NCBI GenBank assembly: GCA_009841005.1
Contig: VXMR01000048.1
Location: forward strand, 1 to 64,000
Direction of reading: 5' to 3'
Length of the DNA stretch: 64,000 nt
DNA from: Gemmatimonadales bacterium
Lineage (GTDB): Bacteria; Gemmatimonadota; Gemmatimonadetes; Palauibacterales; Palauibacteraceae
The first letter of the stretch is position 1; each line of letters starts with the position of its first letter. The notes under the pieces are model-generated. The model saw only the letters and a list, made by a program, of their open reading frames with translations, ran no database searches and was not told where the DNA came from. Below, one piece after another: positions 1-64,000 of this stretch. The position numbers and the translations under genes are program-made.

Positions 1-2
1 AC

Positions 3-956
3 TTTAGACGATTCCCTGTCGTGATTCAGGCCTCTGGTGCTCCGCCCGTCCGGCGGATCGCCGTCAACGAGCAACCCCAAGAGGCCATGCTGCGCGTACT
101 CGGGGTCGAGGACCGGATCGTCGCCGTCGGCGGGCACAACAGCTACCACGATGACCTGCGCCGCAAAGCACGCGCGGGTGAGATCCAGCAGATCGGCTAC
201 GGCTGGCACATGCCGCCGACGCTCGACGCGCTGGTGGCGGCCCAGCCCGACGTGCTGATCGCGCGCATGGCCGACCTCACGCACACCCAACACATGGAAC
301 GCGTCGAGTCGCTCGGCATTCCGGTCGTGCCGACCTTCATCGATGCCGAGCCGCACTACATGGGCCGCGTCGAGTGGGTTCGCTTGATGGGCCTGCTGAC
401 CGGGAAGGAGGCGGAAGCCGATGCGTTCGTTCAGTTGGTCTCGGAGGAGATCGACCGTCTGACATCACTCGCTCGAACGCAGCCGCGCCGGTCGGTGCTC
501 TGGGCCTGGTACAGGAGCGCCGGCAATCGCTGGGCCGTCACGCAGCGCAACGCCGACGCGGCCCTCATTCGCGACGCGAACGCGGAACTTGTGCTCGGCG
601 CCGAGGACGATCCCCAGCTCGACACCTTTTCAGACCTCTCGACGGAACGGCTCCTGCGGGATGCAACGGGCGCCGATTGCTGGATGATCCGCGACCCGCT
701 GTCCGGAGTTTTCGACGATCAGGACGTGCTGGCGCGTTTCAAAGCGTACCGGGAGGGCTGCGTGTTCTGGGAGCCGGGCAAACCCCATCCCACCGCCGAT
801 TCGTGGGAGCTGTGGGAGATGGGGACCATCCGGCCGGACTGGCACCTGGCCGACATCGTGAAGATGCTGCACCCGGCCCTGCGCGACGGGGAGTGGCGCT
901 ACCTCGCACCGGAAACGTGGCAGGCAGACCATGCCGGCGCGGGTCAGCACGAGTGA
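3..956 (+). CDS. Substrate-binding protein of a metal-chelate ABC importer, 5' truncated
   Basis: This is the C-terminal 317 codons of a periplasmic binding protein of the siderophore/cobalamin (BtuF/FhuD-like) class. The frame is open to the window edge and no signal peptide is visible, so the true start lies upstream. An early ATG-like start near position 21 has no support. Visible family features are the two-lobed pattern, with a first lobe containing an 'AAQPDVLIARM' strand, and the typical C-terminal helix 'RPDWHLADIVKMLHP'. Its stop TGA overlaps the ATG of the permease gene by one base (TGATG), so it is the first visible gene of a binding protein-permease-ATPase operon. The ligand (ferric chelate, haem or cobalamin) cannot be decided from sequence alone. 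Confidence 0.8.
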   Translation, partial: FRRFPVVIQASGAPPVRRIAVNEQPQEAMLRVLGVEDRIVAVGGHNSYHDDLRRKARAGEIQQIGYGWHMPPTLDALVAAQPDVLIARMADLTHTQHMERVESLGIPVVPTFIDAEPHYMGRVEWVRLMGLLTGKEAEADAFVQLVSEEIDRLTSLARTQPRRSVLWAWYRSAGNRWAVTQRNADAALIRDANAELVLGAEDDPQLDTFSDLSTERLLRDATGADCWMIRDPLSGVFDDQDVLARFKAYREGCVFWEPGKPHPTADSWELWEMGTIRPDWHLADIVKMLHPALRDGEWRYLAPETWQADHAGAGQHE

Positions 957-1981
957 TGCGACGCCACACCAGTTCCGCCGCTCTCCTCGCCGCGCTCGCC
1001 GCACTCTCCCTGCTGACGCTGACCTATGGGCAGATCGCGCTTCCCCTGGCTGACACGCTCGGCGCGCTGACGGGGACGCAGTCGACCGACCTCGCTCGGC
1101 AGATCGTCCTCGATATTCGCCTCCCGAGGGTCGTCGCCGCGATCATCGCCGGCGGCGCGCTCGGCATGGCGGGCGTGCTGATGCAGGCCCTCTTCCGGAA
1201 TCCGGTCGCCGACGCGTGGTCCCTCGGCCTCCTCGCGGGCGGCCAGCTCGGGGTCGCCCTCACCGTGACCGCGGCGGCGTTCGCGGGTCCCGCAGCCGTG
1301 TCGTTCCTCACCTTCTTCGAGGGCCCCAGCATCACGCTCGCGGCCGCCACGGGGGTCGCGATCGCGGCGTTCGTCATGCTTGCCATCGGCCGCCGCGTCG
1401 GCGCCATCACGCTGCTCGTCATTGGCCTCATGCTCGGTTTCACGTCCCAGGGCCTCACGAGCGTTCTGCTTCACTTCGCGGCCCGCGCCGGCGGTCGCGT
1501 TTATGGCGGGTGGCAGGATGCGAGCTTTGCCGGCGTCGCGCCCGAAGCGCTGCCGTGGCTCGCGCTGCCGATCGTCATCGGTATCAGTGCCGCCGTCGCG
1601 ACGGCCAAGCCGCTCAGCTCGCTGCTTCTCGGCGAGACCTACGCCCGCAGCCTCGGCGTCAAGGTGACGTCGTTACGACATGCCGTTCTCGCGGCAACCG
1701 TTCTCCTCGTGGCGCCCGTGGTGGCCTTCTGCGGGCCGGTGAGCTTCGTCGGCCTCATCGCGCCCCACTTCGCCCGGGCACTGGCCGGAACGGCGCGGAT
1801 CCTCCCGCTCCTTCCACTCGCCGGACTCGGCGGCGCGCTGCTTGCCCTCGCCGGCGACGCCATCATCCATGCGCCGTGGGAACAGCACTTCCTGCACCTG
1901 AACGCGATCCTCGCCATCGTCGGCGCTCCGGTCGTGATTCTCATCCTGATTTTCTCGCCGGCCGTGAGGCAGTGGCGCTGA
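956..1981 (+). CDS. FecCD/BtuC-family ABC transporter permease
   Basis: This 341-residue polytopic inner-membrane protein is the channel subunit of an iron-chelate or cobalamin importer. It has the family's typical length and about ten hydrophobic segments. Family motifs include 'RLPRVVAAIIAGGALGMAG' near residues 50-70 and the cytoplasmic coupling region 'VSFVGLIAPHFARAL' near residue 265, which contacts the ATPase. The ATG overlaps the stop of the binding-protein gene, and its own TGA overlaps the ATG of the ATPase gene, so the three are translationally coupled. Confidence 0.9.
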   Translation: MRRHTSSAALLAALAALSLLTLTYGQIALPLADTLGALTGTQSTDLARQIVLDIRLPRVVAAIIAGGALGMAGVLMQALFRNPVADAWSLGLLAGGQLGVALTVTAAAFAGPAAVSFLTFFEGPSITLAAATGVAIAAFVMLAIGRRVGAITLLVIGLMLGFTSQGLTSVLLHFAARAGGRVYGGWQDASFAGVAPEALPWLALPIVIGISAAVATAKPLSSLLLGETYARSLGVKVTSLRHAVLAATVLLVAPVVAFCGPVSFVGLIAPHFARALAGTARILPLLPLAGLGGALLALAGDAIIHAPWEQHFLHLNAILAIVGAPVVILILIFSPAVRQWR

Positions 1982-2760
1982 TGCTGGATCTGCGGTCGCT
2001 CGCCGTGGGCTACCGCAACGCGGGGGCCTTCGTCCTCTCCGGGATCGATCTCTCGGCCGCTCCCGGTGACTTCGTCTGCATCCTCGGCCGCAACGGTTCC
2101 GGGAAATCGACGCTCATGCGCACGATCGCGGGGCTGCAAGCGTCGCTCGACGGAACCGCACAGCTCGACGGCGAAGACATTGCGGCCATGCGGCCGGCGA
2201 CGCGCGCGCGCCGCATCGCCGTGGTGCTGACCGAGCGACGGTTCAATCCGGGGCTCCGCGTGGACGACGTCATCGCGCTCGCCCGGCAGCCCTTCACGCG
2301 CTGGCAGGGCGGACTGGCGGACGACGACAGGAACGCGATCGCCGCCGCCGTCGCAGTCACGGACGTCGAGCCGTTCCTGCGGCGCTTCTTCAGCGATCTG
2401 AGCGACGGCGAGCGACAGCGCGTGATGATTGCGCGGGCGCTCGCACAGACCCCGCGGCTCATGGTGCTCGACGAGATCACGGCCTTCCTCGATCTGCCGA
2501 GCCGCGTCGAGATCATGGCCCTCCTGCGTTCCCAGGCCAGAGAGAAGGGGCAGATCGTCCTGCTGTCGAGCCACGACCTCGACCTGTCGCTTCAGCTCGC
2601 CGACAGCGTTTGGCTGCTCGACGGCGAGGGCGGCTTTTCGGTCGGTACGCCCGACGCGCTGAGCCGCAGCGGCGCGCTCGGCGACGCTTTCGACACCGAC
2701 GCGATCCGGTTCTCCCCGGGAGATGGCCGCTTCGAGGTCAAGACGACCGGGTCGGCTTAG
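1981..2760 (+). CDS. ABC transporter ATPase for metal-chelate import
   Basis: This 259-residue ATPase energises the FecCD-type importer encoded immediately upstream. It shows Walker A (GRNGSGKST, about residue 36), the signature LSDGERQR in place of the usual LSGGE form, Walker B with the catalytic acid (LMVLDEITAFLD) and the H-loop (SSHD). The C-terminal tail after the H-loop is short, as in FecE/BtuD-type proteins. The ATG shares its A with the permease stop codon. The 3' end overlaps by four bases the end of the convergent SnoaL-like gene, leaving no room for a conventional terminator. Confidence 0.9.
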   Translation: MLDLRSLAVGYRNAGAFVLSGIDLSAAPGDFVCILGRNGSGKSTLMRTIAGLQASLDGTAQLDGEDIAAMRPATRARRIAVVLTERRFNPGLRVDDVIALARQPFTRWQGGLADDDRNAIAAAVAVTDVEPFLRRFFSDLSDGERQRVMIARALAQTPRLMVLDEITAFLDLPSRVEIMALLRSQAREKGQIVLLSSHDLDLSLQLADSVWLLDGEGGFSVGTPDALSRSGALGDAFDTDAIRFSPGDGRFEVKTTGSA

Positions 2761-3320
2761 CCGCCGCCCGGCAGCGCCCGGATCCGCTGGGCGACCTCGC
2801 GGGCCATCTCGTTGGGTATCGGGATCGTGAGGTTGTACTGAGCGATCTTCCAACCCCCATCTTCCATCACCAGCACGCCGCTGCCGCGCGTTTCACCGAG
2901 GTTGGCGTTTTCGAGGCGCTCGTCGAACCACGCGGTGCGCCCGCCGGGCGCGATCGCGATGTGGCGCTCGATCATGTGGTAGGTCCAGCCCGTGCCCGTG
3001 TCGAAGCGCGCCCTCGTGTAGTCCATGAACTCCTCGCGTGTCCAGCGCTCGGTCGCGTCGGTGCCGAGGAAGACGGCCTCGCCGGCGTAGAGGCTGAAGT
3101 AGCGGTCGAAGTTGGCCTCCGAGGCGGCCGCGTGGAGCGCGTCGAGGACCGCGGAGACCTCGCCCCGCGCATCATCCTGCCCACCGGCGGCATCCTGTGC
3201 GGAGAGCGATACGGCCATGAGCGCCGACCCGATGTTGAATGTGGACCACGCCGCGGCGCACATCACCGGGAGAGCGAATCGCGCATGGAAACGGCGTGGC
3301 CGGGCAAGCGTGTTCGTCAT
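2757..3320 (-). CDS. SnoaL/NTF2-like secreted protein
   Basis: This 187-residue protein has an N-terminal signal-like segment (about residues 10-38, ending near SLSAQ) followed by an NTF2-like/SnoaL-like cone-shaped fold (DUF4440-type: 'EVSAVLDALHAAASEANFD', then 'FLGTDATERWTREEF'). Such proteins are exported small-ligand-binding or hydrolase-like proteins whose activity is rarely known. The ATG at 3320 is preceded by GGAGG at ideal spacing, which favours it over in-frame codons upstream. The gene is convergent with the ABC ATPase and its stop lies inside that gene's last codons. Function is unknown. Confidence 0.75.
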   Translation of the reverse strand: MTNTLARPRRFHARFALPVMCAAAWSTFNIGSALMAVSLSAQDAAGGQDDARGEVSAVLDALHAAASEANFDRYFSLYAGEAVFLGTDATERWTREEFMDYTRARFDTGTGWTYHMIERHIAIAPGGRTAWFDERLENANLGETRGSGVLVMEDGGWKIAQYNLTIPIPNEMAREVAQRIRALPGGG

Positions 3321-3502
3321 GGGTGCCTCCGGGTCGAGCATTCGGTGATCCGACGGGCGCGGGGCGCTACAACTCTCGCTTCTCACCTACCATGTCCGAC
3401 ACCTGCGGCTGAGGCAAACTGCCCCTGCTTCCAATGCACTGCCGGCTTCCCCGGCCCGGTATGGCCATCGCCGGTCCGATCGAATCCGAATACGTTCGAT
3501 CC

Positions 3503-3871
3503 ATGAGCGGGGGGTTGAAGGCGAAGGCGGCGCGCGCGCCGCGGAACGGCGGGCGTTCGCTCGATGACGCGACGCTGGACGAGATCGTCCAGCGAATCGT
3601 CGTCGCCTCTCAACCGGAGAAAGTCATACTCTTCGGCTCCGCCGCCCGCGGTGAGATGGGCCCGCACAGCGATGTCGACCTTCTCGTCATCAAGCAGTGT
3701 GAAAACAACTGGGATGTGATGGGGGATATCTACGAGGAACTTTACGGCGTCGCGGCCGCGGTCGATGTCGTCGTCGTAACCCCCGGCGATGTCGAACGCT
3801 ATCGGGATGTGCACGCGTTCGTCATCAAGCCGGCGCTGCGGGAAGGCCGGGTGGTCTATGACGCAGCCTGA
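3503..3871 (+). CDS. MNT-type nucleotidyltransferase antitoxin
   Basis: This 122-residue minimal nucleotidyltransferase has the polymerase-beta signature G-S-A-A-R-G-E followed by the paired acids of S-D-V-D (about residues 47-61). A third acid lies in the 'AAAVDVVVVTP' strand. In MNT/HEPN systems this protein acts as the antitoxin and in studied cases AMPylates the HEPN partner. The ATG at 3503 places the domain close to the N-terminus. A longer in-frame start at 3434 would add a tail with no family resemblance. It overlaps the HEPN gene by 14 bases, typical of a co-translated toxin-antitoxin pair. Confidence 0.8.
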   Translation: MSGGLKAKAARAPRNGGRSLDDATLDEIVQRIVVASQPEKVILFGSAARGEMGPHSDVDLLVIKQCENNWDVMGDIYEELYGVAAAVDVVVVTPGDVERYRDVHAFVIKPALREGRVVYDAA

Positions 3872-4271
3872 GCGTCATCCATCCACTGACCCGCGCGAAT
3901 GGCTCAGCCGCGCACGGAGCAATCTGACCCGGGCCGGGAACCGCCTCGCCGGCATCTACCTGGAGGACCTCTGCTTCGACGCGCAGCAGGCAGCGGAGAA
4001 GGCGCTGAAGGGCGTGCTGCTATCGCGCGACGTCGAGTTCCCCTATGTGCATGATCTGGCGCACCTGCTCCATATCCTCGAGTCGCACGGAGAACCGATT
4101 CCGGCGGACCTTCGCCGCGTCGGACGCCTCACTCCCTATGCCGTCGCGACTCGCTATCCGGGTCCGGGCGTGCCTGTCTCGGAGGCGCAATACCTCGAAG
4201 CTGTGGAGATTGCCGAGACCGTCGTGAACTGGGCCGCGAAGTTGTTGCACGGCGCCGACGCCGGGCCCTAG
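3858..4271 (+). CDS. HEPN-domain protein, toxin partner of the MNT pair
   Basis: This 137-residue all-helical HEPN protein (PF05168-like) shows the conserved 'DAQQAAEKALKGVLLSR' helix and the following 'VEFPYVHDLAHLLHIL' segment. HEPN proteins paired with MNT are RNases or their inactive relatives. The usual R-x4-6-H catalytic motif is not cleanly present here: the arginine and histidine of 'RDVEFPYVH' are spaced by seven residues. Activity is therefore uncertain. The start overlaps the MNT gene by 14 bases. The two genes stand alone between unrelated neighbours, consistent with a mobile or stress module. Confidence 0.8.
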   Translation: MTQPERHPSTDPREWLSRARSNLTRAGNRLAGIYLEDLCFDAQQAAEKALKGVLLSRDVEFPYVHDLAHLLHILESHGEPIPADLRRVGRLTPYAVATRYPGPGVPVSEAQYLEAVEIAETVVNWAAKLLHGADAGP

Positions 4272-4273
4272 CC

Positions 4274-5596
4274 ATGCCGCGCCGCGCGATCGTACCGACG
4301 CGACGCCGCAGGGCCGTGACGATCCTCGTCGCCGCCGTCTCGATCTCATTGATGCCGGCGGCGGGCGGGTGCGCGACGGACGGGGGGCGGGACGCATCGG
4401 ATCTGCACCCCGCAGGTCCGGACGCCGCCGTCGTGATCCGGGCGGATCGGATCCTGGACGGGCGCGGCGCCGCGCTCACGGGCAGGGAACTCGTGGTGCG
4501 GGACGGACGGATCGAAGCCATCGCCGAGGCGGGGGCCACGCAGGGCGCCGTCGTATACCGACTGCCGGGGGCGACTGTGCTGCCGGGGCTCATCGACACG
4601 CACGTCCACCTCGGTTGGCACTTCGACGCGGCGACAGGACGGCTGAGCAGCGCGGCGTCGACGAACACGGCGGAAGACCGCGTGCTTTACGCGGCCGAGA
4701 ACGCCTGGAACATGCTCGCGAGCGGCGTCACGACCGTGCAGAGCCTGGGCGGACCGGAGGACGTGCCGGTCCGGGACGCGATCGCGCGCGGCTCGCTGCC
4801 GGGACCGCGGATCCTCACGTCGATCGAGCCCATCACGCTCGGGAGCGGCGGACCGGAGGAGATCCGCGCGCGCGTGGACGAACTGGCGGCGGCGGGAGCG
4901 GACGTGATCAAGATCTTCGCGTCCGCCAGCATCAGGGTCGGCGGCACCCCTACGCTGAGCCAGGAGCAGCTCGACGCCGCCTGCGGCCGGGCGCGCGAGC
5001 GGGGCCTGCGCGCCGTGGTCCACGCTCACGGCCCCGAGAGCGCGCGGCGCTCCGCCCTCGCCGGCTGCCGGCAGATCGAGCACGGCGCCCTCCTCGACCG
5101 CGAGACGCTCGAACTGCTCGCCGAACGGCAACTCTACTACGATCCGCACACCCACCTGATCTTCGAGAACTACTTCGTAAACCAGGACCGCTACCTCGGC
5201 GTCGGGAACTACACGGAAGACGGATTTCGTCAGATGCGCGCGGCGGTGCCGGTCGCGCTCGCCGCCTTCCGCGAGGCTCTCGACGTCGAGGGGCTCGATA
5301 TCGTGTTCGGGACCGACGCCGTGGCCGGAGCGCACGGGCGCAATTGGACGGAACTGGTGTACAGAGTGCGTGAGGGCGGACAGGACCCGATGGAGGCCAT
5401 CGTGTCGGCCACGAGCCTGGCGGCGGCTTCGCTCGAACTCGAGGAGACGGTGGGCACGCTGGCGCCGGGGTTCGAGGCCGATGTGATCGCCGTAGCGGGA
5501 GATCCGACAGCGGATATCGGCGCCCTCGAGCATGTCGTGCTCGTGATGCGGGCCGGAGTGGTTTACCGACACCGGCCGCTCGCGGGGACGCCGTGA
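4274..5596 (+). CDS. Amidohydrolase lipoprotein (imidazolonepropionase/prolidase-like)
   Basis: This 440-residue metal-dependent hydrolase of the amidohydrolase superfamily probably cleaves amide bonds of small peptides or cyclic substrates in the periplasm. Residues 1-33 form a lipoprotein signal ending in AAGGC. Metal ligands are visible in order: H-x-H in 'DTHVHLGWH', the bridging lysine in 'DVIKIFAS', histidines in 'VVHAHG' and 'IEHGA', and the aspartate in 'FGTDAV'. This matches the metal-dependent (Pro-Xaa/Xaa-Arg) dipeptidase subgroup. The ATG lies two bases after the HEPN stop. The precise substrate is unknown. Confidence 0.85.
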   Translation: MPRRAIVPTRRRRAVTILVAAVSISLMPAAGGCATDGGRDASDLHPAGPDAAVVIRADRILDGRGAALTGRELVVRDGRIEAIAEAGATQGAVVYRLPGATVLPGLIDTHVHLGWHFDAATGRLSSAASTNTAEDRVLYAAENAWNMLASGVTTVQSLGGPEDVPVRDAIARGSLPGPRILTSIEPITLGSGGPEEIRARVDELAAAGADVIKIFASASIRVGGTPTLSQEQLDAACGRARERGLRAVVHAHGPESARRSALAGCRQIEHGALLDRETLELLAERQLYYDPHTHLIFENYFVNQDRYLGVGNYTEDGFRQMRAAVPVALAAFREALDVEGLDIVFGTDAVAGAHGRNWTELVYRVREGGQDPMEAIVSATSLAAASLELEETVGTLAPGFEADVIAVAGDPTADIGALEHVVLVMRAGVVYRHRPLAGTP

Positions 5597-5675
5597 AGCG
5601 GCGATCCTTCGCCGACAGCACAACGGTTCGCGGCCACGCCGACACCTGGAGAGCGGGACTCTCGTAAGGAGGCGC

Positions 5676-5921
5676 ATGAAACGCTCGATCGAAGATGCAC
5701 AGCAGCGACTCGCCGAGAAGCTGCTTTCGCGCAGGGACGTGTCCGCCGTGGGCATCGGGGCCGAAAACGGGGACCCGTGCCTGAAGGTTTACCTCTCCGG
5801 GTCCTCATCCCGGAAATCGATCCCCGACCGTTACGATGGACACCCGGTGCGGGTGGTCGGCGGAGGGCCGTTCCGGGCGCAGGGCAACGGACCGGCCGAC
5901 TCATCGGCCGGCAGCGCGTGA
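5676..5921 (+). CDS. Small standalone copy of the protease N-terminal domain
   Basis: This 81-residue protein has no signal peptide. Its core 'DVSAVGIGAENGDPCLKVYL' closely parallels 'GVVGVGIGFTDAGTPTIKVFV' in the N-terminal domain of the serine protease encoded 19 bases downstream, including the following 'P..Y/F.G.P' segment. It is therefore a free-standing version of that domain, perhaps an inhibitor, chaperone or pro-region acting in trans. The ATG is preceded by AAGGAGG at 5666-5673, an excellent ribosome binding site. The cytoplasmic location and function are inferences. Confidence 0.6.
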   Translation: MKRSIEDAQQRLAEKLLSRRDVSAVGIGAENGDPCLKVYLSGSSSRKSIPDRYDGHPVRVVGGGPFRAQGNGPADSSAGSA

Positions 5922-5940
5922 GGGACGCGGAGGACAGGCG

Positions 5941-7086
5941 ATGACACCGCGCCGGAACCTCGTCCTTGCGGTCGCCATCGCGGCCGTGACTTGCGTCGGG
6001 GTCGGCATCCACTGGACGCTGACGTCCTGGCCGACGCGGCCCCCGACGCTGCCTCCGCCGCCGCTCCCGACGCGGCCGCCGCTGCTTCCCCCGGGCGCCT
6101 CGGCTCAGGAGTTGCTGACTGCCGCCATGCAGGTTCAGAGCGACAACGAATCGATGCTCTTCGCCGTGCCGGGCGTGGTCGGCGTGGGGATCGGCTTCAC
6201 GGACGCCGGAACGCCGACGATCAAGGTCTTCGTCGACCCCGGCGCCTCGCCGGGACCCCGTGGTTTCGAGGGCATCCCGGAGGCACTCGGTCTCTTCGCC
6301 GTCACCGTCGAGCCGGCCGGCCCGTTCCGGATTCTGCCGCCGGAGCCCGTCGCCCCGGTCTCGGCGGACGAAGGGCCCGTCCCCACGGGACGTTTCGACC
6401 GGCCGGTGCCCATGGGCGTGTCCACGGGACACACCCGCTCGACGGCGGGCACGATCGGCGCCGTCGTAACCGATGGCGACCGCCGGTACGCCCTTAGCAA
6501 CTGGCACGTGTTCGTGCCGGGCGGCGAGGGCCAGGTGGGCGACGTTCTCCTGCAGCCGGGCCCCGTGGATGGCGGCTCTGATCCCGGGGACGCGATCGGC
6601 ACGCTGACGGCGTTCGAACCCGTGGTCCTGTCGCCGTTCGCGTCCAACCGGATCGATGCGGCGATCGCGCGCACGGACGACGTGCTGCCGGAGACGCCGG
6701 TGGGGGGCTATGGGTCGCCGCGCAGCACGACGATGGCGGCAAAGCCGGGGCTGCAGGTCCAGAAGTACGGGCGGACGACGCGCCTCACGGTCGGGGAGGT
6801 GGAGGCGGTCAACGCGTCGATCAACGTGACCTACGGGTCGGCCGGGTCGCAGGTGGGTCGCTTTGTCGGTCAGATCATGGTGTGCTGCAACTTCAGCAAG
6901 GGCGGCGATTCCGGTTCCCTGATCGTGGCGCGCGATCTGGACCGCGACGGGAACGCGGGCCCGGACGACCGCAAGCCGGTCGCGCTGCTCTTCGCCGGCG
7001 ACGGCCGGCTCACGATCGGGAACCCGATCGACCTCGTCCTCGACCGCTTCGACGTGACGATCGTGGGCGAGGACGCCCGCCGCTGA
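5941..7086 (+). CDS. Trypsin-like serine protease with membrane anchor and VGIG-type pro-domain
   Basis: This 381-residue exported protein has a signal anchor (residues 6-28), then a proline-rich linker (about 30-50). Next is a small domain with 'VVGVGIGFTDAGTPTIKVFV' (about 80-125), then a chymotrypsin-fold protease. A full triad is visible: His189 in 'LSNWHVF', Asp239 in 'NRIDAAIA' and Ser324 in 'GGDSGSL'. An adjacent C-C pair occurs near residue 319. Substrate is unknown. It is likely coupled to the 81-residue gene just upstream, which carries a free copy of the small domain. Confidence 0.75.
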   Translation: MTPRRNLVLAVAIAAVTCVGVGIHWTLTSWPTRPPTLPPPPLPTRPPLLPPGASAQELLTAAMQVQSDNESMLFAVPGVVGVGIGFTDAGTPTIKVFVDPGASPGPRGFEGIPEALGLFAVTVEPAGPFRILPPEPVAPVSADEGPVPTGRFDRPVPMGVSTGHTRSTAGTIGAVVTDGDRRYALSNWHVFVPGGEGQVGDVLLQPGPVDGGSDPGDAIGTLTAFEPVVLSPFASNRIDAAIARTDDVLPETPVGGYGSPRSTTMAAKPGLQVQKYGRTTRLTVGEVEAVNASINVTYGSAGSQVGRFVGQIMVCCNFSKGGDSGSLIVARDLDRDGNAGPDDRKPVALLFAGDGRLTIGNPIDLVLDRFDVTIVGEDARR

Positions 7087-7186
7087 CGCCAGGCGCCGAG
7101 CGCTTCGCCGCTCTCGGCGCTGACGCGGGGTTCCAGGGATTGCTACGGCTGGCCGCCGGTGCGGACCGGCCAATAGGTTGGCAGCC

Positions 7187-7411
7187 ATGACACGCTTCCG
7201 GTCGCACTTTCTGCCGCGCACGCCGACGGGCCGCCGGCTCGTCGTCCTCTTCCTGGTCCTGTTCGCGTTCACACAGCCACCGCTGGTGTACTGGATCGGC
7301 AACCGCGTCGAGCCGTGGATCGGCGGCATGCCCTTCCTCTACGTGTACCTGCTCGTCCTCTACTTCCTCCTCATCGGGGTCCTGATCCAGGTGCAGAGGC
7401 GGGGGCTGTGA
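7187..7411 (+). CDS. DUF3311-type small membrane protein
   Basis: This 74-residue protein with two transmembrane helices (about residues 17-37 and 46-68) matches the DUF3311-type partners that precede sodium-solute symporter genes. It ends with a positively charged tail. The ATG at 7187 is chosen over an in-frame TTG three codons earlier. Its stop lies one base before the symporter start, so the two are very probably co-translated and form one transport unit. Confidence 0.75.
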   Translation: MTRFRSHFLPRTPTGRRLVVLFLVLFAFTQPPLVYWIGNRVEPWIGGMPFLYVYLLVLYFLLIGVLIQVQRRGL

Positions 7412-7412
7412 T

Positions 7413-8930
7413 GTGCCTGCGGACGTCGAGGCCTTGATGGAGCCGTGGGTCGTCGCGACGGGTCTCATCTTCGTTTACCTGGTGGCCACGATCGTGCTGG
7501 GGGCGATCGCGAACCGGCGCATGTCCGTGGACCTGGAGGACTTCCTCCTCTACGGACGCAAGGCGGGGTTCATCGTCCTCTACCTTACGGTCGTTGCGAC
7601 CTACCATTCCGCCTTCGCCTTCCTCGGTTCCGGCGGCTACTTCTACACGCACGGGATCGGGTTCTGGGCCGCGGGCGCGTGGACGGTGCTCGTGGGGGCC
7701 GTCACCTACGTGCTCGGCAGCCGGATCTGGGCGCTGGGCAAGACGTTCGGCTACATCACGCCGGCCGACCTGCTGGCGGACTTCTACGAGTCGGATGCGG
7801 TGCGGGTGGTGGCGGCGATCGTCTCCGTCCTGTTCACGATCCTCTACATCCAGGTCCAGGCGGTGGGGCTGGGCTACATCCTCTCGGTCGCGTCCGGGGA
7901 CCGGATCTCGTTCGAACTGGGGACGCTGATCCTGCTCGTGGTCGCCGCGGGCTACCTCATCGCGGGGGGTCTGCGGGCGGTCTACTGGACGGACGTGATC
8001 CAGGGCGTGTGGATGTACGTCGCCGTGTGGGCGGGCGCGCTCGTGCTCGCCTTCGAACTGTTCGGCGGCCCGCTCGAACTGTGGCGCCGGGTGGCCGCCG
8101 AGCGGCCCGATCTGCTGAGCTTGCCGGGCCCGGAGGGCCTGTTCACGCCGGGCATGTGGTTCGGGATGGTCATCGTCCTCTCGTTCGGGATCGTCTTCCA
8201 GCCGCATCTCTTCATCCGCTACTACACGGCGGTCTCCGCGCGCACGATCAAGTGGCTCGGCGCCACGACCCCCATCTACCTGATGACGCTCTACATTCCG
8301 GCGGCGCTCGTGGGGCTGGGCGGGGCACTGGTGATGCCGGACATCGAGATCGCCGACCGGATCTTCCCGGAGATGCTGTTCGCCTACGCCCCGGCGTGGC
8401 TGACGGGCGCGATCCTGGCCGGGGCGACGGCGGCGGCGATGTCGACGCTCGATTCGATGCTGCACGCGAACATGACGGTGCTCACCCGCGACGTGTACCA
8501 GCGCTACATCCGCACGAACGCGAGCCAGAACCACTACATCCTCATCGGCCGGCTGATCGTCGTCGCCCTCCTCTTCGTCGGATACGTCCTCTCGGTGAGC
8601 ACGTTCGAGTACCTGGTTGAGCTCGTCGCGCTGTCCGGATCCGGCGCGCTGCAGTTGATGCCGGCCGTCCTCGGCGTCTGCTTCCCGGGCCGGCACATCA
8701 CGACGAGAGCCGGCGTGCTCGCGGGGATCGGGGCCGGACTCGCGACGCTCTACTTCACGCTCGTACTGTTCCCGAATCCGCTGGGGCTGCACGGCGGCGT
8801 GTGGGGTCTGCTGGTGAACTTCCTGGTGACCTGGTTCGTGAGCCGCGTCACGCCGCCGCCGAGCGACGTGACCGTGTCGCGGATCCACGGCGTTGTGGAG
8901 CGCTTCGTGCACGAGGGCGATCCCGCGTGA
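7413..8930 (+). CDS. Sodium:solute symporter (SSS family)
   Basis: This 505-residue inner-membrane transporter has about 13 hydrophobic helices and the SSS-family core, including 'GRKAGFIVLYLTVVATYHSA' near residue 50, 'YWTDVIQGVWMYVAVWAG' near 195 and 'ATAAAMSTLDSMLHANMT' near 340. The last is the sodium-site region. Together with the preceding DUF3311 protein it resembles monocarboxylate or pantothenate-type uptake systems (MctP/PanF-like), but the substrate cannot be read from the sequence. A GTG at 7413 is used; an ATG eight codons later is an alternative. Confidence 0.85.
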   Translation: MPADVEALMEPWVVATGLIFVYLVATIVLGAIANRRMSVDLEDFLLYGRKAGFIVLYLTVVATYHSAFAFLGSGGYFYTHGIGFWAAGAWTVLVGAVTYVLGSRIWALGKTFGYITPADLLADFYESDAVRVVAAIVSVLFTILYIQVQAVGLGYILSVASGDRISFELGTLILLVVAAGYLIAGGLRAVYWTDVIQGVWMYVAVWAGALVLAFELFGGPLELWRRVAAERPDLLSLPGPEGLFTPGMWFGMVIVLSFGIVFQPHLFIRYYTAVSARTIKWLGATTPIYLMTLYIPAALVGLGGALVMPDIEIADRIFPEMLFAYAPAWLTGAILAGATAAAMSTLDSMLHANMTVLTRDVYQRYIRTNASQNHYILIGRLIVVALLFVGYVLSVSTFEYLVELVALSGSGALQLMPAVLGVCFPGRHITTRAGVLAGIGAGLATLYFTLVLFPNPLGLHGGVWGLLVNFLVTWFVSRVTPPPSDVTVSRIHGVVERFVHEGDPA

Positions 8931-8951
8931 GCGTGGCCGGGAGCTGACGCG

Positions 8952-9404
8952 GTGGGCAGGCTCCTGGGAGGCGTCGCTCTCCTGGCGCTGGCGCTGCTCA
9001 TGGGCTGGGGGTTCCTTCGTTCGGGTGCGGATCCGCTCGCCCTGAGGACGCTCGTCGCGCTCTTCATCGCGGCCGGACTGCCCGCCGCCGGCGGCGGCCT
9101 GCTCGTGGCGCGCCACTTCGGGCTCGGACGCCGCATCGAACACCGGCGGGAGGCACTCCGCCGCGACACCCTCGAGGCCGAGGTCCTGAAGATGGCGGGG
9201 CGCCACGGCGGGCGGCTCACGGCGGTCGAGGTCGCCGGCGAACTGGCGGTACCCACGACGACGGCCGAGGAAGTCCTCAACGAACTGATGGCGCGGGAAA
9301 TGGCCGAAATTGAGATCACGGATTCGGGCCTGCTCGTGTACACCTTCCACGACGTACGGCACCTGTCGGAGAAGGGATCGGCGCGCGGGCTGCTCGATCC
9401 GTGA
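8952..9404 (+). CDS. Membrane protein with C-terminal winged-helix-like domain
   Basis: This 150-residue protein has two hydrophobic helices (about residues 4-20 and 30-52), then a cytoplasmic region. There, 'AVEVAGELAVPTTTAEEVLNELMAREMAEIE' is broken into helices like a winged helix-turn-helix. The combination suggests a membrane-tethered regulator or sensor, but no target is evident. It starts with GTG, lies 21 bases after the symporter stop and 16 bases before the zinc-ribbon gene, so it is likely cotranscribed with both. Function is inferred only from layout. Confidence 0.6.
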   Translation: MGRLLGGVALLALALLMGWGFLRSGADPLALRTLVALFIAAGLPAAGGGLLVARHFGLGRRIEHRREALRRDTLEAEVLKMAGRHGGRLTAVEVAGELAVPTTTAEEVLNELMAREMAEIEITDSGLLVYTFHDVRHLSEKGSARGLLDP

Positions 9405-9420
9405 CGGGAGAGCCGCAGCC

Positions 9421-10089
9421 GTGAGCGAGACGCGCTGGCCGTGCCCCGTATGTCTCGGGACCAGGATGGAGAAGACATCGCTCGGGGCCGGGGCCGGAGA
9501 CGCCGCCGGTCCGCTGACGCTCGACCATTGCGCCCGTTGCGGCGGCATGTGGTTCGAGTTGGGGGAGGTGCAGCGCCTCCGTTCCGAGCGGCCCGAGTCG
9601 CTGTGGGCGCGGATTCCGGCGCGGGAGGAGCGGCACCGGGCCCAGTGTCACGCGTGCCGCGCGTTCGTGGACCGCGACGTGCCGAAGTGCGCTGCGTGCG
9701 GGGCAAAGACCCGCCTGAACTGTCCCGCCTGCGACACCCGGATGCTGCAGGTCCGCCAATCCTCGCTCACGCTCGATGTGTGCAAGCGGTGCAAGGGCGT
9801 TTGGTTCGACCACCACGAACTCGAGGCGATCTGGGAGATGGAACGGGACCGGCTCGTCGCGCGGCGGGGACGCGACGGCGCAGTCGCGCGCACCGCGGAC
9901 ACCGGCGCCGACGTCCTGTTCGAGACGCTCTTCTGGGCGCCGGATCTCGTCTTCGTGGGGGCGCATGTGACCGGCCACGCCGTGGCGGCCGCGGCGGAAG
10001 CGGCGCCGGCCGCCATCGACGCCGTCGGCGATGCGGCCGCGAGCGTGTTCGAGGCGATCCTCGAGATCGTCGGCGGCATCTTCGGCTGA
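9421..10089 (+). CDS. Zinc-ribbon protein with two zf-TFIIB domains
   Basis: This 222-residue protein contains two zf-TFIIB-type units. The first is C-P-V-C ... 'HCARCGGMWFELGEV' (residues 8-55). The second is preceded by extra C-x2-C knuckles near residues 79 and 92, and includes 'NCPACDTRML' and 'VCKRCKGVWFDHHELEAI'. The C-terminal 60 residues are alanine-rich and hydrophobic and may associate with the membrane. Such proteins are common in many phyla but their role is poorly defined; metal binding is the only safe inference. The GTG start is preceded by GAGAGCC. Confidence 0.7.
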   Translation: MSETRWPCPVCLGTRMEKTSLGAGAGDAAGPLTLDHCARCGGMWFELGEVQRLRSERPESLWARIPAREERHRAQCHACRAFVDRDVPKCAACGAKTRLNCPACDTRMLQVRQSSLTLDVCKRCKGVWFDHHELEAIWEMERDRLVARRGRDGAVARTADTGADVLFETLFWAPDLVFVGAHVTGHAVAAAAEAAPAAIDAVGDAAASVFEAILEIVGGIFG

Positions 10090-10182
10090 CTCCCGCCCCG
10101 GATTCGCCGCGACGCTCCGTCCGCTAGACTCCGAGTCCGCTTCGAGGCAAAGACGCTTCTTTTCCTATTGGAGAACCGACGA

Positions 10183-10599
10183 ATGGAAATCGTGCTGGCC
10201 ACACTGGCCGACGCCGCCAATACATCGAGCGACGGCAAGCTCAACCTCATGGGCCTCTTCGACACGCTCTATGCCGGCGCCATGCCGGTGACCCACCCGT
10301 CCATGCAACTCGTGCTCAGGATCCGGGCCGAGCCTTCCGAAACCGACCGGCAGCACGAACTCGAAATCCGCTGCATGGACGAGGACGGCGAAGAACTTTT
10401 CAAGGTGACGGGCGGGTTTTCCGTGCAGGCTCCGCCCGGGAAGGCGGCCACCTTCAACCATGTCGTGGGCATCAACAACCTGACGTTTCAGAAGTTCGGC
10501 GGGTACACGTTTCCGATCTTCATCAACCGGGACCTGAAGCGGACGGTCGAACTCGACGTGGCGATGGCCGAGGGACCCGCCGAGCCGCCCCGGGACTGA
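10183..10599 (+). CDS. DUF6941-type conserved protein
   Basis: This 138-residue soluble protein has an all-beta look with 'KLNLMGLFDTLYAG' near residue 20 and 'HELEIRCMDEDGEELFKVTG' near 63. This resembles the family of short conserved proteins annotated DUF6941. No catalytic motif is seen. GGAG at 10170-10173 precedes the ATG by nine bases. It stands alone between a zinc-ribbon gene and the convergent quinoprotein gene. Confidence 0.6.
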   Translation: MEIVLATLADAANTSSDGKLNLMGLFDTLYAGAMPVTHPSMQLVLRIRAEPSETDRQHELEIRCMDEDGEELFKVTGGFSVQAPPGKAATFNHVVGINNLTFQKFGGYTFPIFINRDLKRTVELDVAMAEGPAEPPRD

Positions 10600-10612
10600 G
10601 GGGGCATGAGCG

Positions 10613-12778
10613 TCAGCGGCCGTCCGGGACGGGATCGGCGGCCGACTCCGCCTCCCACAGGCGCCGCTGCTCGCTCGTGAGGTAGTGCCGAATCGCGGTG
10701 ACGTCCTCCATCGAGAGAAGGTCGCCGAAGCCGGCCATGCCGTTCACGGCGAGCGCTCCGCCGAGCACGACGGCGTCGAAGCTCTCCCACGCGCCGCCAT
10801 CCATGCGGCGCAGGTCGGGATAGGCGGAGAGGTGTTCATCAGAGGCCCGGTGACAGATGCCGCAGTGGACCCCGAAGAGTTCCGCCCCGCGCCGCACCCT
10901 GGCCGCGTCGAGCGCGACATCCGGCGGTTCCGGCGTGGTCTGCACGATCTGCGCGGGTGGTAGCGGCACCTCCCGGCCATCGAGCCTGAAGACGAGCAGC
11001 CGCCCCGCGCTATCGTAGTCGTACGCCGCCGAGCCCAGCGGGTAGGCGGAGCCCCTCGGCCCGCCGTAGCCCGCCATGACCGCGATGTACTGCACGCCGT
11101 CGACCTCGTACGTCATGGGCCCCGCCATCACACCTGTGCCGAGATGGATGCTGTGGATGCGCGCGCCGGTGTCCGCCTGGTGGAAGTCGAGCGTGCCCGA
11201 CGCCGTCCCCTGGACGACGAGGTTTCCGCCCGTCACCAGCGTGCCCCCGTTCCACATGCTGCCGCGCGGAACCCGCCACAACTCGCGCCCCGCGACGGGG
11301 TCCCACGCGAGGAGAAACTCGTTCGGGCCGATGTCGGGGAGACCCTCGGCGAGGTGCGCGAACTCCTCCGGAAAGGGAGGCCAGGAGGCGGCGAAGCCTT
11401 CATACGCCACCTCCGGGCGATGGTCGAACTCGTCCAGCGAACGCCACAGCATGGCCTGTTCGCGGGCCGGGATGTAGGCGATGCCCGTTTCGGGGTTGAA
11501 GGACATCGGCTGCCAGTTGTGGCCGCCCGCGGAGGAGGGGAAGACGACGCGCGGTTCGTCGCGATAGTCAGCGGCGGGGTTCGGGATCGGCCGCCCCGTC
11601 TCGAGATCGATCCCCTGTGCCCAGGTGACGGTCACGAAGTTCTCCGCCCGCAGCAGTTCGCCCGTGGCGCGGTCGAGCACGTAGAAGAAGCCGTTCTTGG
11701 GGGCCTGGAGCAGGACATCGCGCGGCCGGCCGTCGATGGTAACCGTGCTCAGGATGAGGTTCTGCGTGGCGGTGTAGTCCCAGATCTCGCCCGGCACCGT
11801 CTGGTAGTGCCAGGCGAGGCGGCCCGTCTTCGGGTCGATGGCGAGGATGGAGACGAGGTAGAGGTTGTCGCCCCCCGACGGGCTCCGGTGCCAGATCGGG
11901 TACGGGTAGGCGTTCCCCGTCCCCACGTAGAGGAGATCGAGGACGGGGTCGTACGCCATCTCCCCCCATACGGTGCCCCCGAGTCCGCCCTCCCAGGCCG
12001 AGTCCGGGTCCCACGTGGCGGCGGCTGCCTCCATCTCCGGGTGCTCGAAGCCGGCCGCCGGATCGCCGGGAACGGTGAAGAAGCGCCACGCCTCCTCGCC
12101 GGTCTCGAGGTCGTACGCCGTGATGTAACCGCGCACGCCGAAGTCGCCGCCGGCGTTGCCGAGGACGACGACGTCGCCGGCGATCTGCGGCGAGCCGGTG
12201 CTCGTGTAGGAGAGGGACCGGTCAATGAAGGTGTCGGCGCGCCAGACCTCCTCGCCCGTCGCCGCGTCGAGCGCCACCAGCCAGCCATCGAAGGTGCCGA
12301 TGTAGACGTGTCCCTCCCACACCTCGAGTCCGCGGTTGACCGGGCCGCAGCAGCCCTTTCGCGTGGTGCTCGGGTCGACCTGCGGGTCGTAGCGCCACAC
12401 CGGTTCTCCCGTCGCCGCGTCGAGCGCCGCGACGCTTCCCCAAGGGCCGGGCGAGTACATCACGCCGTCGACGACCACGGGAGTGGCCTCGAGTCCCCAG
12501 TGGACTGAGCCGACGTGGGACCGCCACGGGTACTCCCAGGCGAGACCCACGGCGGCCGCGTTCATGACGTGAATGCGCCCGAGCGGGGAGTACCGGGTTT
12601 CCCCGAAATCCCGGCCGGAGGTCAGCCACTCCGCGGCGACCGTGTCCGTCGCCAGCAGACGGTCCCGGGTGACGGCGCCGGCCGCGTCGCGCCGCGGGGA
12701 CGGTTCGCAGGCCGCCAGCGCGCAGGAGACAAGAAGCGCGCCGGCCAGCGGGCGGGCGCCCGGATCTCCGCGGGCCAC
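10613..12778 (-). CDS. PQQ-dependent dehydrogenase with fused cytochrome c, lipoprotein
   Basis: This 721-residue quinohaemoprotein oxidises an alcohol or sugar in the periplasm and passes electrons from PQQ to its own haem. The N-terminus is a lipoprotein signal (LVSCALAAC). An eight-bladed propeller fills residues 45-600 and includes the vicinal cysteine pair in 'RKGCCGPVNRG' that contacts PQQ, plus the 'WDYTATQNL' blade carrying the likely catalytic aspartate. A C-terminal cytochrome c domain has the haem motif CGICH near residue 640 and a candidate methionine ligand in 'AVNGMAGFGDLLS'. It lies seven bases after the TonB receptor gene, so the two are one transcription unit. The substrate is unknown. 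Confidence 0.88.
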   Translation of the reverse strand: MARGDPGARPLAGALLVSCALAACEPSPRRDAAGAVTRDRLLATDTVAAEWLTSGRDFGETRYSPLGRIHVMNAAAVGLAWEYPWRSHVGSVHWGLEATPVVVDGVMYSPGPWGSVAALDAATGEPVWRYDPQVDPSTTRKGCCGPVNRGLEVWEGHVYIGTFDGWLVALDAATGEEVWRADTFIDRSLSYTSTGSPQIAGDVVVLGNAGGDFGVRGYITAYDLETGEEAWRFFTVPGDPAAGFEHPEMEAAAATWDPDSAWEGGLGGTVWGEMAYDPVLDLLYVGTGNAYPYPIWHRSPSGGDNLYLVSILAIDPKTGRLAWHYQTVPGEIWDYTATQNLILSTVTIDGRPRDVLLQAPKNGFFYVLDRATGELLRAENFVTVTWAQGIDLETGRPIPNPAADYRDEPRVVFPSSAGGHNWQPMSFNPETGIAYIPAREQAMLWRSLDEFDHRPEVAYEGFAASWPPFPEEFAHLAEGLPDIGPNEFLLAWDPVAGRELWRVPRGSMWNGGTLVTGGNLVVQGTASGTLDFHQADTGARIHSIHLGTGVMAGPMTYEVDGVQYIAVMAGYGGPRGSAYPLGSAAYDYDSAGRLLVFRLDGREVPLPPAQIVQTTPEPPDVALDAARVRRGAELFGVHCGICHRASDEHLSAYPDLRRMDGGAWESFDAVVLGGALAVNGMAGFGDLLSMEDVTAIRHYLTSEQRRLWEAESAADPVPDGR

Positions 12779-12785
12779 AAGCCGT

Positions 12786-15008
12786 CTAGAAACGGGGAGT
12801 TACGGTGAGGCGGAAGCTTCGGGTGGGTCCCGGACTCCGCTCCTGCACGTCCACGTAAGTCTTCTGGAACAGGTTCTCGATCTTCGCCTGCACGCGGGTC
12901 CCGAGAATCCGCGTGCGCACGCGCAGGTCGACGAGGTTGATGGCGCTGCGCTCGTCGAGCGGGAAGGCGAGCACCTGCTCCACGCGGCTCCGGTGCCGGA
13001 AGTCGACCGCGACCATACCTCTCAACCCGGACGCCGTCGCCGTGAAGTTGTGGCGCGAACGGTAGGGGAGCGAGCGCCCGGTCCGGTCGTCCCTCGTATC
13101 GAGGAAGGTGTAGTTCGCGTTGAGGTCCAGACGGGTCGGGATCACGCCGATCCGCAGACCCGCGTCGACGCCCCGCACCATGGCTTCGGCGACGTTGCGG
13201 AACTGAAACACGAACACGTTGTTGGGCGCTGGCGACGGTTCGATGAGATCCGTGTAGTCGCTCCAGAAGAGTCCGGCGTCCAGCCAGACGCGATCGCTCA
13301 CGTGCACGGTCGCCCCGACCTCGCGGGCCCAGGCGGATTCTCCCCGCAGTTCGAGATTGGGGATGACTCGAAAGCCGAACTGGGTCGTCGAGGTGAACTG
13401 CTCGGACACGCTCGGCGCCCGGTATCCGCGGCTGAGGGACCCTCGAAGGCTCAACCGGTCGCTCGCCTCGTAGACGATCCCGAGTTTCGGATTGAGGAAG
13501 CGGTCCTCCTTCGCCGCCGAGGCGTTGTGGTAGTCGAGTCGGAGGCCCACCGAGCCGCGAACCCGGTCCGAGAACGTGATCTCATCCTGAGCGAACAGCG
13601 CGAGGTCCGTCACGTCGGGCGACGGCTCCAGGAAATTCGAGGTCACGCCGGTGAAAGCGCCTTCCGCCCCGATCGTCAGCGCGTGCGAGCGGTTGGGGAA
13701 GAGAGACCACTGGACATCGGTGCCGAGGCGCGTCGAGCGGTGGAAGTCCTCGTTGTCGTGGAAATGGTTCTGGTTCCGCGCGTGGTAGATGTGCGGGCGC
13801 ACCTGCACGCGGTGTTTCGGCGTGACGATCGGATTGGCCGTCATGCCGAAGACGAGGTCGTCCGAGCGAATCCAGTCGCCGAGTTCGGCCGGGTCGACCT
13901 CCAGCGGCCGGTCCGGCGACAGCCAGGTGAAGAACTCCTCCTCTTCCTTTCCCGTCCAGTTGACGAAGATCTCCCACGGATTGGCGGATTCCGCCGGGAA
14001 GACGGTCTTGAGCCGCATCCGCCAGCGCTCCAGCGCGCCGTTCTGCCGGAACCCGTCCGATTCCTCCCGGGCCAGGTAGAGGGTGGTACCGACATCGCCG
14101 ATGCGGCGCGAATGTTGGAGGGCGAGCCCTTCCCTGCTCAGGCGCTCGTCCGTGAACGAATGGCGGGCCGGCGTGTCGAAGAGTCCCACGTAGCCGCGGA
14201 CGATGGTCTCGGGCTCCGCCGGCGGGCGTTTCGTGATCACGTTCACGACGCCGCCCAGCGCGTTCGTCCCCCACAGGGTGGAATGAGGGCCCTTTACGAT
14301 CTCGATCTGGTCCACGTCCAGCACGGGTAGGCCGCTGAAATCGATGGACGCGCCCACGCCGGAGAGCACGCGGTGGCCATCGAGGAGCATGAGAACGCGG
14401 CTGCCGACGCCCCGCGCCAGGCCGGTGGCGCCGCGGATGTCCATCTGGCCGGAATTGAAGATCACGCCCTGCGCGAAGGGGAGCGCCTCGTCGAGGGTCA
14501 CGGCGTCGCGGTTGCCGAGTTCGTCGCCGCTCATCACGGCGACGCTCACGGGAGCCTCGCCGGTCCGGACGGCGGAGCGGCTCGCCGTCACGGTCAACTC
14601 GGGAACGTCGAACAGCCGGCGCTCGAGCAGGATACTGAGTTCGCCCGACCGACCGGTCTGAAGTTCGCGTTCGGCGACGCGAAAGCCGTCCGCCACGACG
14701 ACGAGGGTGAAGGTCCCGTTGGCGGGAGAGGCGATGCCGAAGCCGCCATCGGGCCGCGTCGTCGCGCTCAGCGGGGTGTCGCGGATGAGCACGGTGGCCC
14801 CGGCAAGCGGTGCGCCCGTCTCCGCGTCGAGAACGCGGCCGCGGACGATGGCGTCCTGGGCCTGGGCGGCGAGCGGAGCGCTCGCGTAGAAGGAGGCGAG
14901 CGCCGCCCGCGCGTAGAAGGAGGCGAGCGCCGCGCGCATGTAGAAGAAGACGAGCGCGGCGCCTGCCGTGAGACGTCGTCGGATCCCGCCCGCTACTGCC
15001 GCTGCCAA
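12786..15008 (-). CDS. TonB-dependent outer-membrane receptor with N-terminal regulatory-like domain
   Basis: This 740-residue receptor has an unusually long, repetitive signal region (residues 1-50). It is followed by a carboxypeptidase-regulatory-like beta domain ('DAIVRGRVLDAETGAPLAG', about 52-130), a plug domain ('IEIVKGPHSTLWGTNALGG', about 235-255) and a beta-barrel ending in 'RLTVTPRF' with C-terminal Phe, as required for outer-membrane assembly. The TTG start overlaps the upstream lipoprotein gene by 16 bases; an ATG at 14940 is a possible alternative. It is followed by the quinoprotein gene, so the imported compound could be a cofactor or substrate for it (inference). Confidence 0.88.
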   Translation of the reverse strand: MAAAVAGGIRRRLTAGAALVFFYMRAALASFYARAALASFYASAPLAAQAQDAIVRGRVLDAETGAPLAGATVLIRDTPLSATTRPDGGFGIASPANGTFTLVVVADGFRVAERELQTGRSGELSILLERRLFDVPELTVTASRSAVRTGEAPVSVAVMSGDELGNRDAVTLDEALPFAQGVIFNSGQMDIRGATGLARGVGSRVLMLLDGHRVLSGVGASIDFSGLPVLDVDQIEIVKGPHSTLWGTNALGGVVNVITKRPPAEPETIVRGYVGLFDTPARHSFTDERLSREGLALQHSRRIGDVGTTLYLAREESDGFRQNGALERWRMRLKTVFPAESANPWEIFVNWTGKEEEEFFTWLSPDRPLEVDPAELGDWIRSDDLVFGMTANPIVTPKHRVQVRPHIYHARNQNHFHDNEDFHRSTRLGTDVQWSLFPNRSHALTIGAEGAFTGVTSNFLEPSPDVTDLALFAQDEITFSDRVRGSVGLRLDYHNASAAKEDRFLNPKLGIVYEASDRLSLRGSLSRGYRAPSVSEQFTSTTQFGFRVIPNLELRGESAWAREVGATVHVSDRVWLDAGLFWSDYTDLIEPSPAPNNVFVFQFRNVAEAMVRGVDAGLRIGVIPTRLDLNANYTFLDTRDDRTGRSLPYRSRHNFTATASGLRGMVAVDFRHRSRVEQVLAFPLDERSAINLVDLRVRTRILGTRVQAKIENLFQKTYVDVQERSPGPTRSFRLTVTPRF
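14884..14964 (-). repeat. Three tandem 27-bp units inside the TonB receptor signal region
   Basis: Two units (14884-14910 and 14911-14937) are nearly identical, and a third (14938-14964) is diverged. They encode the in-frame nine-residue repeat RAALASFYA in the signal peptide of the TonB receptor, lengthening its hydrophobic region. Because 27 is a multiple of three, copy number can change without breaking the frame. Confidence 0.8.
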
Positions 15009-15457
15009 ACTGTAGTCGCGGCGGCCGCCGGAGGCTCCGTCACGATGACGGAGAGAACGTTCCCCGCCAGCGTGTACGTGCCGATGTTCTGCTGCGCCTG
15101 CCCCGCAAACTCCCAGCTCCCGTCCGTCCGTAGCGTAAACGTCCCCTGGTCCGCGATTTCCGTTACCTCGCCGTTCAGCGGGTTCGTCACCGTGAGGGAC
15201 ATGGACATCGTGCCGGTTGCCGTCTCGCCCGATGCGGGGTTCTGCGACAGCATGGCTGTTCCGACCGCGATCGGCGGTCCGATCGTCGCCCCCCCAGTGA
15301 TCGCGCCGGACAGGGATACGAGACTATAGGTCCCCGAGACGTCGGGGGGCCCGGCGGGGGCAGGCGGCTCCGGGTCCATGGTGTCGCCGCCGCCGCAGCC
15401 CGCGACAAGGGCCGCGACGACCAGCGGCACGCACAATCTGAGCAAGTGCTTCTTCAT
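14993..15457 (-). CDS. Lipoprotein of unknown function
   Basis: This 154-residue protein starts with a clear lipoprotein signal ending in VAGCGGG, then a proline-rich stretch and a beta-rich domain ('DVSGTYSLVSLSGAITGG', 'GTFTLRTDGSWEFAGQA', 'GTYTLAGNVLSVIV'). The domain resembles a lipocalin-like or META-like sandwich, as seen in many small bacterial lipoproteins. GGAGG precedes the ATG at ideal spacing. The 3' end overlaps the TTG start of the TonB receptor gene, suggesting the two are translated together. No function is known. Confidence 0.75.
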   Translation of the reverse strand: MKKHLLRLCVPLVVAALVAGCGGGDTMDPEPPAPAGPPDVSGTYSLVSLSGAITGGATIGPPIAVGTAMLSQNPASGETATGTMSMSLTVTNPLNGEVTEIADQGTFTLRTDGSWEFAGQAQQNIGTYTLAGNVLSVIVTEPPAAAATTVWQRQ

Positions 15458-15554
15458 GTAACCTCCGTCAGTTTCGGATGCGGCGTCCCTGCGAAGACGC
15501 CGCTTCCTTCAAGATAGTCGTCCGGTTCGGCGTTGCCGAGACCGATGCTCCGCT

Positions 15555-15842
15555 CTATCGGCCATCTTCGCCATCGGCGGGCACCGGGGCGGAGTTCGTT
15601 TCTCCTTCGGGTTCTTCGCGTTCCACGACGATGGAGCAGTTCGTGACGAGCGCGGCGATGGCGCCGATCGCCGCCCAGGCGGGCAGCATCAACGTCCCTA
15701 CGACGCCGATGGAGAGCGGCACCTCGATGAGTTCCTTGCCGTCTTCGTTCCGGATCGTGATGCGGCGGACGTTCCCCTCCCGGATGATCTCCTTGATCTT
15801 CCGCACGAGGTTCTCGCCCGGCACTCGGTGTTCCTCGGTCAT
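15555..15842 (-). CDS. DUF4342 protein
   Basis: This 95-residue protein has the DUF4342 pattern: a charged helix 'NLVRKIKEIIREGNVRRITI', a short 'GKELIEVPLSIGVVG' strand region and one transmembrane helix (about residues 50-70), then an acidic tail. The ATG at 15842 is preceded by GGGAGG at five bases, which decides the start over an in-frame GTG two codons earlier. Function is unknown. Confidence 0.8.
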   Translation of the reverse strand: MTEEHRVPGENLVRKIKEIIREGNVRRITIRNEDGKELIEVPLSIGVVGTLMLPAWAAIGAIAALVTNCSIVVEREEPEGETNSAPVPADGEDGR

Positions 15843-15966
15843 GTCCACCTCCCTTGCGGCGCGCCCGCGAGTCCGGCTTGATGTTGGATCCTGACAGTCC
15901 GCTGTACGCTCGCAATCCGGCCCGGGTTTTGCGAGCCGCGCGGAAATCCCTCTTCCGAGGAAAACG

Positions 15967-16932
15967 ATGACACGCTACCGACTGGAACTGCGCGCCCTCG
16001 TGCTGGCGCTCGGCGTTGCGGCCTGCGGGGAGGCGGCGGACGAGGCGCAAACGTCCGCCACCGGAGCTGGACTGCCGGAGGGGGCGGAGGCGATCTCCCT
16101 CCTCGGCGAACCTCTCCATCCGTCCCCGGCTTCGGCGGAGCAGGCGCGGGACATCGAAGTCGCGCGCGTGGACTACGACGCGGATCCGGACGATGCGGAC
16201 GCGATCATCTGGCTCGGGCGGCGCGTCGGGTACACAGGGGCGTTTCGCGACGCGATCGAGATCTTCTCGGAGGGGATCGGGAAGCACCCGGATGACGCGC
16301 GGATGTACCGTCATCGAGGGCACCGCTGGATCAGCGTGCGCGAGTTCGACCGCGCCATCGAGGACCTTTCTCACGCTGCCGGCCTCGTGCGAGGCGAGGA
16401 GGACGAGATCGAGCCGGATGGCCAGCCCAACGCCCGCGGCATCCCGACGAGCACGCTGCAGTCGAACATCCACTACCACCTGGCGCTGGCCCGCTATCTG
16501 AAAGGGGATTTCGAGGGAGCGCTGCCGTCGTACGAGGCCTACATGGCCGTGACGACGAACCCCGACCAGCTCGTGGCCATCTCGCACTGGTGGTACATGG
16601 CGCTCCGGCGTCTGGGCCGCGACGCGGAGGCGGCGGCCGTCCTCGAACCGGTGACGGCGGATCTCGATGTCATCGAGAACACCAGCTATCACCGGCTCCT
16701 CCTCATGTACCGGGGGGAGCTCGATGCCGACGAACTGTGGGATCCCGAGAGCGGAGATCCGGCGGGCGTGGCGGTCGCGTACGGCATCGCGACCTGGCAC
16801 CTCTACAACGGCCGCGAGGCGCAGGCGGCGGAGATGTACCGCCTCATTCTCGAGGGTTCCGGCTGGGCGGGGTTCGGCTACATCGCGTCCGAAGCGGAGA
16901 TCGCCCGCCTGGAAGCCGACCCGGACGGCTGA
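15967..16932 (+). CDS. TPR-containing lipoprotein
   Basis: This 321-residue protein begins with a lipoprotein signal ending LGVAAC. Helical repeats of the tetratricopeptide type follow, for example 'DADAIIWLGRRVGYTGAFRDA' near 75 and 'RMYRHRGHRWISVREFDRA' near 117. Such repeats usually bind partner proteins. GAGG sits at 15956-15959, just upstream of the ATG. The stop codon lies within a 13-bp tandem repeat. The gene is not obviously linked to its neighbours. Confidence 0.75.
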   Translation: MTRYRLELRALVLALGVAACGEAADEAQTSATGAGLPEGAEAISLLGEPLHPSPASAEQARDIEVARVDYDADPDDADAIIWLGRRVGYTGAFRDAIEIFSEGIGKHPDDARMYRHRGHRWISVREFDRAIEDLSHAAGLVRGEEDEIEPDGQPNARGIPTSTLQSNIHYHLALARYLKGDFEGALPSYEAYMAVTTNPDQLVAISHWWYMALRRLGRDAEAAAVLEPVTADLDVIENTSYHRLLLMYRGELDADELWDPESGDPAGVAVAYGIATWHLYNGREAQAAEMYRLILEGSGWAGFGYIASEAEIARLEADPDG

Positions 16933-16956
16933 CCCGGACGGCTGACCCGGACGGCT
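16918..16956 (+). repeat. Three perfect 13-bp tandem copies spanning a stop codon
   Basis: The unit GACCCGGACGGCT occurs three times in a row (16918-16930, 16931-16943, 16944-16956). The first copy encodes the last residues of the TPR lipoprotein, and its stop TGA is formed at the junction with the second copy. Each junction recreates GGCTGA. Confidence 0.9.
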
Positions 16957-17108
16957 GACCCCGCTGCAACTTTTCTTGCGCCGGCCTCGTTCCCGCCATT
17001 GACGCGGCGGCCGGGGGGTGCGGGCCAGGTACGGACCGCAACCTTTCGACGGCTCGACGCGTCCTACTTCGCAGGGTTTGAAGTTCGGGCTGCTTAAGGA
17101 AGGTTACG

Positions 17109-19820
17109 TTGGGGTTTTCCTCGTTCTTGATAGATTCCGCCGCCCCGTTGCGCCGGTGGGCGGCGTTCGTGCTGCTGATGGGCCTGGCCACGCCGCTTGC
17201 GGCGCAGGACTCCGCGATCGGCGGCGAGACAAACGCGCGGGCCGCCGCGGCCCCGGCGCTCCGGGCCGTCCGCGCGACGGAAGCGCCGCAGATCGACGGA
17301 CGGCTGGTCGAAGCTGCGTGGAACGGCGCGCCGGTTGCCACCGACTTCGTGCAGTTTCAGCCCGACCCGGGCGAGCCGGCGAGCGAGCGCACCGAGGTCC
17401 GGGTTCTCTATACGGACGACGCCGTCTACATCGGCGCGCGGATGTACGACCGCGATCCCGACGGGATTATCCGCCGGCTCGCGCGCCGCGATGAGGAGGT
17501 GACGACGGACGCCTTTTCCGTGGCGTTCGACAGCTACTTCGATCACCGCACGGCGTTCCGCTTCTCCGTCAGCGTGGCGGGCGTCCAGAGCGACGCGCTG
17601 ATGTTCTCCGACACGCAGGAGGACGGCGATTGGGACGCGGTGTGGGAGAGCGCGACGGGCTCCGACGAAACGGGCTGGACCGCCGAACTGCGGATCCCCC
17701 TCTCGCAACTCCGGTTCGCCAGCTCATCGGACGACGGTTCCGGAAGCACGTGGGGCATCAACTTCGTGCGCGAGATCGCCCGCCTCGAGGAGTCGAGCGT
17801 TTGGTCGCCCCTGCCGGAGGATCGTTCGCGGGTCGTGTCCGCCTTCGGCACGCTGCGCGACCTCCAGGGCCTCCGGCCGCGCCGCAATCTGGAGGTACGG
17901 CCCTACGTCCTCTCGTCGGCCACGCGGGCGCCGGGCACTGCGGATAATCCGTTCTACGCGGCCACGGACTTGCGCCAGACGGTGGGCGGCGACCTGAAGT
18001 ACGGGATCACGGAGAATCTCACGCTCGACGTCACCGTGAACCCCGATTTCGGGCAGGTCGAAGCGGATCCGTCCGTCGTAAACCTCACGGCGTTCGAGAC
18101 GTTCTTCCCCGAGAAGCGGCCGTTCTTCCAAGAGGGATCGGACATCTTCGGTTTTTCCTTCGGCGGAGGCGGCGACAACAACGAGTCGCTCTTCTACAGC
18201 CGCCGGATCGGGCGTACGCCCCAGGGGTCCGTGACGGGCCCGGCGGAATACCGCGACGTGCCGGAGGCGACGAGCATTCTCGGAGCGGCGAAGCTGTCCG
18301 GGAAGACGGCGGACGGCTGGTCGATCGGGTTCCTCGATGCCCTGACTTCGAGTGAGAACGCACACTTCGTTTCGCCCGGGGGCACATCCGGCGCGCAACC
18401 CGTGGAGCCGATGACCAACTACGCCGTGGCGCGGGTCATCAAGGACTTCCGCGACGGAGAGAGCGCCGTCGGCGTCATCGGCACCGCCACGAACCGGCGC
18501 CTCGGCGCCGGAGGGACGCTCGCCTTCCTTGCGGACGAGGCGTACACCGGAGGGATCGACTTTCGGCATCGGTTCGGGAACGGGAACTATCAGATCGACG
18601 GTCACGTGATCGGGAGCACGGTGAGCGGGAGCCCGGAGGCGATCGCGCGCATCCAGCGTTCCTCCGTCCACTACTTCCAGAGCCCGGACTCCAGGCACGG
18701 ACTGGACCCCACCCGCACGCGTCTGTCGGGCAGCACGTCGACGATCAGTTTCTCGAAGGTGGGAGGCGGGAACTGGCGCTACGGACTGTTCGGCGAGAAC
18801 CGCTCGCCCGGCTTCGAATCGAATGACCTGGGATTCCAGCAGAACGCGGATTACCGGGTCGGGGCGGTCTGGGTGAACTACGAGCAGTTCCGGCCGCAGG
18901 GTCCGTTTCGGAACTGGGGCGTGAACGCGGCGACGTGGTCCGGCTGGACGTTCAACGGGGAACGGCAGTTCACGGGCGGCAACGTGAACGGGAACTTCCA
19001 GTTCAAGAACTTCTGGCGCGGTTTCGCCGGTTTCAACCAGGAGTGGGCGGGACTCGCCACGACGGCGCTGCGCGGAGGGCCCACGCTCTACCAGCCGAGC
19101 CAGTGGAGCAGCTGGGGCGGCGTGTTCACGGACTCCCGGAAGCCGGTGCGGCTCGGAGCCGTCTTCAACGCGGGAGGAGAGTACCGCACCGCGACCCGCC
19201 GCCTGGGCCTGTCGCCGAACGTGACGCTCCAGCCGTCGAGCCGTCTCCAGCTCAACTTCGGCCCGAGCCTGCAGTGGAACGATCGGGCGTGGCAGTTCGT
19301 CTCGCGCCCCGACGCCTCCGACGGGACGCACTACGTGTTCGCGCGTCTGAGCCAGCAGACGGTCTCGATCACGACGCGCCTGAACTACACGTTCAGCCCG
19401 GATCTTTCCCTTCAGTTCTACGCCCAGCCCTTCGTGAGCGCGGGGAGCTACGACCGTTTCATGGAGGTCGATGATCCGCGGGCTTCCGATTTCGCCGACC
19501 GCTTCCGGACGTACGGGGAGAACGAGATCCGGCGGCTGGAGGCGAACGGCTTCGGACTCTACCAGGTCGACGCCGACCGGGACGGGAAGCCGGACTTCGG
19601 CTTCGCGGATCCCGACTTCAACGTGAAGTCGTTCCGCTCCAACCTGGTCTTGCGCTGGCAGTATCGGCCCGGATCGACCGTGTTCCTCGTCTGGAGCCGC
19701 GACCAGCAGTCCTTCCGCAACGACGGTGCGTTCCGCCTCGGCGACGATCTGACGGACCTCGCGCGTATTCCGTCCACCAATATCTTCCTCGTCAAGTTCG
19801 AGCACTGGCTGGGGCTCTAG
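17109..19820 (+). CDS. DUF5916 outer-membrane protein with CBM9-like N-terminal domain
   Basis: This 903-residue exported protein has a signal peptide ending LAAQ near residue 34. A CBM9-like carbohydrate-binding domain follows ('APQIDGRLVEAAWNGAP' to about residue 250), then the DUF5916 region with 'VNPDFGQVEADPSVVNLTAF' and 'FFPEKRPFFQEG'. The C-terminal part is beta-barrel-like and ends in a hydrophobic strand. Family members are probably surface proteins; the ligand is unknown. The TTG start is preceded by GGAAGG at five bases. A GC-rich hairpin (19842-19865) follows the gene. Confidence 0.85.
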   Translation: MGFSSFLIDSAAPLRRWAAFVLLMGLATPLAAQDSAIGGETNARAAAAPALRAVRATEAPQIDGRLVEAAWNGAPVATDFVQFQPDPGEPASERTEVRVLYTDDAVYIGARMYDRDPDGIIRRLARRDEEVTTDAFSVAFDSYFDHRTAFRFSVSVAGVQSDALMFSDTQEDGDWDAVWESATGSDETGWTAELRIPLSQLRFASSSDDGSGSTWGINFVREIARLEESSVWSPLPEDRSRVVSAFGTLRDLQGLRPRRNLEVRPYVLSSATRAPGTADNPFYAATDLRQTVGGDLKYGITENLTLDVTVNPDFGQVEADPSVVNLTAFETFFPEKRPFFQEGSDIFGFSFGGGGDNNESLFYSRRIGRTPQGSVTGPAEYRDVPEATSILGAAKLSGKTADGWSIGFLDALTSSENAHFVSPGGTSGAQPVEPMTNYAVARVIKDFRDGESAVGVIGTATNRRLGAGGTLAFLADEAYTGGIDFRHRFGNGNYQIDGHVIGSTVSGSPEAIARIQRSSVHYFQSPDSRHGLDPTRTRLSGSTSTISFSKVGGGNWRYGLFGENRSPGFESNDLGFQQNADYRVGAVWVNYEQFRPQGPFRNWGVNAATWSGWTFNGERQFTGGNVNGNFQFKNFWRGFAGFNQEWAGLATTALRGGPTLYQPSQWSSWGGVFTDSRKPVRLGAVFNAGGEYRTATRRLGLSPNVTLQPSSRLQLNFGPSLQWNDRAWQFVSRPDASDGTHYVFARLSQQTVSITTRLNYTFSPDLSLQFYAQPFVSAGSYDRFMEVDDPRASDFADRFRTYGENEIRRLEANGFGLYQVDADRDGKPDFGFADPDFNVKSFRSNLVLRWQYRPGSTVFLVWSRDQQSFRNDGAFRLGDDLTDLARIPSTNIFLVKFEHWLGL

Positions 19821-19841
19821 TGTAGCTCGTACACAGCCGGT

Positions 19842-19865
19842 GGCGGGGGCAACGCGGCCCCCGCC
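19842..19865 (+). terminator. GC-rich hairpin after the DUF5916 gene
   Basis: A perfect 9-bp stem (GGCGGGGGC paired with GCCCCCGCC) with a six-base loop lies 21 bases after the stop codon. It is followed by TCTGTCC rather than a run of T, so it would be a weak or Rho-assisted terminator. Its presence argues against a start at 19840 for the next gene. Confidence 0.55.
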
Positions 19866-19899
19866 TCTGTCCGCCGGCCGTCGAGAACAGTGGGAAGCG

Positions 19900-20136
19900 G
19901 TGACCGGTTACATTTTCGTGGCGCTTGCGGTGCTGGTGGCGGTGGCCGGCTGGAGACGCCGGAGCCAGTTGCGCCGCCGGACGCGCCCCGGCGTGACGGA
20001 CGAGATCGTGCAGCGCATCGAGACCGTGGGCCGCGTGGACGCGGAGGATGTCGAACCGGTGGATCTCGAGCTGGCGAGGGCCGAGGAGGACGAATTCTGG
20101 GCCCAGACGTGGGACGAGCCCGAAGAGAACTGGTAA
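19900..20136 (+). CDS. Small single-pass membrane protein
   Basis: This 78-residue protein starts with a hydrophobic helix (residues 3-17, ending in GW) followed by an Arg-rich stop-transfer segment and an acidic C-terminal half ('DEIVQRIETVGRVDAEDVEP', then a Glu/Asp/Trp-rich end). It may be a small membrane adaptor. The GTG at 19900 is preferred because a longer in-frame start at 19840 would sit inside the upstream hairpin. No family was recognised. Confidence 0.5.
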   Translation: MTGYIFVALAVLVAVAGWRRRSQLRRRTRPGVTDEIVQRIETVGRVDAEDVEPVDLELARAEEDEFWAQTWDEPEENW

Positions 20137-20162
20137 CTGGTGAGAGGAGTGGCGGGAATTCG

Positions 20163-21362
20163 ATGATGAACACGGCACGGAAATCCGGGGCGATCCGCGT
20201 CGGGCTGGTGGCCGCGACGACGCTGTTGCCAACGGCCTTTCTCACGGCGGAGGCACAGGAGGCGCCGCGGGTTTCGTTCGGGATGGCGACCGCGGCCTTC
20301 GAGGACGGCCTGGGTTCCATGCGTGGCGTGCGCGAACTTGACGACGGCCGCGTCCTCATAGCCGACGGTTTCGGCGCCGCGGTCATCGCGTGGAAGCCCG
20401 GGGGCGGTGCGGACACGCTGACGAACACGGGCCAGGGGCCGGCGGAGTATCGGACGCCGGACGGTCTCTTCCCCCTTCCGGACGGCGCGACGCTCCTCAT
20501 CGATCTCGGCAACGCGCGGCTCACCCGCATCGAAGCGGACCTCGGCTTCGGCGAGACGTGGCCCATCGCCCGTGGAGGCCCGAATGCCGGGATGACGATG
20601 ATGATTCCGGTAGGGACCGACCGCGAAGGCGGGATCTACTTCCAGCAGCGACTCGACGGGATGGCGGGCATATCCGACTCCGCGGCCGTGGCGCGCTTCG
20701 ATCCGGCGACGGGCGAGACCTCCGAGGTCGGACGGGTCCGGCTTGCGGAACAGACGCGCGTGGAGTCGGGGGACGCCAACAACCGCAGCGTGAACATCCG
20801 GCCAGTGCCGTTCTCCAATCAGGACGCGTGGAACGTGGCCTGGGACGGCCGGGTAGCGGTCGCGCGCGCGGACGGCTACCGACTGGAGTGGCTGGATCGC
20901 GCGGGCGGGGTCACGCGGGGACCCGGGATCCCGTACGAACCGGTGCGGGTGCGGCGGGCGGACCAGGACGAGTGGCTCGACCAGCTCGGAGGCGGGCTGC
21001 GTGTCGAGGCCACGGACGATGGAAGCGGGATGCGGATGTCCATGAGCCGCGCGCCTTCAGGCTCGAGCAACGCGGATCGCTCGGACTTCGAGTGGCCCGA
21101 CGAGAAGCCGGTCATTCCCGCCGGCGCGGTCGCGGTCGATGCGGAAGGTCGGGCGTGGGTCCGGCGCCATGTGCCGGCGGGGGAAGCGCACCTGTACGAT
21201 GTGTTCGACGCGGGCGGGCAGCGAGTCGCCCAGGTGGAACTGCCCGAGGAGCGACGGCTCGTCACCTTCGGAGCGGAAAGCGCCTACCTGGTCCGAAGCG
21301 ACGAATTCGGTTTCGCCTGGCTCGAGAAATACCCGATGCCCGCGGTGCCCGGGACGCGCTGA
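20163..21362 (+). CDS. Secreted six-bladed beta-propeller-like protein
   Basis: This 399-residue protein has a signal peptide ending EAQ near residue 32. Repeated four-stranded blade patterns follow, such as 'GVRELDDGRVLIADGF', 'DGLFPLPDGATLLID', 'VAVDAEGRAWVRRH'. They resemble the exported six-bladed propellers of Bacteroidota and Gemmatimonadota. No catalytic residue is evident. It lies 26 bases after the small membrane-protein gene and may be cotranscribed with it. Two adjacent ATGs occur at the start; the first is used. Confidence 0.7.
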   Translation: MMNTARKSGAIRVGLVAATTLLPTAFLTAEAQEAPRVSFGMATAAFEDGLGSMRGVRELDDGRVLIADGFGAAVIAWKPGGGADTLTNTGQGPAEYRTPDGLFPLPDGATLLIDLGNARLTRIEADLGFGETWPIARGGPNAGMTMMIPVGTDREGGIYFQQRLDGMAGISDSAAVARFDPATGETSEVGRVRLAEQTRVESGDANNRSVNIRPVPFSNQDAWNVAWDGRVAVARADGYRLEWLDRAGGVTRGPGIPYEPVRVRRADQDEWLDQLGGGLRVEATDDGSGMRMSMSRAPSGSSNADRSDFEWPDEKPVIPAGAVAVDAEGRAWVRRHVPAGEAHLYDVFDAGGQRVAQVELPEERRLVTFGAESAYLVRSDEFGFAWLEKYPMPAVPGTR

Positions 21363-21385
21363 CGCCAGCGGGGCGGTGCCGCAGC

Positions 21386-22642
21386 TCAGCGCGGACGCCG
21401 TCTCACCAGGTCCGGATCGGACGGTAGCAGCGTCGCGTCATCCGTCGGCACGAAGTCTGCCGAGCGGGTGAGGGGAACCGGGGGCTCCCACAGCTCTGTG
21501 TCCGGCTGGAACGCGGCCCAGGCGAACCAGAAGGCGTGGTACGCCTCGGGGTGAGGCTCGAGTCTCTCTCCGTCGAGCGGGCCCGCCACGGCCTCGCCGC
21601 CGAAGTTCCACACGCTCCCCGTTTCCACGTCCTGCCGGCGACCTTCGACGACCTCGAACGTGAGCGACCGGCCGTTGGCACGGGCGTGGTAGACTCGCGC
21701 ACTCTGCGCGACGGAGTTCCAGAACGCGACCACGGGCTCGCCCCCGACGCGGGCACTCGCGGCCCAGACGGTGAAATTCTGCCCCTCCTGGTCCTGTGCG
21801 GCCACCTCTCGCAGGTCCGAGATGGCGAACGCGTAGCCGCCGGTCCCCGACGGGACCCCGACCACGCGCTCCTTGGGCTTTCGCCGCAGGTCGATGGGGG
21901 CGGACGTCGGATAGAAGAGCGATGCGTTGTCCGGGTCCCGGTAGTTCCCGTACGGGTAGAGCGTGTAGAGGAAGTCGTGCCCCGTCACGCGCGTTGCGAT
22001 CCAGGTGTCCTGAAAGACCTGGAGCCAGGCCCCGTACACCATGAGTTCGTACGGTACGCGCTTCAGGTTGACGCCGTCCTGCGGGCCGCAGGTGGCGGAT
22101 CGCGTCAACTGGGGGTAGAGCGTCCCGGAACCATCGTCCATCACGAGATTGTTGTCGAGGACGTAGTTGGACACCGCGAAGTCCGGCGTGTCGGTCGCCG
22201 CGGGATCAAAGACCCGGACAGACCCGGTGAGCGGCGAATAGGTGATCGTGAGCCGTTCTCCCGTCGCATTCGGGACGGTCGGGTCGACGTCGGCCTGCAG
22301 GTTCAGAACCTCGTGATACCAGAGGAGCTTCAGGGGTATCGCGAGAGGCTGGCCGTTGAATTCGAGCCCGATCACGAGGTCGCCGCGATTGACGTAACCG
22401 ACGTGGGGCGCGATGAGCCGCGTGGCGACGTCGGGATTGGTGAGCGCCGGAATGTTTGAGCGCGCGGCGCCGGCGTCCGTGAAGTTCATGAGCGGAAGCG
22501 AGCAATCAGAGAACGGGGGCGGCGGCCCAAAGCCCTCGCCGGTGCAGGCGGCGAGCCCCGCCACATACGGCACCAAGGCGATTCGGAGCAGACGACGGCG
22601 CAAGCCGACCCCTCGGGCGACACGACTCCTGGCTGGACTCAT
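21386..22642 (-). CDS. DUF3179-domain lipoprotein
   Basis: This protein of about 418 residues has a twin-arginine-rich n-region and a lipobox (AGLAAC). It then has the DUF3179 core, including 'VNRGDLVIGLEFNGQPLAIP' near residue 85 and 'ITYSPLTGSVRVFD' near 140, where many relatives have a Cys pair in the 'T-Y-C-P-L-C' position. DUF3179 proteins are exported and of unknown function. The ATG at 22642 has an AGG-type binding site seven bases upstream. An in-frame ATG at 22663 would overlap the stop of the upstream reading frame (ATGA). Confidence 0.75.
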   Translation of the reverse strand: MSPARSRVARGVGLRRRLLRIALVPYVAGLAACTGEGFGPPPPFSDCSLPLMNFTDAGAARSNIPALTNPDVATRLIAPHVGYVNRGDLVIGLEFNGQPLAIPLKLLWYHEVLNLQADVDPTVPNATGERLTITYSPLTGSVRVFDPAATDTPDFAVSNYVLDNNLVMDDGSGTLYPQLTRSATCGPQDGVNLKRVPYELMVYGAWLQVFQDTWIATRVTGHDFLYTLYPYGNYRDPDNASLFYPTSAPIDLRRKPKERVVGVPSGTGGYAFAISDLREVAAQDQEGQNFTVWAASARVGGEPVVAFWNSVAQSARVYHARANGRSLTFEVVEGRRQDVETGSVWNFGGEAVAGPLDGERLEPHPEAYHAFWFAWAAFQPDTELWEPPVPLTRSADFVPTDDATLLPSDPDLVRRRPR

Positions 22643-22659
22643 CCGGTGCCTCGCACCTG

Positions 22660-23433
22660 TCATGCTCCGTCACCGTCGGACGCGAGAGTGCCCAACGGTG
22701 CTTCGGACGGTAGGACCGGCGAGGCCGCCGGCCGTCGAGCTAGATGAACAAGGTCTCGTTCTCGGAATCGAACCCCTGGACGTCGGCCTTCTGCGTCCGC
22801 ACATCCTTCTGGCCGACCTGACGCTGCCCGACGACGATCATCGCGATACTCGCGACGAGCGCCAGCGCGATCCTCAGCTTCTTCATGGCGTTCCCCCTCC
22901 CCCATCGTCCCTGCACCTAACGCCGCACCCAACGCCGGATCCGGACACAGATCGCTCCCATAGTATAAGGCCTTCCTGCCATTTAACGAACTCTCGGGCC
23001 CGATGGTGACACGTCGGATGGGAGAGTCAGCCTCGATGTCCCAGCGGTTGAGGGTATCCCCGGCCAGCGCGAGGTCGGTCGCCGCCAGGAGTATGCCTTC
23101 CGCATCCCGAGCCTCGAGGCGGACGAGATCGGCGCGCACCCGAACGTTCACCCGGACCGAATCCCGGCGCGGCACCGTATCGAGCGCGACGCTTCCCGCC
23201 CCCGCGGCGGCGAAGACGTACGCGTCAACGTCGAGCGGGTTGACGAGGAGAATCCGATATTCGCGGGTCGGACCCTCGCCCGGGAGCGGGGCAACCGCCG
23301 CGGCCTCGGCGGACGGCGTGGAATCGGGCGGGACGCCGGACGAATCGGACGTGTCTTCGGCCGGGGCGCACGCCGCCGCGAGCCACGCAAGGCCGAAGAG
23401 AACGTGGCCCCACCGGCATGGCCGCCCGTTCAG
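22660..23433 (-). CDS. Putative lipoprotein with CTG start; 3' end uncertain
   Basis: From 23433 down to about 22985 the frame encodes a lipoprotein-like N-terminus ('FGLAWLAAAC') and a small beta domain ('YRILLVNPLDVDAYVFAAAG', 'LVRLEARDAEGILLAATDL'), which looks genuine. There is no ATG, GTG or TTG before the lipobox. The only candidate is CTG at 23433, preceded by GGAGG and overlapping the glpD stop as CTGA. The frame then stays open to 22660, but the last 85 codons resemble an out-of-frame shadow of the 48-residue gene. A TAA at 22983-22985 in the neighbouring frame could be the real end if one base is miscalled. Confidence 0.45.
   Translation of the reverse strand: MNGRPCRWGHVLFGLAWLAAACAPAEDTSDSSGVPPDSTPSAEAAAVAPLPGEGPTREYRILLVNPLDVDAYVFAAAGAGSVALDTVPRRDSVRVNVRVRADLVRLEARDAEGILLAATDLALAGDTLNRWDIEADSPIRRVTIGPESSLNGRKALYYGSDLCPDPALGAALGAGTMGEGERHEEAEDRAGARREYRDDRRRAASGRPEGCADAEGRRPGVRFRERDLVHLARRPAASPVLPSEAPLGTLASDGDGA
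22740..22886 (-). CDS. 48-residue small membrane or secreted peptide
   Basis: A short gene encodes a Lys/Arg-led hydrophobic N-terminus (MKKLRIALALVASIAMIVVG) followed by a polar, Gln/Lys/Asp-rich tail ending TLFI. It is preceded by GGAGGGGGAACGCC, a strong ribosome binding site, and by a plausible promoter at 22962-22990. It is low in Arg and Ala codons compared with shadow frames, which favours real coding. It overlaps the 3' part of the lipoprotein reading frame (22660-23433), whose C-terminal third looks like non-coding translation. Function is unknown. Confidence 0.5.
   Translation of the reverse strand: MKKLRIALALVASIAMIVVGQRQVGQKDVRTQKADVQGFDSENETLFI
22962..22990 (-). promoter_or_regulatory. 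Candidate sigma-70-like promoter for the 48-residue peptide
   Basis: On the minus strand TTCGTT (22990-22985) and TATACT (22967-22962) are separated by 17 bases, about 75 bases upstream of the ATG at 22886. This is an AT-rich island in otherwise GC-rich DNA. The -35 match is only partial. Confidence 0.35.
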
Positions 23434-25148
23434 CGGTCCTCCTTCGCGCGGGCCGCCAGCTCACGGATCGCGCCGTCGTCCGCCGCCCTGAAGTCCAGCG
23501 CCCGTTTCACTTCCTCCGTCCGTCGTTCGGTTGTCCAGTCCAGCTCCGGGGCCACGACTTCGGCGACGCGGCGCGCCGCCTCCGGCGTCCCGGAGCGCGT
23601 CTCGAGGCCGACCCGCATCCGCCGGAAGAGAATATCCTCGACGTGAAGGGCCATCTCGCTCCGCACCGAATACACCGCTTCGGCCAGAAGGTGCGGCCGC
23701 CCGGCGACGACCCTCTCGCCGAGCCGCGGATTTCGATCGACGAGGTCGAGCACCCGGTTCGCTCTCGTCCCGTACGCGCGCGTGAGCCGGTCGGCGGAAG
23801 CGCGCTCGAGTCCCTGCGAGCGGGCACGTGCCCGGATCCGGCTGCGGAGCGCCTCCAGATCCCGGAATCGCGCGCCGGGGAGCGGAACCTTGTCCGTGTC
23901 CACCTTCCGAATCGCCTTCACGCCGGCCGGCGCAAGGAACGCCTGCACGCGATCCAGCGTCGCCTCGGCCATGTGCCGGTGAGAGGTCAGCTTTCCCCCG
24001 CTCAGGGTGAAGATGCCTGGGGGATGCTGATGGACCTCGAACTCCCTCGACACGGCGCCCTCATCGTCGCCGTCCGCGGCCGGCGCGACGAGCGGCCGCA
24101 GGCCGGCCCAGGCGCTGATCACATCTTCCGGGCCCAGCTTCGATGCGGGGAGCAGGTGACGGGTGGCGTCGACCAGGTACGCGATGTCCCCGGGGGTGGC
24201 CGCAACCTCGTGCGGACGGCCGTCGAAGAACTCGTCCGTGGTGCCGATGAGGGTGAGGTCCTCGCGCCAGGGAAGAATGAACATCACGCGGCCGTCCCGG
24301 GGCGCCTCGAAGATCAGGGCGCCGGAGTGCCCCACTCGTTCGCGCGCGACGTGGATGTGCGTCCCGCGCGAGGGTCGGATGCGCACGGCGACCGCCGCTC
24401 CCTCCCCCGGGCCGGGCCCTCGCGCGTCCGCGGCGACGCGGTCGAGCATCTGTTCGGCCCACGCGCCGGTCGCGTTCACGACCGCGAGGGCGTCGACCTC
24501 CACTTCCCGTCCGCTCTCCACGTCTCTCACCAGCGCCCGGTGGCCCGGCCAGTCCGAAGCGTCGACGCGGACGACGTCGGCCCGGTTGACCACGGTCGCC
24601 CCGGCCTCGACGGCCGCCACGATGGTCGTGACGACGAGCCGCGCATCGTCCACCTGGGCGTCGAAATAGCGCGCGCCGCCGAGAAGCCCCTCGGCGCGCA
24701 GCCCCGGTTCACGGGCGAGCATGGCCTCGGTGTCGAGCATCTGGTGGCGTTCGATGTTCCGGAAGAGCGAGAGCGCGTCGTAGAGCCACATCCCCGCGTC
24801 CAGCTTCCTCCGGCCGATGCGGCCGTCCCGGAAGATGGGAAAGTGGAACTCCAGCGGCCGGACGAGGTGCGTGGCGATCCGGAGCAGGGTCCGCCGTTCC
24901 TGACTCGCCTCGAATACGAGGTCGAGCTCGAAGTGCTCCAGGTAGCGCAGGCCGCCGTGGACGAGGCGGGAAGAACGGCTGCTCGTGCCCGACGCGAAAT
25001 CCGCGGCTTCGACGAGAGCGGTGCGAAAGCCGCGGCGGGCCGCGTCACGCGCGACGGCGGCGCCGGAAATGCCGCCGCCGATGACGAGGATGTCGAAGGC
25101 GGTCTCCGCGAGGTTCCGGAACCGCTCGGCGCGCCCCGGAGCCGTCAC
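23430..25148 (-). CDS. glpD: Glycerol-3-phosphate dehydrogenase (FAD)
   Basis: This 572-residue flavoprotein oxidises sn-glycerol-3-phosphate to dihydroxyacetone phosphate at the inner membrane and reduces quinone. The N-terminal FAD-binding motif 'DILVIGGGISGAAVARDAA' lies near residue 17, followed by 'SSRSSRLVHGGLRYLE' and 'VVNATGAWAEQM'. The C-terminal region has the GlpD cap pattern with 'GGKLTSHRHMAE'. The GTG at 25148 puts the FAD motif at the usual distance from the N-terminus; longer frames overlap the neighbouring oxidoreductase gene. It lies ten bases downstream of that gene and is likely cotranscribed with it. Confidence 0.92.
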   Translation of the reverse strand: MTAPGRAERFRNLAETAFDILVIGGGISGAAVARDAARRGFRTALVEAADFASGTSSRSSRLVHGGLRYLEHFELDLVFEASQERRTLLRIATHLVRPLEFHFPIFRDGRIGRRKLDAGMWLYDALSLFRNIERHQMLDTEAMLAREPGLRAEGLLGGARYFDAQVDDARLVVTTIVAAVEAGATVVNRADVVRVDASDWPGHRALVRDVESGREVEVDALAVVNATGAWAEQMLDRVAADARGPGPGEGAAVAVRIRPSRGTHIHVARERVGHSGALIFEAPRDGRVMFILPWREDLTLIGTTDEFFDGRPHEVAATPGDIAYLVDATRHLLPASKLGPEDVISAWAGLRPLVAPAADGDDEGAVSREFEVHQHPPGIFTLSGGKLTSHRHMAEATLDRVQAFLAPAGVKAIRKVDTDKVPLPGARFRDLEALRSRIRARARSQGLERASADRLTRAYGTRANRVLDLVDRNPRLGERVVAGRPHLLAEAVYSVRSEMALHVEDILFRRMRVGLETRSGTPEAARRVAEVVAPELDWTTERRTEEVKRALDFRAADDGAIRELAARAKEDR

Positions 25149-25158
25149 GGGGCCGGGG

Positions 25159-26193
25159 TCACGGCTCGAGGACGAGCTTCCCGAAGACCCCGCCCGCCTC
25201 CAGCCGCTCGTGGGCCTCGCGCGCCCGCTCCAGCGGCCACACGTCGTCGACGATCGGGGCAAGGGTGCCGTCCAGCACGAGCCCCATCACGGCCTCGAAC
25301 TCGGCACGCGTCGCCATCGTGGTCCCCATGATCGATGTCTGGTTCCAGAACAGACGCGCGATGTTGAGGGTCCCCTGCGGCCCGGTCGTCGCGCCGTACA
25401 CGACCATCCTGCCCGCACGCGCCAGCGTGCGAACGCAGCCCTCCCACGTCGCCGCGCCCACGCTGTCGAGGACGAGATCGACGCCGCGCTTCTCCGTCTC
25501 CATCCAGATGCGCCGCGAGAAATCCTCCTCGAGACGATCGATGACGAGGTCCGCCCCCAGCGCCTCCACGCGCCGCACGTTCGCGGGCCCGCTGGTGACC
25601 GCGAACACGCGCGCCCCGTGGTGCTTCGCGATCTGGATCGCGGCGGTGGAGACGCCGCCGGACGCCCCGGTGACGAGGACCGTCTCTCCCGGCGCCAGGC
25701 GCCCCCGCGAGAGGAGTCCGCGCCATGCGGTCTGGTACACGAGCGGCGCGACCGCCGCGGTCGCGAACGGGAAACCGTCGGGGAGCCGGACCAGGTTGCG
25801 CACCGGAACCGCGACCTGCTCCGCGAAACCGCCGGGGACGTGCTCGCCGAGGATGCGGTAGGTGGTACAGAGGGGGTGCTCGTCGCGGGCGCACCACTCG
25901 CAGCCGTCGTCGACGCACCAGAGGCCCGGGTTTATCGCGACCCTGTCTCCGGGGGCCCAGCCCTCCACTCCATCCCCCGTCGCCGTGATCTCGCCCGCCA
26001 CGTCCGAGCCTCCGATGTGCGGCATCTTCAGCGTGAGCCCGGGCAGGCCGCGCCGTGTCCAGAGGTCGAGGTGGTTGAGGCCCGCCGCGCGCACGCGGAT
26101 CAGCGCCTCGCCGGGACCCGCCGTCGGCTCGGGCAGGTCGCCGACGCGGATGACGTCGGGCCCTCCGTGTCGTTCGAAGTAGGCCGCTTTCAT
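25159..26193 (-). CDS. Zinc-dependent alcohol dehydrogenase/quinone oxidoreductase family protein
   Basis: This 344-residue MDR-superfamily oxidoreductase has a GroES-like domain with four structural-zinc cysteines in 'GLWCVDDGCEWCARDEHPLC', a catalytic-site region 'AAGLNHLDLWTRRG' (Asn replaces the usual Cys) and a Rossmann motif 'GASGGVSTAAIQIAKHHG' typical of NADP-dependent quinone oxidoreductase-like members. Substrate is unknown. The ATG at 26193 is preferred over a TTG three codons upstream. It is divergent from the suf operon across a 236-base spacer that holds two palindromes. Confidence 0.85.
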   Translation of the reverse strand: MKAAYFERHGGPDVIRVGDLPEPTAGPGEALIRVRAAGLNHLDLWTRRGLPGLTLKMPHIGGSDVAGEITATGDGVEGWAPGDRVAINPGLWCVDDGCEWCARDEHPLCTTYRILGEHVPGGFAEQVAVPVRNLVRLPDGFPFATAAVAPLVYQTAWRGLLSRGRLAPGETVLVTGASGGVSTAAIQIAKHHGARVFAVTSGPANVRRVEALGADLVIDRLEEDFSRRIWMETEKRGVDLVLDSVGAATWEGCVRTLARAGRMVVYGATTGPQGTLNIARLFWNQTSIMGTTMATRAEFEAVMGLVLDGTLAPIVDDVWPLERAREAHERLEAGGVFGKLVLEP

Positions 26194-26275
26194 GGCCGCC
26201 AACCTACGGTCGCGCCGCAGCCCGTGCAGGAATCGCCGACCTCTTCGAAATGGGGCGGAAACGTGACAGGCAACA

Positions 26276-26294
26276 GTTGAGAACGGGTCTCAAC
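26276..26294. promoter_or_regulatory. 7-bp inverted repeat between the divergent oxidoreductase and suf genes
   Basis: GTTGAGA and TCTCAAC flank a five-base centre, forming a perfect dyad in an intergenic region. The arrangement suggests a repressor operator, for example for an Rrf2-type regulator. No regulator gene is adjacent, so the factor is unknown. Confidence 0.45.
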
Positions 26295-26335
26295 GAGGCT
26301 TGATAAGGGGCCGTGCGCCGCGTACCTTGTCTCGT

Positions 26336-26350
26336 CGATAATCGTTATCG
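26336..26350. promoter_or_regulatory. Fur-box-like palindrome upstream of the suf operon
   Basis: CGATAA and TTATCG flank a TCG centre, a perfect dyad. The core GATAATCGTTATC matches the classical Fur 6-1-6 pattern (GATAAT-N-ATTATC) at 11 of 12 arm positions. It lies 80 bases before the sufC start in the only AT-rich part of the spacer. Control of the suf genes by iron would fit, because Fur commonly represses suf operons. Confidence 0.5.
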
Positions 26351-26429
26351 GTTCATCTTTGAATGGATTGCTGTGTTTCCAGGCCGGCGCCCCTGGGTGA
26401 CCGGCCTTTTGCAACGCAAGAGGACACGA

Positions 26430-27203
26430 ATGTCAGAACCGCTTCTGTCCATACGCGGACTCCGGGCGAAGGTCGACGGCGAGGACGCGGAGATCCTGCG
26501 CGGCGTCGATCTGGACGTCCAGCGCGGCGAGGTGCATGCCCTGATGGGTCCGAACGGCTCCGGCAAGAGCACGCTCGCCAAGGTCATCGCCGGCCACCCC
26601 GCCTACGAGGTGACGGCCGGCGAGATCCTGTTCGAGGGAGAGGACGTCCTCGAGCTGGAGCCGGATGAGCGGAGCCGCGCGGGGATCTTTCTCGCCTTCC
26701 AGTATCCCGCGGAGATCCCGGGCGTCTCGATCGCCAATTTTCTGCGGACGGCCGTGAACTCGCGGCTGGCCGAGGGCGAGGAGATGGATGTGTTCGGGTT
26801 CCAGCGCACGCTCACGGAGAAGATGGAGATGCTGAAGATGGATCCGGGCTTCGCGGCCCGGTACGTCAACGATGGCTTCTCCGGCGGCGAGAAGAAGCGG
26901 AACGAGATCCTGCAGATGGCCGTGCTTCGGCCGGCGCTCGGGGTCCTGGACGAGACGGACAGCGGACTCGACATCGACGCGCTCAAGATTGTGGCGAGCG
27001 GCGTGAACCGCCTCTCCGAAGCCGACGAGGCGCTCGGGGTTCTGCTCATCACTCACTACAAGAGGATCCTGAACTATATCCGTCCGGATCGAGTACACGT
27101 GATGATGGCGGGCCGCATCGCGGAGAGCGGCGGCGCCTCGCTCGCCGACAAGCTGGAGGCGGAGGGTTACGACTGGCTCCATCGGGCGGTGGCGGCGGTC
27201 TGA
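26430..27203 (+). CDS. sufC: Fe-S cluster assembly ATPase SufC
   Basis: This 257-residue ABC-type ATPase forms the SufBC2D scaffold that assembles Fe-S clusters in the cytoplasm. It has Walker A (GPNGSGKST), the SufC-type signature ([10 protein letters not shown]) and Walker B ([12 protein letters not shown]), whose 'ETDSGLD' is diagnostic of SufC. The ATG is preceded by AGAGGA at six bases. It is the first gene of a six-gene suf operon, 30 bases ahead of sufB and downstream of a Fur-like box. Confidence 0.96.
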
Positions 27204-27233
27204 CGCCGTAAAGCCGTAAAGGGAGGAATCGAC

Positions 27234-28649
27234 ATGCCCCGGAACGAGACGATCACCGGACTCGGACTCGACGAGTACAAGTACGGATTTGTCACGGAGG
27301 ACAAGCCCGTCTTCAAGGCCGTCCCCGGCCTCTCCAGCGACATCGTCCGACAGATCTCGCACCACAAGGAGGAGCCGGACTGGATGCTCGAGTTCCGACT
27401 CAAGGCGCTCGAGGTCTACTACTCCAAGCCGATGCCGAAGTGGGGGGGCGATCTCTCGAAGCTCGAGGACACGCTCGACGAGATCTACTTCTACCTGAAG
27501 CCGCAGGACCAGATGGAGCGGTCCTGGGACGATGTCCCGCAGGAGATCAAGGACACGTTCGAGAAGCTCGGGATCCCGGAGGCGGAGCGTAAGGCGCTCG
27601 CCGGGGTCGGGGCCCAGTACGAGTCCGAGATGGTCTACCACTCCCTGAAGGAACAGTGGGAGGAGCAGGGCGTGATCTTCGAGTCGATCGAGGATGGACT
27701 CGCGAAGCACCCGGAGCTGTTCCGGCAGTATTTCTCGACCGTCGTTCCAACGCACGACAACAAGTTCGCGGCACTCAACTCGGCCGTGTGGTCGGGCGGG
27801 TCGTTCGTCTACATCCCGAAGGGGGTGAAGGTGGAGATCCCGCTCCAGGCCTACTTCCGGGTCAACGCGGAGCGCATGGGCCAGTTCGAGCGCACCCTGA
27901 TCATCTGCGAAGAGGGGGCCGAAGCCCACTACATCGAGGGCTGTACGGCGCCGGTCTACTCGACGGACTCCTTCCACTCCGGCGTCATCGAGATCGTGGT
28001 CAAGAAGGGCGCGCGCTTCCGGTACACCACGATCCAGAACTGGTCGAACAACATGTACAACCTCGTCACGCAGCGAGCGCTCGTGCACGAGGAGGCGAAG
28101 ATGGAGTGGCTCGACGGGAACCTGGGCTCGAAACTCACGATGAAATATCCGTCGTGCTATCTGGTCGGAGAGCGGGCGCACGGCGAGATCCTCTCCATCG
28201 CGTACGCCGGGGACGGTCAGCACCAGGACACGGGGGGCAAGGTGATCCACGCCGCCCCCAACACGACGTCCCAGATCACGTCGAAGTCGATCTCGAAGGG
28301 GCTCGGGCGCTCCTCGTACCGCGGACTGTGCAAGGTGTACGACGGCGCCGAGGGCGCGAAGTCCAACGTCGAGTGCGACGCCCTGCTGCTCGACGAGACG
28401 TCGCGGACGGACACCTACCCCTACATCGAGATCGATGAGAACACGGCGTCCATCGGGCACGAGGCCACGGTCTCGAAGGTCGGCGACGAGCAGCTCTTCT
28501 ATCTGATGAGTCGCGGGCTCGACGAGGCGGAGGCGATGGCGATGATCGTGCGCGGCTTCATCGAGCCGGTGGCCAAGGAGTTGCCGCTCGAGTACGCGAT
28601 CGAGCTGAACCGGCTGATCGAGCTGGAGATGGAGGGATCGGTCGGATGA
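27234..28649 (+). CDS. sufB: Fe-S cluster scaffold protein SufB
   Basis: This 471-residue protein is the core scaffold of the SufBC2D complex, on which sulfur and iron are assembled before transfer to apo-proteins. The length and sequence are typical, with '[20 protein letters not shown]' near residue 190, the long right-handed beta-helix, and '[18 protein letters not shown]' near 385. The latter contains the conserved region near the SufD contact. The ATG is preceded by GGGAGG, and the gene overlaps sufD by four bases (ATGA). Confidence 0.97.
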
Positions 28650-29977
28650 GCACGATGACAGCCGGGCCGGCGGAGTCTACGCTGGCCGCGGCGGATTTCG
28701 ACACGCTTGCCGGCGCGCTGACGGAGCCGGAAGCGCTCGCGGGGGCACGGGCCGCCGCATGGGAGCGGTTCACCGCCCTTCCCTGGCCGACGAAGAAGTC
28801 GGAGGAATGGCGGTACACGGACCTCGCGAAGGTCGGCTTCGAGGCGCTCACGCCGGTGGTCCCGGCACCCGCGACGGCGGAAGCGCTGTCGGCGGACGTG
28901 CGGGAGGTGCTCGGACGCTCCGGGGAGCGGGCGGGCGTCGTCGTGCTGCGGGAGGGGCGGGTCGCGCACCTCGAACTCGAACCCGAGGTGGCGCGGAGCG
29001 GCGTGGTCCTGTCGTCGATCCGCGACGCGGCGGATCGGCATCCGGAGGTGCTGAGGCGGGCGCTGCTAGAGGCGCAGCCGGGCCCCGCGGAGGAGAAGCT
29101 CTGGGCGCTGCACCTCGCTCTCCTGGGCGGAGGCTATTTCCTCTACGTTCCGCGCGGCGTGGAGATGCCGGCGCCGATCCACGCGTTCCACATCGTCGAG
29201 CGGGCGGGGACGCTCTCCTCCGCACATTCGTTCGTGTACGCGGAGTCCGGTGCCCGGGCCGCGGTCATCGACGAGTTCCTCTCCGGCGACCTCGATGCGG
29301 AGACGGTCTCGCTTCACGGGGCGACGATCACCGGCGAGGGGGGCGCGGGGATCGAGTACGTCGCGCTCCAGCGCTTCGGCCGGGGCGTGAAGCGGTTCTC
29401 GACGCAGCACGTGACCGCGGGCCGCGACTCGCGCGTCGTGACCTTCAACGTCGCGCTCGGGGGCGACCTTTCGCGGGCGGACGTCACAAGCCGTCTCGAC
29501 GGGCCCGGGAGCGACAGCGAGATGCTCGCACTCTGGTTCGGCGACTCCGACCAGCACTTCGACCACCACACGCTGCAGCATCACGCGGCGCCGCACGCGC
29601 ACAGCGATCTGCTGTTCAAGGGGGCGCTGACGGATGCCGGGTCGAGCGTCTTCCGCGGGTTGATCCGGGTCGACAAGGGAGCCCAGCTCACGGACGCCTA
29701 TCAGACGAACCGGAATCTGCTTCTGAGCGAGAGCTCTCATGCCTCCGCGCTTCCCAACCTGGAGATCGAGGCCGACGATGTGCGCTGCTCGCACGGGGCG
29801 ACGATCGGACAGGTCGAGGACGGGCAGCTCTTCTATCTGATGAGCCGCGGTCTCACGCGGCGCCAAGCGGAGCGCCTGCTCGTGTTCGGCTTCTTCGATG
29901 AGGTGCTCGGGCGCCTTCCGATGGAGGGGGTCCGCGCGCGCGTACGCGAAGCGATCGAGGAGAAGATCGGGCTATGA
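28646..29977 (+). CDS. sufD: Fe-S cluster assembly protein SufD
   Basis: This 443-residue protein is the SufB paralogue that completes the SufBC2D complex and is needed for iron acquisition. It has the same beta-helix fold, with '[20 protein letters not shown]' near 160, '[19 protein letters not shown]' near 295 and the conserved '[20 protein letters not shown]' near 370, including the histidine associated with cluster assembly. It overlaps both neighbours by four bases, indicating translational coupling. Confidence 0.96.
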
Positions 29978-30285
29978 GCCGATTCGTCACGGTGGCCAGG
30001 GTCGACGACGTGCCGGAGAACGGAACGTGCGGGGTGATGGCCGAGGACTTGGCGATCGCCCTCATCCGCAGCGGGGGTGAGGTCTACGCGCTCGAGGACT
30101 GCTGCTCCCACGAAGAGTTCCCGCTCTCGGACGGCGAGGTCGAGGCGGGCGAGATCACCTGTCTTCTCCACGGGGCGCGCTTCGATCTGGCGACCGGCGC
30201 GCCGAGGGCGCTCCCGGCGGTCATGCCGGTTCGACGCTTCGACGTGCGGATCGACGGGGACGACATTCAGGTCGACCTCGGCTGA
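29974..30285 (+). CDS. Rieske-type [2Fe-2S] ferredoxin in the suf operon
   Basis: This 103-residue soluble Rieske ferredoxin has the first ligand pair C-S-H in 'EDCCSHEEFPLS' and the second C-x2-H in 'ITCLLHGARFD'. It resembles the non-haem Rieske proteins of dioxygenase systems and those found between sufD and sufS in several phyla. There it may supply electrons during assembly or carry a cluster (inference). It overlaps sufD by four bases and lies 28 bases before sufS. Confidence 0.88.
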   Translation: MSRFVTVARVDDVPENGTCGVMAEDLAIALIRSGGEVYALEDCCSHEEFPLSDGEVEAGEITCLLHGARFDLATGAPRALPAVMPVRRFDVRIDGDDIQVDLG

Positions 30286-30313
30286 GCCGGACCCAGCCGA
30301 GGACCGGGGCCCG

Positions 30314-31645
30314 ATGGCGGAGATGACGGATACGAAGCAGGCAACGGGCACCTTGGCGTCAGAGCGCCCCCCGGAGGCGGCCGGGCACGGCGATGCGGGT
30401 GACGTTTCGGAGGACGGCGGCTGGGATCTCGCGGCGATCCGGGCCCAGTTCCCCATTCTCTCGAGGGAAGTCCACGGCCACCCCCTGGCCTACCTCGACA
30501 ACGCGGCGAGCTCGCAGCAGCCGCTCCGCGTGCTGAACCGGGTCGAGCGCTATCTGCGCGAGGAACACGCCAATGTGCACCGTGGCGTGCATCAGCTCAG
30601 CGCCGAAGCGACGGAGGCCTACGAGGGCGCCCGCCGTTCGGTGGCGGCGCATGCGGGGACGAGAGATCCGGCGGAGATCGTCTTCACGCGCGGCACGACG
30701 GAGGCGGTGAACCTCGTCGCGTCGAGTTGGGGGGACGCGTCCATCGGCGCGGGCGATGAGATCGTGCTCACGAAGATGGAGCACCATTCGAACCTCGTGC
30801 CGTGGCAGCTGCTCGCGGGCCGCACGGGGTGCAAGCTCCGTTTCGTCGACGTCACGCCCGAGGGCACGCTCGATCTGGACGACTACGACCGGCTCCTCGG
30901 AAAGCGATCCCGGCTGGTCGCCTGTACGCACGTCTCCAACAGCCTCGGGACCGTCAATCCGGTCCGCGAGATCGTGGACCGCGCTCACGCCGCCGGCGCG
31001 CTGACGCTCATCGACGGAGCGCAGGCCGCGCCCCACATGCTCACCGATGTGGCGAAGCTCGGGTGCGACTTCTACGCGTTCAGCAGCCACAAGATGTGTG
31101 GCCCTACCGGCGTCGGAGCGTTGTGGGCCAGGAGAGAACTGTTGGAGGAGATGCCCCCGTATCAGGGCGGGGGCGAGATGATCTCCGACGTGAAACTCGA
31201 AAGATCTTCCTGGGCGAAGGTTCCCCACAAGTTCGAGGCCGGAACGCCCAACATCTCGGGCGTCGTGGGCTTCGGCGAAGCCGCCCGCTTCCTCGCGGAC
31301 CTCGGATCGGAGGCGATCGCGTCGCACGAAGACGCCCTGAAGCGCGCCGTTTTCGAGCGGCTCGACGAGATCGAAGGGCTTCACCTGTACGGCCCGCGCG
31401 AAGGGCGGACCGCGGTCTTCTCCTTCACCTACGGTGACATACATCCGCACGACCTCTCCACGATCCTCGACCAGCGGGGAATCGCGATCCGGGCGGGGCA
31501 CCATTGCAACCAGCCGCTGATGGACCACTACGGGATCAGCAGCACGGCCCGGGCGAGCTTCTACTTCTACAATTCGCCGCGGGAGATCGACGTGCTGTGC
31601 GAAGGGCTCGCCCTGGCAGCCGAAGTCTTCGGCGGCATCGCCTGA
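30314..31645 (+). CDS. sufS: Cysteine desulfurase SufS
   Basis: This 443-residue PLP enzyme removes sulfur from L-cysteine and supplies it to SufU and SufB. A relative in this family (CsdB) also acts as a selenocysteine lyase, which may matter given the Sec genes here. The PLP lysine is K260 in 'FSSHKMCGPTG' and the persulfide cysteine is C398 in 'RAGHHCNQPLMDHYG'. An N-terminal extension of about 38 residues precedes the usual start 'DLAAIRAQFPIL'. The ATG at 30314 is the first in frame after the Rieske gene. Confidence 0.95.
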   Translation: MAEMTDTKQATGTLASERPPEAAGHGDAGDVSEDGGWDLAAIRAQFPILSREVHGHPLAYLDNAASSQQPLRVLNRVERYLREEHANVHRGVHQLSAEATEAYEGARRSVAAHAGTRDPAEIVFTRGTTEAVNLVASSWGDASIGAGDEIVLTKMEHHSNLVPWQLLAGRTGCKLRFVDVTPEGTLDLDDYDRLLGKRSRLVACTHVSNSLGTVNPVREIVDRAHAAGALTLIDGAQAAPHMLTDVAKLGCDFYAFSSHKMCGPTGVGALWARRELLEEMPPYQGGGEMISDVKLERSSWAKVPHKFEAGTPNISGVVGFGEAARFLADLGSEAIASHEDALKRAVFERLDEIEGLHLYGPREGRTAVFSFTYGDIHPHDLSTILDQRGIAIRAGHHCNQPLMDHYGISSTARASFYFYNSPREIDVLCEGLALAAEVFGGIA

Positions 31646-31649
31646 ATCC

Positions 31650-32174
31650 ATGATCGAACCCCGTCCGACGACGCCGAGCTCCTCGGGACAATCTGCCACG
31701 CCCGGGCCGATCGACCGGGAAATCCCTTCGTCGCTCAACCAGCTGTACCAGGAAGTCATCCTCGATCACTACCGGAAACCCCGGAACAAGGGGCAACTGG
31801 ACGGAGCCACGCACGCGATCACGATGAACAACCCCCTTTGCGGCGACGTGATCGAACTCATGTTGCGCGTGGAAGGGGGGAGCATCGCCGAGGCGCGCTT
31901 TCTGGGCCGCGGGTGCTCGATCAGCCTGGCGTCGGCGTCGATGCTCACGGGACGCGTGCGGGGCAAATCGCTCGAGCAGGCGCTGGAACTCTCCCGGAAG
32001 TTCACGCACCTCCTGCACGGAGACGGAGCGCTGCTGTCGGACGACGACCTCGGCGATCTGCGCACGCTGGCGGGGGTCTCGAAGTTTCCGGTCCGCATCA
32101 AGTGCGCGCTGCTGGCGTGGAACTGTCTCGAGGAGCTGGGCGACGGGACGGACGCCGACGGCGGCTCCGGGTGA
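31650..32174 (+). CDS. sufU: Zinc-dependent sulfurtransferase SufU
   Basis: This 174-residue IscU-like protein takes sulfur from SufS and passes it to SufB. The ligands C64 and D66 ('NPLCGD'), C89 ('GRGCSIS') and C152 ('RIKCALLAW') are all present, and the spacing with an insertion of about 19 residues is typical of SufU rather than IscU. It has an extended low-complexity N-terminus. It starts four bases after sufS, as in Gram-positive suf operons. Confidence 0.93.
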   Translation: MIEPRPTTPSSSGQSATPGPIDREIPSSLNQLYQEVILDHYRKPRNKGQLDGATHAITMNNPLCGDVIELMLRVEGGSIAEARFLGRGCSISLASASMLTGRVRGKSLEQALELSRKFTHLLHGDGALLSDDDLGDLRTLAGVSKFPVRIKCALLAWNCLEELGDGTDADGGSG

Positions 32175-32208
32175 ACTCCGCGACTCCGGACGGAAGCCGC
32201 AGCTCGGC

Positions 32209-33162
32209 GTGAGCTCCGGCGGCCCCTCCGCTACCGTTGGCCGCGTGCTGCGGATCGCGGGTGGGGTCTATCACGTCGACGATTCCAGGACGGTAGTCCG
32301 GGCCTCGCTGCGGGGGCGCCTGAAGCGGACGGACTCGCGCATCGTTTCGGTCGGCGACCTCGTAGAGATGGAACGCGTCGGCGACGAGATGCGGATCGTT
32401 CGGCTTCGCGCGCGAAGCGGCGCGCTCTCCCGGCACGGTGTCTCCAAGCGGCGCGAGCAGGTGATCGTGGCGAACGTGGACCAGGTCGCCGTCGTCGTCT
32501 CGGTGACGGCGCCCGATCCCGACTTCCTCATGGTGGACCGACTGCTCGCGCTCGCGGCGCTGAGCGGCATCGATGCCTTCCTCGTCGTGAACAAGACGGA
32601 CCTCGCGGAGCCTGTGCCAAACGCTGCGAGTTCCGGCGCGGCGGCCGGGAAGCCGGCACCCGGGGACGGCCTCGAACAGTACGCGGCGCTCGGCGTGGAG
32701 ACGCTGCGGACGAGCGTCGAGTCGAGGGCGGGACTGGGGGCGCTTTCGGAATGCCTCGCGGGGCGGATCACGGTGCTCAGCGGGCAGTCGGGCGTGGGAA
32801 AGTCGAGCCTGCTGAACGCGATCGTGCCGGAACTCGACCTGCGCGTGGGCGAGATCAGCGAGCGGCGGGGGCGGGGGCGGCATACGACCGTGGCGTCGGC
32901 GCTCTATCGATATCCGGGGGGCGGCTACGTGGCGGACACACCCGGCCTGCAGTACCTGGCGCTGTGGGAGCTGGATCCGGCGGAACTTTCGGGGGGCTTC
33001 GTCGAGATCGCCGCGATGAGCGGCGCCTGCCGGTTCGCGGACTGCCGGCATCGGGTGGAGCCGGACTGCGCGGTTCGCGCGGCCGTGGAGGATGGGAGGA
33101 TCGGCCGGAGGCGGCTGGAGAGCTACCTGCGCCTCCTCGACGAGGCAGAGAAGGGTCGTTGA
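32209..33162 (+). CDS. rsgA: Ribosome small-subunit-dependent GTPase RsgA
   Basis: This 317-residue circularly permuted GTPase assists late maturation of the 30S ribosomal subunit. It has an N-terminal OB-fold, then G4 (NKTD, about residue 125), G1 (GQSGVGKSS, about 190), G3 (DTPG) and a C-terminal zinc site (C-x4-C-x-H-x5-C in 'CRFADCRHRVEPDC'). It begins with GTG 34 bases after sufU and overlaps the following NUDIX gene by four bases (TTGA). Confidence 0.93.
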   Translation: MSSGGPSATVGRVLRIAGGVYHVDDSRTVVRASLRGRLKRTDSRIVSVGDLVEMERVGDEMRIVRLRARSGALSRHGVSKRREQVIVANVDQVAVVVSVTAPDPDFLMVDRLLALAALSGIDAFLVVNKTDLAEPVPNAASSGAAAGKPAPGDGLEQYAALGVETLRTSVESRAGLGALSECLAGRITVLSGQSGVGKSSLLNAIVPELDLRVGEISERRGRGRHTTVASALYRYPGGGYVADTPGLQYLALWELDPAELSGGFVEIAAMSGACRFADCRHRVEPDCAVRAAVEDGRIGRRRLESYLRLLDEAEKGR

Positions 33163-33755
33163 GCGAGGGTTGGAGCGCGGCGCGGGTCGCTCATCGGCTG
33201 ATCACGGCGGGTCACACCGAGGTCGACCCCGGGGCGGCGGAGCGCCACGCGGCCGTGACCCTCGTGGTCCGTCCTCGGAGTCACGGCCTGGAGGTGCTCT
33301 TCGTCCGGCGGGCGGAGCTCCCCGGCGACCCTTGGTCCGGCCACATGGCGCTTCCCGGCGGGCACCGGGACGCGGCGGACGCCGATCTCCTGGAGACGGC
33401 GCGCCGCGAGTTGCGCGAGGAAGTGGGGCTCGATCTTCCGCGCAACGGCTTCCTCGGACGGCTCGACGACCTGCACCCGGTGACGCGCCGGATCCCGTCG
33501 ATCCTCATCTCCCCCTTCGTCGCGTGGCACGGGGAGGACGCACGGGTCTCGACGAACGCCGAAGTGCAGTATCATGTGTGGGCTCCGCTCCGCGCGCTGC
33601 GCGATCCGGCACTGCGCTCGGAAGTCCGCTATCCCGATGGGGGCCACGAACATGTGTGGCCCTCCATCCTGTACGAGGGCGACGCCATTTGGGGGCTCAC
33701 GCACCGCGTCGTCATGAACTTCCTCGACATCATCACGGAGAGAACCGGCCAATGA
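33159..33755 (+). CDS. NUDIX hydrolase, CoA-pyrophosphatase-like
   Basis: This 198-residue NUDIX protein has the box 'GGHRDAADADLLETARRELREEVGL' split over about residues 66-92, with the catalytic 'RELREEVG' helix. The preceding 'VLFVRRAELPGDPWSGHMA' matches the UPF0035/CoAse subfamily, which cleaves CoA or related nucleotides. The TTG start overlaps the rsgA stop. Its own TGA overlaps the ATG of the OsmC-like gene (ATGA), so the three genes are translationally coupled. Confidence 0.85.
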   Translation: MSEGWSAARVAHRLITAGHTEVDPGAAERHAAVTLVVRPRSHGLEVLFVRRAELPGDPWSGHMALPGGHRDAADADLLETARRELREEVGLDLPRNGFLGRLDDLHPVTRRIPSILISPFVAWHGEDARVSTNAEVQYHVWAPLRALRDPALRSEVRYPDGGHEHVWPSILYEGDAIWGLTHRVVMNFLDIITERTGQ

Positions 33756-34219
33756 GTGAAGTCGTCTACCGCTCGCACGTGAAGATCGTGCGACAGAAGG
33801 GTCCATACCGCACGGCAGAGATCCCGGCCACGGATGCGCCAGTCGATTTCGGCGTCCACTCCGCGGTCGCCGAGTACTACGGCGTCCGCGACAACCGCGA
33901 CATCGCCACGACACTCGACTATGTCATCGCCGCGACCGGCGGCTGACTGGCCGGAACCTTCGGGGGCGCGCTGGAAGCGCGCGGCGTCAAGGCGGATGAG
34001 GGGCGGTTGGTGGCGAACGTTGAGGGCGAGGTCGAGACGGACGACGGCGTGCTCGTCATCCGGCGGATCCGGACCCGGTATCGGCTCCAGGCGGATGAGG
34101 CGCACGCCGACGCGATCCGGCGCGCGTTCGAGGCCCATCCGCCGAAGTGTCCGGTCTACCGAACGCTCTCCGGCTGCATCGACATCACGACGGAACTCGA
34201 CGTCGTCCCGGTCGACTGA
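33752..34219 (+). CDS. OsmC-like protein with in-frame TGA at the catalytic position: predicted selenoprotein
   Basis: This is a 155-residue OsmC/Ohr-family peroxide reductase-like protein if the TGA at 33944-33946 is read as selenocysteine (residue 65). The frame is unbroken on both sides. The N-terminal part ends '...TTLDYVIAATGG', and reading resumes with 'LAGTFGGALEARG', exactly where family members have the first redox cysteine. The second, Cys133 in 'PPKCPVYRTL', is intact. A hairpin fitting the bacterial SECIS rules follows (33966-33982). The ATG overlaps the NUDIX stop. Sec-containing OsmC-like proteins are a known but rare selenoprotein family. A nonsense pseudogene is the main alternative, but one TGA at the one catalytic position is hard to explain that way. 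Confidence 0.85.
33966..33982 (+). promoter_or_regulatory. Candidate SECIS hairpin of the OsmC-like selenoprotein
   Basis: GCGCGCT (33966-33972) pairs perfectly with AGCGCGC (33976-33982) around a three-base GGA loop. The loop's first G is 27 bases after the last base of TGA, within the usual 16-37 base range. The loop opens with G, as SelB-recognised elements do. It lies inside the coding region, as in all bacterial SECIS elements. Confidence 0.7.
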
Positions 34220-34231
34220 ACTCGCGGCGGC

Positions 34232-35605
34232 TCAGGGGAGTGGGTCGGCGAGACGGCCGTAGAGGTCGGCGAGGGCGGCGATCCCCTTTCGGTAGACTTC
34301 GAGGTCGATCCACTCGTCCGGGGCGTGCATGTTGCTTCCCGGAAGCCCGAAGCCGATGAGGAGCGCCGGAGCACCGAACGTCTCCTCGAATTCCTGCACG
34401 ATGGGAATCGAGCCGCCCTCGCGGATGTAGGCGGGAGGCGCGCCGAACCCCGACTCCAGCGCGGCGGAGGCGGCGTCAAAGACGGGATGTTCGGTGTCGG
34501 CCACCCACGGCGCGCCGCCGTGGGAGCGCTTGATCTCGACGGTCACGCCCTCCGGCGCGAGTTCGCGGACGCGGGCCTCGAAGGCTTCGACCACCTGCGC
34601 CGGGTCCTGATCCGGAACCAGCCGCATCGACACCTTCGCCATCGCATGCGAGGGGAGGACGGTCTTCGAGCCTTCGCCGGTGAAGCCGCTGAGCAGCCCG
34701 TTCACGTCGAGCGTGGGGCGATACCATAGCCGCTCCAGCGCGGAGAACCCGGCTTCCCCGCCGAGCGCCGGTGCGCCGACGCCCCTCCGGAGCGTCTCTT
34801 CATCCATGGGGAGGCGTTCGAGATCGGCACGCTCGCGGGGGCTGATGGGTCGAACCGTCTCGTAGTATCCCGGCACCGTGGCCCGGCCATCTTCGTCGCG
34901 GAGCCCGGCGAGGATGGCGGCCAGCGCGTTGGCGGGGTTCACGACCGCGCCGCCGTAGGTACCGGAGTGAAGGTCCGACCGGGGGCCGTGGACGTTGATC
35001 TCGGTGTAGACGATGCCCCGCAGTCCGGTCGTGATGCACGGCAACTCCGGGGAGAACATCCCGGTGTCGCTGACGAGGATCGCGTCACAGGCGAGCCGCG
35101 CGGCGTGCTCGTGGAGGAACGCCGCGAGGTGGCGGCTTCCCACTTCCTCCTCGCCCTCGATCACGAGCTTGAGATTGACGGGGACATCCGCCCCGGACGC
35201 CAGGCGCGTCTGGAGCGCCTTGATGTGCATGTGGACCTGCCCCTTGTCGTCGATCGATCCGCGGGCGTACAGGCGTCCATCGCGGACTTCCGGGTCGAAC
35301 GGCGGGCTCGTCCACAACTCGTCGGGTTCCGAGGGCTGCACGTCGTAGTGCCCGTACACGAGCACGGTCGGGGCCTTTGCCGAGTGGATCCGTTCGCCGA
35401 CGACGATGGGATGCCCCCCGGTCTCGATGACCTCGGCCTCGTGCATCCCGGCCGCGAGGAGGTGCTCCGCGACCCAATCCGCGCAGGCGCGGACGTCGTC
35501 CGCATGTCCGGGATCGGTGCTGATGCTCGGAATGCGTAGAAAGGCCTTCAGTTCGTCGTGAAAGCGAGGCAGTTCGCGGTCGATATGGGCGGCGAAATCG
35601 GACAT
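34232..35605 (-). CDS. M20-family dipeptidase
   Basis: This 457-residue zinc peptidase belongs to the M20 family, dipeptidase subgroup (CNDP/DapE-like). It shows the first metal motif 'VYGHYDVQP' (about 90), the catalytic 'RGSIDDKGQVHMHI' (about 125), the base Glu pair in 'VIEGEEEVGS' and 'VSDTGMF' ligands, with a dimerisation lid domain between. It has no signal peptide, so it is a cytoplasmic enzyme. GGGAG precedes the ATG at five bases. The adjacent lyase gene is in the same direction, and together they could degrade small peptides or amino acids. Confidence 0.9.
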   Translation of the reverse strand: MSDFAAHIDRELPRFHDELKAFLRIPSISTDPGHADDVRACADWVAEHLLAAGMHEAEVIETGGHPIVVGERIHSAKAPTVLVYGHYDVQPSEPDELWTSPPFDPEVRDGRLYARGSIDDKGQVHMHIKALQTRLASGADVPVNLKLVIEGEEEVGSRHLAAFLHEHAARLACDAILVSDTGMFSPELPCITTGLRGIVYTEINVHGPRSDLHSGTYGGAVVNPANALAAILAGLRDEDGRATVPGYYETVRPISPRERADLERLPMDEETLRRGVGAPALGGEAGFSALERLWYRPTLDVNGLLSGFTGEGSKTVLPSHAMAKVSMRLVPDQDPAQVVEAFEARVRELAPEGVTVEIKRSHGGAPWVADTEHPVFDAASAALESGFGAPPAYIREGGSIPIVQEFEETFGAPALLIGFGLPGSNMHAPDEWIDLEVYRKGIAALADLYGRLADPLP

Positions 35606-35719
35606 GTGGCTCCCGGGCAGATCGAGGGGACTCGGCGTGCGGTGGCGGTTCGCGCGTGCGACTCGATGATCGGCGTGATCGACTATACGGACGAGGAGGC
35701 CTGCGGCAAGCGGCCGCGG

Positions 35720-36859
35720 TCAGTCGAAACGCTGCTCCGTGACGAGCGCGCCGATCCGCGAGGACGCGTCGAGGCCGAGGAGCCGGCGCAGGCCGGGGAG
35801 GCGGGCGAGGGCGAGGAGCGCTCCTGCGCCGGCGGCGCCGGACGGGCCCGCGATGATGCGGGCGCCCAGCCGACCGGACTCCAGCGCCTCGGCGCCGGCG
35901 GTCCATGCGGGCTCGGGGAGCGCAATGGCCGCGTCGAGCAGCGGCGCCAGACAGTCCCAGGCGATCGTCGACGCGACGCCGGCGGCGAGACCGCCCATCG
36001 CGGTGTGGAACGGCGGTTCCGCGATGCTCGCCCGGCCGAGTCGCAGGCTCCGGCCGAAGCAGTCGGCCCACCACGGCTCGACGGCGATGAAACGCGGCCG
36101 CCCCTCGCCGCACACCTGTGCGAAATGGCCGCACACCCCGGTCGCGAGGCCGCCGACGCCGGCTTGCACGAAGAGGTGCGTGAGCGGCGCCGCGCCGGCA
36201 TCCGCGAGGTCGTCCAGCATCTCCGCGGCGAGGAGCGTGTAGCCCGCCATGATGCGGCGGGGCGTCTCCTCGTAGCCTTCGTACGCCGTGTCGGAGACGA
36301 CGATCCAGCCGTGCCGCGCGGCCTCCCGGTCGGTGTGCCCCACGACGCCGTCGTACTCGCCGGGTACGCGGACGACTCTCGCTCCGTGTTCCTCGATCGC
36401 GCGGGCGCGAGCCGGTATCGCGTCTTCCGGAAGGAAGATCACGCAGCGGCAGCCGAACTCGGCACTTCCCCACGCCACGGACCGGCCGTGGTTCCCCGCC
36501 GAGGCGGTCGTGACCGTGATCCCGGTCGCCAGCGGATGCCCGGCCCGCAACTCCGCCGCCGTCGGACGGGTGCCCGTCCGACGCTCGATCTCGTCCTGCA
36601 GCGCGCGCAGGACCGCGAAAGCCCCGCCGAGCGCCTTGAACGATCCGAGCCCGAAGCGCGACGATTCATCCTTTACCCGGACCGATTCCACTCCCAGCAA
36701 CGCGGCGAGCCCCGGCAGTGTTACCATCGGCGTCGCGTCGTATCCATGCCAGCTTCGGATCACGTCCCTGGCCGTCGCGGCCGCGGACGGATCGAGGATC
36801 CTCTCCGCGGCCTCGCGCCGCAGCTGCGGTGAGCGGAGCGAAAGACGGAGCGCGCTCAT
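35720..36859 (-). CDS. dpaL: Diaminopropionate ammonia-lyase-like PLP enzyme
   Basis: This 379-residue fold-type II PLP enzyme has the DpaL-like motif '[16 protein letters not shown]', containing the PLP lysine near residue 63. A phosphate-binding '[15 protein letters not shown]' follows, and '[12 protein letters not shown]' is the second Gly-rich loop. DpaL converts 2,3-diaminopropionate to pyruvate and ammonia; related enzymes act on serine or threonine, so the substrate is likely rather than sure. The ATG at 36859 is chosen because upstream codons belong to shadow sequence. Confidence 0.8.
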
Positions 36860-36979
36860 CGCGCGGATGGCCGGAACCGGAGAGCCGGACGGTCTCGGCG
36901 CGCACCGTTGGCGGCGCGGCTCTGGAGCATCAGTTTCCCGGCGACCGTCGCCACAGCGCCCACAACCCGGAGCGATCCC

Positions 36980-37354
<375 letters not shown>

Positions 37355-37377
37355 CCGCCCGTCAAGGATATCCTCGA

Positions 37378-38652
37378 GTGAAGCTCTCGGCCTTTCTCGC
37401 TGCCGCGGCCTGCCTGGCCGCCGTTCCCCTGCCCGCGCAGGAGGTGACGCCCATCGCCAACGGCAACGGCGCCCTCCGCGTCTTCTTCGACTGCGACGGC
37501 GGCCGCGGCATGTGCGACTTCGACTTCTACCGGCGCGAGATCCCGTACGTGAACTACACGCGCGACCGCGAGGACGCGCAGGTCCACATCCTCATGACCT
37601 CGGAAGGCACGGGCAGCGGCGGCCAGCGCTTCACGCTCGATTTCATCGGGCGGGAGGAGTTCGCAGAGATCACGGATCGGCTCGAGGTGGTGACCCGCGT
37701 CAACCTCGCGGTCGAGCAGCGGCTGACCGAGGTCGCGCGCGTACTCGAACTGGGACTGCTGCGCTACATCGCCCGCACGGAGCAGGCCGCCAACATCGAC
37801 GTCCGCTACGACGGTGCGGAGGGCGGCGAGGCTGCGGCCAGACCCGAGGACGACCCCTGGAACTTCTGGACCTTCCGGCTGCGCTCGAACGTCGAGTTCG
37901 AGGTGGACGAGCGCACCGAGGAGTACGAACTCGGGGGCGGGTTCTCGGCCGATCGCGTGACCGACGCCCTGAAGCTCGAATTCTCGATCGGCGGGAGCTA
38001 CAACCGGAGGCTCTTCGAGACTTCGGACACGACATCCGTGACGAGCGTCCGCGAGAGCTACGATGCGGAGGGACTCAGCGTGTGGAGCCTGTCGGATCAC
38101 TGGTCGGCGGGCGCCGCGTACGAAGTGGGACACTCCAGCTTCGCCAACGAAGACCTGCAGCTCCGGGTGGGGCCGGCTCTGGAGTACAACATCTTCCCCT
38201 ACTCGGAGTCGACCCGGAGGCAGTTCAATTTTCTGTACACGATCGGCCTCCGGTATCACGACTACATCGAGCAGACCGTATTCCTCAAGCACGAAGAGGC
38301 CCTCCCCCACCACCGGTTCAGAGTCCGTCTCAGCGTCCGCCAGCCGTGGGGCGAATCGTACGGCTTCCTCACCTTCTCCCAGTTCCTCCACGATCCGTCC
38401 AAGAACCGCTTCACGGCCTTCGCGGGGGCCGATTTCCGGATCTTCCGCGGCCTGTCGCTGCGGCTGAACGCGAACTATTCGCGCATCCGCGACCAGCTAA
38501 ACGTGCCCGCCGGCGACGCGACCACCGAGGAGGTGCTCCTGCGGCAGCGCATCCTGCAGAGCGGCTTCGAGTACGGCGTGTCGGTGGGCTTCTCCTACAC
38601 CTTCGGGTCGATCTACTCCAACGTGGTCAACCCCCGGCTGGACCGGTTCTAG
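37378..38652 (+). CDS. Outer-membrane beta-barrel protein of unknown function
   Basis: This 424-residue secreted protein has a signal peptide ending LPAQ near residue 20. A periplasmic domain with Cys36 and Cys42 follows ('FDCDGGRGMCDFDFYRREIP'), where a disulfide is possible. From about residue 155 on there are alternating barrel strands ('FWTFRLRSNVEFEVDERTEE' onward), ending in 'VVNPRLDRF'. It may be a DUF481-like barrel, but the family is not certain. The gene starts with GTG and has a candidate hairpin after its stop. Confidence 0.7.
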   Translation: MKLSAFLAAAACLAAVPLPAQEVTPIANGNGALRVFFDCDGGRGMCDFDFYRREIPYVNYTRDREDAQVHILMTSEGTGSGGQRFTLDFIGREEFAEITDRLEVVTRVNLAVEQRLTEVARVLELGLLRYIARTEQAANIDVRYDGAEGGEAAARPEDDPWNFWTFRLRSNVEFEVDERTEEYELGGGFSADRVTDALKLEFSIGGSYNRRLFETSDTTSVTSVRESYDAEGLSVWSLSDHWSAGAAYEVGHSSFANEDLQLRVGPALEYNIFPYSESTRRQFNFLYTIGLRYHDYIEQTVFLKHEEALPHHRFRVRLSVRQPWGESYGFLTFSQFLHDPSKNRFTAFAGADFRIFRGLSLRLNANYSRIRDQLNVPAGDATTEEVLLRQRILQSGFEYGVSVGFSYTFGSIYSNVVNPRLDRF

Positions 38653-38964
38653 CAGCCCGTGGCAAAGCCCTGCTGCGGGCTGGCCGCCGCTCCGGCGGGC
38701 TCTTCCATCTAATCGCTCTTGCCGGCTGCCTTTAGCGATTCCTATGCTGAATCCGGCAGGCTGGTGTCGTGACGCGGAATCGGCGAGCTACCGAGAGTGC
38801 CGAGGCGTCCGTGTCTGCCAGGCGAGCAACGCCGCAGGGAAGAATGCATCGGCGTTCGAATAGCCGAGGTGTTCTGCGTCACGGCACCCGGGTCTCAGGC
38901 CTGCGCCGGATCGGGGACGGGACGTGTCAGGGGGGGCCACCCACCCTCAGGCGGAGGTAACGCC
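38653..38964. other. 312-base stretch without a convincing gene, rich in inverted repeats
   Basis: After the terminator-like hairpins, AATCGCT (38712-38718) and AGCGATT (38734-38740) form a 7-bp inverted repeat. TGCCGG and CCGGCA lie nested and downstream of it. A short reading frame (38769-38960) is Arg/Ser-rich and has no support. A GGAGG at 38953-38957 serves the next gene. The region could hold a leader or small RNA, but no known riboswitch or tRNA was recognised. Confidence 0.4.
38684..38698 (+). terminator. Short GC-rich hairpin after the outer-membrane barrel gene
   Basis: CCGCCG and CGGCGG enclose CTC, 31 bases after the stop codon, followed by GCTCTTCC. Just before it CAGCCCG (38653-38659) and CGGGCTG (38676-38682) form another inverted repeat. 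These may be alternative terminator structures; the T content after the stem is low. Confidence 0.4.
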
Positions 38965-39372
38965 ATGAACACGAAGTGCCTCGTCGCATCAGTCGCCGGT
39001 GCCGTCGTCCTTTTTGTGGGGGGCTACGTACTGTATGAGCTTGTGCTCGGCGGATTCTTCGCAGCCAACGCGGGGTCCGCCACCGGCGTCATCAAGGAGT
39101 CTCCCGACTTCCTCTGGATCGCCGTAGGCCAGCTCGCCTCGGGGGGCGTGCTCGCGACCGCCCTGGGCTGGAAGGGCGCGACGGACGTCGCCGGCGGCGC
39201 TCAGGCGGGCGCGAAGCTCGGCGCGCTCATCGCCGTCGCCTTCGGGTTCGTGATGCTGGGCGCGATGAACATTTCGACGCTCGCCTCGGTGGTCGTCGAT
39301 GTCGTCGTCACCGGCGTCCTGTGGGGCGCGGCCGGCGCCGTCGTCGGCATGATGCTCGGACGCGGCGACTAG
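38965..39372 (+). CDS. Integral membrane protein with four helices (DUF1761-like)
   Basis: This 135-residue protein has four hydrophobic helices (about residues 5-28, 48-65, 78-100, 105-128) separated by short loops. Its look resembles DUF1761-type membrane proteins. GGAGG at 38953-38957 lies seven bases before the ATG. It stands alone between the barrel gene and a peptidase gene. No function is known. Confidence 0.7.
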   Translation: MNTKCLVASVAGAVVLFVGGYVLYELVLGGFFAANAGSATGVIKESPDFLWIAVGQLASGGVLATALGWKGATDVAGGAQAGAKLGALIAVAFGFVMLGAMNISTLASVVVDVVVTGVLWGAAGAVVGMMLGRGD

Positions 39373-39533
39373 CCGCCGGCGAACTTCACCTAGCCTCTGC
39401 CTGTCGGGGGTCGGTCGTCCGGACCGGCCCCCACCGGCAGGGTGCGCCCATCTGGACAGGCCACGGCACCTCCTCCACGTTCTCCGACGTTCTCTCGTCG
39501 CCCGCTCTCCAAACGACAACCACGAGTCTTGCC

Positions 39534-42101
39534 ATGAACTCCGTATACCGTGCCGGTCTCCGCCGCTTCCTTCCGTTCGCCGCCGTGATCCTGCTCGCGG
39601 CGCCGCTCGCCGCGCAGGAGACCGCGGAAGACCCGGCGAACTACCGCCTCGCGGCGCGCTTCGCACCGTACAAGATCCAGGATCTCGTCTACTCCACCTC
39701 GGTCGATCCGCAGTGGATCGAAGGCTCGGAGTCCTTCTGGTACGAATGGGAGACCTCCGACGGTTCTTTCTACCAGATCGTGGATCCGGTGGCGGGGACG
39801 AAGCGGCAGATCTTCGACAACGACCGCATCGCGGCCGAACTCACGCGCATCACGCGCGACCCCTGGGACGGCCAGCACCTCCCGATCCGCGCGATCAGGT
39901 TCATCGACGCGAACACGCTCCAGTTCGAGGTCGAGTCCTCGCAGGACGAGGAGGAAGACGAGACGGAATCGGAGATGGAGGAGTTGGACGAGGAAGAGGA
40001 GGAGGGCGAGCGGCAGCGCCAGCGCGCCCGGAAGAAGGTGTTCCACTTCGAGTACGACGTGAACACGCGGGTGCTGCGGGAACTCGAGGACCGGGAGGCG
40101 CCCGACAATCATCCGTCATGGGCCAGCGTGTCCCCCGACGGCCAGACGGTCATCTTCGCCCGCGACCACAACCTCCACATGATGAGCGGGGACGACTACC
40201 GGCAGTTCCTCGAGGCGCGCCGCGGGAAGAGCGGGGACGAGGCGGACGAAGCGGAGGAGGGGATCGAGGTCGAGGAGACGCAGCTCACGACGGACGGTGA
40301 GGAGCACTACAGCTACGCCGTGTTCGAGCGCGGAGATACGGACATCGAGCGGAAGGAGAACGCGGACGAGCGGAAGCGGGTGTCGATCTCGTGGGCCCGT
40401 GATTCACGCCGCTTCTCCCTCATCCGCCGCGACCGGCGGGAGGTGGGGAACCTCTGGGTCATCCACATGGTCGGCAACAAGCGGCCCGAGCTCGAGTCCT
40501 ACAAGTACGACATGCCGGGCGAGGAGACCGTGAGCCAGCCCGAGCTTCTCATCTACGACCTCCAGGACCGGAACACGGTCGAGGTCGCGATGCCGGAGGA
40601 GTGGAAGGACCACCGCCTCTTCACGACTTCCGCGCGCCAGTTCCGCTATCCGGACAGCGAGGAGCCGTTCCGCTCGCTGTGGCTCTCTCCCGGCTCGGAC
40701 GAACTTCACTTCGTGAGGCAGAGCCGCGACCAGCATCGCGTGGACGTGATGGTCGCGGATGCCGCGACGGGCGCCGCACGCGTGCTGTTCGAGGAGCGGC
40801 TCAACACCTACGTGGAGTTCCAGCGGCTCGAACTCCTCGAGTCGGGCGACATGCTGTGGTGGTCCGAGCGGGACGGCTGGGCTCACCTGTACCGGTTCGG
40901 GCCGGACGGCACGCTTCGCAATCGCCTCACCGAGGGTCCGTGGTCGGTGCGTCAGGTCGTCGGAATCGACGAGTCGGCCGGCGTCGTCTACTTCCAGGCC
41001 AACGCGCGCGAGGAAGGCGAGGATCCCTACTACCAGCACGTGTACCGCGTGAACCTTGACGGCTCCGGGCTGACGATCCTGAACCCCGGCGACTTCGATC
41101 ACCGCGTCGAGATGGGGGAGTCGAACCGCTTCTTCGTCAGCAACTACTCGCGGGTCAACACGACCCCGGCGGCCGCGCTCCACGCGGCGAACGGTCGCCG
41201 GATCATGGACCTCGAGACGGCGGATTTCTCGAAGCTGGAAGAGGCGGGCTACGGTTTCCCCGAGCCCTACACCGTGAAGGCGGACGATGGCGTGACCGAC
41301 CTGTACGGCGTGATCTACAAGCCGTTCGACTTCGATCCGGAGAAGACGTATCCGATCGTCGCCTACGTCTACCCCGGGCCTCAGACGGAGGCCGTTGCGA
41401 AGTCGTTCTCGACGGCGCGCTACGAGACGGCGCTGGCCCAGTTCGGGATGATCGTGATCACGGTGGGGAACCGCGGCGGCCACCCGGCCCGCTCGAAATG
41501 GTACCACAACTACGGGTACGGGAACCTCCGCGACTACGGACTGGCGGACAAGAAGACCGCGATCGAGCAACTCGCCGACCGGCACGACTTCATCGACATC
41601 GACCGAGTCGGGATCTACGGGCACTCGGGCGGCGGCTTCATGTCGACGGCGGCGATGCTCGTCTACCCGGATTTCTTCAAGGTCGCGGTCTCATCCTCGG
41701 GGAACCACAACAACGACGTCTACAACCAGAACTGGTCGGAGAAGCACCACGGCGTGCGTGAAGTCGTTGACGACAGCGGGAACGTGACCTTCGAGTACGA
41801 GATCGAGCGCAACTCGGACCTCGCCGCGAACCTCAAGGGGCGTCTGCTGCTCACGACGGGAGACATCGACAACAACGTCCACCACGCCGGCACGCACCGC
41901 ATGGCCGAGGCGCTGATCCGGGCCAACAAGCGCTTCGATTACTTCGTCTTCCCCGGCCAGCGGCACGGTTACGGGGACATGAGCGACTACTGGTTCTGGC
42001 TGCGCGCGGAGTACTTCGTGAAGCACCTGCTGGGCGATACGCGGTGGAGCCCGGACATCACGCAGCTGAACGTCGAGCAGGAGCAGACGGGCAGCCGCTG
42101 A
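39534..42101 (+). CDS. Prolyl oligopeptidase-family (S9, DPP4-like) peptidase
   Basis: This 855-residue periplasmic serine peptidase has a signal peptide ending PLAAQ near residue 23. An N-terminal propeller follows, then an alpha/beta-hydrolase domain with Ser698 in 'YGHSGGGFM', Asp777 in 'TGDIDNNVHH' and His811 in 'GQRHGYGD'. This order matches DPP4-type peptidases, which remove dipeptides from proteins, often after proline. An acidic insert rich in Glu and Asp occurs near residues 139-162. A strong hairpin (42116-42146) follows the stop. Confidence 0.88.
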   Translation: MNSVYRAGLRRFLPFAAVILLAAPLAAQETAEDPANYRLAARFAPYKIQDLVYSTSVDPQWIEGSESFWYEWETSDGSFYQIVDPVAGTKRQIFDNDRIAAELTRITRDPWDGQHLPIRAIRFIDANTLQFEVESSQDEEEDETESEMEELDEEEEEGERQRQRARKKVFHFEYDVNTRVLRELEDREAPDNHPSWASVSPDGQTVIFARDHNLHMMSGDDYRQFLEARRGKSGDEADEAEEGIEVEETQLTTDGEEHYSYAVFERGDTDIERKENADERKRVSISWARDSRRFSLIRRDRREVGNLWVIHMVGNKRPELESYKYDMPGEETVSQPELLIYDLQDRNTVEVAMPEEWKDHRLFTTSARQFRYPDSEEPFRSLWLSPGSDELHFVRQSRDQHRVDVMVADAATGAARVLFEERLNTYVEFQRLELLESGDMLWWSERDGWAHLYRFGPDGTLRNRLTEGPWSVRQVVGIDESAGVVYFQANAREEGEDPYYQHVYRVNLDGSGLTILNPGDFDHRVEMGESNRFFVSNYSRVNTTPAAALHAANGRRIMDLETADFSKLEEAGYGFPEPYTVKADDGVTDLYGVIYKPFDFDPEKTYPIVAYVYPGPQTEAVAKSFSTARYETALAQFGMIVITVGNRGGHPARSKWYHNYGYGNLRDYGLADKKTAIEQLADRHDFIDIDRVGIYGHSGGGFMSTAAMLVYPDFFKVAVSSSGNHNNDVYNQNWSEKHHGVREVVDDSGNVTFEYEIERNSDLAANLKGRLLLTTGDIDNNVHHAGTHRMAEALIRANKRFDYFVFPGQRHGYGDMSDYWFWLRAEYFVKHLLGDTRWSPDITQLNVEQEQTGSR

Positions 42102-42115
42102 TCCGGCCGCCCGCC

Positions 42116-42146
42116 GCTCCCCGGCCCGCGAGCCGGGCCGGGGAGC
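42116..42146. terminator. 13-bp hairpin between two convergent genes
   Basis: GCTCCCCGGCCCG (42116-42128) pairs perfectly with CGGGCCGGGGAGC (42134-42146) around a five-base loop. It lies between the stops of the S9 peptidase (plus) and the M16 peptidase (minus), so it could end transcription from both directions. No T-run follows on either strand. Confidence 0.65.
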
Positions 42147-42158
42147 CCGACGGACAGT

Positions 42159-44912
42159 CTAGGGAACGAGCTTGTTGGCGAAGTCGCCGCCCCGGACGAT
42201 CGTCAGCTTCTCGGGATCGATGTGGCGCCGCAGCGCGGCCACCACGTCGCCGGCCGTCAGCGCCTCGATCGCGGCCTCCTGCTCCGCCGTGAATGCGAGC
42301 GGACGGTCCAGGAACAGACTGTTCGACAGCATGTTCGCGATGACGGCGTCGTTCGAGCGAGCGTTCTGCGCCTGGTCGAGGTATCCGCGCTTCGCGCCCT
42401 CGAATTCCTCTTCCGTGAACCCATCCGCCAGCATGACGTCGAGGATGTCCGTGAACGACGCCACGACCTTGTCTCCGTTCTCCGGCGCGAAGATCGCGAA
42501 TGCGATGAACTGCGCGTTGTCATCGATCGGGGGCGCCCCGTAGTTCGAGCCCACGCCGTACGACAGGCCTTCCTCCCCCCGGATCCTGCTGAACATCCGT
42601 GAGTTCATGCCGCCGCCCAGGATGTGGTTGCCGAGGAGCAGGGCGGGGTAGTCGGGATGATCGTCGCGCATCTGAACCGCGAGTCCGGCGAACATCATGG
42701 CGTTCGCCTTGTCCGGCGTCTCGATGTCGAGGGTCAGCGGCTCGATCTCGCGGTATTGCACCGGCACGCGGGCGTAGGCTTCGCTCGCGGTCCAGTCCCC
42801 GAACAGTTCCTCGATCAGGGCGCGGATCTCCGCGGCGTCGAAGTCGCCGACGACGGACATGGTGCCGCCCTGCGCCCCGTAGAAGCCCTGCCAGAACGCG
42901 CGCGCCTCGTCCACCGTCGCGGCCTCGAGGCGCTCGATCTGCTCCTCGAAGGTCGGCGAGTAGCGGGGATGATCCGCCGGATACTCGCTGAAATGGCGCT
43001 GGAACGCCTGGACCACGAGGGCCTGTGGCTCCGACATCTGCGACTCGATGCCGGCCAGGCGCTCCTCGCGCAGCAGTTCGAACTCGTCCGCGTCGAAGGC
43101 CGGCTGCTGGAGGATCTCGGCGCCGAGCCGGAGGACCGCCGGGAGATTCTCCCGCACGGTCGTGAACGAGCCGCTCGCGATGGTGGCACCCCCGCCGATG
43201 TTTCCCTGGGCCTTGAGGCGATCGAGTTCATCGGAGATGTCCTGGCGGGATCGGTTCTCCGTCCCGCGCATCAGCATGGCGCCGGCGAGGGAGGCTGCCG
43301 TCGCCTTCCCCATGAGGGCGCCCTCCGTGCCGTGCCGCAGCGAGAAGCGCACGTTCACGGCGTCGCCGCGGTTCTCCTTCGCGAGAAAGGCGATCTTGAG
43401 GCCGTTGGGCAGTTCGAACCGCTCCGTCCGGACCTCGATGTTCTCGATCGTGGGCTCGAACGCCTCTCCCTCGGCCACCGCTTCTCGCCCCGTGTACGAG
43501 GCGACCAGAGCACCGACGTCCGGTGGCGCGGGGATCTCGGCGCGGGCCGGGGTCTCCTCCGTCGGGTAGTAATAGCCGATGGTCCGATTCGAGGGCTTCA
43601 GATAGGCCTGCGCGACCTGGTGGACCGCATCGGGCGTCACCCGCTCCAGGCGGTCGCGGTGCAGGAAGAAGAGGCGCCAGTCGCCCATCGACGCCCACTC
43701 GCTGAGCTGAAGGGCGATCCCCTGAGGGTTGTTGAACGAGAGTTCGATCCCCGAGAGAAAGTCCGTCTTCGCCCTGTCGACCTCTTCCTCCGTGGGAGGT
43801 TCGTCGACGAGCGCCTGAATCGTGGCGAGCATGACGTCGGCGGCTTCTTCGAGCGAATCGCCCTCGCGCACCTCCGTGCCGGCGAACAGGATGCCCGGCT
43901 CGCGCAGCTGGAAGTTGCCGGCGAACGCGTTGGCGGCCAGACCCGGCTCGACGAGCGCCTGATAGAGGCGCCCCGCGGGACGGGCGGTCAGGATGTGTGT
44001 CATCACGTCGACGGCGGCGAAGTGCTCGTGAGAGCCGGGCGGCATGTGATAGGCCGCCATCGCGAACTGGACATCGCCGACGCGCCGCAGGGTGACGGTC
44101 CGCTCGCCGTCCTGGGCGGGCTCGGCGGTGTACGTCGTGAAAAGCTGGTTCGCCCCCGTGCGGTCCGGCCGCGGGAGAACACCGAACTTCTCGGCGACGA
44201 GCTCGAGCGCCCGGTCCGGATCGAAGCGGCCGGCGACGACGAGGATCGCATTGTCCGGCTGGTAGTACTTCCGGTAGAAGGCCTGCAGCCGGTCGATGGG
44301 CACATTTTCGATGTCCGCGCGCGCGCCGATCGTGGAATTCCCGTAGTTGTGCCAGTCGTAGGCGGCGGACAGGACCCGCTTCTGAAGTACGCCCCGCGGG
44401 CTGTTCTCCCCCGCCTCCCATTCGTTCCGGACGACCGTCATCTCGGAATCGAGGTCCTCCTGGGCGATGAACGAGTTCACCATGCGGTCGGCCTCGAGGT
44501 CGAGCGCCCACTCGAGGTTCTCGTCCGTGGCCGGGAACGTCTCGAAGTAGTTCGTGCGGTCGAACCACGTCGTCCCGTTCGGGAAGGCGCCGTGCTCGTC
44601 CAGTTCCTTCGGGATGTCCGGGTGGTTCGGGGTCCCCTTGAATACGAGGTGTTCGAGGAGATGGGCCATGCCCGTCTCGCCGTACCCCTCGTGCCTTGAG
44701 CCGACGAGGTAGGTGATGTTCACCGTGATGCGCTGGTTGCTCTGGTCGGGGAAGAGCAGGAAGCGCAGCCCGTTGTCGAGTTGATACTCCGTGATCCCTT
44801 CGACGGTGGCGACCTCGGTGACGCCCGCGGGAAGCTGGGCTTCAACGGTATCGGGTACGGCCAGCACGGACACGAACCCCGCCACCGCCGCAAACCTGCG
44901 TGTCGTTCTCAT
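42159..44912 (-). CDS. M16-family zinc metallopeptidase (two-domain, exported)
   Basis: This 917-residue exported inverzincin has an N-terminal signal (MRTTRRFAAVAGFVSVLAVP) and an active first M16 domain. The zinc motif H-x2-E-H is H84-L-L-E87-H88, with a downstream Glu in 'VVRNEWEAGENSPRG'. The second M16 domain lacks the motif, as in dimeric family members that clamp peptides between halves. The ATG at 44912 is preceded by GGAG at six bases. An ATG four codons earlier, overlapping the icd stop as TGATG, is an alternative. It probably degrades peptides in the periplasm. Confidence 0.88.
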   Translation of the reverse strand: MRTTRRFAAVAGFVSVLAVPDTVEAQLPAGVTEVATVEGITEYQLDNGLRFLLFPDQSNQRITVNITYLVGSRHEGYGETGMAHLLEHLVFKGTPNHPDIPKELDEHGAFPNGTTWFDRTNYFETFPATDENLEWALDLEADRMVNSFIAQEDLDSEMTVVRNEWEAGENSPRGVLQKRVLSAAYDWHNYGNSTIGARADIENVPIDRLQAFYRKYYQPDNAILVVAGRFDPDRALELVAEKFGVLPRPDRTGANQLFTTYTAEPAQDGERTVTLRRVGDVQFAMAAYHMPPGSHEHFAAVDVMTHILTARPAGRLYQALVEPGLAANAFAGNFQLREPGILFAGTEVREGDSLEEAADVMLATIQALVDEPPTEEEVDRAKTDFLSGIELSFNNPQGIALQLSEWASMGDWRLFFLHRDRLERVTPDAVHQVAQAYLKPSNRTIGYYYPTEETPARAEIPAPPDVGALVASYTGREAVAEGEAFEPTIENIEVRTERFELPNGLKIAFLAKENRGDAVNVRFSLRHGTEGALMGKATAASLAGAMLMRGTENRSRQDISDELDRLKAQGNIGGGATIASGSFTTVRENLPAVLRLGAEILQQPAFDADEFELLREERLAGIESQMSEPQALVVQAFQRHFSEYPADHPRYSPTFEEQIERLEAATVDEARAFWQGFYGAQGGTMSVVGDFDAAEIRALIEELFGDWTASEAYARVPVQYREIEPLTLDIETPDKANAMMFAGLAVQMRDDHPDYPALLLGNHILGGGMNSRMFSRIRGEEGLSYGVGSNYGAPPIDDNAQFIAFAIFAPENGDKVVASFTDILDVMLADGFTEEEFEGAKRGYLDQAQNARSNDAVIANMLSNSLFLDRPLAFTAEQEAAIEALTAGDVVAALRRHIDPEKLTIVRGGDFANKLVP

Positions 44913-44923
44913 CTCTTTCTCCA

Positions 44924-46174
44924 TCACATGTTGTCGATCATCGCCCGGCCGAACTCGCTGCAACCGAGGAGTGTCGCACCATCCATCAGGCGCTCGAAGT
45001 CGTACGTCACCCGCTTCTCGCTGATGGTTGCGCTCAAGGAGGATACAATAAGGTCGGCGGCTTCGTTCCACCCGATATGCCGCAGCATCATCTCCCCTGA
45101 CAGGATCACGGACCCCGGGTTCACCTTGTCCTGTCCGGCGTACTTCGGCGCGGTACCGTGCGTTGCCTCGAAGATCGCATGGCCCGTCTCGTAGTTGATG
45201 TTCGCGCCGGGGGCGATGCCGATCCCGCCCACCTGCGCGGCGAGCGCGTCCGAGATGTAGTCCCCGTTCAGATTCATGGTCGCGATTACATCGTACTCCG
45301 CGGGCCGCGTGAGGATCTGCTGCAGGAACGCGTCGGCGATCACATCCTTGACGACGATTCCATCCGAGGTCCGGCACCAGGGGCCGCCGCCGAACTCCCG
45401 CGCCCCGAACTCGTCCTTCGCGAGTTCGTAGCCCCAGTCGCGGAAACCGCCCTCGGTGAACTTCATGATGTTCCCCTTGTGGACCAGCGTGACGCTGCCG
45501 TATCCCCGGTCGCGGGCGTAGCGGATCGCGGCGCGGACGAGCCGCTGCGTCCCTTCCCGCGAGATCGGCTTCACCCCGAAGGAACTCGTGTCCGGGAAAC
45601 GGATCGTCGAGACGCCCATCTCATCGCACAGGAAGTCGCGCAGACGGCGGGCCTCCTCACTGCCGGCTTCCCACTCGATTCCGGCGTAGATGTCCTCGGT
45701 GTTCTCGCGGAAGATCGTCATGTCGACGAGGTCCGGCTGGCGAACCGGCGACGGGACACCCTCGAACCAGCGCACCGGGCGGACGCACGCGAACAGGTCC
45801 AGTTGCTGGCGCAGCGCCACGTTGAGCGACCGGATCCCGCCACCCACGGGCGTCGTGAGGGGTCCCTTGATCGCGACCCGGTGATGCCGGATCGCGCGGA
45901 GCGTGTCCCCGGGCAGCCAGTCCCCCGTGCGATCGAACGCCTTCTGACCGGCGAGCACCTCGAACCACGCGATCCGCCGTTCGCCGCCGTAGGCCTTCTC
46001 GACGGCCGCTTCGAAGACCGCGCTCGCGGCGCGCCAGATGTCGGGACCGATCCCGTCTCCTTCGATGAAGGGAATGATCGGGCGGTCGGGCACGTCGAGG
46101 CGGTCGCCCACCATGCGGATGGTACCGCCGGAGGGCGTGCGCAGGGTGTCGTATGAGGGAGACGCGTCGGCCAT
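44924..46174 (-). CDS. icd: Isocitrate dehydrogenase, NADP-type
   Basis: This 416-residue TCA-cycle enzyme oxidises isocitrate to 2-oxoglutarate. It has the bacterial Icd pattern: '[15 protein letters not shown]', the substrate-binding '[20 protein letters not shown]' with its conserved Ser and Arg residues, '[14 protein letters not shown]', '[20 protein letters not shown]', and '[19 protein letters not shown]', containing cofactor-site residues of the NADP type. The stop overlaps the first possible ATG of the M16 gene. Upstream is an AT-rich spacer with several palindromes. Confidence 0.95.
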
Positions 46175-46273
46175 GGGGGTTTCTCGAACGGTTTCGGGGA
46201 TCTTTCCTTACGCTCACCGGGGATCGGCGCGGCGGGAGGGGAGAGTACGCAAGCCCTTCACCGATGACAAACC

Positions 46274-46307
46274 ATACAGGCTGTATACAATCGCATCGTA
46301 TGTATAC
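46274..46307. promoter_or_regulatory. AT-rich palindromes upstream of icd
   Basis: ATACAG-G-CTGTAT (46274-46286) is a perfect dyad. GTATAC occurs at 46283-46288 and again at 46302-46307, 19 bases apart, about two helical turns. The segment lies about 100 bases upstream of the icd ATG in a markedly AT-rich island. It looks like an operator for a dimeric regulator; the regulator is unknown. Confidence 0.4.
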
Positions 46308-46352
46308 GACCCATGTCCACTGGAGACCTCAAGTGGAATCTCACGGCGACGC

Positions 46353-46385
46353 CGTACGGGAGCCGAGCGGGGCGGCTCCCGTACG
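46353..46385 (-). terminator. 13-bp hairpin after the MetA-like barrel gene
   Basis: CGTACGGGAGCCG (46353-46365) and CGGCTCCCGTACG (46373-46385) pair perfectly around a seven-base loop, 16 bases beyond the stop of the minus-strand barrel gene. There is no clear T-run. It separates that operon from icd. Confidence 0.6.
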
Positions 46386-46401
46386 AATAAAGCGTTGCCG
46401 G

Positions 46402-47424
46402 TCAGTGGCTTACGGGCACAATCTGCACGCCCAGCACGAAGGTCAGGTCCGTCTCGAGCTGGGGACCGTCGAGGTCGCGAACGAGGGGGAGGAGCACTTC
46501 GCCGGCGATCCGAAAGGCCCTGGCCCGGGGGATGTAGAGGTTGAGGCTCAACCCGCCCTCGACCACGGTACCTGCGCGGAGGTCGGTGCGGGCTGTGGGT
46601 ACCATTTGAGGGTTTACGCTGGGCGCGGCGTCCCTCCCGTCGATGTTGCCCGTCCGCGTAGCGACCAGTCGCACGGCGGCCGCAAGGTTGCGGCCCAGCA
46701 CCCGGGCCCACCATGCAGTCCCCTGCACCTTGTCGCCGAGCGCCCAGTCGCGGTCGTTCATGCCTGTGCGCAGCACGGCGTTCCCCTGGGCGCCCCAGGA
46801 CCAGTCGCCGGCCTGGCCCAGCCAGGTGAGGCCGGGGCGCAGGTCGAACGTGCCGGACCCGATCTGCATGGGGTAGGGGAGCTGGACCTCCATCCCGTCG
46901 CTGATCGGGAGGACGTCCACCTGTTCGATCGATCCGGTCGGGAGGCCGACCATCGCGTTCAGGTGGAGCGACTGGTTCGCCCAGTCGGCCAGGCCGATCA
47001 TGGCGCCCACCTTGACGTCGCCCAGGCCGCCCGATTCGGTCGTGAACGACCCGCCGTGGCGCGTGATGTGGTCCATCGAACTCGACACTAAGGGGAGCAT
47101 GGCCATGAAGGTGACGCGATCGGATGGCGCGAACATGGCCCCGAACATGTGCATCGTCATGGGCATGCGGGTCGGCGTGATCATGAACCCCCCATCCGGC
47201 GAAACGATGTCCGCGTCGGCGATGGGATCGGTACCGATGCGGCTCCCCTCCATGGCCATCGTCATGTAGCGGTAGGAGAGCATCACCTCGCCCGCCTCGT
47301 GGCGGTGGTCGGCCATGACTCCGATGGGGGCGTGGCTGTCCGCGCGCGAAGCGTTCCACTGCGCGGCCACGGGTGCGGCAAGAATCAGCAGCGCGAATGC
47401 GCCGGGTATCGTGCATTTCTTCAA
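46402..47424 (-). CDS. Outer-membrane barrel of the Phenol_MetA_deg-like 'transporter' family
   Basis: This 340-residue exported protein has a short signal ending APVAAQ. Its N-terminus contains 'GVMADHRHEAGEVMLSYRYM' and a Met/His-rich stretch (MITPTRMPMTMHMFGAMF), a pattern seen in putative metal-associated outer-membrane barrels. Barrel strands continue to 'FVLGVQIVPVSH'. The TTG at 47424 is preceded by GAGGAG at seven bases; longer frames upstream give Arg-rich shadow sequence. It follows a His/Cys-rich secreted protein gene, so a copper or similar metal role is likely but unproven. Confidence 0.7.
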   Translation of the reverse strand: MKKCTIPGAFALLILAAPVAAQWNASRADSHAPIGVMADHRHEAGEVMLSYRYMTMAMEGSRIGTDPIADADIVSPDGGFMITPTRMPMTMHMFGAMFAPSDRVTFMAMLPLVSSSMDHITRHGGSFTTESGGLGDVKVGAMIGLADWANQSLHLNAMVGLPTGSIEQVDVLPISDGMEVQLPYPMQIGSGTFDLRPGLTWLGQAGDWSWGAQGNAVLRTGMNDRDWALGDKVQGTAWWARVLGRNLAAAVRLVATRTGNIDGRDAAPSVNPQMVPTARTDLRAGTVVEGGLSLNLYIPRARAFRIAGEVLLPLVRDLDGPQLETDLTFVLGVQIVPVSH

Positions 47425-47579
47425 GGTTCGACTCCTCGTTCGACAGGGGATGAGTCGCCGTTCGACGCACGCCGCCTCGCAGGCGGCCCGGTCGATCCGG
47501 CAACGAGCCCGACGCATCCACCCCTTCTGACCGGCGGGGTTGGACTACCGGGCGTTCCGTACGGGTTCTTGTCGAGGAG

Positions 47580-48050
47580 TCAGGCGGGGGGCGGCTGTCC
47601 GAACGGTCGGAGGTAGGCGGCCGGGTCGGGTGCCGGGCGGAGGTGGGGCCGCACCCCATGCGGGGCCTGGCTTGTGGAAGTCGGGTGTGCGGTTTGCAGG
47701 GCGGACCCTGCGATGGCCGGTCCGCAGCAGGTCAGGCACATCCCGAGGCAGTCGCACGGTCCGCCCGAATGCGGGTGCGAGTTCGTGGTGGCGCCGGCAC
47801 CATAGGCGTGAGAGTGCCCCGCGTGGCTGTCCGCGCGGGCGGTCTCCGCATGCGTGCCATGGACCGTGGCGGCGTGGGGGCTCGACTCGTCGCCGTGCAC
47901 CGCCTGGTGCTTCGGACAGGGTTGAAGGGGTGCGCCCGGCCCGATTCCAAGGAGGAAGGCCGCGATAACGGCCAGCGCGTCGAGCCGGCAGCGTGCCGGT
48001 CCTCTCCTCATGCTCCAGGTCGGCGGTCTCGGGCGTCGGCGAGCCATCAT
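47580..48050 (-). CDS. His/Cys-rich exported protein, DUF2946-like
   Basis: This 156-residue protein has an Arg-rich start, a hydrophobic segment ('LDALAVIAAFLLGIG') and a His-rich middle with about ten His residues. The Cys cluster 'PCDCLGMCLTCCG' and a C-terminal 'YLRPFGQPPP' follow. It resembles small DUF2946-type proteins found with metal-handling genes. The ATG at 48050 overlaps the stop of the PDZ gene (TGATG), indicating coupling. Metal binding is an inference from composition. Confidence 0.55.
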   Translation of the reverse strand: MMARRRPRPPTWSMRRGPARCRLDALAVIAAFLLGIGPGAPLQPCPKHQAVHGDESSPHAATVHGTHAETARADSHAGHSHAYGAGATTNSHPHSGGPCDCLGMCLTCCGPAIAGSALQTAHPTSTSQAPHGVRPHLRPAPDPAAYLRPFGQPPPA

Positions 48051-49171
48051 CAACGCCGGGGCCAGACCCCGCTCATCTCCTGACCGCCCCGGACCCACAC
48101 GACGGTGGGACCCGGGTCGGCCTCCGATTCGAGCGCGGTGACGAGGTCCTCGAGTTCCCGGGTCGCACGGTCCGCCGCTCTCAGAAGGAGATCTCCCGCC
48201 CGGAGCCCGAGCCGGGCGGTGACCGTTCCCCGCGCGACCCTGAGAACGAGGAGGCCGTCGAGGCCGGCACGGTCGGAAAAGTCGCGTACGGGCTCGAACT
48301 CGGCTCCCGCGAACGTGCGATGGAGGCGCACGGCGAGATCGGGCTCCGGCAGTGCCACCCGAGCGGCACGCGCCACGCGACGCCGGAACTCCATCGCCGA
48401 GAGGCGTGCCCGCACGGCCCCGACGTTCTGGAGCGCAAGCGTGAAGTCCCGATAGGCCGATTCCGTCTCGCGCTGCAGGTCGCGGAGTATTTCAACGCGA
48501 ACCGCCGGCAACTCCGCCGCCGGCCGGTCGCGCACGGGCAGCACGTTGAGTTGGCCGTCCACGACCCGCACCGCGGAGGGCTCCACCGCGACGCCGGTCT
48601 CGTCCGTATCGCGGAACGCGAGGGCGAAGCCGGCGCGGTCGCGCTCTGTGGAGTCGCGCCCGTCGGAGTCCGTCAACCACAGGACGAACGTGCCACGCCG
48701 CGGGTTCCCGGCCGCGGCGACGATCGTCCGACGGCCCACCATCGGGATGCCGTCCGCATCCGGGGGCCGCGCGTCGGGGATGACCTCCAGCGTGCGGTCC
48801 GTCCCGTCTCGCGTGACCTGCAGCCGTACCGGGACGCGCGGGCGGATCGATGCGAGCAGGTCGGGCAGATTGACGAGGGTGATCCTCGTACCGTTCATCG
48901 CGGCGAGTCGATCGCCGACGAGGAGTCCCGCACGCGCCGCCGGCCCGTCTTCCTGCATTTCACGCACCTGGATAACGAGCGTGCAGTTCTTCCAGTCGTC
49001 CGAAGTCTCCCAGCCGCAGTTATGGCGCTCGTCGACCCGAACCCCGATCCAGCCCGGAGCGTCGACTGCCGGGGTCTCCTGCGCCGCGGCGGGTGGGGAC
49101 GTTAGCGCAAGGACGCCCGCGGCGAGGAACACCACGATCGGGCCCGGAGGCGGTGAGAGGGGCGCGGTCAC
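48050..49171 (-). CDS. Exported protein with two PDZ domains
   Basis: This 373-residue periplasmic protein has a signal peptide ending PPAAAQ. A first PDZ domain includes 'MQEDGPAARAGLLVGDRLAA' (about 72-92), and a C-terminal PDZ includes 'TARLGLRAGDLLLRA' (about 320-335). No protease triad is present. In an ECF sigma/anti-sigma setting it could sense or bind misfolded envelope proteins (inference). The GTG overlaps the anti-sigma stop as GTGA. Confidence 0.75.
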   Translation of the reverse strand: MTAPLSPPPGPIVVFLAAGVLALTSPPAAAQETPAVDAPGWIGVRVDERHNCGWETSDDWKNCTLVIQVREMQEDGPAARAGLLVGDRLAAMNGTRITLVNLPDLLASIRPRVPVRLQVTRDGTDRTLEVIPDARPPDADGIPMVGRRTIVAAAGNPRRGTFVLWLTDSDGRDSTERDRAGFALAFRDTDETGVAVEPSAVRVVDGQLNVLPVRDRPAAELPAVRVEILRDLQRETESAYRDFTLALQNVGAVRARLSAMEFRRRVARAARVALPEPDLAVRLHRTFAGAEFEPVRDFSDRAGLDGLLVLRVARGTVTARLGLRAGDLLLRAADRATRELEDLVTALESEADPGPTVVWVRGGQEMSGVWPRR

Positions 49172-49863
49172 CAGGTTCGCGTCCCGCTCGCGCGGCTCAG
49201 ATCCTCCGCGAGCCGATCGCGCGTTTCCACGAGCTCCAGCAGGTAGGCGCTGGCGAGGGGATCGTCGGGATTCGTCGCGAGGCGGTCGCGCAGCGCCCGG
49301 ATCAACCCCTCCAGCCTCGCCAGCCGCTGGGCCGTCTCCAACGGATCTCTCGCACTCAACCCGCCTTCAGCAGCCGCGTCCGCCCCGCCCGCTCCCACCT
49401 GCCTGAGCGGCGAGCGCAACGATTCCATCCGGCTGAGCCCGTCGACGAGCGCGCGGTCGTCATCGGTCGAAACGACGGCAGGAAGGTCCCCGGTCGAACC
49501 CGGCGGACTCGCGTCGCGCCCGCCCGTGAACTGCAGGCCGGCGATCACGCCGCCGGCAAACAGCACGAGGGCGGCCGCGGCCTGCAGCGGTCCCGGGACG
49601 AAGAGACGGCCGCCAAAGCCGCGTCCGAGCCATCGGGAGCCGGAACGGGTCTCGCCGGCATCGAGCGCGGCTTCGATCGCGGCCCACTGCCCGGCCGGCG
49701 CCTTCTCATCCGGCAGCGCGGACAGCGCCATGCGCAGCCGGCTCAATCTCTCGAACTCCGCCTGGCACTCGCTGCACGTTTCGAGGTGGGCCCGGCAGTC
49801 CCGGTCGGCCCACGGCTCGTCGAGCAGTGCCGAGATTCGCTCGGCATCCATGTGGTTCGCCAT
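49168..49863 (-). CDS. Putative zf-HC2 anti-sigma factor
   Basis: This 231-residue membrane protein has an N-terminal zinc-binding anti-sigma motif, H-x3-C-x2-C in 'HLETCSECQAEF' (about residues 24-35). One transmembrane helix ('LQAAAALVLFAGGVIAGL', about residues 90-107) and a periplasmic helical domain follow. It would hold the ECF sigma factor encoded 14 bases upstream inactive until a signal. The ATG at 49863 is used; longer frames overlap the sigma gene. It overlaps the PDZ gene by four bases. Confidence 0.8.
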   Translation of the reverse strand: MANHMDAERISALLDEPWADRDCRAHLETCSECQAEFERLSRLRMALSALPDEKAPAGQWAAIEAALDAGETRSGSRWLGRGFGGRLFVPGPLQAAAALVLFAGGVIAGLQFTGGRDASPPGSTGDLPAVVSTDDDRALVDGLSRMESLRSPLRQVGAGGADAAAEGGLSARDPLETAQRLARLEGLIRALRDRLATNPDDPLASAYLLELVETRDRLAEDLSRASGTRTW

Positions 49864-49877
49864 CTCTTCTATCCCTC

Positions 49878-50435
49878 TCAGAGGCGCGCTTCGCCCCGTG
49901 CACCGCCGTTCCCGGAACCTTCCGGAGCGATGAGCTTCCGCATGCGCGCCCGCGCCTTGTGCAACTGCGATTTCGACGTGCCGGGCGAACAGCCCAGAGC
50001 CTCGGCGATGTCGTTGTGCGTCCAGCCTTCCACGTCGTGCAGCACGAGGACCCTCCGGTACCCCGGCGGCAACTGGTCCAGCGCCCGGGTCAGGACCCGC
50101 CGCGTCACGATCACGTCGTCGTGCGCCCGCGCCACGCGGGGAAGCTCGGCGGCGGATTCCACCGGACGCCGCTTCGACGACCGGCGCAGCCGGTTGAGCG
50201 CCACGTTCGTCGCCAACCGGTAGAGCCACGTGCCGAAGGCCGCATCTCCCCGGAAGAGATGGAGCTTCTCGAACGCGCGGATCCACGCTTCCTGGGAGAG
50301 GTCCTCAGCGAGGTGATCGTCGCCCACGAGGCGGCGAATCACCGTGTAGACGCGTCGCGCGTGGAGTTCGTACAGCTCCCCCATCGCGGATCGCTCTCCC
50401 GCTTTGGCGCAGGCGATCAGTTCGCGTTCGTCCAC
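49878..50435 (-). CDS. ECF-type RNA polymerase sigma factor
   Basis: This 185-residue sigma-70 family factor has region 2 ('ARRVYTVIRRLVGDDHLAED', then 'SQEAWIRAFEKLHLFRG') and region 4 ('LDQLPPGYRRVLVLHDVEGW', then 'HNDIAEALGCSPGTSKSQLH'). It directs RNA polymerase to stress-response promoters. The GTG at 50435 is preceded by AGAGGG. A longer frame to 50603 would start inside the PAP2 gene and has no family support. It heads the sigma/anti-sigma/PDZ cassette, 49 bases after the PAP2-type gene. Confidence 0.9.
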   Translation of the reverse strand: MDERELIACAKAGERSAMGELYELHARRVYTVIRRLVGDDHLAEDLSQEAWIRAFEKLHLFRGDAAFGTWLYRLATNVALNRLRRSSKRRPVESAAELPRVARAHDDVIVTRRVLTRALDQLPPGYRRVLVLHDVEGWTHNDIAEALGCSPGTSKSQLHKARARMRKLIAPEGSGNGGARGEARL

Positions 50436-50484
50436 ATCGTCCCTCTGAAGGTCACCTTCCGGATCCACCGCTTTGATGCGCGGT

Positions 50485-51372
50485 TCAGGCCGCGGGTTGC
50501 CCGCCCCCGGCCACTCGGATGCCCTCGGCCCCGGAGCCGGTCCTGCGGAGTACGGCGCAGACCAGCAGCCCGAGCAGGATGCCCGCGAGGGCGTCGGTCG
50601 CATAGTGAAAGCGACCGTACACCGTCCCCGCAGTCAACGCGAGTTCCGGGATGAGGAGGAGCCAGAACCAGCGCCGATCCTCGCGTCCGGCGGCCACGAC
50701 CCCGGCCAGGGAGGCGGCGATGTGGGAGCTGGGAAAGGCCGTGCCCTTCGACGATCCGGCCTCCAGGATCCCGTGCACGATCCCGAACAGCGTACCCTCG
50801 CCGACCGAGCTGCCGATCTGGACAAACTCGTATCGGGGGCCGGCGACGGGGAAGAACATGAAGATGAGGTAGGAGGCGAAGAAGGCGGACGCCACGGCGA
50901 GGGCGGTGCGCTGGAAGGCCTCGATCCCCCGGGTGGCGAACACGCCCAGGATGGCGGCGGGGATGATGGCGTAGTAGCCGAAGTAGCCCAGATGCAACAC
51001 CTCGGAGAAGGAGAGCCAGGGGAGCCATGCGCTGAGATCGATGCTGGGCTGTCCGCCGAACAGGGCGGCATCCCACGCCTGCACCATGGCGTCGAAGTAA
51101 CGTTGCGTGAGAAAGCGGTTGAGGACCGACAGTTCCGCGTACAGGAGGGGCGTGATGAGCACGGCGTACGCCCCCCTCGCGATCGCGGCGAGGCCGGCCC
51201 GGGGGTGCCAGGCCGCAAGTCGCGTGATCCCGAAGACCGCGACCGCGTGGGCCGCCGCGATTCCCGCGCCCGGGAGCCCACCGAACACCAGGGCGACGAG
51301 GCCCGTGCAACCGAAGTAGCCGATGGCCACGCGATCGACGGGCAGAAGCCGTCCGCGGACACCGCCGCTCAC
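50485..51372 (-). CDS. PAP2-superfamily membrane enzyme in the ceramide operon
   Basis: This 295-residue integral membrane protein has about six helices. It carries the PAP2/Aur1-like active-site motifs 'KGTAFPSSHIAAS' near residue 195 and 'YGRFHYATDALAG' near 240, whose two histidines make and break a phospho-enzyme. In this operon it may transfer a phosphate headgroup to ceramide (as inositol-phosphoceramide synthases do) or remove phosphate from a lipid. The GTG at 51372 overlaps the cerR stop as GTGA. An in-frame GTG at 51396 is an alternative. Confidence 0.8.
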   Translation of the reverse strand: MSGGVRGRLLPVDRVAIGYFGCTGLVALVFGGLPGAGIAAAHAVAVFGITRLAAWHPRAGLAAIARGAYAVLITPLLYAELSVLNRFLTQRYFDAMVQAWDAALFGGQPSIDLSAWLPWLSFSEVLHLGYFGYYAIIPAAILGVFATRGIEAFQRTALAVASAFFASYLIFMFFPVAGPRYEFVQIGSSVGEGTLFGIVHGILEAGSSKGTAFPSSHIAASLAGVVAAGREDRRWFWLLLIPELALTAGTVYGRFHYATDALAGILLGLLVCAVLRRTGSGAEGIRVAGGGQPAA

Positions 51373-52322
51373 AGCCAGCCCATGCGGCGATACCACTCGG
51401 CGGTGCGCGCGAGCCCCTCGTCGATGCCGACCCGCGGACGCCAGGGGTCGAGATATCTCCGGCTCGACTCGATGTCACAGGTCCAGGCGTATGCGGACAG
51501 ATCGCGCGCGCGCCTCCGGTCGAACGCGGGGGCCTTCCCCGTCAGGCGGCCCGCGAGTTCCGACAGCGCCCCGACGGTGAGAAAGAGGGCGGATGGCAGC
51601 CGCAGGACGCGGCCCGGGCGGTCGACGGCGGCCATTAGCGCGCTCGCCAGCGCGCGCCAGGTATGGCGCTCCGCCGCCGCGATGGGAAGCGGGCGCGGCG
51701 CCGGCGCCGCCTCGAGGGCGGCGAGGACGGCCGAGACGACATCGGCAACGTACACCGGCTGCAGGGGCGCACGGCTCCGCGGAATCGCGGTCCACCCGCG
51801 CGCCGCCAGCCGGAAGAGCGGCAGCAGGTCGGAGTCGCGCGGGCCGTAGACGCCTCCCGGGCGGAGTACGACGACCTCCATCGACCCGCCGATGCCGGCG
51901 AGCGCGGCCTCCGCTTCGGCTTTCGACCGGCCGTACGGGCTCACCGGGCCGTCCGCGCCATCCGGACCCCGGGCGGCGAGGCTGCTGATGAAGACGAACC
52001 GCCGGACTCCCGCCTCCGCCGCCGCCTCTGCGAGCCTCCGTGTCCCGACCGCATTTACGGCCATGAACTCCGACTCGTTGCGCGCCCGCGTGAGCGCACC
52101 GCAGTGGACGACGGCGGAGCAGCCCGCGAGTGTCGCGGTCGCCTCCGACGTGTCCTCCGCCCCTAGATCGAGTTCGACCTTCTTCAGCTCCAGAGGGTCG
52201 AGATGACGCGTGTCGCTCGTTCGCCGCACACTCGCCGTGACCTGGTGTCCGGCCGCGACGAGGGCCTCGGCGAGATGACCGCCGAGGAACCCGCTTCCCC
52301 CCGTCAGAAAGACTGATGCCAT
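51369..52322 (-). CDS. cerR: NAD-dependent epimerase/dehydratase-family protein, candidate ceramide reductase
   Basis: This 317-residue extended short-chain reductase has the Rossmann motif 'GGSGFLGGHLAEAL' and the catalytic Y-x3-K in 'SPYGRSKAEAEAAL'. In the known Caulobacter pathway a protein of this family (CerR) reduces the 3-oxo group of the ceramide precursor. It sits third in an operon after spt and the acyltransferase gene, and its stop overlaps the PAP2 start. The assignment rests on family plus order. Confidence 0.75.
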   Translation of the reverse strand: MASVFLTGGSGFLGGHLAEALVAAGHQVTASVRRTSDTRHLDPLELKKVELDLGAEDTSEATATLAGCSAVVHCGALTRARNESEFMAVNAVGTRRLAEAAAEAGVRRFVFISSLAARGPDGADGPVSPYGRSKAEAEAALAGIGGSMEVVVLRPGGVYGPRDSDLLPLFRLAARGWTAIPRSRAPLQPVYVADVVSAVLAALEAAPAPRPLPIAAAERHTWRALASALMAAVDRPGRVLRLPSALFLTVGALSELAGRLTGKAPAFDRRRARDLSAYAWTCDIESSRRYLDPWRPRVGIDEGLARTAEWYRRMGWL

Positions 52323-52346
52323 GAGTAAAGCGACATAGTAAAGCGC

Positions 52347-53477
52347 CTACAGCGCCGCTTCGTACAGCCGGTAGGTTCGGTACATCCTGCCACCGAGACG
52401 CTCGATCGCCTGGTTCATCTTCTGGTTGTCCTCGAGGATCCACGACTGCTCGGCGGACGTCATCCCGGCGGCGATCCCCTTCCTGAACAGCCAGAGGTAG
52501 AGGAGGACATCGACGGCCTTGCCGCGCCATTCCTCGGCAAGGCCGAGGATGATGACGCGCATGCACGTGATCTGCCGCCTGTAGATGAGCGCCTTGAGAA
52601 TCCCGAAGGGGAAGAGTCTTCCGTTCATCCGGCGCAGCACCTGGTTGAAGTCCGGTAGCGCGAGAGCGAAGCCGGCGGTCTCGCCCTCCGGCGTCTCGGC
52701 GAAGAGCGCGAGTTCGGGGTCGAGTATGGGCTTGAGTTCGGCCGCCATGTGATCCATCTCGGCCTCGGTCATGGGGACGAAACCCCAGTTCTTCTCCCAG
52801 GCCGCGTTGTACAGGCGCTGGACGCGGCCGAGTTCTTCGTCGAATCGGGACATGTCCATCGTCTTGATCCGGATGCCGTACCGGCGTGTCGCGACCTTCT
52901 CGGCGCGGAAGAGGTGCGGCGGCCAATCGCCCTTCTTCATGAGCCAGGCGAAGAGATCCTTCACCTTTCGCAGCCCGGCAGCCTCCAGCAGCCCGGGGTA
53001 GTACGGCGGGTTGTAGGGCATGAGCACGACCGGCGGTCCGGGATCTCCGTCGATGAGGAGGCCACAGGTCTCGTTGGTCGAGAAGCTCGTGGGGCCCCGC
53101 ATCGCTGTAAGGCCGCGTTCGCGGAGCCAGGCCCGAACCGCGTCGAGCAGCGCCCCGGCCACCTCGGGGTCGTCGACGCACTCGAACCAGCCGAAGAACC
53201 CCACCGATTCGTCGTGCAGCCGCTCATGATTCCGGTTCCGGATCGCGCAGACCCGGCCCACGGCCCGGCCGTCGCGCAAGGCGAGGTAGGGCTGGACTTC
53301 CGAGTGCAGGTGGAACGGGTGTTTCGCGGGATCGAAGGCCGCACGCACGTCCCTTTTCAGCGGGGGGACCCAGTCGGGGTCGCCCCGATAGATCGACCAC
53401 GGCAGGGCGATGAAGCGCTTGAGGTCGGCGCGGCTCTCGACGGGGACGACGCGCAGGGAGGAAGCGAGATTCGTCAT
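52347..53477 (-). CDS. bcerS: GNAT-fold acyltransferase-like protein, candidate bacterial ceramide synthase
   Basis: This 376-residue protein belongs to the conserved family with 'LPWSIYRGDPDWVPPLKRDV' near residue 26, 'RNHERLHDESVGFFGWFECV' near 82, and 'RGPTSFSTNETCGLLIDG' near 129. This family includes the Caulobacter ceramide synthase bCerS, which N-acylates 3-oxosphinganine. It has no transmembrane helix. It follows spt by 16 bases and precedes the reductase gene by 24, the order expected for ceramide synthesis. Substrate is inferred, not shown. Confidence 0.75.
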   Translation of the reverse strand: MTNLASSLRVVPVESRADLKRFIALPWSIYRGDPDWVPPLKRDVRAAFDPAKHPFHLHSEVQPYLALRDGRAVGRVCAIRNRNHERLHDESVGFFGWFECVDDPEVAGALLDAVRAWLRERGLTAMRGPTSFSTNETCGLLIDGDPGPPVVLMPYNPPYYPGLLEAAGLRKVKDLFAWLMKKGDWPPHLFRAEKVATRRYGIRIKTMDMSRFDEELGRVQRLYNAAWEKNWGFVPMTEAEMDHMAAELKPILDPELALFAETPEGETAGFALALPDFNQVLRRMNGRLFPFGILKALIYRRQITCMRVIILGLAEEWRGKAVDVLLYLWLFRKGIAAGMTSAEQSWILEDNQKMNQAIERLGGRMYRTYRLYEAAL

Positions 53478-53493
53478 AGTGGGAGGCGCCGGT

Positions 53494-54696
53494 TCAGACG
53501 ACGCCGAGCTTCTTCCCCACGCGCTCCACCTGCTCGAGCACGAAATCGAGATCGTCGTCCGTGTGCGTGGCCATGTAGCTCGTGCGCAGGCGGCAACTCC
53601 CCTCGGGAACGGCGGGCGGAACGACCGGGTTCGAGAAGACGCCCGCCTCGAACAGGGCTCGCCAGAACACGAAGGTCTTCTCCATGGGCCCGATGAGAAT
53701 GGGGACGATCGGAGTCTCGGTCGGCCCGATGTCGAACCCGATCGACTTGAAGCCTTCCATCATCCTGTGCGTGTTCTTCCAGAGCTGCTCCCGGCGTTCC
53801 GGCTCGTCGCGGATGATCTCCAGCGCCTTCAGCACGGTGGCGGCAGAGGCGGGTGGCATGCTCGCGCTGAACATGAGGGCGCGGGCGTTGTGCTGGAGGT
53901 AGTCGATGACGTCCGCGCGGCCCGCCACGAAGCCGCCGATCGAGGCGAAGGACTTCGAGAACGTGCCGAGGATCAGGTCCACTTCGTCGGTGAGTCCCCA
54001 GTGCTCCGCGGTGCCCGCCCCGGTTTCTCCCAGCACGCCCACGGCGTGCGCGTCATCCACCAGGATGGCCGCGCCGTACTCTCGCCTCAGCTCGACGAGG
54101 GTGGGCAGGTCGGCGATGTCGCCTTCCATGCTGTACACGCCGTCCACCGCGATGAGCTTGCCGCGCGAGGGCTTCTCGGCCTCGAGCATGCGGCGCAGCG
54201 TGGCGAAGTCGTTGTGGTTGAAGCGTCGCGTGCGGCCGAGCCCCAGACGTACGCCGTCCTGGAGGCTCGCGTGGTCCAGCTTGTCGATGTAGACCGTGTC
54301 CGCGCGACCGATCAACGCGCCCAGCGTGCCCAGATTCGTCTGGTAGCCGGTCGAGAATACGAGCGCCGCCTCCATGCCGGTGAAGTCGGCGAGCTCGTCC
54401 TCGAGCTGCTCATGCAGGTTGAGGTTGCCGTTGAGGAAGCGGCTGCCCGTATTGCCGCTTCCGAACTTGTTGAGCGCGTCGCGGGCCGCCTCAAGGACGC
54501 GCGGATCGTGCGTGAGCCCCATGTAATTGTTGGAGCCCACCATGATCTTGCGGGCGCCGTCGATGACGACCCAGGTGTCGTGCGAGGCCTCAATGGGCAT
54601 GAAGTACGGATAGAGGCCGGCCTCGCGAAGGTCGTTCACGGTCGCTAGTTCACGACACTTGTCGAGGATCGGAGGCGGCTGGACGCGGCTTTTCAT
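53494..54696 (-). CDS. spt: Serine palmitoyltransferase-like alpha-oxoamine synthase
   Basis: This 400-residue PLP enzyme condenses an acyl thioester with an amino acid, here most likely serine, giving 3-oxosphinganine. It has the family's 'REAGLYPYFMPIEASHDTW', the Gly-rich 'FGSGNTGSRFLNGN', 'DDAHAVGVLGETGAG' with its PLP-contacting Asp and His, and the PLP lysine in 'GTFSKSFASIGGF'. KBL and BioF share these motifs, so context decides: the next genes are ceramide-type. The ATG at 54696 is used; a GTG 15 codons upstream (54741) is possible. Confidence 0.85.
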   Translation of the reverse strand: MKSRVQPPPILDKCRELATVNDLREAGLYPYFMPIEASHDTWVVIDGARKIMVGSNNYMGLTHDPRVLEAARDALNKFGSGNTGSRFLNGNLNLHEQLEDELADFTGMEAALVFSTGYQTNLGTLGALIGRADTVYIDKLDHASLQDGVRLGLGRTRRFNHNDFATLRRMLEAEKPSRGKLIAVDGVYSMEGDIADLPTLVELRREYGAAILVDDAHAVGVLGETGAGTAEHWGLTDEVDLILGTFSKSFASIGGFVAGRADVIDYLQHNARALMFSASMPPASAATVLKALEIIRDEPERREQLWKNTHRMMEGFKSIGFDIGPTETPIVPILIGPMEKTFVFWRALFEAGVFSNPVVPPAVPEGSCRLRTSYMATHTDDDLDFVLEQVERVGKKLGVV

Positions 54697-54793
54697 TGAG
54701 CCCGACCGGGACACCGCAGCTTGGGGCGTAGGATTCTGCACGAAGCGAAGCTAAGCCGGAATCGGGACGCCCGGCAAGGAAAATCGACCGTTC

Positions 54794-56278
54794 ATGGGGA
54801 GTAGCAACGTGGATCGAGACGGGATGTTCGACATCGTCGCCATTGGCGGAGGTACGGCGGGTCTCGTGACGGCCGCCGGGAGCGCGGGGCTGGGCGCGAG
54901 CGTGGCGCTGATCGAGCGCGACCGCCTCGGCGGCGACTGCCTCTGGACCGGATGCGTGCCCTCCAAGGCGCTGATCAGCTCGGCCCGGGTGGCCCATCAT
55001 TTTCGTGACGCCGCCGCGCACGGGCTGCGGCCCGTCCAACCCTCGATCGAGGGAGCGGACGTTCTCGCCAGCGTCCGGGCCGCTCGGGCCGAGATCGAGC
55101 CGCACGATGATCCGGAGCGTTTTCGGGCCATGGGCGTCGATGTGGTCGAGGGTGCGGCTCGCTTCGTTTCGCCGCACGAAGTGGAGGTGGACGGCCGCCG
55201 CATCCGTGCGCGCCGTTTCGTCATCGCCACCGGCTCCAGAGCGGCCGTGCCGCCGATCCCGGGACTCGCGGAGGCGGGTTACTTCACGCACGCCGAGGCC
55301 TTCGACCGCGACACGATCCCCGCGTCGCTCGCCGTGGTCGGCGGCGGGCCGATCGGCGTCGAACTCGCCCAGGCCTTCCGCCGCCTCGGCTCGGACGTCA
55401 CGGTGGTGGAGTTGCTCGACCGGCTTATGGTGCGCGAGGAGCCGGAGCTGGGAGAACTCCTGACGAGCAGGCTGCGTGAGGAGGGCATCGAGGTCCGGAC
55501 CGGCCACGTCGTGACCCGGGTCGACCGGGCGGGCGACCGGCGGCAGGTGACGATCGCCGCCGCCGGGGACGCAGGCGGCGACCACCCGGCGAGCGCGCCC
55601 GAGATGTTCGAGGTCGACGAGGTGCTGGTCGCCGCGGGGCGTGCTCCGAATACGGAGGACATGGGACTCGACGCGGCAGGGGTGGAGACCGCGAAGGGCT
55701 GGGTCACCGTCGATTCGAAGCTGCGCACCTCCAGGAAACACATCTTCGCCGCCGGCGATGTCATCGGCGGTTTCCTGTTCACCCACGTCGCCGACCACGA
55801 AGCGCGCACCGTCGTGCAGAACGCCCTCTTTCCCGTGCGCGCGAACATCGACTACGGCGTGATCCCGTGGTGCACGTACACGGAGCCCGAACTCGCCCAC
55901 GTCGGGCTCACGGAAGCCGAGGCCGTGGATCGCCACGGGTCCGCGGTGTCCGCGCACGTCTACGACATCGGGAACCTGGACCGGGCGATCGCCGAGCGCG
56001 CCGCCATGGGCAGGGTCAAGGTCGTCGTCGGCAAGGGGGGCCGGATCCTGGGCGGACATATCCTCGCGCCGGGCGCAGGGACGATGATCGCGGAGATCTC
56101 GCTCGCCATGAAGGCGGGGGTGAAGCTGGGGACGCTCGGGTCGCTGGTTCATCCCTATCCGACGATGAGCGAGGGTGTGAAGCGTACCGCCGACGCCTAC
56201 CGCAGATCGACGCTGACGGGATGGAGGAAGTCGGCCGTCGACCTCGCGCTCAGGATCGGGCGGTCCCTGCCGCCTTGA
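54794..56278 (+). CDS. FAD-dependent pyridine nucleotide-disulfide oxidoreductase (mercuric reductase-like)
   Basis: This 494-residue flavoprotein has an FAD motif 'IVAIGGGTAGLVTAAGSAGL', the redox-active disulfide C-x4-C in 'GGDCLWTGCVPSKALI', a second Rossmann motif 'VVGGGPIGVELAQAFRRLG' and 'FAAGDVIGG'. Lipoamide dehydrogenases and mercuric reductases share this. There is no N-terminal metal-binding domain or C-terminal Cys pair, so Hg(II) reduction is unlikely to be its main role. It is divergent from spt. Physiological partner unknown. Confidence 0.85.
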   Translation: MGSSNVDRDGMFDIVAIGGGTAGLVTAAGSAGLGASVALIERDRLGGDCLWTGCVPSKALISSARVAHHFRDAAAHGLRPVQPSIEGADVLASVRAARAEIEPHDDPERFRAMGVDVVEGAARFVSPHEVEVDGRRIRARRFVIATGSRAAVPPIPGLAEAGYFTHAEAFDRDTIPASLAVVGGGPIGVELAQAFRRLGSDVTVVELLDRLMVREEPELGELLTSRLREEGIEVRTGHVVTRVDRAGDRRQVTIAAAGDAGGDHPASAPEMFEVDEVLVAAGRAPNTEDMGLDAAGVETAKGWVTVDSKLRTSRKHIFAAGDVIGGFLFTHVADHEARTVVQNALFPVRANIDYGVIPWCTYTEPELAHVGLTEAEAVDRHGSAVSAHVYDIGNLDRAIAERAAMGRVKVVVGKGGRILGGHILAPGAGTMIAEISLAMKAGVKLGTLGSLVHPYPTMSEGVKRTADAYRRSTLTGWRKSAVDLALRIGRSLPP

Positions 56279-56355
56279 GGACCCCGGCAGCCCGTGGCGA
56301 CCGCGCGTTCACGTCGTGTCCGATCAGTGCGGGGGGCCGGGGTCATTCCAGCTCG

Positions 56356-57192
56356 TCAGCCGACGCGGTGGCGCCCCGTGTAGATGTTGAATCCCGTCGG
56401 CTTCGCGAAGCCTATTAGCGTCATCCCGAACTCCGCGGCCACGTCGACGGCGAGGCTCGAGGGGGCGCCCACGGCCGCCACGATCGGGATTCCGGCGGCG
56501 AGCGCCTTCTGCATGATCTCGAAGGAGGCCCGGCCGCTCACGGCCAGCACCGTATTCCCCAGCGGCAGATCCCCCTGGAGGAATCGGTCTCCGATCACCT
56601 TGTCGAGCGCATTGTGGCGTCCGATGTCTTCGCGCAGGAGACGCAGCTCACCGTCCGTGTCGAACAGGCCGGCCGCGTGCAGCCCGCCCGTCCGTTCGAA
56701 CACCGGCTGGCGGCGGCGAAGCGCTTCCGGGAGGGTGCGCACGATCTCCGCCGCGACGGTCGGCCCCTCGGCCGGCAGGGGCGCACAGCCCCGGATCTCG
56801 ATCGCCTCCAGGGAGGCCTTTCCGCAGACGCCGCAGCTCGATGTCGTATAGAAGTTCCGGGTCAGCTCCGCCGGGTCGAAGCGCGCCGTCTCGGTCAGGT
56901 GCGCGGTGACGATATTGTACTCCTGCGTTTCCACGTCGACGCAGTACCGCAGATCGGCGAGTTCGGACCGCTGTCCCAGCAGCCCCTCCGAGAAGAGGAA
57001 CCCGGCCGTGAGGTCGAAGTCATCTCCCGGCGTCCGCATCGTCACGGCCACCTGGTGCTCTCCCCCGTCCGCGGGCGCGATCCGGATCTCGAGCGGCTCT
57101 TCGACCGCGACGGCGTCGCGCCGCCTTCGGCTCGAGGCTTCGGAGACGCGATCGATGTCGACGCGGGCGGTGTTCCTTCGGGGCGTAATCAT
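56356..57192 (-). CDS. fdhD: Formate dehydrogenase sulfur-carrier protein FdhD
   Basis: This 278-residue protein passes sulfur from a cysteine desulfurase to the molybdenum cofactor so that formate dehydrogenase becomes active. The C-x2-C pair is C120 and C123 in 'TTSSCGVCGKAS'. It also has 'DDFDLTAGFLFSEG' near 57 and 'REDIGRHNALDKVIGDRFL' near 188, both diagnostic. The gene is divergent from the diaphorase and catalytic subunit genes across a 126-base spacer. Confidence 0.93.
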   Translation of the reverse strand: MITPRRNTARVDIDRVSEASSRRRRDAVAVEEPLEIRIAPADGGEHQVAVTMRTPGDDFDLTAGFLFSEGLLGQRSELADLRYCVDVETQEYNIVTAHLTETARFDPAELTRNFYTTSSCGVCGKASLEAIEIRGCAPLPAEGPTVAAEIVRTLPEALRRRQPVFERTGGLHAAGLFDTDGELRLLREDIGRHNALDKVIGDRFLQGDLPLGNTVLAVSGRASFEIMQKALAAGIPIVAAVGAPSSLAVDVAAEFGMTLIGFAKPTGFNIYTGRHRVG

Positions 57193-57318
57193 GGGCCGAA
57201 GCTACGGTGTCGAACTCCGGGGTGCCGGAGCAAGCGCTCCGTCGACCGTCGTGTCCAGCGCCGGGGCGGTGCCGAAAGTCGTTTGCCGCTATTCGTGTCG
57301 GCGGGTAACTATGACGGC

Positions 57319-58983
57319 ATGAACACGCCCTCGGACGCGGATCTGCTCGCGAAGTGGCGGACACGGCCCGCTCCTCTGCTTCCCCTGCTGCATGACTTCC
57401 ACGAGAGGGATGGGTGCCTCTCGGAGGCGTCTCTCCGAGCCATCTCCGAGGATCTGCGGATTCCGATCGCTGACCTCTTCGGCACCGTGACCTTCTACCA
57501 CCACTTTTCCCGCGACCCCGAGGGCTACTCTCATCCCCGCGTCTGCACGGGACCGATCTGCGCGCTGGCGGGGGCCGACGAACTGCTGGCCGCGCTGCCG
57601 GGCGCGCACGCGATGCCCTGCCCCGGTCGCTGCGACGAGCCGATTCCGGTCCTTGACCGTGACCGGGTTCTCTGCGGAACGACGGTGGCGGATCTCTCCG
57701 GCCGGCCTTCTCCTCTTCCACCCGCGGTCCCGCCGGACATTGAGGAATGTGTATTCGCGCACATTCGAACTCCCGGACGTGCCACCCTGGCGGGCTATCG
57801 GGCGACGGGCGGCTATGCGGGTCTGGAGAATGCCCTCCGGGGGCGGCCCGATGCGCTCCTCGATGTCATCGACGCGAGCGGTCTGGCGGGGCGGGGCGGC
57901 GCCGGCTTCCCCACGGGGCGGAAGTGGCGGGCCGTGGCGGAGGCGGCGGGGGAGCCGAAGACCATCGTCTGCAATGCCGACGAGGGAGAGCCGGGCTGCT
58001 TCAAGGACCGGGCGCTGATGGACTACGACCCGCACGCGGTGATCGAGGGGATGATCGCCGCCGGCTTCGCGACGGGGGCCACGCGCGGGTTCATCTACCT
58101 CCGCTACGAGTATCCGGACACGATGCGCATCCTGGAGACGGCCCTGGAGGAGGCCCGTGGCGCCGGGCTGCTGGGACCGGACGCCTTCGGGCCCGGACGG
58201 CCCTTCGACCTCTGGGTACGCCGCGGCGCGGGCGCTTACATCTGCGGCGAGGAGACGTCCCTTCTCAACAGCCTCGAGGGCAAGCACCCGTTTCCGCGCA
58301 ACCGGCCACCCTTCCCGGTGACGCACGGGTACGAGGATCTTCCCACGGTCGTGAACAACGTCGAAACGCTGGCTTCCGTGCCCCATATCCTCGTGCACGG
58401 CGCCGACTGGTATCGGGATCTCGGGATCGGGGACCACGCGGGCACGAAGGTGATCTCGCTCTCCGGGGACGTCGCTCGCCCCGGCAACTACGAAGTGCCC
58501 ATGGGCTTCCCCCTCATGACGCTGATCGACGACTGGGCCGGCGGGGTCCCGCGCGGGCGGAAGATCCAGGCGGTGACGATGGCGGGGCTCTCCGGCGGCT
58601 TCCTGGCGGGAGATGATCTCGCCGTCACGCTGGACGAGCCCGATATCCGCTCGAAGGGGTCGTTCCTGGGCGCCGGCGGCATCATGGTCTTCGACGACTC
58701 GCGGGACATGATCGAGGTCGCTCATTCCGCCATGGAGTTCTTTGCCGAGGAATCGTGCGGCAAGTGTTTCCCCTGCCGCATCGGCACGCAGCGCCTCACC
58801 GAGCGCCTGCACGGCGAGGGCCCGACCGGGATCGCCGCCTGGATCGACGAGGTGCACGACCTCGGCGACACGATGATGCAGACGAGCGCGTGCGGACTCG
58901 GGCAGGCCGCTCCCCTCATCACCGAGAGCCTCATTCGCTACTTCCCCGATCGCATCTCCAGGCACGTCGCCGACTCCATCTAG
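57319..58983 (+). CDS. fdsGB: Fused FdsG-FdsB (NuoE-NuoF-like) diaphorase subunit of formate dehydrogenase
   Basis: This 554-residue fusion joins a NuoE-like and a NuoF-like part. Residues 1-130 carry the [2Fe-2S] ligands C76, C81, C101 and C105 (C-x4-C and C-x3-C). Residues 140-554 have 'GRGGAGFPTGRKWRAV' for FMN/NADH, 'GAGAYICGEETSLLNSLEG' near 304, and the [4Fe-4S] ligands C480, C483, C486 ('SCGKCFPCR') and C525. It transfers electrons from FdhA to NAD+. The ATG at 57319 gives the normal NuoE start. It lies 115 bases before fdhA. Confidence 0.9.
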   Translation: MNTPSDADLLAKWRTRPAPLLPLLHDFHERDGCLSEASLRAISEDLRIPIADLFGTVTFYHHFSRDPEGYSHPRVCTGPICALAGADELLAALPGAHAMPCPGRCDEPIPVLDRDRVLCGTTVADLSGRPSPLPPAVPPDIEECVFAHIRTPGRATLAGYRATGGYAGLENALRGRPDALLDVIDASGLAGRGGAGFPTGRKWRAVAEAAGEPKTIVCNADEGEPGCFKDRALMDYDPHAVIEGMIAAGFATGATRGFIYLRYEYPDTMRILETALEEARGAGLLGPDAFGPGRPFDLWVRRGAGAYICGEETSLLNSLEGKHPFPRNRPPFPVTHGYEDLPTVVNNVETLASVPHILVHGADWYRDLGIGDHAGTKVISLSGDVARPGNYEVPMGFPLMTLIDDWAGGVPRGRKIQAVTMAGLSGGFLAGDDLAVTLDEPDIRSKGSFLGAGGIMVFDDSRDMIEVAHSAMEFFAEESCGKCFPCRIGTQRLTERLHGEGPTGIAAWIDEVHDLGDTMMQTSACGLGQAAPLITESLIRYFPDRISRHVADSI

Positions 58984-59098
58984 CGAGAGATTCCTTGACC
59001 GGAACGATGGCCGGATTTGTCGTGGCGCGCGCGACGCGTCATTTTAGTCGGCCCGGCAGTTTCCAGCGGCGCAGCGCCCCGGGCCTCCGGAGGTGGGT

Positions 59099-61822
59099 TT
59101 GAGCGACAACTCGGGTAACGGCGCAGGCTTCGATTTCGAGATCACGCTCGACGGCGCGAAGGTGGGCGTCCGTCGGGGCGAGAGCCTTTACGAGATCTCC
59201 GAGCGGCATCGCAAGGAGATCCCGACGCTGTGCTACGATCCGCGTCTGGAAGCCTTCGGTGCCTGCCGCCTCTGCATCGTTGAACTCGAGGGCGCCCGCA
59301 ACCCCGTCGCCTCCTGCACCACGCGGGCGGAGCCCGGGATGCGGATGACGACCCGCTCGGCGCGGCTCGACATGCACCGCCGGGTGCTCATGGAGATGCT
59401 CGCCTCCGAGAACCGCGACACGGATGTCGATCCGCTCTCCGGGTACGCCTCGCAGGAGATGGCGGTGCTGCTCGACCGCTACGACGCCCGGACGGGCCGC
59501 TTCGCCGGGACCAGGTCCGGCCGCAGCCGGCCGGACGACGACAACCCCTTCATCCTCCGCGACTACGACAACTGCATTTCCTGCTATCGCTGCGTGCGAG
59601 TCTGCGCCGAACAGGAGGGCGACTACGCGATCTCGATCATGAATCGCGGGTTCGACACACAGATCACGACGGAGTTCGAGGGCCTGCTGGGGGACTCCGC
59701 CTGCACGTTCTGCGGGCAGTGCGTACAGACCTGCCCGACCGGCGCTCTCGCGGACATCAAGGCGCTCGCGAACGCGGACGTGCCGGGGGAGACCGAGAAG
59801 ACGCGTACCGTGTGTCCCTACTGCGGCGTTGGGTGCTCCGTCGACCTGCTGTCCCGCGGGGACACGCTGATCGGCGTCCAGCCGGCGATGGATGGACCCG
59901 CCAACGAGGGCGCGCTCTGCGTCAAGGGGCAGTTCGCGTTCGACTTCGTGCAGCACCCCGACCGGCTCGCCTATCCGATGGTGCGGGGCGAGGACGGCGA
60001 ACTGCACGAAACCGACTGGGACACGGCCCTCGACCGCGCGGCGGCGGGTTTCACGGCGGCGGTGGAGAATCACGGCAGGCACTCCGTGTACGGCGTCGCC
60101 TCCGGACGCGCGCCGCACGAGGCGGCCTACATGATGCAGCGGTTCATCCGGGGCGCGTTCGGTACGAACCAGATCGACAACTGCAGCCGTGCTTGACACG
60201 CCCCCACGGTCGCCGGTCTGGCGGCCTCAATCGGACGGGGGGCGATGTCGAATCCACTCGAGGACATGGAAAAGCCCGATGTGATCTTCTGCATCGGGAC
60301 CAACATGACCGAGTGCCATCCCGTCGCGGCCACCCGCATCAAGCGCGCGGTGGCGCGGGGCGCCAAGCTCATCGTCGCGGATCCGAGGCGGATCGCGCTG
60401 GCCGAGATGGCCGACATCTACCTGCCGCTGAGGGTGGGATCCGACGTCGCGCTCCTGCTCGGCATGGCCCACACGATCGCCCGCGAGGGGCTGATGGACG
60501 AGGGCTTCGTGGCCGACCGCACGACGGAGGGCCGGGACTTCGTGGAGCACGTCCTGGAGTACCCGCCGGAATGGGCCGAGTCCATCACGGGGGTGGACGC
60601 GAAGTTGATCGCGGAGGCGGCGCGCTGGTACGCGAAGGCCGAACGCGGAGCGATCTACTACACGCTCGGCATCACGGAGCACATCTGCGGCGTGGACAAC
60701 GTGCAGAGCCTCTGCAATCTCGCCCTCATGACCGGAAACGTCGGCCGCGAGGGAACCGGGATCAATCCGATGCGCGGCCAGAACAACATCCAGGGCGCGG
60801 GAGACAGCGGGGCGCTGCCGAACAACTATCCCGGCTTCCAGGACGTACTCGACCCGGCGTACCAGGCGAAGTTCGCCGAGGCGTACGGCCGGGAAGTGGA
60901 CCTGGAATTGGGGCCCACGAAGGTCACGGCGCTCGACATGTGCGGCGACCGGATCCGCGCGATGATCATCAACGGCGAGAACACCGTCGTCACGGACCCC
61001 GACCGGGAGCATTGCGAGCACGCGCTCGGAAGCCTCGACCATCTCGTCGTGATCGACATCTTCCTCACCGAGACTGCGCAGTTGGCCGACGTCGTCCTCC
61101 CGGCCACTGCCTGGGCGGAGACGGACGGCGTCTGCTCGAATACGGAGCGGCGCGTGCAGCGTCTGCGGAAGGCGGTGGATCCGCCGGGCGAGGCGAAGCC
61201 CGACTGGTGGTGCGTGTCCCGCATCGCGCAGCGCATGGGGCTGGAGGGTTTCGAGTTCGAGTCGGCGAAGGAGGTGTTCAACGAACTCTGCTCGCTCTCA
61301 CCGATCTACGCCGGCCTGGATTGGGACCTCATCGAACACGGCGAGTACCACTGGCCGGTGCCGGAGCGGGGTCATCCCGGCACGCCCATCCTTCACGAGG
61401 GCGAGTTCGAGAACGGACGCGGGATCTTCCAGATGATCCGATACCGGGACCCGGCCGAGACGATCTCGGAGGAGTACCCGATCTGGCTCACGACCGGGCG
61501 CCGGCTGCCGGCCTATCACACGAGAACCCAGACGGGGCGTGCGGCGGGGATCGAGTACCTGTTGTCCGAGGAGCGTCTCGAGATGCACCCGACCGACGTG
61601 TCGAAATGGGGTCTCGAGGACGGGGGCTGGGCGATGATGTCGAGCCCGCGCGGCCAGGTACGGATCAAGGTGGAGGCCAACGACCGGTCCCCGCCCGGAA
61701 CCGTCTTCGCCTCGTTCAGCTTCAACGACGTGCCGGTGAACTTCCTCACCGGCGGCGGCTACGACCCGATCACGCACACGGCGGAACTGAAGGTCTGTCC
61801 CGTGAGAGTCGAACCCGCCTAG
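59099..61822 (+). CDS. fdhA: Formate dehydrogenase catalytic subunit with in-frame TGA read as selenocysteine
   Basis: This is a single 907-residue subunit if TGA 60194-60196 is selenocysteine (residue 366). It has a [2Fe-2S] domain (C45, C56, C59, C73), two [4Fe-4S] sites (C159/C162/C165/C169 and C202/C205/C208/C212), the molybdopterin-family [4Fe-4S] site (C239, C242, C246, C274) and the full molybdopterin domain. The Sec follows 'NQIDNCSRA' and precedes 'HAPTVAGLAASIGRGAMSN', matching the active site of E. coli FdhF. A SECIS hairpin starts 11 bases after TGA. The TTG at 59099 has GGAGG five bases upstream. The stop overlaps the aconitase-family stop by four bases. Automatic calling would split this gene in two. 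Confidence 0.95.
60208..60226 (+). promoter_or_regulatory. SECIS hairpin of fdhA
   Basis: GGTCGCC (60208-60214) and GGCGGCC (60220-60226) form a perfect 7-bp stem (one G-U pair) with the loop GGTCT. The first stem base is 12 bases after the last base of TGA. E. coli fdhF has the same spacing and the same GGUCU loop recognised by SelB. CGCCCCC (60199-60205) and GGGGGCG (60238-60244) could extend a lower stem. Confidence 0.9.
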
Positions 61823-63858
61823 CAGGCCCCGTCCGGCGAGCCGGCCTCGCCGCTCCACTCCTGGTCTCCGTACGCGACGATCCGTCCCTCGATCGCCGAG
61901 GCCACGCACGTCAGCGGACTCGCCAGGTACACCTGCCCCGGACCGCTGCGACCGGGGAAGTTCCGATTGATCGAACTGATCGTGACCTGCTCCGCCGTTG
62001 TCGACACCCCGGGGCCGGCGTTGATACAGGCTCCGCAGCCGGGAGCGAGGACGTCGAATCCCGCATCCCTGAGGGCCTGGTCGTGGCCCTGTTCCCGGCT
62101 CCACGCCTCCACATCGATGGAACCGTACTGGGCATAGGCGCGGACGGTCGCGGGCACGCGCTTCCCCGCCGCCACCGCTTCCCGCGCCACCCCGGCATAC
62201 ATCTCGAAGTCCGCCCGCTTCGCCCCCGTGCAGGCCCCGACGAACACCGTATCGAGGCTCACGTCTCCCTCGAGGGCCGAGATCGGCAGCCCGTTCCCGG
62301 GATCGCCGGGGGTCGCGACCATCGGTTCGACGCCGCCCGCGTCCATCTCGATCGTCGCCGCGTAGTTCGCCCCCGCGTCGCTGTGCAGTCCGTCGCACAG
62401 CGCCCGAACCTCCGCCGCCGGCACGCCACGCCGCCCGGCGATCCAGCCCACCGCCTTCTCGTCCGGGGCGATGACGCCGGTGAAGCCCCCGACCTCGGCC
62501 GCCATGTTCGTCAGCGTCGCGCGTTCATCGATCGACAGGGCCTCGACGGCCTCCCCCGTGAACTCGATGATGCGGCCGATCGCCTCGCCGCTCTTGACGG
62601 TCGGGTGACGCAGCAGCTCGAGGATGAGGTCCTTCGCCACGACGCCGGGCGGCGGCTGCCCCGTGATGTTCACCCGGATCGACTCGGGCACTTCCAGCCG
62701 GACGTCTCGTGTCGCCCAGGCGTTGACGATCGCGGACGTGCCCACGCCGAAAGCGACGCACCCCAGCGCGCCCGAGTGCGGGGTGTGCGAGTCGCTGCCG
62801 ATGATGATCTGTCCCGGGAGCGCGTAGCGGTCCTGCACCATGATATGGCAGATCCCCTCGCTCCCGGTGCGGTCGGGGAGTTCACCGTGCAGCCTCACGC
62901 CCTTCGCGGCGGCGAACTCCCGCTGGCGGTCGTGCAGCGCGTGGGCCGCGTCGAGCAGGCCGGCCGCCTTCCTTTCCTCCGTAATGACTTCGTCGAGGAA
63001 CGCGAGGTGGTCCCGGAAAAAAACGATGGATTCGGTGTGGTTCAGCCCCGCATCGCCCGCGAAGTCCTCCCAGAACGTCGACGCCATGGGGGTCACGTAC
63101 TCGTGGGAGAAGCGGAGGTCGGCCCGGAGGAAGCCGGTGTCGCCCGGTTTCACGGCGGGAACGCCCAGCGCACCGGAGGCCGCGTCGGTGACCCAGTGCC
63201 GGGCGATGATCTTCTCCGCAATCGTCTGGGGGCGGTCCGCCGGGGTCGCGACGGCGGGGAGCGTGACGAGTCCCTTCAGCCTCGCCACGGCGTAGTCGAG
63301 CAGTCCCCCGTACTCGATGATGTCGCGCTGAATCCGCCCCGCGTCGCCGATGAACGCGTCGAGCGGGATCTCCTCGCCGTTTCGGATCTTCTCGATCAGG
63401 GAGAAATCCGTCGATGCGAGGAGGCCGATGTTCGCGCAATTCTCCCCGTAGATGCGTTCGATGTTCTCCCCGATGACGACGCGGAGCCCCGCGGCGCGCT
63501 CGGCGTACGGCGAAGCCTCCCGGCTCGACCCTTTTCCGCGCCTCTTCCCCGACACCGAGCACACGAAGCCGCCCTTCCGGATGTCGTTGCGGCCGATCGG
63601 GCGCTCGTCGCCGCAAAGGAGGCCCACGTACGGGTATTCCCCCAGCTTCTCGTCGAAGTGGTAGCAGACCCAGCCCGGCGTGATTTCATCGGTCGAAATA
63701 TCGTCCCGCAGGGGGATCGAGGGGTCCCATTCGAGGTCCTCCCCCGCGAGTTGGCGGCGGATGAGGTCCGGGTCTTCGGTAAGGAAGAGGATCCGCCCCT
63801 GGAGGCGCACGGTCGGTGGACGCTTGGCCACCTCGGTTTCGAGCAGATGTTCCAGCAT
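61819..63858 (-). CDS. Aconitase/isopropylmalate dehydratase-family protein with swivel domain first
   Basis: This 679-residue protein is a [4Fe-4S] hydro-lyase of the aconitase superfamily. Unusually the swivel domain comes first ('SVSGKRRGKGSSREASPYAE' about residues 100-120), followed by the catalytic domain with 'IIGSDSHTPHSGALGCVAFG' and cluster ligands in 'VGACTGAKRADFEM' and 'APGCGACINAGPG'. AcnB also has its swivel first but is larger, with extra domains. Substrate may be citrate, isopropylmalate, homocitrate or a methylcitrate-type acid; none is proven. It is convergent with fdhA and shares CTAG at the two stops. Confidence 0.8.
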   Translation of the reverse strand: MLEHLLETEVAKRPPTVRLQGRILFLTEDPDLIRRQLAGEDLEWDPSIPLRDDISTDEITPGWVCYHFDEKLGEYPYVGLLCGDERPIGRNDIRKGGFVCSVSGKRRGKGSSREASPYAERAAGLRVVIGENIERIYGENCANIGLLASTDFSLIEKIRNGEEIPLDAFIGDAGRIQRDIIEYGGLLDYAVARLKGLVTLPAVATPADRPQTIAEKIIARHWVTDAASGALGVPAVKPGDTGFLRADLRFSHEYVTPMASTFWEDFAGDAGLNHTESIVFFRDHLAFLDEVITEERKAAGLLDAAHALHDRQREFAAAKGVRLHGELPDRTGSEGICHIMVQDRYALPGQIIIGSDSHTPHSGALGCVAFGVGTSAIVNAWATRDVRLEVPESIRVNITGQPPPGVVAKDLILELLRHPTVKSGEAIGRIIEFTGEAVEALSIDERATLTNMAAEVGGFTGVIAPDEKAVGWIAGRRGVPAAEVRALCDGLHSDAGANYAATIEMDAGGVEPMVATPGDPGNGLPISALEGDVSLDTVFVGACTGAKRADFEMYAGVAREAVAAGKRVPATVRAYAQYGSIDVEAWSREQGHDQALRDAGFDVLAPGCGACINAGPGVSTTAEQVTISSINRNFPGRSGPGQVYLASPLTCVASAIEGRIVAYGDQEWSGEAGSPDGAC

Positions 63859-63982
63859 GTCGTACTCCGTCCCGGCCAGAAGATCGGGATGAAGGTGGTC
63901 ACCGCCGCGAGTATCCGCGCGACGCCCGGATCATGATATTGGTCCTGTATCCGAGAACGCGTCAGGTGCGAGGGCGAATACG

Positions 63983-64000
63983 ATGTCGAACGTCACCGGG
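63983..64000 (+). CDS. Possible start of a gene cut by the window edge
   Basis: An ATG at 63983 preceded by AGGG at nine bases opens a frame (M-S-N-V-T-G) running off the edge. Only six codons are visible, so this is a guess. It would be divergent from the aconitase-family gene. Confidence 0.25.

Follow-up and report, generated by a model that had tools for sequence, protein, structure and literature searches.

The window analysed here, a stretch of 64,000 nucleotides, carries an osmC-like gene with a single in-frame TGA inside its coding region, preceded by a NUDIX hydrolase gene whose stop overlaps the osmC-like start as ATGA (33752-33755). The features of the locus are collected in Table 1.

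Table 1. Features of the osmC-like locus, numbered from the first nucleotide of the window
Feature	Position	Strand	Description	Evidence
NUDIX hydrolase gene	33171..33755	+	start provisional	PF00293, 57.9 bits
osmC-like gene, predicted selenoprotein	33752..34219	+	155 residues, Sec predicted at codon 65	Pfam match; TGA kept in 80/80 relatives
TGA read as putative selenocysteine U65	33944..33946	+	column of the peroxidatic Cys	aligns with Cys of 1ukk
bSECIS-like hairpin	33966..33982	+	7-bp stem 33966-33972/33976-33982, loop GGA	UGA-to-loop distance 26 nt
C133 codon, putative resolving cysteine	34148..34150	+	motif KCP	invariant among aligned members

Reading of the sequence bore out the frame described in the earlier note: it opens with ATG, ends with a TGA at 34217-34219 and contains one other in-frame TGA, located immediately 5' of LAGTFGGALEARG. 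The whole frame matched the Pfam OsmC model PF02566 with 47.1 bits (gathering cut-off 27.5). The family-typical sequence claimed for the region beyond the TGA was recovered as well, the 3' part giving 33.3 bits; since this part exceeds the Pfam cut-off by itself, the open frame around the TGA is not due to chance. The mechanical list of open reading frames gave only a 70-residue piece starting with TTG (34007-34219) and a second piece that lies upstream and stops at the TGA, that is, the division into two fragments anticipated for a standard gene caller.

Upstream of the gene, the region 27234-33755 contains Suf-like genes (SufB, SufD and SufS assigned by reading, NifU_N and RsgA by Pfam) and the NUDIX gene. 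Relatives of SufS, SufU, RsgA and NUDIX were found in 7 of 80 related loci, six of them Palauibacter-like (L077-L082) and the seventh L105 (tblastn, flanks of at most 6 kb), and the same search across the 80 loci found no conserved neighbourhood that could serve as a clue to function.

Relatives of the gene and conservation of the TGA

Contigs of GTDB r220 were scanned with peptide patterns that omit the Sec column and with a query carrying Cys at that column. At least 410 relatives were obtained, the nearest named ones being Candidatus Palauibacter and other Gemmatimonadota MAGs. To the point raised earlier, whether U, C or TGA stands at this column in relatives, the best 80 of the at least 410 gave a uniform answer: the codon, read whatever it might be, was TGA in 80 of 80. 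By record title, these 80 were distributed over Gemmatimonadota (40), Chloroflexota (21), Acidobacteriota (13), Poribacteria (2), Actinomycetota (1) and Deltaproteobacteria (1), with two lacking a phylum. A Cys version of the subfamily was not found in the genomes searched, the column having been read in the best 80 of the at least 410 relatives.

The genome samples gave a similar picture, their row counts referring to one TGA anywhere in the match. Among 60 genomes, the own assembly included, 37 had matches, amounting to 60 rows, and exactly one TGA was present in 57 of them; the three TGA-less rows were a 3' piece at the edge of a contig, short of the column, an ordinary Cys-OsmC and a row with no OsmC-like ORF. 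In 150 genomes of the own phylum, called Gemmatimonadota after the nearest named relatives, the subfamily occurred in 48; a single TGA was present in 78 of its 80 rows, and the other two rows were N-terminal pieces ending before the Sec column. In 301 Chloroflexota genomes it occurred in 29, with one TGA in 30 of 34 rows; the remaining four were fragments, namely the two halves of one decayed gene, the latter half of a gene with a frameshift and an N-terminal piece of 55 residues that ends short of the Sec column. At such frequencies the subfamily is not rare, so that the description of Sec-containing OsmC-like proteins as known but rare holds in its first part, such proteins being in print, and not in its second. 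The decayed Chloroflexota copy, L235 (G327:C29), has both halves on one contig, about 2.2 kb apart.

Counted over all loci extracted, TGA was present in 128 of 128, of which only 80 were read irrespective of the codon, 28 having been chosen by a filter that requires TGA and 20 taken from rows already known to hold one TGA; the window gene and its paralogue are part of this set, to which some genomes contribute twice. For the set of 28, 31 loci were tried, and the three missed by the motif filter each had one TGA in the row count. The claim of conservation rests on the counts from the 60 genomes, the best 80 loci, the 150 genomes and the 301 genomes, and not on the 128 loci.

The pN/pS ratio, calculated for 12 sequences of the genus (66 pairs), was 0.119 before the TGA and 0.092 after it, and for four more distant sequences, at which pS is near saturation, 0.358 and 0.422, respectively. 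Both halves of the gene are under similar purifying selection, and no decay of the 3' half, named earlier as a sign against the selenoprotein reading, was observed. The phylum labels required 8 changes on a 124-row tree, compared to 33.2 when shuffled, a result to be read with the few columns, the many open forks and the paralogues that limit statements on descent. Whether there is a Sec-only OsmC lineage that is widespread across several phyla, groups by phylum on the tree and never exchanged Sec for Cys, is in our estimation an evenly balanced question; if true, the reaction would need selenium chemistry beyond that of Cys.

The own assembly (G000; 3.16 Mb, 158 contigs, 96% complete) gave three OsmC matches, which are the window gene, a second gene with one TGA on contig C50 and a Cys protein on contig C135. 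The second gene (L002:1357-1827) has its in-frame TGA in the motif UMLGTLNG and its product is 33% identical to the window protein; its relatives in the 60- and 150-genome samples likewise have one TGA. A third TGA-bearing OsmC type was encountered in the own phylum (L228-L234), with the motif GAU[TM]SMT in six and GSUMSMT in one of the seven read. Genome G118 (L228) has this third type, yet no selB match at 1e-60.

The hairpin and the selenocysteine pathway

The stem GCGCGCU/AGCGCGC begins 22 bases past the first base of the UGA and closes on GGA. The rules for bSECIS elements in PMC13188914 comprise a loop of 3-9 nt, a stem of 4-16 bp, a G in the first two loop positions, a spacing of 16-37 nt and an MFE of -7.5 or lower; the window hairpin, with 7 bp, GGA, 26 nt and -11.2 kcal/mol, agrees with all of them. 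With only ungapped stems tested, the rules were satisfied in 85 of 108 sequences. The other 23, mostly from Chloroflexota together with one genus of the own family, had no ungapped hairpin within the rules at -7.5 kcal/mol, and a hairpin with a bulge or of another kind may take its place there. In the Chloroflexota loci L102, L104, L108, L110, L111, L117, L122 and L150 the Leu within the hairpin is encoded by CTT, and the ungapped stems all fall outside the rules; the SelB of these members may read another shape. A scan of the window returned 23 combinations of an in-frame TGA with a following hairpin that passes the bSECIS test used, the predicted selenoprotein gene among them, the other 22 being probably chance occurrences in a GC-rich genome.

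Taken alone, the window hairpin is not unusually stable, 11% of its synonymous versions equalling it and 3.3% having all 7 pairs. Comparison was made on the 128 loci (28 + 80 + 20), which yield 106 distinct sequences over 48 bases: all 7 bp were present in 82 of 106, against a mean of 4.8 and a maximum of 12 in 1000 runs of synonymous codon resampling. GCA is used at codon 11 in 13 of 13 sequences with Val as the eighth residue after Sec (otherwise in 0 of 93), and at codon 8 in 15 of 15 with Val as the eleventh, compared with 0 of 78 sequences that have Ala at both positions. Judged from these codon counts, the synonymous codons within the conserved hairpin co-vary to keep the predicted base pairs. 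A tree built without these columns counted two changes of residue 8 and four of residue 11; the supported independent pairs, two per residue, were both compensating, and the sign test (p 0.5) is uninformative because there are only two of them for each residue.

The selenocysteine machinery, whose absence would by the earlier note have told against its own prediction, is encoded in the assembly: SelB, SelA and SelD scored 371, 496 and 375 bits, all above the curated cut-offs, and selC is partial here and intact in the same species. The SelD of G000 (L024:1501-2427, contig C41) has its own in-frame TGA, in the context ...HGAGUACK..., and appears as a Sec-containing SelD. In G000 no tRNA-Sec was found above the cut-off, and 34 of the 40 genomes searched, including all 15 others of the genus, had one; ARAGORN reported tRNA-SeC(tca) in the four relatives' loci examined. 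The selB contig of G000 (13,445 bases) is 99.86% identical over its full length to the same-species genome G103 and breaks off within the 96-base tRNA-Sec gene, after 48 bases of it; G103 has that gene intact. The tRNA thus seems to be missing because the contig ends inside its gene, and this apparent absence was discarded as evidence against Sec. In L186:9167-13562, selB and tRNA-Sec are separated by a tmRNA gene, which precedes the tRNA-Sec by about 4 kb.

In the own-phylum sample a selB match (1e-60) was present in 47 of 48 carriers of the subfamily versus 66 of 102 non-carriers (Fisher p 1.5e-6, on the assumption that the two draws of 150 comprise identical genomes). The carrier without such a match is G161; seen from the other side, 36 of the 37 genomes without a selB match also lack the subfamily gene. 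For 22 carriers chosen from the best 80 loci, SelB was above the cut-off in 21, and that of the L124 carrier was below it with 228.5 bits.

In the usual bacterial route Ser-tRNA-Sec would be converted to its Sec form by SelA with selenophosphate supplied by SelD, and SelB would deliver the Sec-tRNA upon recognition of the hairpin just 3' of the UGA. A genuine stop at codon 65, whether reflecting a pseudogene, a sequencing error or two polypeptides with reinitiation, could appeal to the gene's own terminator, which is also TGA, and to the TTG start of the 3' piece 61 bases past the inner TGA; set against the retention of TGA in all 80 loci from several phyla, purifying selection spanning the TGA, the co-occurrence of selB and the modelled helix 54-76, which continues unbroken across residue 65 (modelled as Cys), it is highly improbable. 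Reassignment of TGA, or its suppression by a different residue such as Trp or Gly (code 4 or 25), has no supporting point; the two solved homologues in the alignment have Cys in this column and neither Trp nor Gly, and the genome encodes the Sec pathway. The probability of such a reading is practically negligible. Pseudogene, sequencing error and code reassignment were rejected on the 80/80 TGA, the selection, the Cys column and the Sec pathway. The reading of the OsmC-like gene as a predicted selenoprotein is supported by the sequence evidence, decoding of the inner UGA as Sec is near certain on the same basis, and there can be hardly any doubt that Sec would really be inserted at UGA65.

Fold and proposed chemistry

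The AlphaFold2 model, calculated with Cys in place of Sec, had a pLDDT of 92.9 and a pTM of 0.86. Its best fold match was the OsmC-family structure 2onf (Z 15.3, rmsd 2.0, 139 residues aligned), and 1ukk was matched with Z 13.1; across the matches with OsmC/Ohr structures the sequences are about 7-20% identical. Membership of the OsmC fold is confidently predicted by the model. In the profile alignment the Sec column coincides with a Cys of Thermus OsmC (1ukk) and C133 with the second Cys of 1ukk, which agrees with the former placing of the TGA at the first redox cysteine. The second cysteine, said to be kept, is invariant in 34 of 34 and 42 of 42 aligned members, the window protein counted in. 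The residues invariant in 18 aligned sequences include R20, D56, E75, R77 and H129. R20 and D56, invariant in the larger alignments as well, may be the counterparts of the catalytic Arg and Glu of Ohr, the acid here being Asp.

In Ohr, according to PMC5962072, Arg19 and Glu51 activate the peroxidatic Cys, which forms a disulfide with Cys125 that is reduced by a lipoylated protein. By analogy, the selenol would be located in the central helix, where OsmC/Ohr enzymes place their peroxidatic Cys, and an organic (lipid) hydroperoxide would be reduced by it with formation of a selenenic acid; this would be resolved by C133 to give a selenenylsulfide, and a dithiol reductant would recycle the enzyme. 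The protein is very probably a redox enzyme, and an organic peroxide is somewhat favoured as its substrate; peroxide reduction by this selenoprotein is inferred from family and fold.

An OsmC-fold selenoprotein might instead perform thiol-disulfide exchange or handle another electrophile or metal compound. For such a function one may cite the low scores with the peroxidase models: with TIGR03562 (OsmC family peroxiredoxin, cut-off 85.8) the window protein reached 20.7-20.8 bits and the paralogue 13.8, and with TIGR03561 (Ohr, cut-off 88.85) the window protein had no match and the paralogue 13.2 bits, the latter scoring 14.2 bits with the SACOL1771 model (cut-off 166). One may add that D56, which would correspond to Glu51 of Ohr, sits 9 residues before U65, and Glu51 10 before Cys61 (PMC5962072), and that a "hydroperoxide resistance protein" of Francisella novicida was reported (PMC4069020) to be without thiol-dependent peroxidase activity. 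The protein nevertheless keeps the two redox positions of the Ohr/OsmC peroxidases and their general fold, and the invariant R20 near the N-terminus recalls Arg19 of Ohr; a function other than that of a peroxidase is accordingly held to be rather unlikely. An OsmC-fold selenoprotein that acquires Sec by the usual bacterial route and reduces an organic hydroperoxide is predicted with considerable confidence.

Nearly all selenoproteins have Cys homologues, as stated in PMC13188914, and therefore the reason why Sec is retained is hard to test. A family that has shown only Sec across several phyla, and of which one genome carries two TGA-bearing paralogues, makes the capability of Sec relative to that of Cys testable. 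Two named strains occur among the carriers, Haloechinothrix halophila YIM 93223 (L118) and Candidatus Lucifugimonas marina JH1073 (L150), and are perhaps open to direct study. Since the ORF list splits at the TGA, and none of the NCBIfam models reached its own cut-off on the window protein, the gene has probably been cut or missed in annotated genomes.

Comparison with known OsmC-like proteins and selenoproteins

The term "OsmC" is absent from the deep-Sep paper and from the one Palauibacter paper examined, and the literature search found nothing joining selenoprotein and SAR202. The curated model NF041052 (OsmC_like_Se, OsmC-related (seleno)protein) has the OsmC fold in common with the window protein; its cut-off is 95, and the window protein scored 15.6 and the paralogue 22.4 bits. 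Of 34 aligned members 27 matched it weakly, with a best E of 7.5e-6 (for TIGR03562/TIGR03561 the best E among the other members of this alignment was 8.2e-10). No match over the NF041052 cut-off was found in the 150 own-phylum genomes, 46 of which had sub-threshold matches, some of these belonging to the third TGA-bearing OsmC type. Because the scores are far below the cut-off and Thr is at +4, the Sec-OsmC subfamily is, by sequence comparison, outside the curated model. What appears to be new are these low scores for both the window protein and the paralogue, and a subfamily for which no Cys version was found.

GrdA is unrelated to the OsmC-like selenoprotein both as a protein and in its reaction. 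It resembles the window subfamily in having Sec and no known Cys counterpart, being listed as a selenoprotein without known Cys homologues in PMC1088965.

An OsmC-like selenoprotein was described in 2005 from Sargasso Sea data, with the motif UxxT and with 3 Sec and 10 Cys sequences (PMC1088965), and OsmC-like selenoproteins were reported again in 2008 in the GOS survey (PMC2398784) and in reviews (PMC9312934, PMC13188914). The Sargasso/GOS protein and the window protein are alike in a Sec-UGA within an OsmC fold and a SECIS element downstream; they differ in that the former has UxxT and Cys homologues, whereas in the window Thr is at +4 (U-L-A-G-T) and a Cys form was not found. The window subfamily may be the same as the Sargasso/GOS family, from which it is told apart by the printed motif and Cys counts. 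With the Cys peroxidases of the Ohr/OsmC type (XfOhr, PMC5962072; 1ukk, 2onf) it has the fold and the peroxidatic and resolving positions in common, the difference being that these enzymes have Cys, and the window protein a predicted Sec, at the peroxidatic position.
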